Assembly: GCA_963924555.1 (NCBI GenBank)
Contig: OZ004583.1
Span: 992,001-1,056,000, forward strand
Reading direction: 5' to 3'
From: Crambe crambe
Lineage: Eukaryota > Porifera > Demospongiae > Poecilosclerida > Crambeidae
Length of the DNA: 64,000 bases
The notes beneath the pieces were generated by a model, which saw nothing but the letters and a program-made list of their open reading frames with translations, made no database searches and was not told the origin of the DNA. The translations under genes and the position numbers were made by a program. Below are positions 1-64,000 of this stretch, one piece after another (within the stretch, counting starts at the first letter, position 1; each line of letters starts with the position of its first letter).

Positions 1-95
1 GTATGTACTAAATATTGTAGGTCTTCCCCACCCCAGAATGGGTGCACACCATTTGTACAGTGGTGTGACATGTTTCATGCATTTCTCTGACTTAC

Positions 96-306
96 TCTTT
101 GCATCCATCAAGTACTGTGGCTGCTCCATCCTGCAGTTGGGACAAGGCTTCCCTTTGCCATGTTTATTTAGACAATTTTGACAGAATAGCCTGCCACACT
201 CTCCATGCTGCCATGGGTCTCTAGCTATTGCTAAACAGATCAAACACTTTAGAGCATCATCTGGTTCAGACACAAAATTACACTCATACCCAGAACAAGC
301 AGCCAT
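96..306 (-). CDS. RING exon of a third RING-TRAF(-FReD?) gene (RTF0), partial
   Basis: This is a 211-nt first exon. It begins at an ATG at 306 and ends at a GTAAGT donor (90-95), so the rest of the gene lies left of the window. It encodes a RING-type finger with Cys pairs CLIC, CGRLFC, CQNC and CPNC, and is closely related to the first exons at 9589-9811 and 47160-47382. The 3n+1 length matches those exons, so the same splice phase into a TRAF zinc-finger exon is expected. As in the other copies, the usual RING His after the third Cys is Arg (CGR instead of CGH). It is four codons shorter at the N terminus than its paralogs. Whether this copy also ends in a fibrinogen domain cannot be seen here. 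Confidence 0.75.
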
Positions 307-916
307 TTATAGCACTTACAACTGAACCATGTGTGTTAGATTGTTTACCCTTTACCTGATAAAGGTTCTACTAATATTCATTTTGTAGCTACGTGTATGC
401 ATCACCATTCTCGGCTCCCTCATATCAGTTGATGTCTCGTCACAAGCCTTGGTTGGAGTGAAGTGAACCTACACAAGGGTGTAGATAAGTTTTTTTCAAC
501 TGGGGGGGGGGGGGGGGGGGGGGGGGCTAAATATGCATGCAGGAATGTATAATTATGTGTGAAATGCAGCACTGCATTATCTAGAGGGGTCCGGGGGCAT
601 GCTCCCCCGGGAAATTTTTGAATCTCAGGTGTTTTGAGATTGCTTCTGGTGTGATAAGAGGTGATTATATCACTATTCAGTACATGCACAATCAATTGAT
701 TAGTCAATGATCCACTACTAAAACATGTTAGTGGCCATTAAACACTACATGTACACAAGAACAAAACTGACCATTCCTTTACTTACAGTTGGAAAATGAG
801 TTCATCAAATAATACTAAATATTTGGGTTTCATTCAATATACGATTCAAAAATTCTGGGGGGCTTTAGCCCCCCAAGCCCCCCCCCCCCCCTTACCTACA
901 CCCCTGCTACAATGGT

Positions 917-1243
917 ATAAAGGAAAAAAATATTTATTCTAAATAAAAAAGAGAAGTATAGGGATGGCTGTGTGCGGTTCAAAAAAGTTCAGCAACAAGA
1001 GAGTGAACTTCAGTCAAGTAACCCCTTACCCATCACCAACTACGAGGTAACTATTCCTACTTCACTCCCATGCATGATGAGATATAATTTAAGGGAGTGA
1101 AGTAGGAATAGTTACCTCGTAGTTGGTGATGGGTAAGGGGTTACTTGACTGAAGTTCACTCTCTTGTTGCTGAACTTTTTTGAACCGCACACAGCCATCC
1201 CTACTTCTCTTTTTTATTTAGAATAAATATTCTTTCCTTTACT
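917..1243. repeat. Long near-perfect inverted repeat (fold-back element)
   Basis: Arms of about 150 bp (917-1069 and 1093-1243) are almost exact reverse complements, separated by a loop of about 23 bp. The arms start and end in AT-rich sequence (AATATTTATT type) and contain an AGGGATGGC motif resembling the subterminal sequence of the elements at 34031 and 53243. No coding capacity. It is probably a non-autonomous fold-back transposon. Confidence 0.85.
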
Positions 1244-1603
1244 TGTTCATCATCTTTTTTGATGTAATGTTATTACAGACAACTGGATGCTATCAAAAGT
1301 TAAAGTTCACATGTTGTAGCTATGTAGTTCATTGCAGATTTCATTGTATGAGCCTGATCTGGAAGATCTACAGTTTATAAGATTGCCATTGACCTAATTT
1401 TGTATATAATTTTTAAGGCCTTTACTGATATGTACCTGATATATTGTTGCACCAAGGGTTGATTCATAACCAGACTCTTCATATTTGAGTCCTAGCATGT
1501 TGAAGGTGTTCTGTCTTCAGATTAGGAGTTGCTGACTGCAGGAGGTAAGTATTTTGGAGTTATGAAAGAAAATATTAAGTACTACTCCAATGGAGCATCC
1601 GTG

Positions 1604-1640
1604 CCATCCCTACTTAGAGAGTACTATCGTACTCTCTGAT
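1604..1640 (-). mobile_element. Terminal hairpin of a repeat element (remnant)
   Basis: The sequence is CATCCCTAC followed by a stem AGAGAGT/ACTCTCT with a short loop and then GAT. It is the reverse complement of the left end of the elements at 34031, 34271 and 53243. Only the end is recognisable. Confidence 0.6.
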
Positions 1641-3038
1641 AACTTGCAATCATAATGCTATAACACCTTCCTAACTTTTGAACCCTCACTAAAAAATGGT
1701 CATTTTAACATCTTTTAGTTATACTAGCTAACCATGATGGGTTGAAATTACTGAAATGGTCATTCAGATGTAAAAATGACCCTGTATTAATTAATCTGGT
1801 TGTATCACCTTACATTGGGTCATCATTACCACCACTGGTAAATTCAACTCAAGATAAACATATTCATGACACCTTCATTAAACCCATTCTGGAAATACAG
1901 CCATTAAATAAATAGCCAGCATCAATATTATGTAGTGTAGATGAAGAGTTAGAGTCTGGTTGGAATAGGTCAGAATGACCTTTGCATCATGGGTAAGTAA
2001 GTCTTAATCACTGGTTACTTTGATATACTTACAGGTTCAAAGCTACCCCTTGATCTATGTAAAACTACCACTGTGTGATGTTTACTTGATAGGTCATAGT
2101 AACCTCCATAATGGTTGAAATAAAGTCATTATAAACGAAGTAGCTAACCACGTTCAGTAGTCATAATCTATATGGAATACTAGTGGACTAGAATAAAATC
2201 CAGGCACCAGAATCTTGACATCATCTAGCTAGTAGCTAGCTATGTCCCAGTTTACCTATAATTCATTTCTTCAATGCTAACAAACATGCCCATACCAATA
2301 ATTAATTATTGCTCCTCAAATCATGTATGTAATCTTTAGTGAATTCATGCAGATAAGTGATTGTTATAAACTTAATATAGAACTTGAAGGATCATGCAGC
2401 TCTTGAGTATTGTATCTGTCATATGCTGAATCCCACATCCACATTCCATATTACCATCACTGCGATATGGTCAGACTGATACTGTAGCTATAAATTTTCC
2501 TAGATATCGCTCATGCTTCTAGATATATACTCATGCCAACATTTTTTTTTATCCGGGCCTACTAGCTACCTTCAAGTGATATGTAGATATGTATTTTCAG
2601 CAAACATCCATAGTAGCAACAGGTGATTAACATGATCACGTCTCCTCTTGTGCACTCCAACCCTCTGAAAAGCAATTTTTTTCCCCTGCTACATCAACCT
2701 TTAACTGCATCACACTGATGCATACATGTTCCTGCATCTGAATCAATTGGTACAATTATTGCTAGCAATCACAGATTTAATACCCATGCGATGAAAAGCA
2801 CTGGTGCTAACCCTCAGCGCACACTAAATTATGTGCTTGCAGATATTGAGCAGATCACCGACAAGGAGTAACTGTATTAAGTATTTTATTTTGAATCATC
2901 TATAAAGCATGAGCTAGCTAGCTAGCAGTGTCTGTGCTACAGAGTCCACATTTTAATTTCATTCTCATTTTGAATTATCATCAGTGCCTGCATTTAAAAT
3001 ATATACTGCTTGGAGAACTGCACAGATATGATTAAGCA

Positions 3039-3112
3039 GTGGTGGATCTAGGAGGGGGCATTTCAGGCACATGCCCCCCCCCCCCTTCTAAAAATCCTGG
3101 ATCCAACCACTG
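3039..3112. repeat. Small inverted-repeat element
   Basis: GTGGTGGATCTAGGA at the left is mirrored by TCCTGGATCCAACCAC at the right, around a G-run and C-run core. This is typical of a short fold-back or MITE-like element. G/C-rich relatives of the core occur near 590 and 850-890. Confidence 0.55.
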
Positions 3113-3526
3113 GATTAAGCAAGCAGGTAAGAGTGTAGCAGGTAATGGTCGGCAGCACAGAGTGTGCATTATATGGAGTATAGGCTAGCGGCAGTTAAAA
3201 TCCTGGCTTTCTGGTGACCAAAAGCTTTATCTAATGATCTGCTCAATTTCAAAGCTAGAAAATAGCGTCTAGACACTATGTAAACTGGTTTCAAGATTCA
3301 ATAGTTGAAGTGGCTCCTGCGAGAGGAATGACAGACAGACAGACAGACAGACAGAAGGACACAACTGAGTACCGTAACCATCTCGCGCATGCGCGCTGAG
3401 GGTTAAATATAGAACATGGAAGCCAAGGTCGGAACGTGTGTTAATAATAGATTCCAGTTATTCCATTCCAGTATTCCATTCCAGTATTCCATTCCATTCC
3501 ACCAATCCACTGAATCTAGACACTCA

Positions 3527-3665
3527 TGTTTAGGGGGTGGATACCGGTCTGGTTGGCAGAGTGAGTGACCCACCTTTACACAGTAACATAACATTCATTA
3601 ATTCTTTGTGGTAGCTATGGTTATTGTTTATGATGCGAGTTGTCAATTGCTTTATTATTGCAGGC
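3527..3665 (-). pseudogene. Duplicated 5' flank of an RTF gene lacking its RING exon
   Basis: TGTTTAGGGGGTGG, the GGTTGGCAGAGTGAGTGACC stretch and the TTATGATGCGAGTTGTCAATTG motif occur here in the same order as just upstream of the RTF1 start (about 9811-9955) and RTF2 start. No RING coding sequence precedes them. I read this as an orphaned promoter/5'UTR copy. Confidence 0.55.
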
Positions 3666-4068
3666 GCGTAGCCAGGGAGGGGCTCAGGGGGCACATCCTG
3701 TAACCAATAGCTCCACCTAGCAACTGTCCTGGAAGTTTTGCAACTCCTAACTAACTGGGTGTGTATGTCAGTTGCTCTCATGTCATGTGCATGTGTATGT
3801 GATGTGTTGGCATGATACATGGTCTATTTATAGCTTTATATGATGACATCATTGCATTAGTCAAGTCTAATAATTACAGTGGACATTTAATGATGTTAAT
3901 GATGTCATTGCATCACTGACCAGTTGAGTCATACAAAAGTGTGCAAATTATGACACTTCTTTTTAAAAATATTTTCACTCCCATAATAATTAAAACGATA
4001 CGTAGCTAAGCACATCAAAACAGTTTTTAGTTTGAGTCCTCATACATAGTTAAGTTATTGATGAGACA

Positions 4069-4971
4069 TCATTTGCAAGTACTGGTACTGGCACTGCATC
4101 TCTTTGGACGTATCTTCATTTGAGCCTTTGTGAATTTGAACCATCTTGATCCATTGTACCAGCTAGAAAGACCGGAACGTGTATTGAGGTGAACATGAGA
4201 ACAACCGCCATGCCACCATACAGTTCCATATGTTACAGCACAGCTGCCACTTGATCTGGCATCATTATCACGGTCTGGAGTGCTGAAAGACCTTCCATTG
4301 TTATGAGCCATTGCATCAAATGTACCACCACCCACTCCCTGTCCTTGTCCAATGGTTAGTCGGTAGTTGGTTTCAGCCCCACCCACTTTGAACAGTTGGT
4401 AGGTCCAAACAATGGATGGTTCGGGCCCATTCCCAAGTTCAATACGCAGTTCTACATGCTCTCGTGTGGTGAGACAGTGAATCTTTTCAAGTCCGTACCA
4501 AAATTCTCCCTCCAGATCTCCAAAGCCACTCACATAGTCAGTCCAATTGCGATAGAAATTGACAGAGCCATTGATCCTACGCTGGATGACCAACCACTTT
4601 CCTCCATCGGTCTCCATGTCACAGTGAGCAAATAATTTCAAATTGCCTGTTCGAAAGCTGGAAGCAACATTGCAGACATCTGCTATTTCATAGCTGCCAG
4701 AATTTGCAGGTGGAATTAGCTCTTTGATCTAGAATGATGCATTATTACAAACACTACATTCTATACTCTAATTTCGGAGAATTCATTAGCCTTATAGTTT
4801 TTCTAATATAGCTGCACATACCTGACAGCAGTCATAAAATGCAGCACCAGAACAACTTCCTCTCAAAGTTGTCAGATTTTGCAGCAACTTTTGGTAGTTT
4901 GCACAGTTAGTGGGAACACCTTGTGCATGGGCAAGAAGGAAAGTTGCAAGAATAATGCTGAGAATACTCAT
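4069..4971 (-). CDS. Secreted fibrinogen-domain protein F1
   Basis: Exon 1 is 4822-4971 (50 codons from the ATG). It has a hydrophobic signal peptide MSILSIILATFLLAHA and a stalk ending AAFYDCCQ. A 93-nt GT-AG intron (4729-4821) follows, then exon 2 (4069-4728, 219 aa plus stop). Exon 2 carries a full FRe[44 protein letters not shown], the acidic DRDND loop and the WWHGGC pocket Cys. One codon of the usual TNCATNY is missing in exon 1, and VWWH replaces the usual AWWH. The LNGNY glycosylation site found in many paralogs is replaced by LNTRSGL. A TATA box (cttttata on plus, 5045-5052) lies about 75-80 bp upstream. Predicted 269 aa, secreted; ligand unknown. Confidence 0.9.
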
Positions 4972-5820
4972 GGTGAGGTAGCAGGTAAGGACTTTCTAGC
5001 TCTTAAATCTCCAGCTAGTTCTACTAGAGTTCGTGAAAATGACTCTTTTATAGTCGTGGACACATAACCTGTTGACCACACCCACCAACTGTCTTGGCAG
5101 TATTGTAACACTATGATGGCATTGGGTGCATGTGTCCATTGACCAGTTCATTGATTAGTTGAGCAGGTCCATGCACGCATGTGTATTCTTATTGCATACG
5201 TGATTGACGTAATCTTTTATAATGCATTTATGGACATCATCAGTGTAATAAAATCAACCATCACATGATGGCCTGCAGTTGCATTATTGGATGAGTTGAA
5301 TATCATGCTACGATTATCATAGGTGTGACCATATCAAGAAAGAGCTGATTTAGACACTATACTCTCTGGATGTCCATTATTGGATTGCATTGTTGGACGA
5401 GTTGAGTGTCATGCTACAATTATTACCATATCAAGAAAGAGACATTATGCTGGATGTCCATTACAGGAACATATCACTCATAGACATTTGCTTGAAGTCT
5501 ATAATCTCTAGTGTACACAGTGTGGACCAGTATTCTGAGTGTACCATGCAAACCATCACTTTATTATCAAACCTTTATAGCTAGCTATACACATTACACA
5601 TTACCTTCAATTACTTAAAGCCACATACTGAAAATCATGCATTAAACTACTTGGCTGGCTAGGTATTAAAATTTTGTCCTCACCTGATGTCATGAGGAAA
5701 ATACATCTTTTTGGGTTTATCATCTCGTACACAAAACATGATACTACTCGTGCTTCTTCTGCCTGAACAGAACCCATGCAGTCATGGTGATTGCATAAAG
5801 TAAATAACCAGCATTACCAA
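4972..5820. promoter_or_regulatory. F1 upstream region with conserved promoter block
   Basis: Besides the TATA box at 5045-5052 this region holds the CCACACCCACCAACTGTCC block (about 5076-5095), a CACATGATGG motif (about 5262-5271) and an ATCATAGGTGTGACCATA motif, all repeated upstream of most genes in the cluster. Short open frames at 5390-5584 on plus are duplicated verbatim at 43020-43214 but have no coding signature. Confidence 0.5.
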
Positions 5821-5935
5821 TAGCTACTTTCCTTCATAGTTGCAGTAGCAGAGTTAGTGGAAACACTTTGATCATGTGCAGAAATCTTACAGTAATCTCT
5901 AGAAGTTTTTCTTGACTCTTTTTATAGTCACATCC
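5820..5935 (-). pseudogene. Orphan exon-1/promoter relic
   Basis: Fragments of exon 1 (reverse complement of GTTAGTGGAAACAC and CATGTGCAG) are followed upstream by a retained CTTTTTATAG TATA box near 5919-5930. No open signal-peptide frame survives. Confidence 0.5.
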
Positions 5936-5937
5936 TA

Positions 5938-6171
5938 TCATGGTCTGGAGTGCTGAAAAGACCTTCCATTGTTATGGGCCATTCCATCGTATGTACCTCC
6001 AACTCCCTGACCTTGTCCAATGGTTAGTCGATAGTTGGTTTCAGTCCCACCCACTTTGAACAGTTGGTAGGTCCAAACAATGGATGGTTTGGGTCCATTC
6101 CCAAGTTCAATACGCAGTTCCATGTCCTCTCGTGTGGCAAGAAAAGTTGTAATAACAATAACTGAGAACAC
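5938..6171 (-). pseudogene. Chimeric signal peptide / mid-FReD fragment
   Basis: An open frame starts with a signal-peptide-like MFSVIVITTFLA and runs directly into TREDMELRIELGNG from the middle of a FReD. The stalk, intron and N-terminal third of exon 2 have been deleted. It continues through WTYQLFKVGG and the GQGQGVGGTYDGMAHNNG stretch, then shifts frame at an extra A in GGTCTTTTCAG and stops before the calcium/pocket region. A TATA box is retained upstream (about 6256-6264). An essentially identical copy exists at 43570-43803. It could make a 77-aa secreted peptide, but dead is more likely. Confidence 0.75.
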
Positions 6172-6814
6172 TCATGGTGAGATAGCAGGTAAGAACTTTC
6201 TAGCTCTTTTTTTTTGTGTAAAATCTCTAGCTAACTCTACTAGAGATTATTGAAAATGACTCTTTTTATAGTCGTGCACACACAGCCTGTTGGTATCATA
6301 ATGACCACACCCACCAACTGTCCTGGCAGCTATAGCTAATGTACTTGAAGCCAATATCAGAACATATTGAAAATCTTGGCTGGCTTTAGTTAAAATTTTA
6401 TCCTTACCTGATGTCATGAGGTTTCACCTTTTCGACTGTATGCAAAACTTCTATTGAAGAGCTTTCGAATTGACTCGTCACATTCTGTAACTATACTGTA
6501 TAGCTCCACCTAGCAACTGTCCTGGAAGTTTTGCAACTCCTAACTAACTGGGTGTGTATGTCAGTTGCTCTCATGTCATGTGCATGTGTACATGGTGTGT
6601 GGATGCTGATGTCATACCAGTTGAGTCATATTATAAAAGTGTGCATGCTTTTGAGTTATGACACTTCCTTTAAAAAAATTTTCCCCTCCCATATTAAGTA
6701 ATAGCGAATACTCTAAATACTGTTTTAAGTTATTGATGAGACATCATTTACAAGTACTGGTAGAATAGGTATAAGGCTGGTTTTATATCACTGTTGTTAG
6801 TAGCCTCGAACCCA

Positions 6815-7529
6815 GCCTCTTTTTTCCTTTTTTTGAGGGGCGGGGGAAAAAGAGAGCCTGATATCCACTGTTTGCGCATGCACCAGTTTTTCCCAGAAAT
6901 CTGGGAATCAGGATATCACTCGGATATTTCAGCTACACGATCGTCATAATTAATGGGCGTGGTCGCACAACTAGTAGAATGCTGCATGCTAGCTATAGTT
7001 TTACTCGTGCTCCTTTGCTGCTGCTCTTCTTTCTCCTTGGAGGAACTTGGCATTCCCGAAGAAGGAAAAATACACGCTGCTGTCACGATGGGAAGGATGT
7101 TTCTGTTTGTCTACCAAAGTGGTTATAAAAAGATCAGTTCTACCAGACTCTCCCCTTCATGATGATGCTGTTGAAGCGTAGTGCAGTACTGGTTGCCTCT
7201 CTACTAGTTGCTCTGATCATAAGATGTAGATATATGCTCTGATGATCGACCAACGATGTTTTGGCCAGTACTACCTCACTACATCTGCCAGTCTTAGATC
7301 AGATAGCCTTCTCTTCTGTGCCCCTGAAGCCCTTGTTCCTTCTAATGCCCTGGAGGATCTAAGTATTCCCGGAATAGTACGACATCATGCGATTGCTAGC
7401 GCTTCTCGACGTCAAAACTTGTCATTGCATGTGCGTTTATTAATTATATAATTCCAAAATTGGCGCATACACAAACAGTGGATACCAGGCTCTCTTTTTC
7501 CCCATCCCCCAAAAAAGGAAAAAAGAGGC
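6815..7529. mobile_element. 715-bp element with about 70-bp terminal inverted repeats
   Basis: Bases 6815-6884 (starting GCCTCTTTTTTCC) and 7460-7529 are close inverted copies of each other. The interior has short frames only; one of 69 codons on plus (6953-7162) is broken by a 10-bp deletion in the duplicate copy, so it is probably not a conserved gene. It sits 77 bp beyond the RTF1 stop codon. The whole element is present in the same place near RTF2 (44437-45141), so insertion preceded the duplication. Confidence 0.7.
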
Positions 7530-7605
7530 ATAACATAACAATGGATTACAAGCTCGTCCATTAATGTCAACTAGTTGTGGCTGCTGTTTGGATGAATAAT
7601 CTAAA

Positions 7606-9811
7606 TTATGTGATATTATTTTCACACCTCTTGGGTCGTATCTTCATCTGTACTTTAGTGTAATGGAGGTAATGGGATCCATTATACCAAGAAAGTCTGT
7701 TAGAACCAGGTGAAACAACTCTGCCATCTTCTGGAGTATGCAGTACATACTTTCCATTGAGATTCGAGTGAAAACAGGCATTGTGCCACCAGGCTCCTCC
7801 GGATACTGCAGCACAGTTACGAATCAATGCGTCATTGTCATGATCTCGAGTGCTGAAAGGTCTTCCATTTTGATAGGCCATTGAATCATGTTTACCTCCC
7901 ACTCCCCTCGCTTGTCCAATGGTCAATCGATAATTAGTTTCAGCCCCACCCACTCTGAAGAGCTGGTAGGTCCAGACTTCAGTAGGTTCTGTTCCATTCC
8001 CAAGTTCGATACGCAGTTCCATGTCCTCTTGTGTGGTGAGGCAATGAATCTTCTCCAGTCCGTACCAAAATTCTCCCTCCAGATCTCCAAAGCCACTCAC
8101 ATAGTCAGTCCAATTGCGATAGAAATTGACAGAGCCATTGATCCTACGCTGGATGACCAACCACTTTCCTCCGTCTGTTTCCATGTCACAACGAGCAAAT
8201 AGATTCATGTTGCCTGCTTGAAAACTTGAAGTAACATTGCAGACATCCACTATTTCATAGCTGCCAGAATTTGCTGTTGGCACTAATTCCTTTACCTACA
8301 ACATTTAAGGATCCACATTAATTTTTAATATCATACATGTAGCTACTTGTGATCGTAGCTGTATACATACCTGGCAACAGTCACGGAATCCAAGAATAGA
8401 ATCTTTCTTCAGTGAAGTGTTTTCTTTGTTGTTGTTGTAGAAGTAAAAAGACAACAACAAAATACCAATAAACAGCAAAATAGAACCATTCCTCCTTAAC
8501 TGGACCACCATATTCTCACTCTCTCTCCGAAACTGAACTGCCATATCCTTGGCCTCTTTCCTTAACTCGGCAACCATATCCTTACTCTCTCTCTTTAATT
8601 CAGCAACCATATCCTTATTCTCTCTCTTTAACTCGGCAGCCATATCCTTACTCTCTCTCCTTAACTCAGCAGCCATATCTCTCTTTAACTCAGCAGCCAT
8701 ATCCTTATTCTGTCTCCTTAATTCTGTAGCCATATTCTTACTCTCTCTCAACTCGGTAGCCATATTGTTACTCTCTTGCAATTGAACCATAGTGTTGAGA
8801 ACCTGATGGAAATGTGACTTATCATCCTGCTCATGTGCTCCCATATCTTTTCTTTTCATCTTCATATTACACCCGATCCTCTCATACTTGCATGATATCA
8901 CAGTGTGTGCACAGTCGTTTTCAAGATGCTGTTTTATCTCGGCACGTTGCATGCTATCAGGACAGTCAGGATTAGGGCAAGGAACTGATTTCTTTTCACA
9001 AATGTCATCATGAATGTCCGTTATGTTGGCATATGTATCCTTCTTTCCACAATACTGACATTTGTAAGCTCTGTTCACACACTGTTCTGTTAAATGTTTC
9101 TCCAAATCTTTCCTCGATATCATCCGTACTTCATTGTCTTCTTTGCACTTCTTGGGGCAGGGAGTTTTGCAGTTCATAATATGTTCCTCTAGTGTGTCAA
9201 CAGTTCCTTCCCATCCACATCCTTCCTTAGCATAATCACATTTGACACGGAGAGCATTAATTTCTCTTTTACCTAGTGAGTAATATATTGTTGAGCGTAT
9301 ATTACTAAGAGAATGGACTAGAACCCATAGCTAGATGAAGGGTAGCTACTATCCTACTATAACTTTAAGAAGAGGCTCATATTTAGCTACTCTCAAAAGG
9401 CTAGCTGCTATGATAACACCTTGGCTAATTGCTTCAAGGTAAGCTGCCTTAAATTCTTTTTTAGTAGGCAGCCTTTAATTACTTACTTAAGCATAGTGGT
9501 TCTCCCCCTCCCCCCACATACACATCACACGGGATCATGTTGTTGCACACGGTCCTGTGGTGTGACAAGTTTCACTTCTCTGACTTACTCTTTGCATCCA
9601 TCAAGTACAGTGGCTGCTCCATCCTGCAGTTGGGACAAGGCTTCCCTTTGCCATGTTTATTTAGGCAACTTTGACAGAATAGCCTGCCACACTTCCCATG
9701 CAGCCATGGGTCTCTAGCTACTGCTAAACAGATCAAACACTTTAGAGCATCATCTGGTTCAGACACAAAGTTACTCTCGTACCCAGAACTAGTAACTTGG
9801 TTAGAGGCCAT
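7606..9811 (-). CDS. RTF1: RING-TRAF zinc finger-coiled coil-TM-fibrinogen domain receptor
   Basis: Three exons join in frame: 9589-9811 (RING), 8371-9272 (zinc fingers, coiled coil, membrane segment) and 7606-8295 (FReD), giving 604 aa. RING Cys are at residues 25, 28, 41, 46, 49, 59 and 62, with Arg43 where His is usual. TRAF-type fingers span about 84-221. A repeat of the type KDMAAELKRES (11 residues) runs about 234-335. One membrane segment (ILLFIGILLLSFYFY) lies at about 339-353, with RR just before it favouring a cytoplasmic N terminus. A short linker ends GFRDCCQ (375), the same junction as exon 1 of the secreted genes. The FReD (376-604) keeps DHDND and CFHSNLNGKY. The MATH/TRAF-C domain that usually follows a TRAF coiled coil is absent, replaced by the membrane segment and FReD. 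Start chosen at MASNQ by homology with the other copies; an in-frame Met at 9856 is possible. RING-TRAF signalling and ubiquitin ligation are inferred. Confidence 0.85.
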
Positions 9812-10526
9812 GTTTAGGGGGTGGTACAGGTCTGGTTGGCAGAGTGAGTGACCCACCCCTTTATTGGGTTGCTCTTACATAACATATTCATTAATGCTTT
9901 ATGGTAGCTGTGGTTATTGTGTATGATGCGAGTTGTCAATTGTTTTATTATTGACTCAGAATGGCATTACCCTTCTTTACCTTAGCTATGTGTTTCATAT
10001 GTTTATTCAAGGTTTGCAGCACTTCAACTGATACACTGAAATGCATCTTTCAAGTACTTAATGGATCATGATAAGTCAGGAATGCCCCAAACTGCATTTC
10101 TAAGTCTACTGTGATTAAGTGGTGGTTCCTAGGTTCCTATCTTCCAGCTGATTCAGGAAGACTGTTCCTATAAATGTCCAGACCCAGTTATCACTATTCA
10201 TCATCTAGAAAATTCACGCTTGTTCAGAGCCACCACCTTAGAGTTAGGAAGCCTCTTCTGTCAGGATATAATTATATGTCTTCATGTAGCTACCATCTTT
10301 AAGGTAGTAACAGAAGTAAAACCATAACTCATAAGTAAACCGCAGCCCGTAAACTTAACTAATTTTACCCAGGTACACAACTGATCTCCAACTAAGTGTT
10401 ATGAGAAGCAGTAATTAATAAGCTGCAAAGGATTAAAGCACACTGAGCACACTGATTAAACTTGTATATATAGTTGGGGACGAGGCTATAGTTGGTACAC
10501 ACCTAATAGTTATTATTTAAGAAATT
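9812..10526. other. RTF1 5' flank and intergenic
   Basis: No clear TATA box precedes RTF1, unlike the secreted genes. The sequence is shared with the RTF2 flank (47383-48079). No gene seen. Confidence 0.5.
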
Positions 10527-11382
10527 TTATTTGCAAGTACTAGTAGCACTGACGCATCTTTTTGGACGTATCTTCATCTGGACTTTTGTGAAGTAGAGAT
10601 ACCGTGACCCATTGTGCCAACTAGGCCTATGTGTTTGAATAGGAGCATCGTACGGTCCATTAAAGTTAGATCTGAAACAGCCGTGGTACCACCAAGCAGC
10701 TCTGATACGTCTAGCACAGTTGTTACTTGCATTATCACGATCTGGAGTGCTGAAAGGTCTCCCATTATGATAGGCCATTGGATCAAATGTACTTCCCACT
10801 CCCTTGAACTGTCCAACGGTCAGCTGGTAGTTTATTTCAGCCCCACCCACTTTGAACAGTTGATATGTCCAGACTATGAATGGTTCTGTCCCATTCCCAA
10901 TCTTGATACGCAGTTCCACGTCCTCTCGTGTGGTGAGACAGTGAATCTTTTCAGTCCGTACCAAAATTCTCCCTCCAGATCTCCAAAGCCACTCACATAG
11001 TCAGTCCAATTGTGATTGAAGTCAACAGAGCCATTGATCCTACGCTGGATGACCAACCACTTTCCTCCATCTATCTCCATGTCACAACGAGCAAATAATT
11101 TCAAATTGCCTGTTCGAAAGCTGGAAGCAACATTGCAGACATCTGCTATTTCATAACTGCCAGAATCTGCAGGTGGAAATAGCTCTTTGATCTAGCATAG
11201 AAGATAATGATCCATTATCCCAAACACTGAGAATTCATTAGCCTTATTATTACCTGACAGCAGTACAACTTCCTCTCAAAGTTGTCAGATCTTGTAGCAA
11301 CCTTTGGTAGTTAGTAGCACATGGGAACACCTTGTGCATGGGCAAGAAGGAAAGTTGCAATAACAATGCTGAGAATTTCCAT
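10527..11382 (-). pseudogene. FReD pseudogene (F11-type) with frameshift and broken exon 1
   Basis: Exon 2 (10527-11191) is nearly complete. A single C is missing near 10951 (CTTTTCAGTCC instead of CTTTTCCAGTCC), shifting the frame at FWYGL. Exon 1 (ATG at 11382) has lost six bases around GTTCCCACTAAC, so it stops shortly after the signal peptide, and also the segment encoding the stalk before DCCQ. Two independent lesions make a pseudogene call safe. The related copy at 37161 is intact and the one at 48080 carries different lesions. A TATA box remains at about 11456-11464. Confidence 0.85.
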
Positions 11383-11989
11383 GGTGGTAGTGACCATCTA
11401 TCTACACCAGCAAAAGAATATCTGTGCTGTGAGTTAAATACTTGACTCCTTGACTCTTTTTATAGTTTCAACCTGGCCACCCTGGCATCACAATTCCGAC
11501 CTTTACTTATGAATGTTATTTTAACTAAATGGTGCATTAACCCTGATAGCTATTATAGCTTTGATCTCCAACAAAATGAATATCCATATAATTATTATGT
11601 GTATGCATGTGCAGCATGCTGTTGTTTGCTTGTCATTATTAATTAAGCTGCAACTACAAATGTATAGTCACTGTATTATTTTGCGCACTGCATGCTACAT
11701 CTTTTGGGCATATCTTCATTTGGACTTTATAAAGTAGAAATATTGTGAGCACTGGAAGCATCACACTATGCATTCAAGTTATACCTGAAAAATAGTTGCA
11801 GTAACACATGAAAGTCATAATATATTGGGGGGTATACTTCACTCCCAGATAATATAGTTCTAGAGAATGCTCAACTGAACATAGCAGCAGTAATGGAACA
11901 CCTATGGTAATCATGCAAATTGAGATTATGTCATATTCAGTACTCATGTGCATACACATACGTTTGTTTGGTCCAGAGAATCTCTCTTC

Positions 11990-12830
11990 ACAAAGATCAA
12001 TTGAAGAGAACATACTCAAGGATGGACGAGCTGTATGGGTGCTATCTTCAAGGCTCCTGTAACCCACTGACTGCCTGTAGTATCTTTAACACCTATATGT
12101 CCTGCCCATGCATCTTGTTATATGGCTGTGAGGCCTGATTTCTGACTGATCCGCTCCTACAAAAGCTGGAACAGTTTCAGGGTGAAGTTGGAAGAAGGAT
12201 TTTGAGATTACCTAGCAGCTAAAATCAGACTCAGATGGCCAAGTTTCAAAGTCATTATCCTCATATGCAAACTATCCCTAATTTGCAAAACTATAATTGC
12301 AGATTCCTCTTGCACCAGCCCACGTCTATTTCAATCACTCGCTCACTCAGCATTGGCCTAGTGCAAAATGGAATTTCTTTCAGAACCAATTATTGGGTTG
12401 AATGCCTCAAGTCACCCGAGGAGGCTATCAACATTGTAAAAGGGGCTAAGGCTGTGCACACTCTCACCCCTCCCTTATATACATCACTGATGACAGAATG
12501 GTTAATGAATGGTGCGAGGTATGGAACAGTGCTCTTGAGTATGGCACCAAAGACACAAAGACAGGTTAAAACACCTTCAAGATCCCTGTATTTGGTGATT
12601 GTATTTGCCCACACTATAACAGATGGCAACCTCACATCACTTCCTTTGGGCTTTATTATAGTATCCATTAACTCAACCCCTCCCATATATGACAGTGTCA
12701 ACTTTAGTCATTGTAATGTTATTCTTTGTTTTCTTTTCTCATGCCCATCTGTGGTCAATAAAAGTTTGCCTTGTCTTCCCTTGCCTTTTGACCTTAGACC
12801 CCATGAACGCATGTCCACAACACTTAGCAA
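11990..12830 (+). mobile_element. Degenerate LINE (non-LTR retrotransposon) 3' fragment
   Basis: Conceptual translation across several stops and frameshifts gives LLYGCEA then FLTDPLLQKLEQFQGEVG and RRILRLP, followed by KIRLRWPSFKVIILICKL. This is the region just after the reverse-transcriptase core of LINE proteins. A later Cys-rich stretch (FGDCICPHYN) fits the usual C-terminal zinc knuckle. A 3' end with AATAAA lies near 12756. The 201-codon frame 12235-12840 is an out-of-frame shadow. A second copy is at 38660-39515 and a tail-only copy at 23440-23620. Confidence 0.7.
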
Positions 12831-13117
12831 GCTTATTTAAGTGGATTGTAGGCACTTGGCTTATTTGGAGTGTAGACCTAGATGAGTCATGACACTAGCA
12901 CCCTGCATGTGCATAATGGGCATGCTCAATTGTAATTGTCTTCATGCAGCCCATTAATGTTGCAAATTGCCCTAGTATTTAGATGTTATCACTTTAGGAT
13001 TATTGATCAAAATGGATAATCATACCATTTAAAAAAACAACAACAAAATCACCCCATAATAATTATGCTAATGCACAAATCACTGTTTGAGTTCACATAC
13101 GTAGTTTTGATGAGACA

Positions 13118-13907
13118 TCATTTGCAAGTACTGGTACTGCTGCATCTCTTTGGACGTATCTTCATTTGAATCTTTGTGAACTTGACATATCTCGATCCAT
13201 TGTACCAGTGAGAATAAGAATTTGTATAGTTGGAATTCAGGTGGGCACAATCATTGTGCCACCATGCACCTGCTCTCTCTACAACACAGTTCCTCTTCTG
13301 GCATCCTTATCACGGTCTGGAGTGCTGAAAGACGCTCCATTATTATGAGCCATTACATCAAATGTACTTCCCACTCCCTGGCCTTGTCCAATGGGTAGTC
13401 GGTAGTTGGTTTCAGCCCCACCCACTTTGAAAAGTTGATAGGTCTAAACAATGGATGGTTCAAGCCCATTTCCAAGTTCAATATGCAGTTCCACATTCTC
13501 TCGTGTGGTGAGGCAGTGGATTTTTTCCAGTCCGTACCAAAATTCTCCCTCCGGATCTCCAAAGCCACTCACATAGTCAATCCAATTGCGATTGAAGTCA
13601 ACAGAGCCATTGATCCTACGCTGGATGACTAGCTGTCACAACGATTAGCTGCCTCTTTAATCTAGCATAGAAGATAATGATCTATTATACATTCTATAAA
13701 GGTCAAGGTAGTCTTTGGTTCCAGAGGATTTTGGAGAATTAATTAGTTATAGCTACACACTATACCTGACAGCAGTCATGGAATCCAGCACCAGAACAAC
13801 TTCCTCTTAAAGTTGTCAGATCTTGCAGCAACTTTTGGTAGTTAGTAGCACAGTTAGTGGGAACGGGCAAGAAGGAAAATTGCGATAAAAATGCTGAGAA
13901 TACTCAT
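13118..13907 (-). pseudogene. FReD pseudogene with shared old lesions
   Basis: Exon 2 remnant is 13118-13661. An in-frame stop replaces the conserved Trp of VWTY (GTTTAGACC), small indels follow, and CDMETD..GKW is deleted. Exon 1 (13766-13907) has lost 11 bp between LLA and VPT, so the frame stops. The copy at 39802-40602 has the same lesions, so the gene was dead before the block was duplicated. Confidence 0.85.
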
Positions 13908-15049
13908 AGTGAGGTATCAGGTAAGACTTTATAGCTCTTTCATCTCCAGTTAGCTCTACTACAGATCATGAAAATGACTCTTTTTTTATAGTCGTGGACA
14001 CATAACCTGTTGGTATCATAATGACCACACCCAGCAACTGTCCTGGCAGTATTGTAACAATACGATGGCATTGGGTGCATGTGTCCATTGACCAGTTCAT
14101 AAATTAGTAGAGCAGGTCCATGCACGCATGCGTATTCTTGTCGCACATGTGACCTTTTATAATGTGAATTAAAATCAACCATCACAGGATGACATGTTGC
14201 ATTATTGGATGAGTTGAATGTCATACTACCATAGTTATCAAGAAAGAGTTGATTAAGACACTGGTTAATGTCCATTATTGGAACATATCACTCTTTTATT
14301 ATCATAGACCTTGTGTTTATGCTCATTTGAAGTCTGTATAGTCTCTTGACATCTAGCAAACCATCACTTTATCATAATGATAATGATATCCATTGCACAT
14401 ACAGTGCATAGCTAGTGCTGTTTGATTTCACCTATTGCCATGAGGATACTGCTGGCATACATCAATATTCAGCTATTTTTCAAGATAAATATTGATTCAT
14501 CATACTCTGCCCAATTCCTTCACTTCATATTATTTAGTACTTTCCTGACAGAACCCATGTTGATTGGAGTATGAATTACTAACCAGTTCAAAGTTGCAGC
14601 AGTTTCTTGTTAGTGGGAACACTTCGAGCATGTGAAAAATCTTGCATCTTGAAATAGAATTGATGAGATTATTACTTGACTCTTTTTATAATAGTCACAT
14701 CCTGTAACCAATAGCTCCACCTAGCAACTATCCAGGGAGTTTTGCAACTCCTGGTGTGTATGTCAGTTGCTCTCATGTCATGTGCACGTGCATGTGATGT
14801 GTTAGATGACATGGCAACGGTACAATTTGAAGTCAAAGAAGGCATAATTAACTTGATCTATTTATAGCTCTAATTATGACGACATCATGTCGAATAACAG
14901 TATGCATTGTGTTATTACTCTATACTGCATCACTGACAATGAGTCATTGACAATCAATCCATCAAATTTAATCATCACACTTCCTAAATATTTCACTCCC
15001 ATGATAGTAAAATACAGAGTTTGAATATAGTTAAGTTATTGATGAGACA
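13908..15049. other. Intergenic with promoter copies and an exon-1 relic
   Basis: Contains the TATA region of the pseudogene at 13118 (about 13978-13991) and its upstream conserved blocks. An exon-1 relic with its own TATA lies at about 14534-14700. The rest is the 3' flank of F2 including the common ATTTCACTCCCAT motif. No gene. Confidence 0.5.
14534..14700 (-). pseudogene. Orphan exon-1/promoter relic
   Basis: A CTGACAG splice-end remnant (14534), the reverse complement of a VPTN..KLLQ stretch with many indels, and a CTTTTTATAA TATA remnant appear in the correct order for exon 1. No exon 2 follows nearby. Copies occur at about 34574-34730 and 41233-41390. Confidence 0.5.
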
Positions 15050-15970
15050 TCATTTGCAAGTACTGGTACTGGCACTGCATCTCTTTGGACGTATCTTCAT
15101 TTGAATCTTTGTAAACTTGACCAATCTTGATCCATTGTGCCAACTAGGATGAGAAGATGTATAGTTGCCATTGAGGTAGGCATAAGAACAAAAGCCGTGC
15201 CACCATGCACCATATGATACAGCACAGTTGCCACTGTTGCCATCATTATCACGGTCTGGAGTGGTGAAAGACCTTCCATTGTTATAGGCCATTGCATCAA
15301 ATGTACTTCCCACTCCCTGGCCTTGTCCAATGGTTAGTCGGTAGTTGGTTTCAGCCCCACCCACTTTGAACAATTGGTAGGTCCAAACAATGGATGATTT
15401 GGGTCCATTCCCAAGTTCAATACGCAGTTCCACATCCTCTCGTGTGGTGAGGCAGTGAATCTTTTCCAGTCCATACCAAAATTCTCCCTCCAGATCTCCA
15501 AAACCACTCACATAGTCGGTCCAATTGCGATAGAAGTTGACAGAGCCATTGATCCTACGCTGGATGACCAACCACTTTCCTCTATCTGTCTCCATGTCAC
15601 AACGAGCAAATAGCTTTGCTAAGCCTGTTTGAAAACTTGGGACAACATTGCAGACATCTGTTATTTCATAGCTGCCAGAATTAGCTGATGGAAATACCTC
15701 TTTAATCTAGCATAGAAGATAACGATCTATTATTCCAAACACTACATTCTATAAAGGTCAAGGTAGTCTTTGGTTGCAGAGGATTCTTGAGAATTAATTA
15801 GTTATAGCTGCACATACCTGACAGCAGTCATGGAATCCAGCACCAGAACAACTTCCTCTCAAAGTTGTCAGATTTCGCAGCAACCTTTGGTAGTTAGTAG
15901 CACAGTTAGTGGGAACACCTTGTGCATGGGCAACAAGGAAAGTTGCAATAACAATGCTGAGAACACTCAT
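15050..15970 (-). CDS. Secreted fibrinogen-domain protein F2
   Basis: Exon 1 15818-15970 (51 aa; signal peptide MSVLSIVIATFLVAHA), intron 111 nt, exon 2 15050-15706 (218 aa plus stop); 269 aa in total. The calcium-type loop DRDND is at residues 202-206, and the variable pocket runs about 207-247 with NCAVSYGAWWHGFC and LNGNYTSSHPSWHNGS. The framework has METDRGKW, where Arg replaces the second Gly of the usual TDGGKW; this variant is shared by F3, F4, F5, F8, F9 and F10. TATA box at 16046-16053. Likely a secreted lectin; ligand unknown. Confidence 0.9.
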
Positions 15971-16980
15971 GGTGAGGTAGCAGGTAAGGACTTTTTAACT
16001 CTTAAAATCTCCAGCTAGTTCTACTAGAGATCATGAAAGTGACTCTTTTTATAGTCATGCACACACAGCCTGTTGGTATCATAATGACCACACCCACCAA
16101 CTGTCCTGGCAATTGTAATAATATGATGGCGTTGGGTGCATGTCAGTTCATTAATTAGTTGAGCAGGTCCATGCACGCATGCGTATTCTTATTGTAAAGT
16201 ATGTGATTGATGCAGCCTTTTTTGTGTAATAAGATCAACCATCACATGATGGCTTGAATGTCATGCTACGATTATCATAGGTGTGACCATATCAAGAAAG
16301 AGTTGATTTAGACACTACTCTGAATGTCCATTATTGGAGCATATCACTCTTTTATTATCATAGACATTGTGTTTATGCTCATTTGAAGTCTGTTGTTCAT
16401 TAGCGAGCATGTTACTGTTATTATAACGAAGAATCAGATATCACATATCACACTCCATAGCTACATCAGCTTGTAGGATGTACATTAGGCTTATATGAGA
16501 ACTTCTAATTCCTCATTGTGTGGACCGTGCATGTGGTGTGTTTCATAGTTGTGCAGTTTGCATTGAAGATTATATCTCTACACATATAGCATGCCATGCA
16601 TACATACTACTTCTAAGGAGTGCTGAACAGATAGTGACTTTATGGATGGTTGCTACGTATCTCCCAATCTTGTACACTGACTGGATACTAATGAGCTGTG
16701 GCCTCGCTCACCACACGAAAGTTGTGCAACTAGCTATAGCTGTGATTGTATATACAATATAGCTATCAAAATTAATGTTTGCAATATAGCTATCAAAATT
16801 AATGTTTGCAAACTGCTGTAGTATTTAGATGTTATCGCTCTAGGATAGTGTTGACCATCAAAAAATGGATAATCATATGATTTTAAAAAAACAATAACAA
16901 AAATTCACTCCCATAATAATTATACTAATGCACAATCATTGTTTTTAGTTTGAGTTCACATATGTAGTTTTGATGAGACA
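15971..16980. other. F2 upstream region / F3 3' flank
   Basis: Holds the F2 promoter (TATA, CCACACCCACCAACTGTCC, CACATGATGG) and a stretch (about 16500-16760) repeated in many intergenic units. An 80-codon plus-strand frame in that stretch has no coding support. Confidence 0.5.
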
Positions 16981-17914
16981 TCATTTGCAAGTACTGGTAC
17001 CGCTACTGCATCTCTTTGGACGTATCTTCATTTGAATCTTTGTGAACTTGATCCATCTTGATCCATTGTACCAGTGAGAATAAGGATTTGTATAGTTGGG
17101 CTTGGAATTCAGGTGGGCATAAGAACAACCATTGTGCCACCATGCACCTTCTCTCTCTACAGCACAGTTGCCACCATAGTTATCATTATCACGGTCTGGA
17201 GTGCTGAAAGATGCTCCATTGTTATGGGCCATTGCATTATATGCACTTCCGACTCCCTGGCCTTGTCCAATGGTTAGTTGGTAGTTGGTTTCAGCCCTAC
17301 CCACTTTGAACAGTTGGTAGGTCCAAACAATGGATGGTTTGGGTCCATTCCCAAGTTCAATACGCAGTTCCACATCCTCTCGTGTGGTGAGACAGTGAAT
17401 CTTTTCCAGTCCGTACCAAAATTCTCCCTCCAGATCTCCAAAGCCACTCACATAGTCGGTCCAATTGCGATAGAAGTCGACAGAGCCATTGATCCTACGC
17501 TGGATGACCAACCACTTTCCTCTATCTGTCTCCATGTCACAACGAGCAAATAGCTTTGCTAAGCCTGTTTGAAAACTTGGGACAACATTGCAGACATCTG
17601 TTATTTCATAGCTGCCAGAATTAGCTGATGGAAATACCTCTTTAATCTAGCGTAGAAGATAACGATCTATTATTCCAAACACTACATTCTATAAAGGTCA
17701 AGGTAGTCTTTGGTTGCAGAGGATTCTTGAGAATTAATTAGTTATAGCTACACATAGCTACCTGACAGCAGTCATGGAATCCAGCACCAGAACAACTTCC
17801 TCTCAAAGTTGTCAGATTTTGCAGCAATTTTTGGTAGTTGGTAGCACAGTTAGTGGGAACACCTTGTGCATGGGCAAGAAGGAAAGTTGCAAGAACAATG
17901 CTGAGAATACTCAT
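16981..17914 (-). CDS. Secreted fibrinogen-domain protein F3
   Basis: Exon 1 17762-17914 (51 aa), intron 115 nt, exon 2 16981-17646 (221 aa plus stop); 272 aa. The pocket region reads NCAVEREGAWWHNGC with a three-residue longer loop, LNSKPNYTNPYSHWYNGS, shared only with F6. Framework METDRGKW and the DRDND loop are present. TATA at 17994-18001. The donor is GTAGCT, non-consensus after GTA but conserved in F5, F9 and F10. Confidence 0.9.
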
Positions 17915-18958
17915 GGTGAGGTAGCAGGTAAGGACTATCTTACTAGCTCTTAAAATCTCCAGCTAGTTCTACTAGAGATCATGAAAATGACTCTTTTTAT
18001 AGTCATGCACACACAACCTGTTGGTATCATAATGACCACACCCAGCAACTGTCCTGGCAGTATTGTAACAATATAGTGGCATTGGGTGCATGTGTCCATT
18101 GAGCAGGTCCATGCACACATGCGTATTCTTATTGCATATGATTAACGTAATCTTTTATAATGCATTTATGGACATCATCAGTGTAATAAAATCAACCATC
18201 ACATGATGGCCTGTTGCATTATTGGATGAGTTGAATGTCATGCTACAGTTATCATAGGTGTGACCATATCAAGAAAGAGTTGATTAAGACACTATACTCT
18301 CTGGATGTCCATTATTGGAACGGGTCACTCTTTTATTATCATAGACATTGTGTTTATGCTCATTTGAAGTCTGTTGTCCATTATCGAGCATGTTATAATG
18401 AAGAATCAGATATCACATATCACACTCCATAGCTACATCAGCTTGTAGGATGTACATTAGGCTTGACAGAGCCATTGATCCTATGCAGCCACTGACTCAT
18501 GTTGATTGGAGTATATGAATTACCAACCAGTTGCATAGTTAGTGGGAACACTTTGAGGATGTGCAGAAATATAAGTAATCTGCATCTTGAGTGAATGAAC
18601 TCAACTTCCTGTAACCAATAGCTCCACCTAGCAACTGTCCCAGAAATTTTGCAACTCCTAACTAACTGGGTGTGTATGCTCTCATGTACGTGATGTGTGG
18701 ATAAACAATACAATTAAGAATTTAAAAGGTGTGATACTTGATCTATTTATAGCTTTATGTGATGACATCATTGCATTAATCAAGTCAAATAACAGTGTGC
18801 ATTAATTAATGATGTTATGCTATCACTAAAGTGTGAAAAGTGTGCTTTTTGATACTCAAATTATGACACTTCTATTTTCACTCCAGCTAAAGCTCTAAAA
18901 CACATCAAAACAGTTTTTAGTTTGAGTCCTCATACATAGTTAAGTTATTGATGAGACA
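17915..18958. other. F3 upstream region with FReD and exon-1 relics
   Basis: Conserved promoter blocks are followed by a patch at about 18465-18640 holding a short FReD piece (GACAGAGCCATTGATCC, antisense of the RINGSV region) and exon-1 debris, then AACCAATAG and TAGCAACTGTCC motifs. No gene. Confidence 0.5.
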
Positions 18959-19876
18959 TCATTTGCAAGTACTGGTACTGCTGCTGCATCTCTTTGGACG
19001 TATCTTCATTTGAATATTTGTGAACTTGACATATCTTGATCCATTGTACCAGTTAGGAAAAGAAGATGTATAGTTACCATGGAGTCTGGCATGAGTACAA
19101 CCGTTGTGCCACCATGGACCTCCTTCTGTTACAACACAGATACCACTACTACGATCATTATCACGGTCTGGAGTGCTGAAAGATGCTCCATTGCTATGGG
19201 CCATTGAGTCAAATGTACTTCCCACTCCCTGTCCTTGTCCAATGGTTAGTCGGTAGTTGGTTTCAGCCCCACCCACTTTGAACAGTTGGTAGGTCCAAAC
19301 AATGGATGGTTTGGGTCCATTCCCAAGTTCAATACGCAGTTCCACGTTCTCTCGTGTGGTGAGGCAGTGAATCTTTTCCAGTCCGTACCAAAATTCTCCC
19401 TCCAGATCTCCAAAGCCACTCACATAGTCGGTCCAATTGCGATAGAAGTTGACAGAGCCATTGATCCTACGCTGGATGACCAACCACTTTCCTCTATCTG
19501 TCTCCATGTCACAACGAGCAAATAGCTTTGCTAAGCCTGTTTGAAAAGTTGGGACAACATTGCAGACATCTTTTATTTCATAGCTGCCAGAATTAGCTGA
19601 TGGAAATGCCTCTTTAATCTAGCATAGAAGATAACGATTTGTTATCCCAAACACTACATTCTATAAAGGTCAAGGTAGTCTTTTGGTTGCAGAGGATTTT
19701 GGAGAATTAATTATACACCATACCTGACAGCAGTCATGGAATCCAGCACCAGAACAACTTCCTCTCAAAGTTGTCAGATTTTGCAGCAAGTTTTGGTAGT
19801 TAGTAGCACAGTTAGTGGGAACACCTTGTGCATGGGCAAGAAGGAAAGTTATAATAACAATGCTGAGAATACTCAT
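18959..19876 (-). CDS. Secreted fibrinogen-domain protein F4
   Basis: Exon 1 19724-19876 (51 aa, MSILSIVIITFLLAHA signal peptide), intron 105 nt, exon 2 18959-19618 (219 aa plus stop); 270 aa. The pocket reads ICVVTEGGPWWHNGC then ARLHGNYTSSFPNWYNGS. Pro precedes the conserved WW and His replaces Asn in the usual LNG. DRDND is intact. TATA at 19941-19948. The pocket resembles that of the pseudogene at 50228. Confidence 0.9.
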
Positions 19877-20574
19877 GGTGAGATAGCAGGTAAGGACTTT
19901 CTAGCTCCATTAGCTGTACTAGAGATTATGAAAATGACTCTTTTTATAGTTGGTATCATAATGATCACACCCAGCTACTGTCCTGGCCATGCATGCATGC
20001 ATGCGTATTCTTATTGCAAAGTATGCGATTGATGCAATCTTTTTTGATATTATCAGTGTAATAAAATCAACCATCACATGATGGCCTGTTATGCTACGAT
20101 TATCATAGGTGTGACCATATCAAGAAAGAGTTGATTTAGACATTACTCTGGATGTCCATTATTTGAGTATATCACTCTTTTATTATCATAGACATTGTGT
20201 TTATGCTCATTTGAAGTCTGTTGTCCATTATCGAGCATGTTATAATGAAGAATCAGATATCACATATCACACTCCATAGCTACATCAGCTTGTAGGATGT
20301 ACATTAGAATTCCTTATTGTGTGGACTGTGCATGTGGTGTGTTTCATAGCTGTGCAGTTTGCATTGAAGATTATCTCTACACATATAGCATGCCATGCAT
20401 ACATACTACTTCTAAGGAGTGCTGAACAGATAGTGACTTTATGGATGGTTGCTACGTATCTCCCAATCTTGTACACTGACTGGATACTAATGAGCTGTGG
20501 CCTCGCTCACCACACGAATGTTGTGCAACTAGCTATAGCTGTGATTGTATATACAATATAGCTATCATATATAC

Positions 20575-20670
20575 CTGGCAGCAGTCAGGGAATCCATCAC
20601 CACTGATATTTCTTTCATCTTACAGCATGTTTTGGTAGCTTCTTGCACAGTAGCTAAGTGGGAACAATGT
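20575..20670 (-). pseudogene. Orphan divergent exon 1 (GFPDCCQ type)
   Basis: Reverse complement encodes a stalk ending ISGDGFPDCCQ followed by a GTATAT donor. The expected ATG is lost (TTG/ACA at that place), and no exon 2 lies downstream before the next unit. Copies are at 28360-28456, 31082-31176 and 36794-36889, always in the same place in the unit. Confidence 0.6.
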
Positions 20671-21031
20671 ATGGAGAAATAATGACGATTAAATAGCTGC
20701 ACCTATGTAGCAACTGTCGTTATGTTCTGCAATTCCCATGTACATGTCAGTTTGTTCACATGTCGTGTGCATGTATTGATTCATGATGTTTTTGACATCA
20801 TATAATTTCATGTTACTATTATTGTGATGATGATGTCATTGCATCATTCTGCTACATATAATTGCATGCTGCTATGACGATGTCATAATAACGATTATAA
20901 TGGATGAGTGGAACCATATACCTTGTATGCAAAGCTGACAATACTCTTTGTATTAATAATAATTGTGATACTAGATAGTAGCAACAGCTATAACATATTC
21001 AGTTTTTATGTTGTAATGATTTTAGGCATCA

Positions 21032-21144
21032 TTATATACTGCATCGCTTTGAACGTATCTTCATTTGAATCTTTGTGTACTTGACAGATCTTCCGTTGAT
21101 GTACAGGTCGGGCCTTGAAGATGCGTACCTAGCCTTGAGGTTAG
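21032..21144 (-). pseudogene. C-terminal stub of an F14-type FReD, cut by an inversion
   Basis: From the stop (21032-21034) up to GGTTAG at 21144 this matches the last 113 bp of the pseudogene at 25857. It then changes abruptly to inverted intergenic sequence. The missing N-terminal part is at 23029-23439 in the opposite orientation. Confidence 0.8.
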
Positions 21145-21587
21145 TTAGTTAGGAGTTGCAAAATTTCTGGGACAGTTGCTAGGTGGAGCTATTGGTTACA
21201 GGAAGTTGAGTTCATTCACTCAAGATGCAGATTACTTATATTTCTGTACATCCTCAAAGTGTTCCCACTAACTATGCAACTGGTTGGTAATTCATATACT
21301 CCAATCAACATGAGTCAGTGGCTGCATAGGATCAATGGCTCTGTCAAGCCTAATGTACATCCTACAAGCTGATGTAGCTATGGAGTGTGATATGTGATAT
21401 CTGATTCTTCGTTATAATAACAGTAACATGCTCGCTAATGAACAACAGACTTCAAATGAGCATAAACACAATGTCTATGATAATAAAAGAGTGATATGCT
21501 CCAATAATGGACATTCAGAGTAGTGTCTAAATCAACTCTTTCTTGATATGGTCACACCTATGATAATCGTAGCATGACATTCAAGCC

Positions 21588-21792
21588 ATCATGTGATGGT
21601 TGATTTTATTACACAAAAAAGGCTGCATCTATCACATACTTTACAATAAGAATACGCATGCGTGCATGGACCTGCTCAACTAATTAATGAACTGACATGC
21701 ACCCAACGCCATCATATTATTACAATTGCCAGGACAGTTGGTGGGTGTGGTCATTATGATACCAACAGGCTGTGTGTGCATGACTATAAAAA
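21588..21792 (+). promoter_or_regulatory. F5 promoter, representative of the cluster
   Basis: Three blocks precede the ATG at 21868: the palindromic CATCATGTGATG (21588-21599), GGTGGGTGTGGTCATTATG (from 21740, containing TGTGGTC, a possible RUNX- or CACCC-type site) and the TATA box TATAAAAA (21785-21792). The same order and spacing precede F1-F13. Factor names are guesses from motif resemblance. Confidence 0.6.
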
Positions 21793-21867
21793 GAGTCACT
21801 TTCATGATCTCTAGTAGAACTAGCTGGAGATTTTAAGAGTTAAAAAGTCCTTACCTGCTACCTCACC

Positions 21868-22792
21868 ATGAGTGTTCTCAGCATTGTCATTGCAACTTTC
21901 CTTCTTGCCCATGCACAAGGTGTTCCCACTAACTGTGCTACTAACTACCAAAGGTTGCTGCGAAATCTGACAACTTTGAGAGAAAGTTGTTCTGGTGCTG
22001 GATTCCATGACTGCTGTCAGGTAGCTATGTGTAGCTATAACTAATTAATTCTCAAGAATCCTCTGCAACCAAAGACTACCTTGACCTTTATAGAATGTAG
22101 TGTTTGGAATAATAGATCGCTCTCTTCTACGTTAGATTAAAGAGGTATTTCCATCAGCTGATTCTGGCAGCTATGAAATAACAGATGTCTGCAATGTCGT
22201 CCCAAGTTTTCAAGCAGGCTTAGCAAAGCTATTTGCTCGTTGTGACATGGAGACAGATAGAGGAAAGTGGTTGGTCATCCAGCGTAGGATCAATGGCTCT
22301 GTCAACTTCTATCGCAATTGGACCGACTATGTGAGTGGCTTTGGAGATCTGGAGGGAGAATTTTGGTACGGACTGGAAAAAATCCACTGCCTCACCACAC
22401 GAGAGAACATGGAACTGCGTATTGAACTTGGGAATGGACCCAAACCATCCATTGTTTGGACCTACCAACTGTTCAAAGTGGGTGGGGCTGAAACCAACTA
22501 TCGACTAACCATTGGACAAGGACAGGAAGTGGGAGGTACATTTGATGCAATGGCCCATAACAATGGAGCATCTTTCAGCACTCCAGACCGTGATAATGAT
22601 AACGATGGTGGCAACTGTGCTGTAGAGAGAGAAGGTGCATGGTGGCACAATGCTTGTTCTTATGCCCACCTGAATTCCAACTATACATCTAACTATCCTG
22701 ACTGGTACAATGGATCAAGATGGATCAAGGTCACAAAGATTCAAATGAAGATACGTCCAAAGAGATGCAGCAGTACCAGTACTTGCAAATGA
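21868..22792 (+). CDS. Secreted fibrinogen-domain protein F5 (only plus-strand copy)
   Basis: Exon 1 21868-22020 (51 aa; stalk LRESCSGAGFHDCCQ), intron 115 nt, exon 2 22136-22792 (218 aa plus stop); 269 aa. The pocket reads NCAVEREGAWWHNAC, LNSNYTSNYPDWYNGS, and WIKVTKIQ where others have F before TK. Framework METDRGKW. It lies inside the inverted segment and kept its whole promoter, so inversion need not have silenced it. Confidence 0.9.
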
Positions 22793-23028
22793 TGTCTCAT
22801 CAAAACTACCTAGCTATGTGAACACAAACTAAAAACAGTGATTGTGTATAATTATTATGGGAGTGAATTTTAAATTGTATGATTATTCATTTTTGATCAA
22901 TAATTTTTGTCAACACTATCCTAGAGCATCAAGCCCATTATCGTAATTACAATTGAGCATTCCCATTATGCACATGCAGGGCGCTACTAGACTCTATTGC
23001 ACAACACACACGTGTAGGTAGCCTAGTA

Positions 23029-23439
23029 GTTCTTTGCTCAGTGTGACATGGATACAGACGGGGGAAAGTGGTTGGTCATTCAGAGAAGGCTCAGTGGTTC
23101 TGTCAACTTCTATCACAATTGGACTGAAATGGCTTTGGAGATTTAAATGGAGAGTTTTGGTACGGACTGCCTCACCACACAAGAAGACATGGAACTGCGT
23201 ATAGAACTTGGGAATGGACCCAGGCCATCATTAGTCTGGACTTATCAACTGTTCAAAGTGGGAGGGGCTGAAACTAACTACCGACTAACCATTGGAGAGG
23301 GACAGGGAGTGGGTGGTACTTATGATCCAATGGCCTATCATAATGGAAGGTCTTTCACTACTCTAGATCGTGATAATGATCTGGACCCTGCCAATAACTG
23401 TGCCATAATACAAGGCCATGGCGCATGGTGGTACGGTGC
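23029..23439 (+). pseudogene. F14-type FReD pseudogene, N-terminal part
   Basis: Starts at [14 protein letters not shown] with no exon 1 or first part of exon 2. A small deletion in [10 protein letters not shown] shifts the frame and a second deletion removes LEKIH before CLTT. It breaks off at AWWYGA, at the inversion junction. The lesions are shared with the copies at 25857 and 31545. Confidence 0.85.
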
Positions 23440-23620
23440 ATCCATCAACTCATAAAATCAAACATTTCCCCCCCTTCCATATGTGACAGTGTCAACTTTA
23501 AGTCATTGTAATGTTATTCTTTGTTTTCTTTTTTCCATCTGTGGTCAATAAAAGTTTGCCTTGTTTTGCTTTGCCTTTTGACTTTAGACTCCACGAATGC
23601 ATGCCCACAACACTTAGCAA
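23440..23620 (+). mobile_element. LINE 3' tail
   Basis: Matches the end of the LINE fragments (CATATGTGACAGTGTCAAC and the CTGTGGTCAATAAAAGTTTG tail with AATAAA). It starts exactly at the right inversion junction. Confidence 0.65.
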
Positions 23621-23959
23621 GTGGATTGTAGGCATATGTGGTGGAGTATTTGGAGCTAGATAATTTCAATGAGTCATGACCTGAGAGTCAAAATGCTAGT
23701 ACCCTGCATGCACAATGGGCATGCTCAATTGTAATTGCGATAATAGATTTCTACAGCCTTGGGGCTAGGCTGTCAAAATTAATGTTTGCAAACTGCTGTA
23801 GTATTTAGATGTTATCGCTCTAGGATAGTGTTGACCATCAAAAAATGGATAATCATATGATTTAAAAAAACAATAACAAAAATTCACTCCCATAATAATT
23901 ATACTAATGCACAATCACTGTTTTTAGTTTGAGTTCACATATGTAATTTTGATGAGACA

Positions 23960-24867
23960 TCATTTGCAAGTACTGCATCTCTTTGGACGTATCTTCATTT
24001 GAATCTTTGTGAACTTGATCCATCTTGATCCATTGTACCAGTGAGAATAAGGATTTGTATAGTTGGGCTTGGAATTCAGGTGGGCATAAGAACAAGTATT
24101 GTGCCACCATGCACCTTCTCTCTCTACAGCACAGTTGCCACCAGTGTTATCATTATCACGGTCTGGAGTGCTGAAAGACGCTCCATTGTTATGGGCCATT
24201 GCATCATATGTACCTCCCACTCCCTGGCCTTGTCCAATGGTTAGTCGGTAGTTGGTTTCAGCCCCACCCACTTTGAACAGTTGGTAGGTCCAAACAATGG
24301 ATGGTTTGGGTCCATTCCCAAGTTCAATACGCAGTTCCACATCCTCTCGTGTGGTGAGACAGTGAATCTTTTCCAGTCCGTACCAAAATTCTCCCTCCAG
24401 ATCTCCAAAACCACTCACATAGTCAGTCCAATTGCGATAGAAGTCGACAGAGCCATTGATCCTACGCTGGATGACCAACATCTTCCCTCCATCTATCTCC
24501 ATGTCACAACGAGCGAATAGCTTTGCTAAGCCTGTTTGAAAAGTTGGGACCACATTGCAGACACCTGTTATTTCATAGCTGCCAGAATTAGCTGATGGAA
24601 ATACCTCTTTGATCTGCATATAGCATAGAAGATAATGATTTGTTATTCCAAACACTACATTCTATAAGGTCAAGGTAATCTTTTGGATTTTGGAGAATTA
24701 ATTACACACCATACCTGACAGCAGTCATGGAATCCAGCACCAGAACAACTTCCTCTCAAAGTTGTCAGATTTTGCAGCACGTTTTGGTAGTTAGTAGCAC
24801 AGTTAGTGGGAACACCTTGTGCATGGGCAAGAAGGAAAGTTATAATAACAATGCTGAGAATACTCAT
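23960..24867 (-). CDS. Secreted fibrinogen-domain protein F6
   Basis: Exon 1 24715-24867 (51 aa), intron 101 nt, exon 2 23960-24613 (217 aa plus stop); 268 aa. The framework has EIDGGKM: Met replaces the Trp that is otherwise invariant in GGKWLVIQ. The C terminus is shortened to KRCSTCK. The pocket loop (LNSKPNYTNPYSHWYNGS) is the same as in F3, although framework and C terminus differ, which fits gene conversion. TATA at 24932-24939. Confidence 0.9.
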
Positions 24868-25856
24868 GGTGAGATAGCAGGTAAGGACTTTCTAGCTCCA
24901 TTAGCTGTACTAGAGATTATGAAAATGACTCTTTTTATAGTTGGTATCATAATGATCACACCCAGCTACTGTCCTGGCCATGCATGCATGCATGCGTATT
25001 CTTATTGCAAAGTATGCGATTGATGCAATCTTTTTTGATATTATCAGTGTAATAAAATCAACCATCACATGATGGCCTGTTATGCTACGATTATCATAGG
25101 TGTGACCATATCAAGAAAGAGTTGATTTAGACATTACTCTGGATGTCCATTATTTGAGTATATCACTCTTTTATTATCATAGACATTGTGTTTATGCTCA
25201 TTTGAAGTCTATTGTCCATTATCGAGCATGTTACTATTATTTTAATGAAGATCAGATATCACATATCACACTCCATAGCTACATCAGCTTGTAGGATGTA
25301 CATTAGAATTCCTTATTGTGTGGACCGTGCATGTGGTGTGTTTCATAGCTGTGCAGTTTGCATTGAAGATTATATCTCTACACATATAGCATGCCATGCA
25401 TACATACTACTTCTAAGGAGTTAGTGACTTTATGGATGGTTGCTACGTATCTCCCAATCTTGTACACTGACTGGATACTAATGAGCTGTGGCCTCGCTCA
25501 CCACATGAATGTTGACAATTAAATAGCTGCACCTATGTAGCAACTGTCGTTATGTTCTGCAATTCCCATGTACATGTCAGTTTGTTCACATGTCGTGTGC
25601 ATGTATTGATTCATGATGTTTTTGACATCATATAATTTCATGTTACTATTATTGTGATGATGATGTCATTGCATCATTCTGCTACATATAATTGCTGCTA
25701 TGACGATGTCATAGTAACGATTATAATGGATGAGTGGAACCATATACCTTGTATGCAAAGCTGACAATACTCTTTGTATTAATAATAATTGTGATACTAG
25801 ATAGTAGCAACAGCTATAGCATATTCAGTTTTATGTTGTAATGATTTTAGGCATCA
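24868..25856. other. F6 upstream region / intergenic
   Basis: A close copy of the F4 upstream region (19877-21030) with the GFPDCCQ relic exon deleted at about 25515. Promoter blocks only; no gene. Confidence 0.5.
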
Positions 25857-26391
25857 TTATATACTGCATCGCTTTGAACGTATCTTCATTTGAATCTTTG
25901 TGTACTTGACAGATCTTCCGTTGATGTACAGGTCGGGCCTTGAAGATGCGTACCTAGCCTTGAGGTTAGCATGATAACAGGCACCGTACCACCATGCGCC
26001 ATGACCTGATATTATTACACAGTTATTGGCAGGGTCCAGATCATTATCACGATCTAGAGTAGTGAAAGACCTTCCATTATGATAGGCCATTGGATCATAA
26101 GTACCACCCACTCCCTGTCCCTCTCCAATGGTTAGTCGATAGTTAGTTTCAGCCCCTCCCACTTTGAACAGTTGATAAGTCCAGACTAATGATGGCCTGG
26201 GTCCATTCCCAAGTTCAATATGCAGTTCCATGTCTTCTTGTGTGGCGAGGCGGTCCGTACCAAAACTCTCCATTTAAATCTCCAAAGCCATTTCAGTCCA
26301 ATTGTGATAGAAGTTGACAGAATCACTGAGTCTTCTCTGAATGACCAACCACTTTCCCCCGTCTGTATCCATGTCACACTGAGCAAAGAAC
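25857..26391 (-). pseudogene. F14-type FReD pseudogene, 5'-truncated
   Basis: Ends in KMKIRSKRCSI-like sequence with an intact stop at 25857-25859 and a 138-codon open 3' part (AWWYGACYHANLKARYASS). The 5' part lacks exon 1 and everything before FFAQCDM and carries the shared frameshifting deletions around WTEM and FGTD. The intact relative is F14. Confidence 0.85.
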
Positions 26392-26627
26392 TACTAGGCT
26401 ACCTACACGTGTGTGTTGTGCAATAGAGTCTAGTAGCGCCCTGCATGTACATAATGGGAATGCTCAATTATAATTGCGATAATAGGCTTGATGCTCTAGG
26501 ATAGTGTTGACAAAAATTATTGATCAAAAATGAATAATCATACAATTTAAAATTCACTCCCATAATAATTGTGCACAATCACTGTTTTTAGTTTGTGTTC
26601 ACATAGCTAGGTAGTTTTGATGAGACA

Positions 26628-27554
26628 TCATTTGCAAGTACTGGTACTGCTGCATCTCTTTGGACGTATCTTCATTTGAATCTTTGTGAACCTGACATGT
26701 CTTGATCCATTGTACCAGTTAGGATAAGAAGATGTATAGTTGGTATTCAGGTTGGCAAGAGAACAACTGCTGTGCCACCATGCACCACCTCCATATGATA
26801 CAGCACAGTTGCCACTGGTGCCATCATTATCACGGTCTGGAGTGCTGAAAGGCCTTCTATTGTTATAGGCCATTGCATCATATGTACTTCCCACTCCCTG
26901 GCCTTGTCCAATGGTTAGTCGGTAGTTGGTTTCAGTCCCACCCACTTTGAACAGTTGGTAGGTCCAAACAATGGATGGTTTGAGTCCATTCCCAAGTTCA
27001 ATACGCAGTTCCACGTTCTCTCGTGTGGTGAGACAGTGAATCTTTTCCAGTCCGTACCAAAATTCTCCCTCCAGATCTCCAAAGCCACTCACATAGTCGG
27101 TCCAATTGTGATAGAAGTTGACAGAGCCATTGATCCTACGCTGGATGACCAACCACTTTCCTCCATCTGTCTCCATGTCACAACGAGCAAATAGCTTTGC
27201 TAAGCCTGCTTGAAAACTCGGGACAACATTGCAGACATCTGTTATTTCATAGCTGCCAGAATTAGCTGGTGGAAATACCTCTTTAATCTAGCATAGAATA
27301 TAACGATCTATTATTCCAAACACTACATTCTATAAAGGTCAAGGTAGTCTTTGGTTGCAGAGGATTCTTGAGAATTAATTAGTTATAGCTACACACCATA
27401 CCTGACAGCAGTCATGGAATCCAGCACCAGAACAACTTTCTCTCAAAGTTGTCAGATTTCGCAGCAACCTTTGGTAGTTAGTAGCACAGTTAGTGGGAAC
27501 ACCTTGTGCATGGGCAAGAAGGAAAGTTGCAATAACAATGCTGAGAACACTCAT
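26628..27554 (-). CDS. Secreted fibrinogen-domain protein F7
   Basis: Exon 1 27402-27554 (51 aa), intron 114 nt, exon 2 26628-27287 (219 aa plus stop); 270 aa. The pocket reads NCAVSYGGGAWWHSSC, NLNTNYTSSYPNWYNGSRHV. Framework METDGGKW (two Gly), NWTDY, DRDND. An Arg-Arg pair replaces NG in AYNNRRPFS. TATA at 27630-27637. First of three tandem units of 2.8-2.9 kb with F8 and F9. Confidence 0.9.
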
Positions 27555-28359
27555 GGTGAGGTAGCAGGTAAGGACTTTTTAACTCTTAAAATCTCCAGCT
27601 AGTTCTACTAGAGATCATGAAAGTGACTCTTTTTATAGTCATGCACACACAGCCTGTTGGTATCATAATGACCACACCCACCAACTGTCCTGGCAATTGT
27701 AATAATATGATGGCGTTGGGTGCATGTCAGTTCATTAATTAGTTGAGCAGGTCCATGCACGCATGTGTATTCTTATTGTAAAGTATGCGATTGATGCAAC
27801 CTTTTTTGTGTAATAAAATCAACCATCACATGATGGCTTGAATGTCATGCTACAATTATCATAGGTGTGACCATATCAAGAAAGAGTTGATTTAGACACT
27901 ACTCTGAATGTCCATTATTGGAGCATATCACTCTTTTATTATCATAGACATTGTGTTTATGCTCATTTGAAGTCTGTTGTTCATTAGCGAGCATGTTACT
28001 GTTATTATAATGAAGAATCAGATATCACATATCACACTCCATAGCTACATCAGCTTGTAGGATGTACATTAGGCTTATATGAGAACTTCTAATTCCTTAT
28101 TGTGTGGACCGTGCATGTGGTGTGTTTCATAGTTGTGCAGTTTGCATTGAAGATTATATCTCTACACATATAGCATGCCATGCATACATACTACTTCTAA
28201 GGAGTGCTGAACAGATAGTGACTTTATGGATGGTTGCTACGTATCTCCCAATCTTGTACACTGACTGGATACTAATGAGCTGTGGCCTCGCTCACCACAT
28301 GAATGTTGTGCAACTAGCTATAGCTGTGATTGTATATACAATATAACTATCATATATAC

Positions 28360-28456
28360 CTGGCAGCAGTCAGGGAATCCATCACCACTGATATTTCTTT
28401 CATCTTGCAGCATGTTTTGGTAGCTTCTTGCACAGTAGCTAAGTGGGAACAATGTA
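28360..28456 (-). pseudogene. Orphan divergent exon 1 (GFPDCCQ type)
   Basis: Second copy of the relic at 20575, with the donor intact and no usable start or partner exon. Confidence 0.55.
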
Positions 28457-28767
28457 TGGAGAAATAATGACGATTAGCCTGTAACCAATAGCTGCACCTA
28501 TGTAGCAACTGTTGTTATGTTCTGCAATTCCTATGTACACATATGTCAGTTTGTTCACATGTCGTGTGCATGTATCAATCCATGATGTTTTTGATATCAT
28601 ATAATTTCATGTTTGATGATGTCATTGCATCATTCTGCTATGTATGATTGCTGCTATTATATTACATGACAATGTCATAATAACAATAACAACGGATGTG
28701 AGTGTAACCATATAGCTACCTTGTATGCAAAGCTGACAATACTCTTTGTATTAATAATTGTGATACT

Positions 28768-29160
28768 ACAGTTATTGGCAGGGTTCAGATCATTATCATG
28801 ATCTAGAGTAGTGAAAGACTTTCCATTATGATAGGCCATTGGATCATAAGTACCACCCACTCCCTGTCCCTCTCCAATGGTTAGTCGATAGTTAGTTTCA
28901 GCCCCTCCCATTTTGAATAGTTGATAAGTCCAGATTAATGATGGTTTGAGCCCATTCCCAAGTTCAATATGCTGTTCCACATCTTCTCGTGTGGTGAGGC
29001 AGTGAATTTTTCAAGTCTGTACCAAAACTTTCCGTTTAAATCTCCAAAGCCATTTACATATTCAGTCCAATTGCGATAGAAGTTGACAGAACCACTGAGC
29101 CTTCTCTGAATGACCAACCACTTTCCCCCGTCTGTATCCATGTCACACTGAGCAAAGAAC
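28768..29160 (-). pseudogene. F14-type FReD pseudogene, truncated at both ends
   Basis: Runs from [14 protein letters not shown] to LDPANNCS. A deletion has removed the WWYGAC pocket and C terminus. A frameshift lies at [10 protein letters not shown], but unlike its relatives it keeps the WTEYVNGFG stretch, so it is the least damaged at the 5' side. Confidence 0.85.
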
Positions 29161-29386
29161 TACTAGGCTGTGTGTTGTGCAATAGAGTCTAGTAGCGCCC
29201 TGCATGTGCATAATGGGAATGCTCAATTGTAATTACGATAATAGGCTTGATGCTCTAGGATAGTGTTGACAAAAACTATTGATCAAAAATGAATAATCAT
29301 ACAATTTAAAATTCACTCCCATAATAATTGTGCACAATCACTGTTTTTAGTTTGTGTTCACATAGCTAGGTAGTTTTGATGAGACA

Positions 29387-30298
29387 TCATTTGCAAGTAC
29401 TGGTACTGCTGCATCTCTTTGGACGTATCTTCATTTGAATCTTTGTGAATCTGACATTGTACCAATTAGGATAGTTAGTTGTATAGTTGGAATTCAGGTG
29501 GGCATAAGAACAAGCATTGTGCCACCATGCACCTGCTCTGTTTACAACACAGTTGCTACTAATGTTATCATTATCACGGTCTGGAGTGCTGAAAGATGCT
29601 CCATTGTTATGGGCCATTGCATCAAATGTACCTCCCACTCCCTGGCCTTGTCCAATGGTTAGTCGGTAGTTGGTTTCAGTCCCACCCACTTTGAACAGTT
29701 GGTAGGTCCAAACAATGGATGGTTTGAGTCCATTCCCAAGTTCAATACGCAGTTCCACGTTCTCTCGTGTGGTGAGACAGTGAATCTTTTCCAGTCCGTA
29801 CCAAAATTCTCCCTCCAGATCTCCAAAGCCACTCACATAGTCGGTCCAATTGCGATAGAAGTTGACAGAGCCATTGATCCTACGCTGGATGACCAACCAC
29901 TTTCCTCTATCTGTCTCCATGTCACAACGAGCAAATAGCTTTGCTAAGCCTGCTTGAAAACTTGGGACAACATTGCAGACATCTGTTATTTCATAGCTGC
30001 CAGAATTAGCTGATGGAAATACCTCTTTAATCTAGCATAGAAGATAACGATCTATTATTCCAAACACTACATTCTATAAAGGTCAAGGTAGTCTTTGGTT
30101 GCAGAGGATTCTTGAGAATTAATTAGTTATACTACACATAGGTACCTGACAGCAGTCATGGAATCCAGCACCAGAACAACTTCCTCTCAAAGTTGTCAGA
30201 TTTCGCAGCAAGTTTTGGTAGTTAGTAGCACAGTTAGTGGGAACACCTTGTGCATGGGCAAGAAGGAAAGTTGCAATAACAATACTGAGAACACTCAT
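29387..30298 (-). CDS. Secreted fibrinogen-domain protein F8
   Basis: Exon 1 30146-30298 (51 aa), intron 114 nt, exon 2 29387-30031 (214 aa plus stop); 265 aa. The pocket reads NCVVNRAGAWWHNAC, LNSNYTTNYPNWYN. A 12-bp in-frame deletion removes GSRH, so WYN joins VRFTKIQ directly; this is the shortest pocket in the set. Framework METDRGKW. TATA at 30374-30381. Frame intact, but the deletion could affect folding. Confidence 0.85.
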
Positions 30299-31081
30299 GG
30301 TGAGGTAGCAGGTAAGGACTTTTTAACTCTTAAAATCTCCAGCTAGTTCTACTAGAGATCATGAAAGTGACTCTTTTTATAGTCATGCACACACAGCCTG
30401 TTGGTATCATAATGACCACACCCACCAACTGTCCTGGCAATTGTAATAATATGATGGCGTTGGGTGCATGTCAGTTCATTAATTAGTTGAGCAGGTCCAT
30501 GCACGCATGCATGCGTATTCTTATTGTAAAGTATGCGATTGATGCAACCTTTTTTGTGTAATAAAATCAACCATCACATGATGGCTTGAATGTCATGCTA
30601 CAATTATCATAGGTGTGACCATATCAAGAAAGAGTTGATTTAGACACTACTCTGAATGTCCATTATTGGAGCATATCACTCTTTTATTATCATAGACATT
30701 GTGTTTTTGCTCATTTGAAATCTGTTGTTCATTAGCGAGCATGTTACTGTTATTATAATGAAGAATCAGATATCACATATCACACTCCATAGCTATACAT
30801 CAGCTTGTAGGATGTACATTAGGCTTATATGAGAACTTCTAATTCCTTATTGTGTGGACTGTGCATGTGGTGTGTTTCATAGCTGTGCAGTTTGCATTGA
30901 AGATTATCTCTACACATATAGCATGCCATGCATACATACTACTTCTATGGAGTGCTGAACAGATAGTGACTTTATGGATGGTTGCTACATATCTCCCAAT
31001 CTTGTACACTGACTGGATACTAATGAGCTGTGGCCTCGCTCACCACACGAATGTGTATTACAATATAGCTATCATATATAC

Positions 31082-31176
31082 CTGGTAGCAGTCAGGGAAT
31101 CCATCACCACTGATATTTCTTTCATCTTGCAGCATGTTTTGGTAGCTTCTTGCACAGTGGCTAAGTGGGAACAATG
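31082..31176 (-). pseudogene. Orphan divergent exon 1 (GFPDCCQ type)
   Basis: Third copy of the relic; the CAG before the donor is changed to TACCAG here. No partner exon. Confidence 0.5.
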
Positions 31177-31544
31177 TATGGAGAAATAATGACGATTAGC
31201 CTGTAACCAATAGCTGCACCTATGTAGCAACTGTTGTTATGTTCTGCAATTCCCATGTACATGTCAGTTTGTTCACATGTCGTGTGCATGTATTGATTCA
31301 TGATGTTTTTGACATCATATAATTTCATGTTACTATTATTGTGATGATGATGTCATTGCATCATTCTGCTACATATAATTGCTGCTATGACGATGTCATA
31401 ATAACGATTATAATGGATGAGTGGAACCATATACCTTGTATGCAAAGCTGACAATACTCTTTGTATTAATAATAATTGTGATACTAGATAGTAGCAACAG
31501 CTATAACATATTCAGTTTTTATGTTGTAATGATTTTAGGCATCA

Positions 31545-32061
31545 TTATATACTGCATCGCTTTGAACGTATCTTCATTTGAATCTTTGTGTACTTGACAG
31601 ATCTTCCGTTGATGTACAGGTCGGGCCTTGAAGATGCGTACCTTGCATTGAGGTTAGCATGATAACAGGCACTGTACCACCATGCGCCATGGCCTTGTAT
31701 TATAGCACAGTTATGGGCAGGGTCCAGATCATTATCACGATCTAGAGTAGTTAGGCCATTGGATCATAAGTACCACCCACTCCCTGTCCCTCTCCAATGG
31801 TTAGTCGGTAGTTAGTTTCAGCCCCTCCCACTTTGAACAGTTGATAAGTCCAGACTAATAATGGCCTGGGTCCATTCCCAAGTTCAATACGCAGTTCCAT
31901 GTCTTCTTGTGTGGTGAGGCAGTCCGTACCAAAACTCTCCATTTAAATCTCCAAAGCCATTTCAGTCCAATTGTGATAGAAGTTGACAGAACCACTGAGC
32001 CTTCTCTGAATGACCAACCACTTTCCCCCGTCTGTATCCATGTCACACTGAGCAAAGAACT
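31545..32061 (-). pseudogene. F14-type FReD pseudogene, 5'-truncated
   Basis: Same 5' truncation and 5' indels as at 25857. It also lacks about 20 bp around GRSFTT (TAGAGTAG joins TTAGGCC), a new frameshift. Confidence 0.85.
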
Positions 32062-32296
32062 ACTAGGCTACCTACACATGTGTGTTGTGCAATAGAGTCT
32101 AGTAGCGCCCTGCATGTGCATAATGGGAATGCTCAATTGTAATTACGATAATGGGCTTGATGCTCTAGGATAGTGTTGACAAAAACTATTGATCAAAAAT
32201 GAATAATCATACAATTTAAAATTCACTCCCATAATAATTGTGCACAATCACTGTTTTTAGTTTGTGTTCACATAGCTAGATAGTTTTGATGAGACA

Positions 32297-33220
32297 TCAT
32301 TTGCAAGTACTGGTACTGCTGCATCTCTTTGGACGTATCTTCATTTGAATCTTTGTGAACCTGACATATCTTGATCCATTGAACCAGTTAGGATAGTTAG
32401 ATGTATAGTTGGAATTCAGGTGGGCATGAGAACAAGCATTGTGCCACCATGTACCTGCTCTGCTTACAACACAGTTGCTACCAGTGTTATCATTATCACG
32501 GTCTGGAGTGCTGAAAGATGCTCCATTGTTATGGGCCATTGCATCAAATGTACCTCCCACTCCCTGGCCTTGTCCAATGGTTAGTCGGTAGTTGGTTTCA
32601 GTCCCACCCACTTTGAACAGTTGGTAGGTCCAAACAATGGATGGTTTGGGTCCATTCCCAAGTTCAATACGCAGTTCCACGTTCTCTCGTGTGGTAAGAC
32701 AGTGAATCTTTTCCAGTCCGTACCAAAATTCTCCCTCCAGATCTCCAAAGCCACTCACATAGTCAGTCCAATTGCGATAGAAGTTGACAGAGCCATTGAT
32801 CCTACGCTGGATGACCAACCACTTTCCTCTATCTGTCTCCATGTCACAACGAGCAAATAGCTTTGCTAAGCCTGCTTGAAAACTTGGGACAACATTGCAG
32901 ACATCTGTTATTTCATAGCTGCCAGAATTAGCTGATGGAAATACCTCTTTAATCTAGCATAGAAGATAACGATCTATTATTCCAAACACTACATTCTATA
33001 AAGGTCAAGGTAGTCTTTGGTTGCAGAGGATTCTTGAGAATTAATTAGTTATACTACACATAGCTACCTGACAGCAGTCATGGAATCCAGCACCAGAACA
33101 ACTTTCTCTCAAAGTTGTCAGATTTCGTAGCAACCTTTGGTAGTTAGTAGCACAGTTAGTGGGAACACCTTGTGCATGGGCAAGAAGGAAAGTTGCAATA
33201 ACAATGCTGAGAACACTCAT
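32297..33220 (-). CDS. Secreted fibrinogen-domain protein F9
   Basis: Exon 1 33068-33220 (51 aa), intron 114 nt, exon 2 32297-32953 (218 aa plus stop); 269 aa. The pocket reads NCVVSRAGTWWHNAC, SHAHLNSNYTSNYPNW, with Thr before WW and FNGSRYVRF. Framework METDRGKW. TATA at 33300-33307. Confidence 0.9.
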
Positions 33221-34030
33221 GGTGAGGTAGCAGGTAAGGACTATCTTACTAGCTCTTAAAATCTCCAGCTAGTTCTACTAGAGATCATGAAAATGACTCT
33301 TTTTATAGTCATGCACACACAACCTGTTGGTATCATAATGACCACACCCAGCAACTGTCCTGGCAGTATTGTAACAATATGATGGCATTGGGTGCATGTG
33401 TCCATCGACCACTTCATTAATTAGTTGAGCAGGTCCATGCACGCATGCGTATTCTTATTGCATATGTGATTGACGTAATCTTTTATAATGCATTTATGGA
33501 CATCATCAGTGTAATAAAATCAACCATCACATGATGGCCTGTTACATTATTGGATGAGTTGAATATCATGCTATGATTATCATAGGTGTGACCATATCAA
33601 GAAAGAGCTGATTTAGACACTAAGCTGGATTTCCATCATTGGAGCTTTCGTTATTATAGACATTGTGTCATGCTTGTTGAAGTCTTGCCATGGATGCATT
33701 AAAGACTAGCTGTGCCACTATGCACCTCCATCATGAATTATTCATGTATGTGTAGCTACATTACTACTTCTAAGGAGTGTTAAACAGATTTAGTGACTTT
33801 ATGGATGGTTGCTATTTCCCAATCTTGTACACTGACTGGAAACTGATGAGCTGTGGTACGTATATTAGTTAACTGGGTGTGTTCGCATGTCAGAGTTTGC
33901 TCTCATGTAGTGTGTATGTATCATTAATGATGTTTTTGACTTCAAAGTGCAGCATTGATTTTTCATGTTACTATTATTATGATGATGTCATTGCATCATC
34001 CTGCTATATTTAGATTTCTTGCTGCTATTA
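33221..34030. other. F9 upstream region
   Basis: Promoter blocks, then a stretch (about 33600-34030) shared with the F13 flank (52800-53242) up to the same element insertion point. No gene. Confidence 0.5.
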
Positions 34031-34487
34031 ATCAGAGAGTGCAGTAGCACTCTCTATGTAGGGATGACGCGGACGGCCGTGCGCGCCGCCTATAGACTAA
34101 TACAAAAGTGAAATTCTAGTTCCCCCACTTAGACCTAACAAAAGCTACTGTGAATGATTATCCAGCCTAATAGAGCCTACTACAATGTGCAGACCAAGTT
34201 TCAGGACCAGGGAGCTTACCGTTTCAGAAATACGGTAAGCAAGTAAATCGCTGGATTCTTCTTCTTCTCTATCAGAGAGTGCGGTAGCACTCTCTATGTA
34301 GTGATGACCCGGACGGCCGCGTGCGCCGCCTATAGACTAATACAAAAGTGAAATTCTAGTTCCCCCACTTAGACCTAACAAAAGCTACTGTGAATGATTA
34401 TCCAGCCTACTACAATCAGTCTACACTAAGACCCACTATAATTGGGTACTCAGGAATGTACATTATCAGCAACCACAAAATAATAAT
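34031..34487 (+). mobile_element. Two tandem truncated copies of a hairpin-ended element
   Basis: Copy one (34031-34270) has the left end (hairpin AGAGAGT..ACTCTCT, then ATGTAGGGATGACGCGGACG) joined by an internal deletion to the right end (TTTCAGGACCAGGGAGC to TTCTTCTTCTCT). Copy two starts at once at 34271 and is cut at about 34487. The long relative is at 53243-54530. No coding capacity. Confidence 0.7.
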
Positions 34488-34573
34488 ACATCAATATTCA
34501 GCTATTTTTCAAGATAAATATTGATTCATCATACTCTGCCCAATTCCTTCACTTCATATTATTTAGTACTTTC

Positions 34574-34730
34574 CTGACAGAACCCATGTTGATTGGAGTA
34601 TGAATTACTAACCAGTTCAAAGTTGCAGCAGTTTCTTGTTAGTGGGAACACTTCGAGCATGTGAAAAATCTTGCATCTTGAAATAGAATTGATGAGATTA
34701 TCACTTGACTCTTTTTATGATAATCACATC
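34574..34730 (-). pseudogene. Orphan exon-1/promoter relic
   Basis: Same relic as at 14534, including the CTTTTTATG TATA remnant. It lies directly after the truncated mobile elements. Confidence 0.5.
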
Positions 34731-35078
34731 CTGTAACCAATAGCTCCACCTAGCAACTATCCAGGCAGTTTTGCAACTCCTGGTGTGTATGTCAGTTGCT
34801 CTCATGTCATGTGCATGTGCATGTGATGTGTTAGATGACATGGCAATGGTACAATTTGAAGTCAAAGAAGGCATAATTAACTTGATCTATTTATAGCTCT
34901 AATTATGACGACATCATGTCGAATAACAGTACGCATTGTGTTATTACTCTATACCGCATCACTGACAATGAGTCATTGACAATCAATCCATCAAATTTAA
35001 TCATCACACTTCCTAAATATTTCACTCCCATAATAGTAAAATACAGAGTTTGAATATAGTTAAGTTATTGATGAGACA

Positions 35079-36008
35079 TCATTTGCAAGTACTGGTACTG
35101 GCACTGCATCTCTTCGGACGTATCTTCATTTGAATCTTTGTAAACTTGACCCATCTTGATCCATTGTACCAACTAGGATGAGAAGATGTATAGTTGCCAT
35201 TGAGGATGACATTAGAACAATGGCCGTGCCACCATGCACCATATGATACAGCACAGTTGCCACCATAGCCATCATTATCACGGTCTGGAGTGGTAAAAGA
35301 CCTTCCATTGTTATAGGCCATTGCATCATATGTACCACCCACTCCCTGGCCTTGTCCAATGGTTAGTCGGTAGTTGGTTTCAGTCCCACCCACTTTGAAC
35401 AGTTGGTAGGTCCAAACAATGGATGGTTTGAGTCCATTCCCAAGTTCAATACGCAGTTCCACGTTCTCTCGTGTGGTGAGACAGTGAATCTTTTCCAGTC
35501 CGTACCAAAATTCTCCCTCCAGATCTCCAAAGCCACTCACATAGTCAGTCCAATTGCGATAGAAGTTGACAGAGCCATTGATCCTACGCTGGATGACCAA
35601 CCACTTTCCTCTATCTGTCTCCATGTCACAACGAGCAAATAGCTTTGCTAAGCCTGCTTGAAAACTTGGGACAACATTGCAGACATCTGTTATTTCATAG
35701 CTGCCAGAATTAGCTGATGGAAATACCTCTTTAATCTAGCATAGAAGATAACGATCTATTATTCCAAACACTACAGTCTATAAAGGTCAAGGTATAGTCT
35801 TTGGTTGCAGAGGATTCTTGAGAATTAATTAGTTATACTACACATACGTAGCTACCTGACAGCAGTCATGGAATCCAGCACCAGAACAACTTTCTCTCAA
35901 AGTTGTCAGATTTCGCAGCAAGTTTTGGTAGTTAGTAGCACAGTTAGTGGGAACACCTTGTGCATGGGCAAGAAGGAAAGTTGCAATAACAATGCTGAGA
36001 ACACTCAT
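35079..36008 (-). CDS. Secreted fibrinogen-domain protein F10
   Basis: Exon 1 35856-36008 (51 aa), intron 120 nt, exon 2 35079-35735 (218 aa plus stop); 269 aa. The pocket reads NCAVSYGAWWHGHC, NVILNGNYTSSHPSWYNGS. The 5' two thirds resemble F7-F9 while the 3' third and flank match F2 and F12, so the gene looks like a recombinant. TATA at 36084-36091. Confidence 0.9.
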
Positions 36009-37160
36009 GGTGAGGTAGCAGGTAAGGACTTTTTAACTCTTAAAATCTCCAGCTAGTTCTACTAGAGATCATGAAAGTGACTCTTTTTATAGTCATGCAC
36101 ATGCACACACAGCCTGTTGGTATCATAATGACCACACCCACCAACTGTCCTGACAATTGTAATAATATGATGGCGTTGGGTGCATGTCAGTTCATTAATT
36201 AGTTGAGCAGGTCCATGCACGCATGCGTATTCTTATTGTAAAGTATGCGATTGATGCAACCTTTTTTGTGTAATAAAATCAACCATCACATGATGGCCCT
36301 GTTGCATTATTGGATGAATTGAATGTCATGCTACGATTATCATAGGTGTGACCATATCAAGAAAGAGTTGATTTAGACACTACTCTGAATGTCCATTATT
36401 GGAGCATATCACTCTTTTATTATCATAGACATTGTGTTTATGCTCATTTGAAGTCTGTTGTTCATTAGCGAGCATGTTACTGTTATTATAATGAAGAATC
36501 AGATATCACATATCACACTCCATAGCTACATCAGCTTGTAGGATGTACATTAGAATTCCTTATTGTGTGGACTGTGCATGTGGTGTGTTTCATAGCTGTG
36601 CAGTTTGCATTGAAGATTATCTCTACACATATAGCATGCCATGCATACATACTACTTCTAAGGAGTGCTGAACAGATAGTGACTTTATGGATGGTTGCTA
36701 CGTATCTCCCGATCTTGTACACTGACTGGATACTAATGAGCTGTGGCCTCGCTCACCACACGAATGTATATACAATATAGCTATCATATATACCTGGCAG
36801 CAGTCAGGGAATCCATCACCACTGATATTTCTTTCATCTTGCAGCATGTTTTGGTAGCTTCTTGCACAGTAGCTAAGTGGGAACAATGTATGGAGAAATA
36901 ATGACGATTAGCCTGTAACCAATAGCTGACAGAAGTAAAAACCATAACTCATATAATTCATGAGTAAACCGCAGCCTGTAAACTTAACAAATTTTACCCA
37001 GTACATAACCGATCTCCAACTATGTGTTATATATATAAGAAGCAATAATTAATAAGCTGCAAAGGATTAAAGCACACTGAGCACACTGATTAAACTTGTA
37101 TATATAGTTGGGGACGAGGCTATAGTTGGTACACAACTAATAGTTATTATTTAAGAAATT
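36009..37160. other. F10 upstream region / F11 3' flank
   Basis: Promoter blocks, then the common unit with the GFPDCCQ relic exon (36794-36889), joined at about 36928 to the 3' flank of the F11 block. No gene. Confidence 0.5.
36794..36889 (-). pseudogene. Orphan divergent exon 1 (GFPDCCQ type)
   Basis: Fourth copy of the relic. It is open for 31 codons from a TTG (LFPLSYCARSYQNM to DCCQ) but has no ATG and no signal peptide. Confidence 0.55.
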
Positions 37161-38074
37161 TTATTTGCAAGTACTAGTAGCACTGATGCATCTTTTTGGA
37201 CGTATCTTCATCTGGATTTTTGTGAAGTAAAAATACCGTGACCCATCAAACCAATTAGGTCTATTTGCTTGAATGGGAGCATCATACGGTCCATTAAAGT
37301 TAGACCTGAAACAGCTGTAGTACCACCATGCAGCTCCAACACCTCTAGCACAGCAACTTCCATTACCATGATCCGAAGTGCTGAAGGGCCTCCCATTGTG
37401 ATAGGCCATTGGATCGAATGTACTTCCCACTCCCTTGAACTGTCCAATGGTCAGCTGGTAGTTTGTTTCAGCCCCACCCACTTTGAACAGCTGATACGTC
37501 CAGACTATGAATGGTTCTGTTCCATTCCCAATCTCAATACGCAGTTCCACGTCCTCTCGTGCAGTGAGACAGTGAATCTTTTCCAGTCTGTACCAAAATT
37601 CTCCCTCCAGATCTCCAAAGCCACTCACATAGTCAGTCCAATTGCGATTGAAGTCAACGGAGCCATTGATCCTACGCTGGATGACCAACCACTTTCCTCC
37701 ATCTATCTCCATGTCACAATGAGCAAATAATTCCAAATTGCCTGTTCGAAAACTGGAAGCAACATTGCAGACATCTGCTATTTCATAGCTGCCAGAATCT
37801 GCAGGTGGAAATAGCTCTTTGATCTAGCATAGAAGATAATGATCCATTATCCCAAACACTACATTCTATACTTAAATTTTGGAGAATTCATTAGCCTTAT
37901 TATTACCTGACAGCAGTCATAAAATGCAGCATCAGAACAACTTCCTCTCAAAGTTGTCAGATCTTGTAGCAACTTTTGGTAGTTAGTAGCACAGTTAGTG
38001 GGAACACCTTGTGCATGGGCAAGAAGGAAAGTTGCAATAACAATGCTGAGAATTTCCATGGTGGTAGTGACCAT
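37161..38074 (-). CDS. Secreted fibrinogen-domain protein F11
   Basis: Exon 1 37907-38059 (51 aa from MEILSIVIATF; an in-frame Met at 38074 adds MVTTT), intron 83 nt, exon 2 37161-37823 (220 aa plus stop). Divergent pocket: SCCARGVGAAWWYYSC, SNFNGPYDAPIQANRPNWFDGS. The loop is SDHGNG where others have PDRDND, so the calcium-type acidic site is weakened. The framework has GTEPFIVWTY and GQFKGVGSTFDPMAYHNG. TATA at 38134-38141. Intact member of the subgroup whose other two copies (10527, 48080) are broken. Confidence 0.88.
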
Positions 38075-38659
38075 CTATCTACACCAGCAAAAGAATATCT
38101 GTGCTGTGAGTTAAATACTTGACTCCTTGACTCTTTTTATAGTTTCAACCTGGCCACCCTGGCATCACAATTCCCACCTTTACTTATGAATGTTATTTTA
38201 ACTAAATGGTGCATTAGCTATTATAGCTTTGATCTCCAACAAAATGAATATTCATGTAACATGTGTATGCATGTGCAGCATGCTGTTGCTTGCTTGTCAT
38301 TATTAATTAAGCTGCAACTACAAATGTATAGTCACTGTATTATTTTGCGCACTGCATGCTACATCTTTTGGGCATATCTTCATTTGGACTTTATAAAGTA
38401 GAAATATTGTGAGTACTGGAAGCATCACACTATGCATTCAAGTTATACCTGAAAAATAGTTGCAGTAACACATGAAAGTCATAATATATTGGGGGGGTAT
38501 ACTTCACTCCTCGTGAGAGGCCAGATAATATAGTTCTAGAGAATGCTCAACTGAACATAGCAGCAGTAATGGAACACCTATGGTAATCATGCAAATTGAG
38601 ATTACGTCATATTCAGTGCTCATGTGCATACACATACATTTATTTGGTCCAGAGGATCT

Positions 38660-39515
38660 CTCTTCACAAAGATCAATTGAAGAGAACATACTCAAGGATG
38701 GACGAGCTTTTTTTTGCACTGTATGGGTGCTATCTTCAAGGCTCCTGCAACCCACTGACTGCCTGTAGTATCTTTAACACCTATATGTCCTGCCCATCTT
38801 GTTATATGGCTGTGAGGCCTGGTTTCTGACTGATCCGCTCCTACAAAAGCTGGAACAGTTTCAGGGTGAAGTTGGAAGAAGGATTTTGAGATTACCTAGC
38901 AGCTAAAATCAGACTCAGATGGCCAAGTTTCAAAGTCATTATCCTCATATGCAAACTATCCCTAATTTGCAAAACTATAATTGCAGATTCCTCTTGCACC
39001 AGCTCACGTCTATTTCAATCACTCGCTCACTCAGCATTGGCCTAGTGCAAAATGGAATTTCTTTCAGAACCAATTATTGGGTTGAATGCCTCAAGTCACC
39101 TGAGGAGGCTGTCAACATTGTAAAAGGGGCTAAGGCTGTGCACACTCTCACCCCTCCCTTATATACATCACTGATGACAGAATGGTTAATGAATGGTGCG
39201 AGGTATGGAACAGTGCTCTTGAGTATGGCACCAAAGACACAAAGACAGGTTAAAACACCTTCAAGATCCCTGTATTTGGTGATTGTATTTGCCCACACTA
39301 TAACAGATGGCAACCTCACATCACTTCCTTTGGGCTTTATTATAGTATCCATCAACTCAACCCCTCCCATATGTGACAGTGTCAACTTTAGTCATTGTAA
39401 TGTTATTCTTTGTTTTCTTTTCTCATGCCCATCTGTGGTCAATAAAAGTTTGCCTTGTCTTCCCTTGCCTTTTGACCTTAGACCCCATGAACGCATGCCC
39501 ACAACACTTAGCAAG
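38660..39515 (+). mobile_element. Degenerate LINE 3' fragment (second copy)
   Basis: Copy of 11990-12830. IEENILKDGRAFF is readable here, extending the match upstream, followed across a frameshift by CYMAVRPG/LLYGCEA-type sequence and the FLTDPLLQKLEQ region. It ends with AATAAA near 39440. Confidence 0.7.
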
Positions 39516-39801
39516 CTTATCTAAGTGGATTGTAGGCACTTGGCTTATTTGGAGTGTAGACCTAGATGAGTCATGACACTAGCACCCTGCATGTGCATAA
39601 TGGGCATGCTCAATTGTAATTGTCTTCATACAGCCCATTAATGTTGCAAATTGCCCTAGTATTTAGATGTTATCACTTTAGGATTATTGATCAAAATGGA
39701 TAATCATACCATTTAAAAAAACAACAACAAAATCACCCCATAATAATTATGCTAATGCACAAATCACTGTTTGAGTTCACATACGTAGTTTTGATGAGAC
39801 A

Positions 39802-40602
39802 TCATTTGCAAGTACTGGTACTGCTGCATCTCTTTGGACGTATCTTCATTTGAATCTTTGTGAACTTGACATATCTTGATCCATTGTACCAGTGAGAGAA
39901 TAAGAATTTGTATAGTTGGAATTCAGGTGGGCACAATCATTGTGCCACCATGCACCTGCTCTCTCTACAACACAGTTCCTCTTCTGGCATCCTTATCACG
40001 GTCTGGAGTGCTGAAAGACGCTCCATTGTTATGAGCCATTACATCAAATGTATTTCCCACTCCCTGGCCTTGTCCAATGGGTAGTCGGTAGTTGGTTTCA
40101 GCCCCACCCACTTTGAAAAGTTGATAGGTCTAAACAATGGATGGTTCGAGCCCATTTCCAAGTTCAATATGCAGTTCCACATTCTCTCGTGTGGTGAGGC
40201 AGTGGATTTTTTCCAGTCCGTACCAAAATTCTCCCTCCAGATCTCCAAAGCCACTCACATAGTCAGTCCAATTGCGATTGAAGTTAACAGAGCCATTGAT
40301 CCTACGCTGGATGACTAGCTGTCACAACGATTAGCTGATGGAAATGTCTCTTTAATCTAGCATAGAAGATAATGATCTATTATACATTCTATAAAGGTCA
40401 AGGTAGTCTTTGGTTCCAGAGGATTTTGGAGAATTAATTAGTTATAGCTACACACTATACCTGACAGCAGTCATGGAATCCAGCACCAGAACAACTTCCT
40501 CTTAAAGTTGTCAGATCTTGCAGCAACTTTTGGTAGTTAGTAGCACAGTTAGTGGGAACGGGCAAGAAGGAAAATTGCGATAAAAATGCTGAGAATACTC
40601 AT
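39802..40602 (-). pseudogene. FReD pseudogene, duplicate of 13118-13907
   Basis: Same premature stop at VWTY, same CDMETD deletion (exon 2 39802-40356) and same 11-bp exon-1 loss (40461-40602). It differs from the first copy by few bases. Confidence 0.85.
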
Positions 40603-41232
40603 AGTGAGGTATCAGGTAAGGACTTTATAGCTCTTTCATCTCCAGTTAGCTCTACTATAGAGATCATGAAAATGACTCTTTTTATAGTCGTGGACACACA
40701 GCCTGTTGGTATCATAATGACCACACCCAGCAACTGTCCTGGCAGTATTGTAACAATATGATGGCATTGGGTGCATGTGTCCATTGACCAGTTCATAAAT
40801 TAGTTGAGCAGGTCCATGCACTCATACGTATTCTTGTTGCACATGTGACCTTTTATAATGTGAATTAAAATCAACCATCACAGGATGACATGTTGCATTA
40901 TTGGATGAGTTGAATGTCATACTACCATAGTTATCAAGAAAGAGTTGATTAAGACACTGGTTAATGTCCATTATTGGAGCACATCACTCTTTTATTATCA
41001 TAGACATTGTGTTTATGCTCATTTGAAGTCTGTATAGTCTCTTGACATCTAGCAAACCATCACTTTATCATAATGATAATGATATCCATTGCACATACAG
41101 TGCATAGCTAGCTGTTTGATTTCACCTATTGCCATGAGGATACTGCTGGCATACATCAATATTCAGCTATTTTTCAAGATAAATATTGATTCATCATACT
41201 CTGTCCAATTCCTTCATATTATTTAGTACTTT

Positions 41233-41390
41233 CCTGACAGAACCCATGTTGATTGGAGTATGAATTACTAACCAGTTCAAAGTTGCAGCAGTTTCTTGTT
41301 AGTGGGAACACTTCGAGCATGTGAAAAATCTTGCATCTTGAAATAGAATTGATGAGATTATTACTTGACTCTTTTTATAATAGTCACATC
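41233..41390 (-). pseudogene. Orphan exon-1/promoter relic
   Basis: Third copy of the relic at 14534 with a TATA remnant. Confidence 0.45.
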
Positions 41391-41750
41391 CTGTAACCAA
41401 TAGCTCCACCTAGCAACTATCCAGGCAGTTTTGCAACTCCTGGTGTGTATGTCAGTTGCTCTCATGTCATGTGCACGTGCATGTGATGTGTTAGATGACA
41501 TGGCAATGGTACAATTTGAAGTCAAAGAAGGCATAATTAACTGATCTATTTATAGCTCTAATTATGACGACATCATGTCGAATAACAGTATGCATTGTGT
41601 TATTACTCTATACTGCATCACTGACAATGAGTCATATAAAAGTGTCTTTGACAATCAATCCATCAAATTTAATCATCACACTTCCTAAATATTTCACTCC
41701 CATAATAGTAAGATACAGAGTTTGAATATAGTTAAGTTATTGATGAGACA

Positions 41751-42612
41751 TCATTTGCAAGTACTGGTACTGGCACTGCATCTCTTTGGACGTATCTTCA
41801 TTTGAATCTTTGTAAACTTGACCAATCTTGATCCATTGTGCCAGCTAGGATGAGAAGATGTATAGTTGCCATTGAGGATGGCATTAGAACAATGGCCGTG
41901 CCACCATGCACCATGTGGTACAGCACAGTTGCCACTACTGCTATCATTATCACGGTCTGGAGTGCTAAAAGACCTTCCATTGTTATAAGCCATTGAATCA
42001 TGTGTACCACCCACTCCCTGGCCTTGTCCAATGGTTAGTCGGTAGTTGGTTTCAGCCCCACCCACTTTGAATAGTTTGTAGGTCCAAACAACGGATGGTT
42101 TGGGCCCATTCCCAAGTTCAATACGCAGTTCCACATCCTCTGGTGTGGTGAGGCAGTGAATCTTTTCCAGTCCATACCAAAATTCTCCCTCCAGATCTCC
42201 AAAACCACTCACATAGTCAGTCCAATTGCGATAGAAGTTGACAGAGCCATTGATCCTACGCTGGATGACCAACCACTTCCCTCCATCTGTCTCCATGTCA
42301 CAACGAGCAAATAACTTCAAATTGCCTGTTTGAAAGCTGGAAGCAACATTGCAGACATCTGCTATTTCATAACTGCCAGAATTTGCAGGTGGAAATAGCT
42401 CTTTGATCTAGCAAAGAAGATAATGATGAATTATTTCAAACACAAGGCAGTTTACGTACCTGACAGCAGTCATGGAATTCAGCACCAGAACAACTTCCTC
42501 TCAAAGTTGTCAGATCTTGCAGCAACTTTTGGTAGTTAGTAGCACAGTTAGTGGGAACACCTTGTGCATGGGCAAGAAGGAAAGTTGCAATAACAATGCT
42601 GAGAATACTCAT
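41751..42612 (-). CDS. Secreted fibrinogen-domain protein F12
   Basis: Exon 1 42460-42612 (51 aa, stalk CSGAEFHDCCQ), a very short 52-nt intron (42408-42459), exon 2 41751-42407 (218 aa plus stop); 269 aa. The pocket reads NCAVPHGAWWHGHC, NAILNGNYTSSHPSWHNGS. Framework METDGGKW, TPEDVELR (Pro replaces the usual Arg). Block-2 counterpart of F1 by position and of F2 by 3' end. TATA at 42687-42694. Confidence 0.9.
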
Positions 42613-43450
42613 GGTGAGGTAGCAGGTAATGATTTTCTAGCTCAAAAATCTCCAGCTAGTTCTACTAGAGATCATGAAAATTACTCTTTTTATAGTCGTG
42701 GACACACAACCTGTTGGTATCATAATGACCACACCCACCAACTGTCCTAGCAGTATTGTAACAATATGATGGGATTGGGTGCATGTGTCCATTGACCAGT
42801 TCATAAATTAGTTGAGCAGGTCCATGCACGCATGTGCATATGTGATTGATGTAATCATTTATAATGCATTTATGGACATCATCAGTGTAATAAAATCAAC
42901 CATCACATGATGGCTTATTGTATTATCGGATGAGTTGAATGTCATGCTAGGTGTGTGACCATATCAAGAAAGAGCTGATTTAGACACTATACTCTCTGGA
43001 TGTCCATTATTGGATTGCATTGTTGGACGAGTTGAGTGTCATGCTACAATTATTACCATATCAAGAAAGAGACATTATGCTGGATGTCCATTACAGGAAC
43101 ATATCACTCATAGACATTTGCTTGAAGTCTATAATCTCTAGTGTACACAGTGTGGACCAGTATTCTGAGTGTACCATGCAAACCATCACTTTATTATCAA
43201 ACCTTTATAGCTAGCTATACACATTACACATTACCTTCAATTACTTAAAGCCACATACTGAAAATCATGCATTAAACTACTTGGCTGGCTAGGTATTAAA
43301 ATTTTGTCCTCACCTGATGTCATGAGGAAAATACATCTTTTTGGGTTTATCATCTCGTACACAAAACATGATACTACTCGTGCTTCTTCTGCCTGAACAG
43401 AACCCATGCAGTCATGGTGATTGCATAAAGTAAATAACCAGCATTACCAA
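42613..43450. promoter_or_regulatory. F12 upstream region
   Basis: Duplicate of 4972-5820 with the same TATA, CCACACCCACCAACTGTCC and CACATGATGG blocks. A 64-codon frame (43020-43214) is identical in both copies but lacks coding features. Confidence 0.45.
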
Positions 43451-43569
43451 TAGCTACTTTCCTTCATAGTTGCAGTAGCAGAGTTATAGTGGAAACACTT
43501 TGATCATGTGCAGAAATCTTACAGTAATCTCTAGAAGTTTTTCTTGACTCTTTTTATAGTCACATCCTA

Positions 43570-43803
43570 TCATGGTCTGGAGTGCTGAAAAGACCTTCCA
43601 TTGTTATGGGCCATTCCATCGTATGTACCTCCAACTCCCTGACCTTGTCCAATGGTTAGTCGATAGTTGGTTTCAGTCCCACCCACTTTGAACAGTTGGT
43701 AGGTCCAAACAATGGATGGTTTGGGTCCATTCCCAAGTTCAATACGCAGTTCCATGTCCTCTCGTGTGGCAAGAAAAGTTGTAATAACAATAACTGAGAA
43801 CAC
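43570..43803 (-). pseudogene. Chimeric signal peptide / mid-FReD fragment (second copy)
   Basis: The 77-codon frame is identical in protein to that at 5938-6171, including the fusion point (TFLA-TRED) and the terminal frameshift. Confidence 0.75.
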
Positions 43804-44436
43804 TCATGGTGAGATAGCAGGTAAGAACTTTCTAGCTCTTTTTTTTTTGTAAAATCTCTAGCTAACTCTACTAGAGATCATTTGAAAATGACTCTTTTTA
43901 TAGTCGTGCACACACAGCCTGTTGGTATCATAATGACCACACCCACCAACTGTCCTGGCAGCTATAGCTAATGTACTTGAAGCCAATATCAGAACATATT
44001 GAAAATCTTGGCTGGCTTTAGTTAAAATTTTATCCTTACCTGATGTCATGAGGTTTCACCTTTTCGACTGTATGCAAAACTTCTATTGAAGAGCTTTCGA
44101 ATTGACTCGTCACATTCTGTAACTATACTGTATAGCAACTGTCCTGGCAGTTTTGCAACTCCTAACTAACTGTGTGTGTATGTCAGTTGCTCTCATGTCA
44201 TGTGCATGTGTACATGATGTGTGGATGCTGATGTCATACCAGTTGAGTCATATTATAAAAGTGTGCATGCTTTTGAGTTATGACACTTCCTTTTAAAAAA
44301 TTTTCCCCTCCCATATTAAGTAATAGCGAATACTCTAAATACTGTTTTAAGTTATTGATGAGACATCATTTACAAGTACTGGTAGAATAGGTATAAGGCT
44401 GGTTTTATATCACTGTTGTTAGTAGCCTCGAACCCA

Positions 44437-45141
44437 GCCTCTTTTTTCCTTTTTTTGAGGGGCGGGGGAAAAAGAGAGCCTGGTATCCACTGTTTGCGCA
44501 TGCACCAGTTTTTCCCAGAAATCTGGGAATCAGGATATCACTCGGATATTTCAGCTACACGATCGTCATAATTAATGGGCGTGGTCGCACAACCTGCATG
44601 CTAGCTATAGTTTTACTCGTGCTCCTTTGCTGCTGCTCTTCTTTCTCCTTGGAGGAACTTGGCATTCCCGAAGAAGGAAAAACACATGCTGCTGTCACGA
44701 TGGGAAGGATGTTTCTGTTTGTCTACCAAACTGGTTATAGAAAGATCAGTTCTACCAGACTCTCCCCTTCATGATGATGCTGTTGAAGCGTAGTGCAGTA
44801 CTGGTTGCCTCTCTACTAGTTGCTCTGATCATAAGATGTAGATATATGCTCTGATGATCGACCAACGATGTTTTGGCCAGTACTACCTCACTACATCTGC
44901 CAGTCTTAGATCAGATAGCCTTCTCTTCTGTGCCCCTGAAGCCCTTGTTCCTTCTAATGCCCTGGAGGATCTAAGCATTCTCGGAATAGTACGACATCAT
45001 GTGATTGCTAGCGCTTCTCGACGTCAAAACTTGTCATTGCATGCGCGTTTATTAATTATATAATTCCAAAATTGGCGCATACGCAAACAGTGGATACCAG
45101 GCTCTCTTTTTCTCCATCCCCCAAAAAAGGAAAAAAGAGGC
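44437..45141. mobile_element. Second copy of the 70-bp-TIR element
   Basis: Same terminal repeats as 6815-7529 and the same distance (76-77 bp) from the RTF stop. It lacks 10 bp internally relative to the first copy. Confidence 0.7.
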
Positions 45142-45217
45142 ATAACATAACAATGGATTACAAGCTCGTCCATTAATGTCAACTAGTTGTGGCTGCTGTC
45201 TGGATAAATAATCTAAA

Positions 45218-47382
45218 TTATGTGATATTCTTTTCACACCTCTTGGGTCGTATCTTCATCTGTACTTTAGTGTAATGGAGGTAATGGGATCCATTATACC
45301 AAGAAAGTCTGTTAGCACCAGGTGAAACAACTCCGCCATCTTCTGGAGTATGCAGTACATACTTTCCATTGAGATTTGAGTGAAAACAGCTATAGTGCCA
45401 CCAGGCTCCTCCGTATGATGCAGCACAGTTACCATCATTGTCACGATCTCGAGTGCTGAAAGGTCTTCCATTTTGATTGGCCATTGCATCATGTGTACCT
45501 CCCACTCCCCTGGCCTGTCCAATGGTCAATTGATAATTAGTTTCAGCCCCACCCACTCTGAAGAGCTGGTAGGTCCAGACTTCAGTAGGTTCTGTCCCAT
45601 TCCCAAGTTCAATACGTAGTTCCACGTCATCTCGTGTGGTGAGGCAGTGGATCTTTTCTAGTCCGTACCAAAATTCTCCCTCCAGATCTCCAAAGCCGTA
45701 CATATAGTCGGTCCAATTGCAATAGAAGTTGACAGAGCCATTGATCCTACGCTGGATGACCAACCACTTTCCTCCGTCTGTCTCCATGTCACAACGAGCA
45801 AATAGATTCATGTTGCCTGCTTGAAAACTTGAAGTAACATTGCAGACATCCACTATTTCATAGCTGCCAGAATTAGCTGACTCCTTTACCTACAACATTT
45901 AAGGATCCACATTAATTTTTAATATCATACATGTAGCTACTTGTGATCATAGCTGTATACATACCTGGCAGCAGTCACGGAATCCAAGAATAGAATCTTT
46001 CTTCAGTGAAGTGTTTTCTTTGTTGTAGAAGTAAAAAGACAATAAAAAAATACCAATAAACAGCAAAATAGAACCATTTCTCCTTAACTGGACCACCATA
46101 TTCTCACTCTCTCTCCGAAACTGAACCTCTTTCCTTAACTTGGTAGCCATTTCCTTACTCTCTCTCTTTAACTCGGCAGCCATATCCTTACTCTCTCTCC
46201 TTAACTCAGCAGCCATATTGTTACTCTCTCTCCTCAACTTGACTGCCATATCGTCACTTTCTTTCTTCAGTAGAGCTATATTCTCAGCGGCTGACTGTAG
46301 ATTGTCTTGCAATTTGACCATAATAGTATTGAGAGCCTGGTGGAAATGTGCCTTATCATCCTGCTCATGTGCTCCAATATCTTTTCTCTTCATCTTCATA
46401 TTACACCCAATCCTCTCGTATTTGCATGATATCACAGTGTGTGCACAGTCGTTTTCAAGATGCTGTTTTATCTCGGCACGTTGCATGCTATCAGGACAGT
46501 CAGGATTGGGGCAAGGAACTGATTTCTTTTCACATATGTCATCATGAATGTCCGTTATGTTGGCATATGTATCCTTCTTTCCACAATACCGACATTTGTA
46601 AGCTCTATTCACACACTGTTCAGTTAAATGCTTATCCAATTCTTCCCTCGATATCATCCGTACTTCATTGTCTTCTTTGCATTTGTTGGGGCATGGAGCT
46701 TTGCAGTTGTTCATAATATGTTCCTCTAGTGTGCCAACAGTTCCTTCCCATCCACATCCTTTCTTAGCATAATCACATTTGACACGGAGAGCTTTAATTT
46801 CTCTTTTACCTAGTGAGTAATTATTATTGAGTGTAAGAGAATGGACTAGAACCTGTAGCTAGATGGAAAGTTGCAGTTAAAGGGTAGCTAGCTATACTAT
46901 CCTACTATAACTTTAAGAAGAAGCTCATACTTAGCTATACTCTCAAAAGGCTAGCTGCTATGATAATAACTTGGCTAATTGCTTCAAGGTAAGCTGCCTT
47001 AAATTCTTTTTTAGTAACAAAGGTTAGTTGGCATGGTTGGTTGGCAGCCTTTAATTACTTACTTAAACATAGTGGCCCTCCGCACACACATACACACCAC
47101 ACAGATCATGTTGTTGCACACAGTCCTGTGATGTGACAAGTTTCACTTCTCTGACTTACTCTTTACATCCATCAAGTACTGTGGCTGCTCCATCCTGCAG
47201 TTGGGACAAGGCTTCACTTTGCCATGTTTATTTAGACAACTTTGACAGAATAGCCTGCCACACTCCCCATGCTGCCATGGGTCTCTAGCTACTGCTAAAC
47301 AGATCAAACACTTCAGAGCATCATCTGGTTCAGACACAAAATTACTCTCGTACCCAGAACTAGTAACTTGGTTAGAGGCCAT
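45218..47382 (-). CDS. RTF2: RING-TRAF zinc finger-coiled coil-TM-fibrinogen domain receptor
   Basis: Exons 47160-47382, 45965-46809 and 45218-45889 join in the same phases as RTF1 and give 579 aa. The RING again has CGR for CGH. TRAF fingers are nearly identical to RTF1. The coiled coil differs: it starts with a non-repetitive KLQDNLQSAAENIALLKKE segment and has fewer 11-residue units, one cut short (RKEVQFRRES). Membrane segment ILLFIGIFLLSFYFY, then GFRDCCQ. The FReD lacks three residues near its start (VKESANSG against VKELVPTANSG in RTF1), has an added Cys (FYCNW), MYGFGD for VSGFGD, and DRDND with CFHSNLNGKY kept. An in-frame run upstream of MASNQ (to 47550) is probably 5' flank. Confidence 0.85.
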
Positions 47383-48079
47383 GTTTAGGGGGTGGTACAG
47401 GTCTGATTGGCAGAGTGAGTAACCCACCCCTTTATTGGGTTGCTCACAGTACACAGTGTATTCATTACATATCAACATATTCATTAATTCTTTATGGTAG
47501 CTATGGTTATTGTTTATGATGCGAGTTGTCAATTGCATCTCATGTTTCATGTTTACTCAAGGTTTGCAGCACTTCAACTGATACACTGAAATGCATCTTT
47601 CAAGTACTTAATGGATCATGAGGGAGTTGATAAGTCAGGAATGCCCCAAACTGCATTTCTAAGTCTACTGTGATTAAGTGGTGGTTCCTAGGTTCCTATC
47701 TTCCAGCTGATTCAGGAGTTCAATTGAGACTGTTCCTATAAATGTCCAGACCAAGTTATCGCTATTCATCATCTAGAAAGTTTGCGTTTGTTCAGAGTCA
47801 CCACCTTAGAGTTAGGAAGCCTCTTCTGTCAGGATATAGTCTTCATGTAGCTACCATCTTTAAGGTAGTAACAGAAGTAAGAACCATAACTCATAAGTAA
47901 ACTGCAGCCCGTAAACTTAACTTATTTTACCCAGGTACACAACTGATCTCCAACTAAAATTGATGGATATAAGTGTTATATTAAGAAGCAGTAATTAAAT
48001 AAGCTGCAAAGGATTAAAGCACACTGAGCACACTGATTAAACTTGTATATATAGTTGGTACACACAAAATAGTTAAATT
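47383..48079. other. RTF2 5' flank and intergenic
   Basis: Duplicate of 9812-10526. No TATA box or gene recognised. Confidence 0.45.
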
Positions 48080-48986
48080 TTATTTGCAAGTACTAGTAGC
48101 ACTGACGCATCTTTTTGGACGTATCTTCATCTGGACTTTTGTGAAGTAGAGATACCGTGACCCATTGTGCCAACTAGGCCTATGTGTTTGAATAGGATCA
48201 TCGTACGGTCCATTAAAGTTAGATCTGAAACAGCCGTGGTACCACCAAGCAGCTCTGATACGTCTAGCACAGTTGTTACTTGCATTATCACGATCTGGAG
48301 TGTTGAAGGGTCTCCCATTGTGATAGGCCATTGGATTAAATGTACTTCCCACTCCCTTGAACTGTCCAATGGTCAGCTAGTAGTTAGTTTCAGCCCCACC
48401 CACTTTGAACAGCTGATACGTCCAGACTATGAATGGTTCTGTTCCATTCCCAATCTCAATATACAGTTCCACGTCCTCTCGTGTGGTGAGACAGTGAATC
48501 TTTTCCAGTCCGTACCAAAATTCTCCCTCCAGATCTCCAAAGCCACTCACATAGTCAGTCCAATTGCGATCGAAGTTGACAGAGCCATTGATCCTATGCT
48601 GGATGACCAACCACTTTCCTCCGTCTGTCTCCATGTCACAACGAGCAAATAATTGCCTGTTTGAAAGCTGGAAGCAACATTGCAGACATCTGGTATTTCA
48701 TGGCTGCCAGATTTCACAGGTGGAATTAACTCTTTGATCTAGAATAAAAATTAAATGATGCATTATATAAACACTACATTCTATACTCTAATTTTGGAGA
48801 ATTCATTAGCCTTTCTAATATAGCTGCACATACCTGACAGCAGTCATAAAATGCAGCACCAGAACAACTTCCTCTCAAAGTTGTCAGATCTTGCAGCAAC
48901 TTTTGGTAGTTAGTAGCACAGTTAGTGGGAACACCTTGTGCATGGGCAAGAAGGAAAGTTGCAATAACAATGCTGAGAATACTCAT
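48080..48986 (-). pseudogene. FReD pseudogene (F11-type), third copy
   Basis: Exon 1 (48834-48986) is intact with a good donor. Exon 2 (48080-48738) has a 7-bp deletion before LFARCDM, shifting the frame, and a CAG-to-TAG stop in NYQLTIGQ (about 48376). These lesions differ from those in the copy at 10527. TATA retained at 49062-49069. Confidence 0.85.
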
Positions 48987-50227
48987 GGTGAGGTAGCAGG
49001 TAAGGACTTTCTAGCTCTTAAAATCTCCAGCTAGTTCTACTAGAGATCATGAAAATGACTCTTTTTATAGTCGTGGACACACAACCTGTTGGTATCATAA
49101 TGACCACACCCACCAACTGTCCTGGCAGTATTGTAACAATATGATGGCATTGGGTGCATGTGTCCATTGACCAGTTCATTGAGCAGGTCCATGCACGCAT
49201 GCGTATTCTTATTGCATAATGTGATTGACGTAATCTTTTATAATGCATTTATGGACATCATCAGTGTGATAAAATCAACCATCACATGATGGCCTGTTGC
49301 ATTATTGGATGAGTTGAATGTCATAGCACGATTATCATAGGTGTGACCATATCAAGAAAGAGTTGATTTAGACACTATACTCTCTGGATGTCCATTATTG
49401 GATCGTATCACTCTTTTATCATCATAGACATTGCGTTTATGAAGTCTGTAATCTCTTTGTACACAGTGTGGACCAATAGTGATATATTCTGAGTGTACCA
49501 TGCAAACCATCACTTTATTATGATATCAAGTTCAAAACCTTTATAATAGCTAGCTATACTCATACACAGTATTTCAATCACCAGAACCCACACTTATAGG
49601 CATAGCTAGCTATTTGACCTCACCTGATATCATGAAGAATGTTATACTAGTGTACACCAATACTCAACTATCTTTGCGAGATAAATCATCCAATTCCTTC
49701 ACCTCTATACTACTGTTTCTTCTGAAGCACTGAACAGACCCATGTTGATTGGAGTATATGAATTACTAACCAGTAGTTTCTTGTTCAGTTAGTGGGAACA
49801 TTTTGAGCATGTGCAGAAAAATGAGTAATCTGCATCTTGAGTGACTAGAATCAGTAAACTCAACTCCTTTTTATAGTCACATAGCAATTATCCTGGCAGT
49901 TTTGTAACTCTTAACTAACTGGGTGTGTATGTCAGTTGCTCTCATATCATGTGCATGTGTGCGTGATGTGATAGACAACAAGGTGTGATACTTGATCTAT
50001 TTATAGGTTTATATGATGACATCATTGCATTAGTCAAGTCAAATAACAATGCGTGTTATGTATCACTAGTGCACTTACCAGTTGAGTCATATATAAGTGT
50101 GCAAAGTGTTTTGATACTCACACTTCCTTTAAAAATATTTTCACTCCCATAATGATTAAAATGATAGCTAAAGCTCTAAAACACAAAAACAGTTTTTAAT
50201 TTGAGTCCTCAAGTTATTGATGAGACA
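48987..50227. other. Intergenic with relic exon 1
   Basis: Promoter blocks of the preceding pseudogene, exon-1 debris at about 49735-49870, and TAGCAATTATCC and ATTTTCACTCCCATAATG flank motifs. No gene. Confidence 0.45.
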
Positions 50228-51103
50228 TTATTTGCAAGTACTGGTACTGACACTGCATCTCTTTGGACGTATCTTCATTTGAATCTTAGTGAACTTGACA
50301 TATCTTGATCAGTTAGGAAAAGAAGATCTATAGTTGCCATTGAGTCTGGCAAAAGTACAACCGTTGTGCCACCACGCACCTCCTTCTGTTACAACACAGT
50401 TTCTACCCCTACGATCATTATCACAGTCTGGAGTGCTGAAAGATGCTCCATTGCTATGGGCCATTGCATTATATGCACTTCCGACTCCCTGGCCTTGTCC
50501 AATGGTTAGTTGGTAGTTGGTTTCAGCCCCACCCACTTTGAACAGTTGGTAGGTCCACATGGTTTGGGTCCATTCCCAAGTTCAATACGCAGTTCCACAT
50601 CCTCTCGTGTGGTGAGACAGTGAATCTTTTCCAGTCCGTACCAAAATTCTCCCTCCAGATCTCCAAAGCCACTCACATAGTCAGTCCAATTGTGATAGAA
50701 GTTGACAGAGCCATTGATCCTACGCTGGATAACCAACCACTTTCCTCCATCTGTCTCCATGTCACAATGAGCAAATAACTTCACATTGCCTGTTTGAAAA
50801 CTTGGAGCAACATTGCAGACATCTGCTATTTCATAACTGCCAGAATTCACAGGTGGAAATATCTCTTTGATCTAGAATATATTAGCTAATTACAAACACT
50901 ACATTCTATACTCTGATTTTGGAGAATTCATTAGCCTTAGCTGCACATACCTGACAGCAGTCACGGAATCCAGCACCAGAACAACTTCCTCTCAAAGTTG
51001 TCAGATCTTGCAGCAACTTTTGGTAGTTAGTAGCACAGTTAGTGGGAACACCTTGTGCATGGGCAAGAAGGAAAGTTGCAAGAACAATGCTGAGAATACT
51101 CAT
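50228..51103 (-). pseudogene. FReD pseudogene (F4-like pocket)
   Basis: Exon 1 (50951-51103) is intact. Exon 2 (50228-50871) has a small frameshifting deletion at IVWTYQ (GGTCCACATGG) and a 9-bp deletion producing a stop after SSFPN. The pocket NCVVTEGGAWWHNGC is close to F4. TATA at 51179-51186. Confidence 0.85.
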
Positions 51104-51567
51104 GATGAGGTAGCAGGTAAGGGCTTTCTAGCTCTTAAAATCTCCAGCTAGTTCTACTAGAGATCATGAAAATGACTCTTTTTATAGTCGTGGACACACA
51201 ACCTGTTGGTATCATAATGACCACACCCAGCAACTATCCTGGCAGTAGTTGAGCAGGTCCATGCATGCATGTGTATTCTTATTGCATATTTTTAAAATGC
51301 AATATATGAGTGTGATTATATGATGACATCATTGCATTAGTTAAGTCAAATAACTGTGAATGTGTGCATTAATAAAATTAATGATGTTATGCTGATGTCG
51401 TTGCATCACTGAGTCATCAAAAGTGTGCTTTTGATACTTTGATACTCAAATTATGACACTTCCTTTTAAAAATATTTTCACTCCCATAATGATAGCTAAA
51501 GCTATGAAACACATCAAAACAGTTTTTAGTTTGAGTCTTCATACATAGTTAAGTTATTGATGAGACA

Positions 51568-52432
51568 TCATTTGCAAGTACTGGTACTGACACTGCATCT
51601 CTTTGGACGTATCTTCATTTGAATCTTTGTGAACTTGACCGCTTTTGATCCATTGTGCCAGCCAGGATTAGAAGATGTATAGTTGCCATTGAGGTCGGCA
51701 TAATGGCAACTAGTGTACCACCATGCACCTCCAACTGAAACAGCACAGTTGCCACTGTTGCCATCATTATCACGGTCTGGAGTGGTGAAAGACCTTCCAT
51801 TATGATAGGCCATTGCATCAAATGTACCTCCCATTCCCTGGCCTTGTCCAATGGTTAGTCGGTAGTTGGTTTCAGCCCCACCCACTTTGAACAGTTGGTA
51901 GGTCCAAACAATGGATGGTTTGGGCCCATTCCCAAGTTCAATACGCAGTTCTACGTGCTCTCGTGTGGTGAGACAGTGAATCTTTTCCAGTCCGTACCAA
52001 AATTCTCCCTCCAGATCTCCAAAGCCACTCACATAGTCAGTCCAATTGCGATAGAAATTGACAGAGCCATTGATCCTACGCTGGATGACCAACCACTTTC
52101 CTCCGTCTGTCTCCATGTCACAACGAGCAAATAATTTCAAATTGCCTGTTTGAAAGCTGTAAGTAACATTGCAGACATCTGCTATTTCATAACTGCCAGA
52201 ATTTGCAGGTGGAAATAGCTCTTTGATCTAACATTGAAGATACACTACATTCAATAAGGTCAAGTCTGGCTACACATACCTGACAGCAGTCACGGAATGC
52301 AGCACCAGAACAACTTCCTCTCATAGTTATCAGATCTTGCAGCAACCTTTGGTAGTTAGTAGCACAGTTAGTGGGAACACCTTGTGCATGGGCAAGAAGG
52401 AAAGTTGCAATAACAATGCTGAGAATACTCAT
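51568..52432 (-). CDS. Secreted fibrinogen-domain protein F13
   Basis: Exon 1 52280-52432 (51 aa, stalk LRGSCSGAAFRDCCQ), 52-nt intron, exon 2 51568-52227 (219 aa plus stop); 270 aa. The pocket reads NCAVSVGGAWWYTSC, YADLNGNYTSSNPGWHNGSKAV: Tyr replaces the His of WWH and Lys replaces Arg of GSR. Framework METDGGKW, GQGQGMGGTFD. TATA at 52512-52519. Confidence 0.9.
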
Positions 52433-53242
52433 AGTGAGGTAGCAGGTAAGGACTATCTTACTAGCTCTTAAAATCTCCAGCTAGTTCTACTAGAGATCAT
52501 GAAAATGACTCTTTTTATAGTTGTGCATACACAGCCTGTTGGTATCATAATGACCACACCCAGCAACTGTCCTAGCAGTGTTGTAACAATATGATGGCAT
52601 TGGGTGCATGTGTCCATTGACCAGTTCATTAATTAGTTGAGCAGGTCCATGCACGCATGTGTATTCTTATTGCATAATGTGATTGACGTAATCTTTTATA
52701 ATGCATTTATGGACATCATCAGTGTAATAAAATCAACCATCACGTGATGGCCTGTTACATTATCGGATGAGTTGAATGTTATGCTATGATTATCATAGGT
52801 GTGACCATATCAAGAAAGAGCTGATTTAGACACTAAGCTGGACTTCCATCATTGGAGCTTTCGTTATTATAAACATTGTGTCATGCTTGTTGAAGTCTTG
52901 CCATGGATGCATTAAAGACTAGCTGTGCCACTATGCACCTCCATCATGAATTATTCATGTATGTATAGCTACATTATACTTCTAAGGAGTGTTGAACAGA
53001 TTTAGTGACTTTATGGATGGTTGCTATTTCCCAATCTTGTACACTGACTGGAAACTGATGAGCTGTGGTACGTATATTAGTTAACTGGGTGTGTTCGCAT
53101 GTCAGAGTTTGCTCTCATGTAGTGTGTATGTATCATTAATGATGTTTTTGACTTCAAAGTGCAGCATTGATTTTTCATGTTACTATTATTATGATGATGT
53201 CATTGCATCATCCTGCTATATTTAGATTTCTTGCTGCTATTA
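52433..53242. other. F13 upstream region
   Basis: Close copy of 33221-34030 with the same promoter blocks and mobile-element insertion point. No gene. Confidence 0.5.
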
Positions 53243-54487
53243 ATCAGAGAGTGCGGTAGCACTCTCTATGTAGGGATGACGCGGACGGCCGCGCGCGCCG
53301 CCTATAGACTAATACAAAAGTGAAATTCTAGTTCCCCCACTTAGACCTAACAAAAGCTACTGTGAATGATTATCCAGCCTACTAGAGCCTACTACAATCA
53401 GTCTACACTAAGACCCACTATAATTGGGTACTCAGGAATGTACATTATCAGCAACCACAAAACAAACCACGTGTGACGGTATGACGTTTCATAACATTCA
53501 CGTGAACAACTATTACAATTTTAAATTCTGTCGCTAAAATTATCTGAGACATGAACAACGAAGGATTATGGCCCTCCGCGAAATTCGCAAAGTGTCATCA
53601 CAGTGCCACACCCACCAATGACGTTTCTAGGCAATGTTTTGGGAGGAGATGAGCCAGAAAACCAGTTGATATCTCTAATTCTGGACAGGTAGGAGTTACT
53701 ATGGTAGTATAATACTATAGTATAGTATTGAGGTCAGGGATGATGTCATCCAAAAATGAAGTGCCACTGACCTTTTGCTGCACGTTGCACAGTCTACTGA
53801 AAATTGGGAAAATGGACGGAGAAGAAGAAGGCCGTGTAGCAAGGACGTTATAAGCCTAAAGCCATTAGTCATAGAGGGCCAACTATAGTATGCAGTGATA
53901 CTAGTGGGTCTAATCTAGACTGCTGTGAAGCTATAAAAGATTTGAAGTTAGTTTTGAGTATACCAGTTCGTGGTTAAAAAGTGGTGTTTTTGTCACTATT
54001 TGTGACCGTGTATCTCGAAGCACGAGTAGGATACTGAAAAATTTCAAAGGTATGTTGAAATATAAAACATGGACTACCTCTCAGCAAAGAGTCAAGATCA
54101 GGAAAGCGTTTGCTGCAACTTGCACAGTCAACCCAAGTCACCGCCCTCGAGTAAATTCACCTCTAGAACTGCCTCGTTTTTCGATGGACTATTCAAGTAA
54201 AGCGCCATTTAAGCGGCGTAGGTTATAGATCAACTATTATTTTTGTTGTTATTGAAATAAGAAACGATAAAATATGATAGAATGAAAGTTATGATATAAA
54301 ATATATAGACATATTGAATGAGCAAAACGTGTCCTATTGCTTAATACAAGCCTTTTCCCCGCGAGTTGTAACCTTTGTACCTTGCTCTTAGCGTAGACTG
54401 CAATGTGCAGACCAAGTTTCAGGACCAGGGAGCTTACCGTTTCAGAAATACGGCAAGCAAGTAAATCGCTGGATTCTTCTTCTTCTC

Positions 54488-54530
<43 letters not shown>
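53243..54530 (+). mobile_element. 1.3-kb non-autonomous element with terminal hairpin and ATT-repeat tail
   Basis: Left end ATCAGAGAGTGCGGTAGC forms a hairpin, followed by ATGTAGGGATGACGCGGACG. The right part (TTTCAGGACCAGGGAGCTTA to TTCTTCTTCTCT) ends in an (ATT)n tract of about 45 bp. Short versions at 34031 and 34271 define the same ends. No long frame: an Asn-rich one is only the ATT repeat. A Helentron/HINE-like class is possible but unproven. Confidence 0.65.
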
Positions 54531-54531
<1 letters not shown>

Positions 54532-54539
54532 TTAGACAC

Positions 54540-56140
54540 AAGCTACAGCTATGATTTCTGAATAAATCCACTCCAAATTCTACGAACTACGATCTTTCCT
54601 ACTCGTTCATCCTCGAAAGAGTCGATGAAAAAGGAGACACTACGGAGCACAGCACTCGACTAATTCAATTAGGAAGCCATCTTTTCTATAATACGCATGC
54701 GCATGTATTTGATATCCAATTATTCGAAATTATAATATTACTCAGCTGTCTCCAGCTAGCTAGCTAACTAACTAGATAATGATGATAGACTACTGTATCG
54801 ACTCGGGGATTTAGATTCACCACGGTAGACTCTATTCAGCATCTTCGACCTCCAAGTATAGCTCAACAATAACACAACACCTTGACTCCTGATAAATATG
54901 ATTGGGCTGCTGTGCTATTCTTCTTCTTTCATCTGTCCCTGCATAGAAGAATGAACTCTTATACATAGCTAAAACCATAAAAGAGAGGAAAAAAAGACCA
55001 GGAACAAGTAAGGGAAAAAGCATTTCGTGAAATGAAAAAAGATGTAGGGATGACCACTGCTCAAACAAGCTAGTCTTTTAAGAAGACTAGGAATGCCTCG
55101 GCACTTAAGTGCAACCTCTATTTAATTTTAATTTTAAATGTTTTATAGTGAATACGACGTGACAGTGGTATATAAGAGCCGATAAAGATACACTGAGGAT
55201 CACCGGCTTGAAACCAGAGTCCTACAAGGATGATTGGCTGAACACTCATGGGCATAATTAATGAAAAGTGTGGGGGGTTGTGGGGTCAAATGTTTCTACA
55301 AAATGTTGCCAAAATATTTCTCTCAGCTTCTTTTCTGTGGAGAGTTCCAAATAAAGCACACTGAGCAACATGGCTTATTATTATTGTAGTAAGATTAGTA
55401 TTTACACACTATTCTTGCTGTTCAACTGTCGCTTAATGGTTATTCTCAGCATAGCTTGATTGAAGTATGTGTACTGGATTCTCTCATTGTTTGGAAGCCT
55501 CAAAGTCTTAGTTCTGAGATTCTCCTTCACCATGGCTCTCTCTTTGACACTTCAAACGAAGCACTAGTTCGTGTACCTTGCAATCTCTGTTGTTTTTGTT
55601 CACTGCTGTCTTTTAGTCAGTTCTCTGCATGTGATAATGGGCTTGATTTGTTGGCAAAGACGGCCAAGAATCATCAGTACTAGAGTTATCGCGTAGTAAC
55701 TGCGAGCCTGAGCTGAGCCTGTCTGTTTGTCCTTAGTACTTTGTCTAGCTAAATTAATGCACGTGCTCGATACGCATCATCGTGCATCATTGCGCGTGCG
55801 CGTGAAACGTACCACCATCGCCGATCATAGTCGCTTCCAGCACTGCGCCTCGGCACTTCGGTGCCGAGGCAAAAAGTAAGGAAACAAGAAGGATGGAAAT
55901 GGGATCAATCTTTGTTCTGTATATCCAGCCAACAATCCCTACATATACGTACATTACTACACTATAATCTGAAGCTACCCGACGTATAATTATGTAGGGA
56001 TTGTTGGCTGGATATACAGAACAAAGATTGATCCCATTTCCATCCTTCTTGTTTCCTTACTTTTTTGAGCAGTGGTCATCCCTACATCTTTTTTCATTTC
56101 ACAAAATGCTTTTTCCCTTATATATATATTATAATTACTA
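54540..56140. mobile_element. Nested inverted-repeat region
   Basis: An outer pair of about 57 bp (55008-55065 and 56064-56121, around CATCCCTACATC) encloses about 1 kb. An inner fold-back (arms 55871-55945 and about 55993-56064) has a loop of about 47 bp. A 24-nt hairpin with a 10-bp stem and TTCG loop lies at 55847-55870; half of it is repeated at about 55094. A minus frame 54832-55068 with a hydrophobic run overlaps the outer repeat and is probably not a gene. Confidence 0.65.
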
Positions 56141-56143
56141 TGA

Positions 56144-56434
56144 CTATGTCATGAGTGTCAGCTTCAGTCCATTGAGAAACCAGAGGAGTTTGTTTTACGT
56201 CAAGTAAACCCTTATTGGTGCCATATTAAGGGCCAGAAAGCATGTGAAGAACTTGCAAAGAACAATAACATGTTAGCCTTATCATGGCTTCTTCACCAAT
56301 ATTTTGATGGCTTAAATCTTATCAATGAGCCCAGTGGACAGATTGGAGTACCTCAAATTGCAATAAACTATGTTCCACATCAGTTCACTGTGAAGATATG
56401 GTTGGTAATCCCAATGTTAAACGAATACGAGTGA
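56144..56434 (+). pseudogene. Orphan coding-like exon or gene fragment
   Basis: An open frame of 96 sense codons runs to TGA at 56432-56434 with no good start codon. It has protein-like composition (EKPEEFVLRQVNPYWCHIKG, then LALSWLLHQYFDGL and IGVPQIAINYVPHQ). I do not recognise the family. It may be an exon of a neighbouring or transposon-derived gene, or a dead fragment; no partner exon was seen. Confidence 0.4.
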
Positions 56435-56494
56435 CTCGACTACTATAGAGTGCTGTACAGATACTAGCTATATCTAAAGTGGTTGGTGAGTGGC

Positions 56495-56932
56495 TTAAGC
56501 ATACTTCCCAACTGTCCCGAAACGTCCGGGACAGCCCCGGATTTATCAGCTCTGTCCCGTCCCGCCACGGAAGTGTAAACTGCCTATTGTTTGTCCCGGA
56601 AGCTCGTTTTTACTAGCTACAGACTACAGTAGTTTGTTTACTTAACAGCATAACCAGTCACTAATGAATGCACCACACCGACTGCAGTGACTGCACCAGC
56701 ATTCAGACAATGCAGTAAGCTAAGACAGCTGCATGTATCAATCAACAGTGCACAAGGTCCAATATCCAGTTCATGAAAACTGTTCTTCTCCACAGTTCTT
56801 GAGTCCTTCTGTCTTCAGTCAGTGGCCAGAATATGGGCGTGGTACAGGGGCGGGACTTCAAAGTAGGTGTGACTTGTGGTAGAATTTAGTGTCCCTGAAG
56901 TTAATTTCTCAAAGTTGGGAACTATGCTTAAA
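56495..56932. mobile_element. TTAA-flanked short element
   Basis: TTAAGCATACTTCCCAACT at the left and its inverted match AGTTGGGAACTATGCTTAA at the right bound about 438 bp with no coding frame. TTAA at both ends is the target duplication of piggyBac-type transposons, so a piggyBac-derived MITE is plausible. Confidence 0.6.
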
Positions 56933-57026
56933 TTAGGTAGTGAAAAAAAAAATTGTGATACTAGATATTAGCAACAGCTATAGCTAACATAATTCAGTTT
57001 TTATGTTGTAATGATTTTAGGCATCA

Positions 57027-58757
57027 TTACATACTGCATCGCTTTGAACGTATCTTCATTTGAATCTTTGTGTACTTGACAGATCTTCCGTTTACGTACA
57101 GGTCAGGCCTTGAAGACGCATACCTTGCATTGAGGTTAGCATGATAACAGGCACCGTACCACCATGCGCCATGGCCTTGTATTATAGCACAGTTATGGGC
57201 AGGGTCCAGATCATTATCACGATCTAGAGTAGTGAAAGACTTTCCATTATGATAGGCCATTGGATCAAATGTGCCACCCACTCCCTGTCCCTCTCCAATG
57301 GTTAGTCGATAGTTAGTTTCAGCCCCTCCCACTTTGAACAGTTGATAAGTCCAGACTAATGATGGCCTGGGCCCATTCCCAAGTTCAATACGCAGTTCCA
57401 TGTCTTCTCGTGTGGTGAGGCAGTGAATTTTTTCCAGTCCATACCAAAATTCTCCATTTAGATCTCCAAACCCATTTACGTATTCAGTCCAATTGCGATA
57501 GAAGTTGACAGAGCCACTGAACCTTCTCTGAATGACCAACCACTTCCCCCCGTCTGTATCCATGTCACACCGAGCAAAGAACTTATTGTTATCCGTTTGA
57601 AAAGTCACAAGAACGTTGCACATATCTGCTACTTCATAAGTGCCAGATTTCGCTTGTGGGACTAGTTCCTTAATCTAGCATAAAGTCATTATAATCATAA
57701 ACAGGTAATCAATAGTCAGCCTTCCCCTAAATGCAGCGTGTGATTCACTTTTTCATGTCAAAAATCTCACGATCCACTCATTGTAGCTAGTAGAAAAAGA
57801 GAGTCCTATATAAGTAGCTACCTGTATTATGGCCATGTAACTAGTCAGGGGGGTGCATTCTCACATACGTACTATGTAACTAACTATATTATTCCTAAAA
57901 GTGTCCTGGTTATGGTTGGTATGAGTGTGTGTAGCTATATTATAGTAAATCACCTAGCTAGCTAGCTTAGAGTTAGTATAGTAAATCACCTAGCTAGCTA
58001 GCTTAGAGTTAGTATAGTAAATAACCTAGCTAGCTAGCTTAGAGTTAGTATAGTAAATCACCTAGCTAGCTAGCTTAGAGTTAGTATAGTAAATCACCTA
58101 GCTAGCTAGCTTAGAGTTAGTATAGTAAATCACCTAGCTAGCTAGCTTAGAGTTAGTATAGTAAATAACCTAGCTAGCTAGCTTAGAGTTAGTATATAAC
58201 CTAGCTAGCTAGCTTAGAGTTAGTATAGTAAATCACCTAGCTAGCTAGCTTAGAGTTAGTATAGTAAATCACCTAGCTAGCTAGCTTAGAGTTAGTATAG
58301 TAAATCACCTAGCTAGCTAGCTTAGAGTTAGTATAGTAAATAACCTAGCTAGCTAGCTTAGAGTTAGTATAGTAAACCACCTAGCTAGCTAGCTTAGAGT
58401 TAGTATAGTAAATCACCTAGCTAGCTAGCTTAGAGTTAGTATAGTAAATCACCTAGCTAGCTAGCTTAGAGTTAGTATAGTAAATCACCTAGCTAGCTAG
58501 CTTAGAGTTAGTATAGTAAGTCACCTAGCTAGCTAGCTTAGAGTTAGTATAGTAAATAACCTAGCTAGCTAGCTTAGAGTTATTGTGGAAGACAATTGAT
58601 ATACCTGGCAGCAGTCATGGAATGCGGCTGTGACACAGTTCTCTTTAAGTGTCTTTACATCTCGTAGTAACTTTTGGTAGTTCCCTGCACAGTCGGTTGG
58701 AACGCCTTGTGCATGCGCTAAAATGTAAGTTACTGCGACAATGCTGAGAAGCATCAT
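57027..58757 (-). CDS. Secreted fibrinogen-domain protein F14 (divergent subgroup)
   Basis: Exon 1 58605-58757 (51 aa, MMLLSIVAVTYILAHA signal peptide, stalk NCVTAAFHDCCQ), intron 930 nt, exon 2 57027-57674 (215 aa plus stop); 266 aa. The framework differs from F1-F13: [35 protein letters not shown]. The loop reads LDRDNDLDPAHNC. The pocket AWWYGACYHANLNARYASSR keeps the classical CHxANLN motif better than the others. The C terminus is SKRCSM. This is the only intact member of the type seen as dead copies at 23029, 25857, 28768 and 31545. No TATA box near the ATG. The intron is filled by a minisatellite. Confidence 0.88.
57940..58583. repeat. 36-bp minisatellite in the F14 intron
   Basis: About 18 tandem copies of a 36-bp unit (AGTATAGTAAATCACC, then TAGCTAGCTAGCTTAGAGTT). 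Variation is low (TCACC or TAACC; one unit shortened). It lies wholly within the intron and ends about 20 bp before the exon-1 donor. Confidence 0.9.
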
Positions 58758-59164
58758 GTTTTTTTTAGGGTTCTAGCCTAAAGTGTCCCTACAGTTTTGC
58801 TACAGAGAGTACTGCTCCTTTGAAGTGGCAAAGGCCACTAAGTTCACCATAGTGGTTTATACCATAATGTAGCTTGTGGTTTATACCCTGGTTTATAGTG
58901 CTAAGCTTACTATAGTGGTTTATACCAATCCTGATTCATCTTGAAGTAAACAAGTGGTACTTAAAAAAAGCATTTAACTATAGCTAATAATGATGTTATT
59001 CATGCTACAGGGGATACTGAACAATAGACAAAAAAGCATTTTTTTGCTGGCTAGCTACAACATTATGTGGTTGATATCTGAAGCATTTGAACTGGATGTG
59101 ATGGGGAAGTTACATGATTCAGAACTACTGCTACAATAAGGTTTAGCTTGACCTCATCTCATGT
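58758..59164. other. Intergenic
   Basis: Contains a repeated GTGGTTTATACC motif (about 58850-58930). No gene or clear promoter box. Confidence 0.4.
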
Positions 59165-60190
59165 TCACTTGCAAGTGCTGGTGCATCTTTTTGGACGTAT
59201 CTTCATTTGAATATTCTTGTACTTGACATAGTGTGTTCCATTATAAATGCTGAAGTCACCCGGGATGCTATTGAGGTTGGCATTAGCGCAGCGATTGTGC
59301 CACCAAGCACCTCCATAATTTATGTTGCAGCACAATTAGTACGATATGCATCGTTATCACGGTCATAAGTGCTGAAAGGGCTTCCATTGTGATGACTCAT
59401 CGTATCAAATGTGCCTCCTATTCCTTTGCCACCTCCAATTGTTAGCTGATATTTAGTCGCAGCCCCACCTACTTTGAAGGTGTGGTAGGTCCAAATCAAT
59501 GATGGCTCTGTATCATTCCCAAGTTCAATACGCAGTTCCACATCCTCTCTCGTGGTGAGGCAGTGAATCTTTTCAAGTCCGTACCAAAATTCTCCCTCCA
59601 GATCTCCAAAGCCATTCACATATTCAGTCCAATTGCGACGGAAGTTGACATTGGAGCCATTGATCCTACGCTGGATGACCAACCACTTTCCTCCGTCTGT
59701 CTCCATGTCACAACGAACAAGGAACTTAGTAGCTTGAAAATGTAGCTCAATATTGCATGCATCTACTATTTCATAGCTGCCGGTTACTGCTGGTGGCACA
59801 AATTCCTTAATCTATTAACAAAAATCAATTATAAGGGCATGAATAGCGATATCTCTGCAGCTACAGGGGAAGCTTGGACAGCTTTTCATTCTTTGTACAG
59901 AGTGGTTGTCCCATGGGTATTTTCTTAAGTTGGTTCCATGCACTGTAGGGATATCGCATAAATATTAGGGTCTCTGCATTATGGAATGGTTGTTATTAGT
60001 ATAACACTATCTGATAGCCAACAGTATATATATGTACCTGGCAACAGTCAAGAAATACAGTTGTGTTACAGGTTCTCTTCAGTGTACTTAGATCCTGAAG
60101 CAATTTTTGGTAGTCTCTTCTGCAGTTACTGGAAACACCTTGCGCATGTGAAAAAAGAAAAGTTGCAATAACAATGCTGAGAATACTCAT
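59165..60190 (-). pseudogene. Divergent FReD gene with a single-base frameshift
   Basis: Exon 1 60038-60190 (MSILSIVIATFLFSHA, stalk NTTVFLDCCQ; an in-frame Met at 60265 also exists). Exon 2 59165-59811 is 647 nt, one short of a multiple of three. The frame breaks at NCAAT, before NYGGAWWHNRC in the next frame, which then runs undisturbed to KRCTSTCK. All other features are intact ([24 protein letters not shown]) and a CTTTTATAG TATA lies at about 60297-60305. One missing A explains it: a young pseudogene or a sequencing/assembly error. Confidence 0.75.
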
Positions 60191-61028
60191 GGTGGCAGCT
60201 GTGATGTATGGACAGTGTTCAGAGATTGGTGGGGCGAATGATGATAATGGGGTTGTAGTCTCCACTAGTTATTAAAGGTTCAATCATTCTGAAGTCCTTT
60301 TATAGTTGCAGTTATGGCGTCATGAATCCTGTGCTAGCTTGTACCTTTCGATCACTTACCGACATGATTGCACATGATCCAGTGGATCACAATTCTGTTC
60401 TTGTCTAGCTAGTCTTTCTGGCTCAAAAATCTGTGCTTTAATTGACCATGTGGCTCTTCATTTAAACTATCTACAGCTATATTGCACCATACAGTGAGTA
60501 CTGTGGCTAATGGTAATGAAAAAGGGGCAGGTCCCTTAGGCCCCTACCTGGATGCCATGAAGACATTTGACCTATCAAAATCCCAGGCGAGTAGCTATGA
60601 TGTGGTGGATGGCATGCAGACATTGTCATATATTTGATTTGGACAAGCCTGCATGCATGAACCCTTGGAATTACAAAGTTCATTTTGGGTGCAACTATAT
60701 TCCATTAGCTCTTGAACTCTGTACAACAGTACCCATAAAATTATAGGCATAACTAAGTTAATTACCCATATTCTGGTACCAGTTCATTTTGAGTGCAACT
60801 ATATGATCCATTAGCTCTTGAATTCTGTACAACAAATTGCAGTACCCATAAAGTATAGGCATAACTAAACATTAATCGTACAATGACCCATAGCTAATTA
60901 TAATAGTTTTAGCTAAAATTAATATTCTGGTACCATGGACTGCTACAATGGATATATACATACACAAACTTCATTTTGAGTACAGCTGTGATCCATAATC
61001 GGAAGCTCTTGAAGATTTGCGAAACTCT
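60191..61028. other. Intergenic with local direct repeats
   Basis: The motif TTCATTTTGAGTGCAACTAT with CCATTAGCTCTTGAA occurs near 60680 and 60783, and a variant near 60968. No gene. Confidence 0.45.
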
Positions 61029-61452
61029 GTACTTCCCACTCCCTTGAACTGTCCAATGGTCAGCTGGTAGTTGGTTTCAGCTCCACCCACTTTGAACAGT
61101 TGGTAGGTCCAAACAATGGATGGTTTGGGCCCATTCCCAAGTTCAATACGCAGTTCCACATCCTCTTGTGCAGTGAGACAGTGAATCTTTTCCAGTCTGT
61201 ACCAAAGTTCTCCCTCCAGATCTCCAAAGCCACTCACATAGTCAGTCCAATTGCAATAAAAGTTAACAGAGCCATTGATCCTATGCTGGATGACCAACCA
61301 GTCTCCACGTCACAATAACCTCACACTGCCCATTTGAAAACTTGCAGCAACATTGCAAGCAGCAACATTTGGTAGTTAGTAGCACAGTTAGTGGGAACAC
61401 CTTGTGCATGGGCAAGAAGGAAAGTTGCAAGAACAATGCTGAGAATACTCAT
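61029..61452 (-). pseudogene. Truncated FReD joined to a partial exon 1
   Basis: FReD from GVGST back to VIQHRING is open, but the pocket and C terminus are missing. A deletion at GGKW and further losses fuse what is left to the 5' part of exon 1 (ATG at 61452), with no intron or DCCQ. A second scrap of exon 1 (ATGGATTTTTTTAGC) is at about 61520-61576. Confidence 0.8.
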
Positions 61453-61897
61453 GCAGGTAAGGACTTTCTAGCTCTTTTATTTGAAAATATAAAATCTCTA
61501 GCATATTAGCTACTATCTCTAGTGTAAAGCACAACTTGTGCATGGGCAAGAAGATAAAAATGCTAAAAAAATCCATGGTGATAGCTAGTTGCCATCTAGC
61601 TTCATCAAAACCTCCAGCAAAATGCCTCCTAGAATTGACTCTCAGCACTGGGTCACAATTCCTGTGTAGCTAGTTTGTTCCTCTCACTAACTAACATGAA
61701 TGTGATTTTAACTACAGATGCATTAGCTAACAAATTTTACCCTGGTACAAAGCTATGATCTCCAAAAAGATCCATTAGTGTAACTTGTGTACGCATTTGC
61801 TGCATGCATGATCGATGTTCAAGATTGTTTGCCTGTCTCTTTCATGGTATAATTAAGGAGCACTAATGTACGTAGTGTAGTCTTAATTTTAAGAAGT

Positions 61898-63079
61898 TCA
61901 TTTGCATGTAGTACTGATGCATCTTTTCGGACGTATCTTCATTTGGACTTTTGTGAAGTAGAAAAATCGTGATCCATCATACCAACTAGGCCTGTTAGTC
62001 TGAACAGGAGCATCATACTGTCCATTAAGGTTGGACCTGAAACAGCCGTGGTACCACCAAGCAGCTCTGATATGTCTAGCACAGTTGTTACTTGCATTAT
62101 CACGATCTGGAGTGCTGAAGGGTCTCCCATTATGATAGGCCATTGGATCGAATGTACCTCCCACTCCCTTGAACTGTCCAATGGTTAGCCGGTAGTTAGT
62201 TTCGGCTCCACCCACTTTGAACAGCTGATATGTCCAGACTATAAATGGTTCTGTCCCATTCCCAATCTCGATACGCAGTTCCACGTCATCTTGTTTTGTG
62301 AAGCAATGAATCTTTTCCAGTCCGTACCAAAATTCTCCCTCCAGATCTCCAAAGCCACTCACATAGTCAGTCCAATTGCGATAGAAGTCGACAGAGCCAT
62401 TGATCCTACGCTGGATGACCAACCACTTTCCTCCATCTGTCTCCATGTCACAACGAGCAAAGAACTTGGAATTGGTTTGAAAACTTGCAGGAGCATTACA
62501 GGTGTCTGCTATTTCATAACTGCCAGAACTTGCTGGTGGGAATAACTCTTTGATCTATTGAAGTGAAATCAAGAAGATACAGTGTTATAGCACTTTGATC
62601 ATTCACTATAACTGCTATAACTTTCTCAAATTCGTCTAGTTTAATGCATCAACAGAGAGCTGATTATCCGCTCTCTCTGCTAGTGTTTGAAATTTGAAAT
62701 TTGGTCAGGAATCAAGAAAGTTATAGCAGTTATAGTGAATGATCAAGGTGCCAGGTGAATGCAAATAGACATTTATACAGCAGCAATAGGATAGACAAGA
62801 AACACACCCATGCATCTCTCCTACAATTTTAATTCCATGGCTCTTCTAGTTGTTTAAATCCACAACTTTAATATTAATTTTGGTAGCTAGCTAGCTAATC
62901 ATCTCTGCTATATGTAGTACCTGACAGCAGTCATTGAAGGCAGCCGTAAGGCAGTTTCCCCTCAGTGTTGTTAGATCTTGCAGCAACTTTTGGTAGCTCT
63001 TTGCACAGTCAGTGGGCACCCCTTGTGCAGCATGGCAGGCCAAAAGAGTCACAGTGATGAAAATGCCAAGAATCTTCAT
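61898..63079 (-). CDS. Secreted fibrinogen-domain protein F15
   Basis: Exon 1 62921-63079 (53 aa, MKILGIFITVTLLACHA signal peptide; an in-frame Met at 63166 would add 29 residues), intron 366 nt, exon 2 61898-62554 (218 aa plus stop); 271 aa. The framework is METDGGKW with HCFTKQDDVELRIEIG. The pocket reads NCARHIRAAWWYHGC, SNLNGQYDAPVQTNRPSWYD, close to the 10527 and 48080 pseudogenes and to F11. DRDN is kept. A TATATA box (about 63226-63232) is farther upstream than in F1-F13. Confidence 0.9.
62593..62747. mobile_element. 155-bp MITE-like inverted-repeat element in the F15 intron
   Basis: Terminal arms of about 33 bp (CTTTGATCATTCACTATAAC at the left, its reverse complement at 62715-62747) flank a core with a second small inverted motif (AGAGAGCTGATTATCCGCTC). 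It accounts for most of the extra intron length. Confidence 0.75.
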
Positions 63080-63612
63080 GATGAGTGTATTATAACTGTC
63101 TAGCTGATGCCTTGCCTCTTTACACACAGTTGCAGTCTTGTTATCATCACAATTAAACCAGTGCATGAAATGGGGTGTGTACAGAGTTAGCTATCAGTGA
63201 GAGTTATCTATTGCATAATTATGCCTATATAAGCCATGGAAAATGAGAAGGGGTTATTTTTTTAAAATTCAGACTCACTGCATATGCAATGTGATAGCTA
63301 GTGGTAGGTGTGGTGAGGAGACTACATAGTTTAAAAGATTCCCAATTTCCCCTTAATTGTATCTCTTGTGGAGGTAATTTAAAACTCAGCTAACCAGTAG
63401 CTAATACAAACTGCACACCAAATGCTGTAAAGACAGAAATACTGTAATTATAGTGATTTATTATAATAAACATTTGAAAGGAAGTAGGCAATAAATTGGT
63501 GATAGATTATAAAATCAAAATAATCTGCCTGTCTGTATATATATCAACAGGTGCATGTTCTACACTGTAGGTGGAGTCCAGTGGGTGAGTGGATAGGTTA
63601 AGCTCTGCATAG
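63080..63612. other. F15 promoter and 3' flank of the SEC13-like gene
   Basis: Holds the TATATA box of F15 near 63226 and, on the minus strand, an AATAAA signal at 63457-63462, about 150 bp beyond the stop of the next gene. Confidence 0.5.
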
Positions 63613-63708
63613 CTACTGTTTGTGCTGTTCTTGTTGTCTCTGTTGTCCCTTGTCCACCTCACTCACACACACCCACTCGCCCTCCCGTGACTCCTTCCAT
63701 AATGATAC
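63613..63708 (-). CDS. sec13: Last exon of a SEC13-like WD40 gene
   Basis: A 96-nt exon is preceded by an AG acceptor and ends in TAG. It encodes VSLWKESREGEWVCVSEVDK, then a short Gln-rich tail from GQQ to HKQ. The pattern (V)xLWKExxxGxWVCxSxVxKGQ is that of the last WD40 blade and C terminus of SEC13, a COPII-coat and nuclear-pore protein. The rest of the gene lies to the right; I could not place further exons in 63709-64000. It marks the edge of the fibrinogen cluster. Confidence 0.75.
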   Translation of the reverse strand, partial: VSLWKESREGEWVCVSEVDKGQQRQQEQHKQ

Positions 63709-64000
63709 CTGCATAAGACCAACGAGAAAGGAGTTATGCCATTAATACCAGACCAAAGATTAGCTGTGCTCTAAATAGAATTATCCACGTTACTTGGAAA
63801 CACTATCTAGCATTGTCCCAGATGAATGATCCAAACAGCTGTGCTCTAAATAGAATTATCAGTCATATTAACAGACAACTGCTCCTACCACTGATATGCA
63901 ATACTGTCTCTACTTATCTCAAGGTGCTCCGGTAATAAGGGCTCCCAAACCTATTTCCCATTTCCAGTCTCATCCCTCTCTTGGGGATGCTATTTTCATA
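63709..64000. other. Intron of the SEC13-like gene (probable)
   Basis: AT-rich; CAGCTGTGCTCTAAATAGAA-type sequence occurs twice (near 63761 and 63837). No exon recognised. Confidence 0.4.

Follow-up and report, generated by a model that had tools for sequence, protein, structure and literature searches.

TRAF proteins are known as adaptors that are recruited by receptors, and members of the family, TRAF6 especially, combine a RING, serial TRAF-type zinc fingers and a coiled coil with a MATH (TRAF-C) domain. Fibrinogen-related domains (FReDs) occur in ficolins and tachylectin-5A and at the C-terminus of type II receptors of the FIBCD1 type, in which the domain lies past a single membrane segment. 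The coiled coil of FIBCD1-type receptors is placed between the membrane and the FReD, and to our knowledge FIBCD1 contains neither a RING nor TRAF fingers. Ectodomain, membrane helix and RING are united in one chain in the PA-TM-RING E3 ligases (e.g., RNF13) and in RNF43/ZNRF3; these ligases, however, are of type I, with another ectodomain, no TRAF fingers and the opposite domain order. The genome of the sponge Crambe crambe (143 Mb, 119 contigs) was found to harbor a gene, RTF1, whose predicted product can be set beside each of these systems. It is located in the window analyzed here (the whole stretch of 64,000 nt, C5:992001-1056000), and plain positions below are those of the window. As in the TRAF family, zinc fingers and a coiled coil are present, but the MATH domain is missing, a membrane segment and a FReD are found, and the RING-type finger at the N-terminus is without its canonical His. 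The C-terminal FReD past a single predicted membrane segment is shared with FIBCD1-type receptors, whereas the coiled coil comes before the membrane segment, on the side of the RING. The FReD is of the same kind as that of ficolins, tachylectin-5A and the secreted proteins encoded by the neighboring genes.

RTF1, referred to as copy B, is encoded on the minus strand in three exons. Exon 1 (9589..9811) carries the ATG and a RING-type finger (CLIC...CGRLFCQSC...CPNC) and ends in phase 1, as established by sequence rebuild, Pfam and the alignment to TRAF6. It is followed by intron 1 (9273..9588, 316 nt, donor GTAAGT, acceptor CTAG) and by exon 2 (8371..9272), which according to sequence and Pfam encodes the TRAF zinc fingers, the coiled coil, the membrane segment and the residues GFRDCCQ and ends in phase 0. 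Intron 2 (8296..8370, 75 nt, donor GTATGT, acceptor TGTAG) precedes exon 3 (7606..8295), which contains the FReD and the stop. Both introns are of the GT-AG type, and the exons joined in phases 1 and then 0 give a product of 604 aa. The same three-exon model had been proposed by the sequence-only reading, and its coordinates and intron borders proved exact on rebuild. The join of exons 1 and 2 is further supported by the TRAF6 alignment (5vo0), which runs across their border. It is very probable that the three exons encode one protein.

The best solved relatives of the TRAF half were TRAF6, TRAF5 and TRAF4, with TRAF6 (5vo0) aligned over residues 8-167, a stretch that takes in the RING and the first zinc fingers, at an E-value of 1.6e-12. 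The zf-TRAF match (PF02176; 8833..9012, C5:1000833-1001012, minus strand) covered residues 162-221 with an E-value of 9.7e-19 and 68.3 bits against a cut-off of 27. Four RING-type Pfam models matched the amino-terminal finger (4.8e-5 to 4e-4), of which only zf-C3HC4 scored above its cut-off (21.5 versus 21 bits). The canonical fourth zinc ligand, a His, is absent from the RING in all three copies of the gene described below, which read CGRLFC instead of CGHxFC. Among the 27 RINGs matched by script in the fetched pieces of the genome (the three fused genes included), CGRLFC was found in 20 and CGH in none. The three copies, like most of the other RINGs, retain a His three residues ahead of the Cys of this motif; an altered order of the ligands is possible, and an inactive RING is also possible. 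As the RING is without the canonical His, like 24 other RINGs seen, ligase activity is not to be assumed.

Residues 233-333 (8497..8799, minus strand) form a predicted coiled coil built on an 11-residue repeat, a TRAF-N-type feature whose periodicity was observed in 3/3 copies. Self-identity by lag peaked at lag 11 with values of 0.46 (B), 0.40 (A) and 0.37 (C), compared with 0.21, 0.18 and 0.13, respectively, for the next best lag among 3 to 19. A single membrane segment, GSILLFIGILLLSFYFY, was predicted at residues 337-353 (8437..8487, minus strand), where the summed free energy was -0.99 versus +9.48 for the next best stretch; in each of the three copies, one such helix scores far ahead of any other stretch. 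Seventeen residues (354-370) separate it from RDCCQ. In the carboxy-terminal half, Fibrinogen_C (PF00147) matched residues 405-597 with an E-value of 3.2e-54 and 184.5 bits against a cut-off of 22, covering profile positions 30-221 of 221. The FReD was judged complete, its N-terminal part being covered solely by Angiopoietin-2 alignment ranges. Solved relatives of the FReD reach 1.2e-45 and include FIBCD1, ficolin-2 and tachylectin-5A; the ficolin/tenascin-type DxDND stretch and the aligned cysteines are kept, and the DxDND stretch, which resembles a calcium site, and the WWxxxC region align with ficolin-2 and tenascin-R. No MATH domain was detected by Pfam in the 604 aa product, and no C5 place was present among the MATH matches listed for the genome. 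Pfam, periodicity and membrane scan thus agree with the order of RING, TRAF zinc fingers, 11-residue coiled coil, one membrane segment and FReD that had been read from the letters, the RING being only marginal.

The gene is embedded in a tandem array of two-exon secreted FReD genes that occupies positions 4000-63000 of the window, mostly on the minus strand, with one gene inverted at about 22009-22790. Each array gene consists of a signal-peptide exon ending in DCCQ, a phase-0 intron and a FReD exon, and the signal-peptide exon stands where the fused genes have their TRAF exons. In 82 kb (the window plus 10 kb and 8 kb), 27 sites were found in which DCCQ is followed by GT: three in full TRAF exons, one in a truncated copy, 18 in signal-peptide exons (the signal peptides being recognized by eye) and five in partial exons. 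By this shared DCCQ|GT, TRAF exon 2 has the same end, in the same phase, as the opening exon of the secreted genes. RDCCQ (8371..8385, minus strand) was accordingly assigned as the first residues of the FReD, carried on the TRAF exon of copy B, on the basis of DCCQ and the phase-0 donor found in the signal-peptide exons. As judged from their ranges, alignments to five Angiopoietin-2 sequences begin ahead of RDCCQ, at query residue 4-6, and extend over the border between exons 2 and 3, and RDCC looks like a part of the FReD. In the fibrinogen fold, the first cysteine of the RDCC stretch pairs with a cysteine of the RCDM stretch; as the latter is located in exon 3, exons 2 and 3 would share a disulfide.

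Some FReDs of the array are broken: that at 10527-11191 has a frame change between 10874 and 11000, and another at about 50321-50870 is split over two frames near 50570. The idea that the membrane segment is a converted FReD signal peptide was rejected. DNA around the membrane segment is unlike that of the signal-peptide exons, with clear similarity confined to the last bases ahead of the splice site, and the membrane segment is common to TRAF/MATH relatives on chromosome 8.

The genome has 81 listed FReD places, and a joined TRAF of this kind was seen in the C5 array alone. When the TRAF half was used as a tblastn query (1e-3), no such TRAF was detected in 18 regions around FReD clusters outside C5, that is, all but C21:1278845-1279369; these regions contained one distant TRAF on C1 (L031, 30% identity) with its own frame of 748 aa, ∼8 kb from the FReDs. 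For the FReD place at C21:1278845-1279369, no nearby TRAF was present among the matches listed. The genome-wide searches scored the best 150 of 388 zf-TRAF candidates and the best 109 of 410 TRAF-half candidates, and a diverged TRAF/FReD fusion elsewhere in the genome could be missed at this depth.

A search of the TRAF half against its own genome revealed two further intact copies on the same contig, A and C, at 85–86% identity; the locus noticed first is one of three. Copy C, also on the minus strand, comprises exon 1 with the RING (47160..47382), exon 2 with zinc fingers, coiled coil, membrane segment and RDCCQ (45965..46809) and exon 3 with the FReD and stop (45218..45889), giving 579 aa. 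Copy A (C5:992306-990204, minus strand) has its RING exon at 96..306, while exon 2 (C5:991787-990910) and exon 3 (C5:990839-990204) lie upstream of the window; its product is 574 aa. Splice sites and exon borders are the same in A, B and C, and all three frames (574, 604, and 579 aa) are complete. A truncated copy D (L029; C5:989864-989971) has lost the TRAF part but retains the junction, a FReD and a portion of the membrane segment; its short frame has a Met immediately ahead of the membrane segment. With the membrane segment plus junction as query, the genome yielded the three full copies, the truncated one and two weak C8 relatives (E-values of 0.0025 and 0.11).

Copies B and C belong to a larger recent duplication (flanks of 95% and 98% identity) and are therefore not fully independent; in flanks and intron 1 they differ by just 2–7%. 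The flanks of copy A show 38–46% identity to those of B and C. Intron 2 is 98.6–100% identical among the three copies, compared with 56–93% for intron 1, and is nearly identical though the FReD exon of copy A differs by more than 20% from those of B and C; either recent conversion or constraint may account for its conservation. Downstream of the copy B stop, as far as 6900, the sole AATAAA/ATTAAA is the AATAAA at 7441, situated between two inverted arms of 72 nt at 6815-7529 (81% complementary, 565 nt apart), which may represent a mobile element. Over the 400 nt that follow them downstream, copies B and C agree to 98%. Rfam gave no matches within the window.

The nearest TRAF relatives of the fused genes are found in a large array on C8, a part of a TRAF expansion on C8, C3 and other contigs with at least 150 zf-TRAF matches (best 150 of 388 candidates). 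Four C8 genes (L049, L050, L051, and L052) have zinc fingers, coiled coil and a membrane segment in the same place as the fused genes, but end in a MATH domain where the latter end in a FReD; MATH was recognized by Pfam in the first three and by a match at C8:282051-282587 in L052. In L050 (C8:273817-275580), two membrane segments were predicted with a repeat-rich stretch between them, and membrane topology thus varies within the parent group. When 23 fetched TRAF loci were placed in a tree together with the three fused copies, L050 being omitted as the same gene as L025, the four C8 membrane genes and the fused genes fell into one clade (91/94, a support below the starred level of the tree tool), inside which the fused copies grouped at 100/100. 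Eight of its rows carry a long-branch flag, and the joins of L012, L022, and L028 are doubtful. The membrane label that a script had given to L015 was judged spurious, as it marks an Ile/Leu run far down the frame, outside the clade; counting L015, the label needs two changes on the tree.

The exon-2 frames of L049, L050, and L051 also start with SLGKREI, the exon-1 frame of L052 also ends with KSKS ahead of the intron, and the exon 1/2 border looks common to the fused genes and their C8 relatives. Decayed MATH relics were observed upstream of two fused copies. That of copy C (47692..47766, minus strand; 25 aa) is 76% identical to the MATH domain of L051 by tblastn. That of copy B (NSDNWVWTFIGTV; 10140..10199, minus strand) was placed by eye and had no tblastn match at 1e-3, and a further MATH piece upstream of copy B was found by blastn at about 10008-10045 (E-value of 3.3e-5). 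In the C8 array, a MATH end is closely trailed by a RING exon, for example with MATH to 266376 and the RING exon from 266563. As judged from these comparisons, the TRAF half descends from zf-TRAF/TM/MATH genes of chromosome 8. The C8-type clade, the relics and the MATH-RING spacing suggest that part of the C8 array was duplicated onto C5, where the MATH end of the gene gave way to a FReD. Since the parents already bore a membrane segment before MATH, this segment came with the TRAF parent, and the novelty lies in the exchange of MATH for FReD. The one-piece architecture proposed from the sequence alone is supported by gene model, three copies, selection and ancestry, but its membrane segment is no innovation of the fused genes.

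Pairwise gaps between the copies were multiples of three in 31/31 cases in the exons (two in exon 1, 16 in exon 2, and 13 in exon 3) but in 5/23 cases in the introns; these counts come from plain DNA alignments and are pairwise, so that one event can count twice and they are not independent. pN/pS was below 1 in 9/9 partly overlapping tests, eight of them at p of about 0.01 or less. Between B and C it was 0.42 for the TRAF half (p 5.9e-5) and 0.40 for the FReD (p 0.0037), and between A and C it was 0.42 for the TRAF half (p 0.0014); the weakest test was that of RING plus zinc fingers between A and B (0.54, p 0.068). In the short stretch at the membrane segment and junction, dN/dS was 1.06 for A-C (40 codons), 0.24 for A-B and 0.08 for B-C. 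In contrast to the three intact fused frames, stops and frame changes interrupt the MATH relic ahead of B and C. By these measures, selection acts on both halves of the fused genes.

Copy A stands apart from B and C in its FReD. A tree was built from 19 of the 22 motif hits; three short ones were dropped, and that at 61040 is perhaps a chance motif. In this tree, B paired with C (100/99), whereas A joined the secreted genes S17619 and S24586 (98/93). Over its first 30 codons, the FReD of copy A is nearest to D (0.986; B 0.903); over codons 30-60 the identities are 0.978 to D, 0.956 to secreted genes and 0.933 to B; past codon 60 the secreted genes are nearest, and identity to B falls to 0.50 at codons 180-210. 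An 80-column scan showed the same fall in A-to-B identity from about position 8000 of B. These alignments show the copy A FReD to be a mosaic with its secreted neighbors, trees and scans being compatible with either direction of exchange. A tentative extension, which we regard as possible rather than probable, is that the one-piece TRAF receptors form a family in which recombination swaps the lectin head from the secreted array while the membrane TRAF half stays fixed.

The predicted architecture favors, with some reserve, a type II surface receptor with a signaling TRAF arm, in line with the receptor sensing a ligand outside and signaling inside that the sequence-only reading had suggested. 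The RING/TRAF-zinc-finger head would reside in the cytosol and be oligomerized by the hendecad coiled coil; one signal-anchor helix would span the membrane, with the N-terminus inside and the C-terminal FReD lectin domain outside the cell. Such a gene could have originated by duplication of a TRAF/TM/MATH gene from the C8 array into the tandem secreted-FReD array on C5, with a FReD taking the place of its MATH end at the phase-0 intron of the array, right after the first FReD residues. Binding of the FReD to a multivalent surface glycan would cluster the protein and bring the RING/zinc-finger heads together, and ubiquitin-dependent signaling may then start with no need for a TRAF to be recruited by a separate TNF-receptor or TLR. 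We infer splicing in the animal, topology, ligand, clustering and signaling of the fused proteins. The net charge over 20 residues on the N and C side of the membrane segment is +1/+1 in B, +2/+1 in A and +3/+1 in C; with near-equal positive charge on both sides, the orientation is not fixed by charge alone.

Other readings were weighed against this receptor; they partly overlap, and the weights given to them need not sum to one. The same fused protein might instead occupy an internal membrane, that of the ER or endosome, with its FReD in the lumen, and act as a TRAF-type ligase in quality control or vesicle traffic, a reading we consider rather unlikely. It would suit the short, Tyr/Phe-rich membrane segment and a parent group with MATH past the membrane segment and a variable number of such segments, which would be odd for surface receptors; the FReD, however, is close to the secreted FReDs of the array, most of that of copy A matching them, and this fits shared extracellular ligands. 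Alternatively, each locus might give two products, a membrane TRAF reading into intron 2 and a FReD made via another first exon. The exon 2 frame does continue into intron 2 for 21 extra residues and stops after DCCQVCIQLRSQVATCMILKINVDP, the intron is kept unusually well (98.6–100% versus 56–93% for intron 1), and an ATTAAA, readable in copy B at 8329 and also in C, could end the transcript ahead of the FReD. Yet the first FReD residues are encoded by exon 2 and are absent from exon 3; no other DCCQ|GT site was found from that of copy B itself up to position 13777; the 75-nt intron is too small for a signal-peptide exon of the array type; the nearest upstream frame resembling a signal peptide (11250-11459) precedes a broken FReD; and the halves are mutually in frame in three copies, all of which makes two products unlikely.

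Absence of function was considered as well. A young neutral fusion, in which gene copies came to lie beside a FReD and decay is yet to come, would accord with the 2–7% difference between B and C in flanks and intron 1, the truncated copy D without its TRAF part and the several broken FReDs of the array. Its probability appears low, since decay has reached the nearby MATH relic of B and C but none of the three fused frames, and pN/pS is below 1 in both halves. Tandem arrays are in general prone to assembly errors, but a chimeric join or other artefact is highly improbable here, as three loci are alike inside, the flanks of A are unlike those of B and C (38–46%) and a truncated fourth copy exists.

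Among the titles, abstract openings and passages covered in open PMC papers, PMC9994688 included, no TRAF/FReD protein was found (most subscription journals and all preprints lie outside this literature), which within that scope agrees with the sequence-only reading, to which no receptor of this architecture was known. The only paper there in which both Pfam names occur gives them for separate mosquito genes (PMC7755283). FReD genes and TRAFs of sponges are listed separately among genes responsive to microbial cues (PMC8242945, PMC6208332), and the FReDs of placozoans are described as mostly secreted single-FReD proteins (PMC6321704). Putative membrane-bound NLRs are mentioned for sponges (PMC12909245) and offer a parallel, a normally cytosolic sensor given a membrane segment. 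Within the literature searched, the architecture appears to be new, while its kind is known from signaling membrane lectin receptors and transmembrane E3 ligases.

If the surface receptor reading is true, a receptor carrying its own TRAF would be a shortcut from the recognition of microbes or tissue ligands to ubiquitin signaling. The TRAF/TM/MATH parents provide a stepwise path to it, with the membrane helix first and the lectin second, and the locus provides a natural setting in which to test whether secreted and membrane lectins exchange their heads. The question of whether a TRAF may serve as the cytosolic part of a receptor also becomes directly testable.
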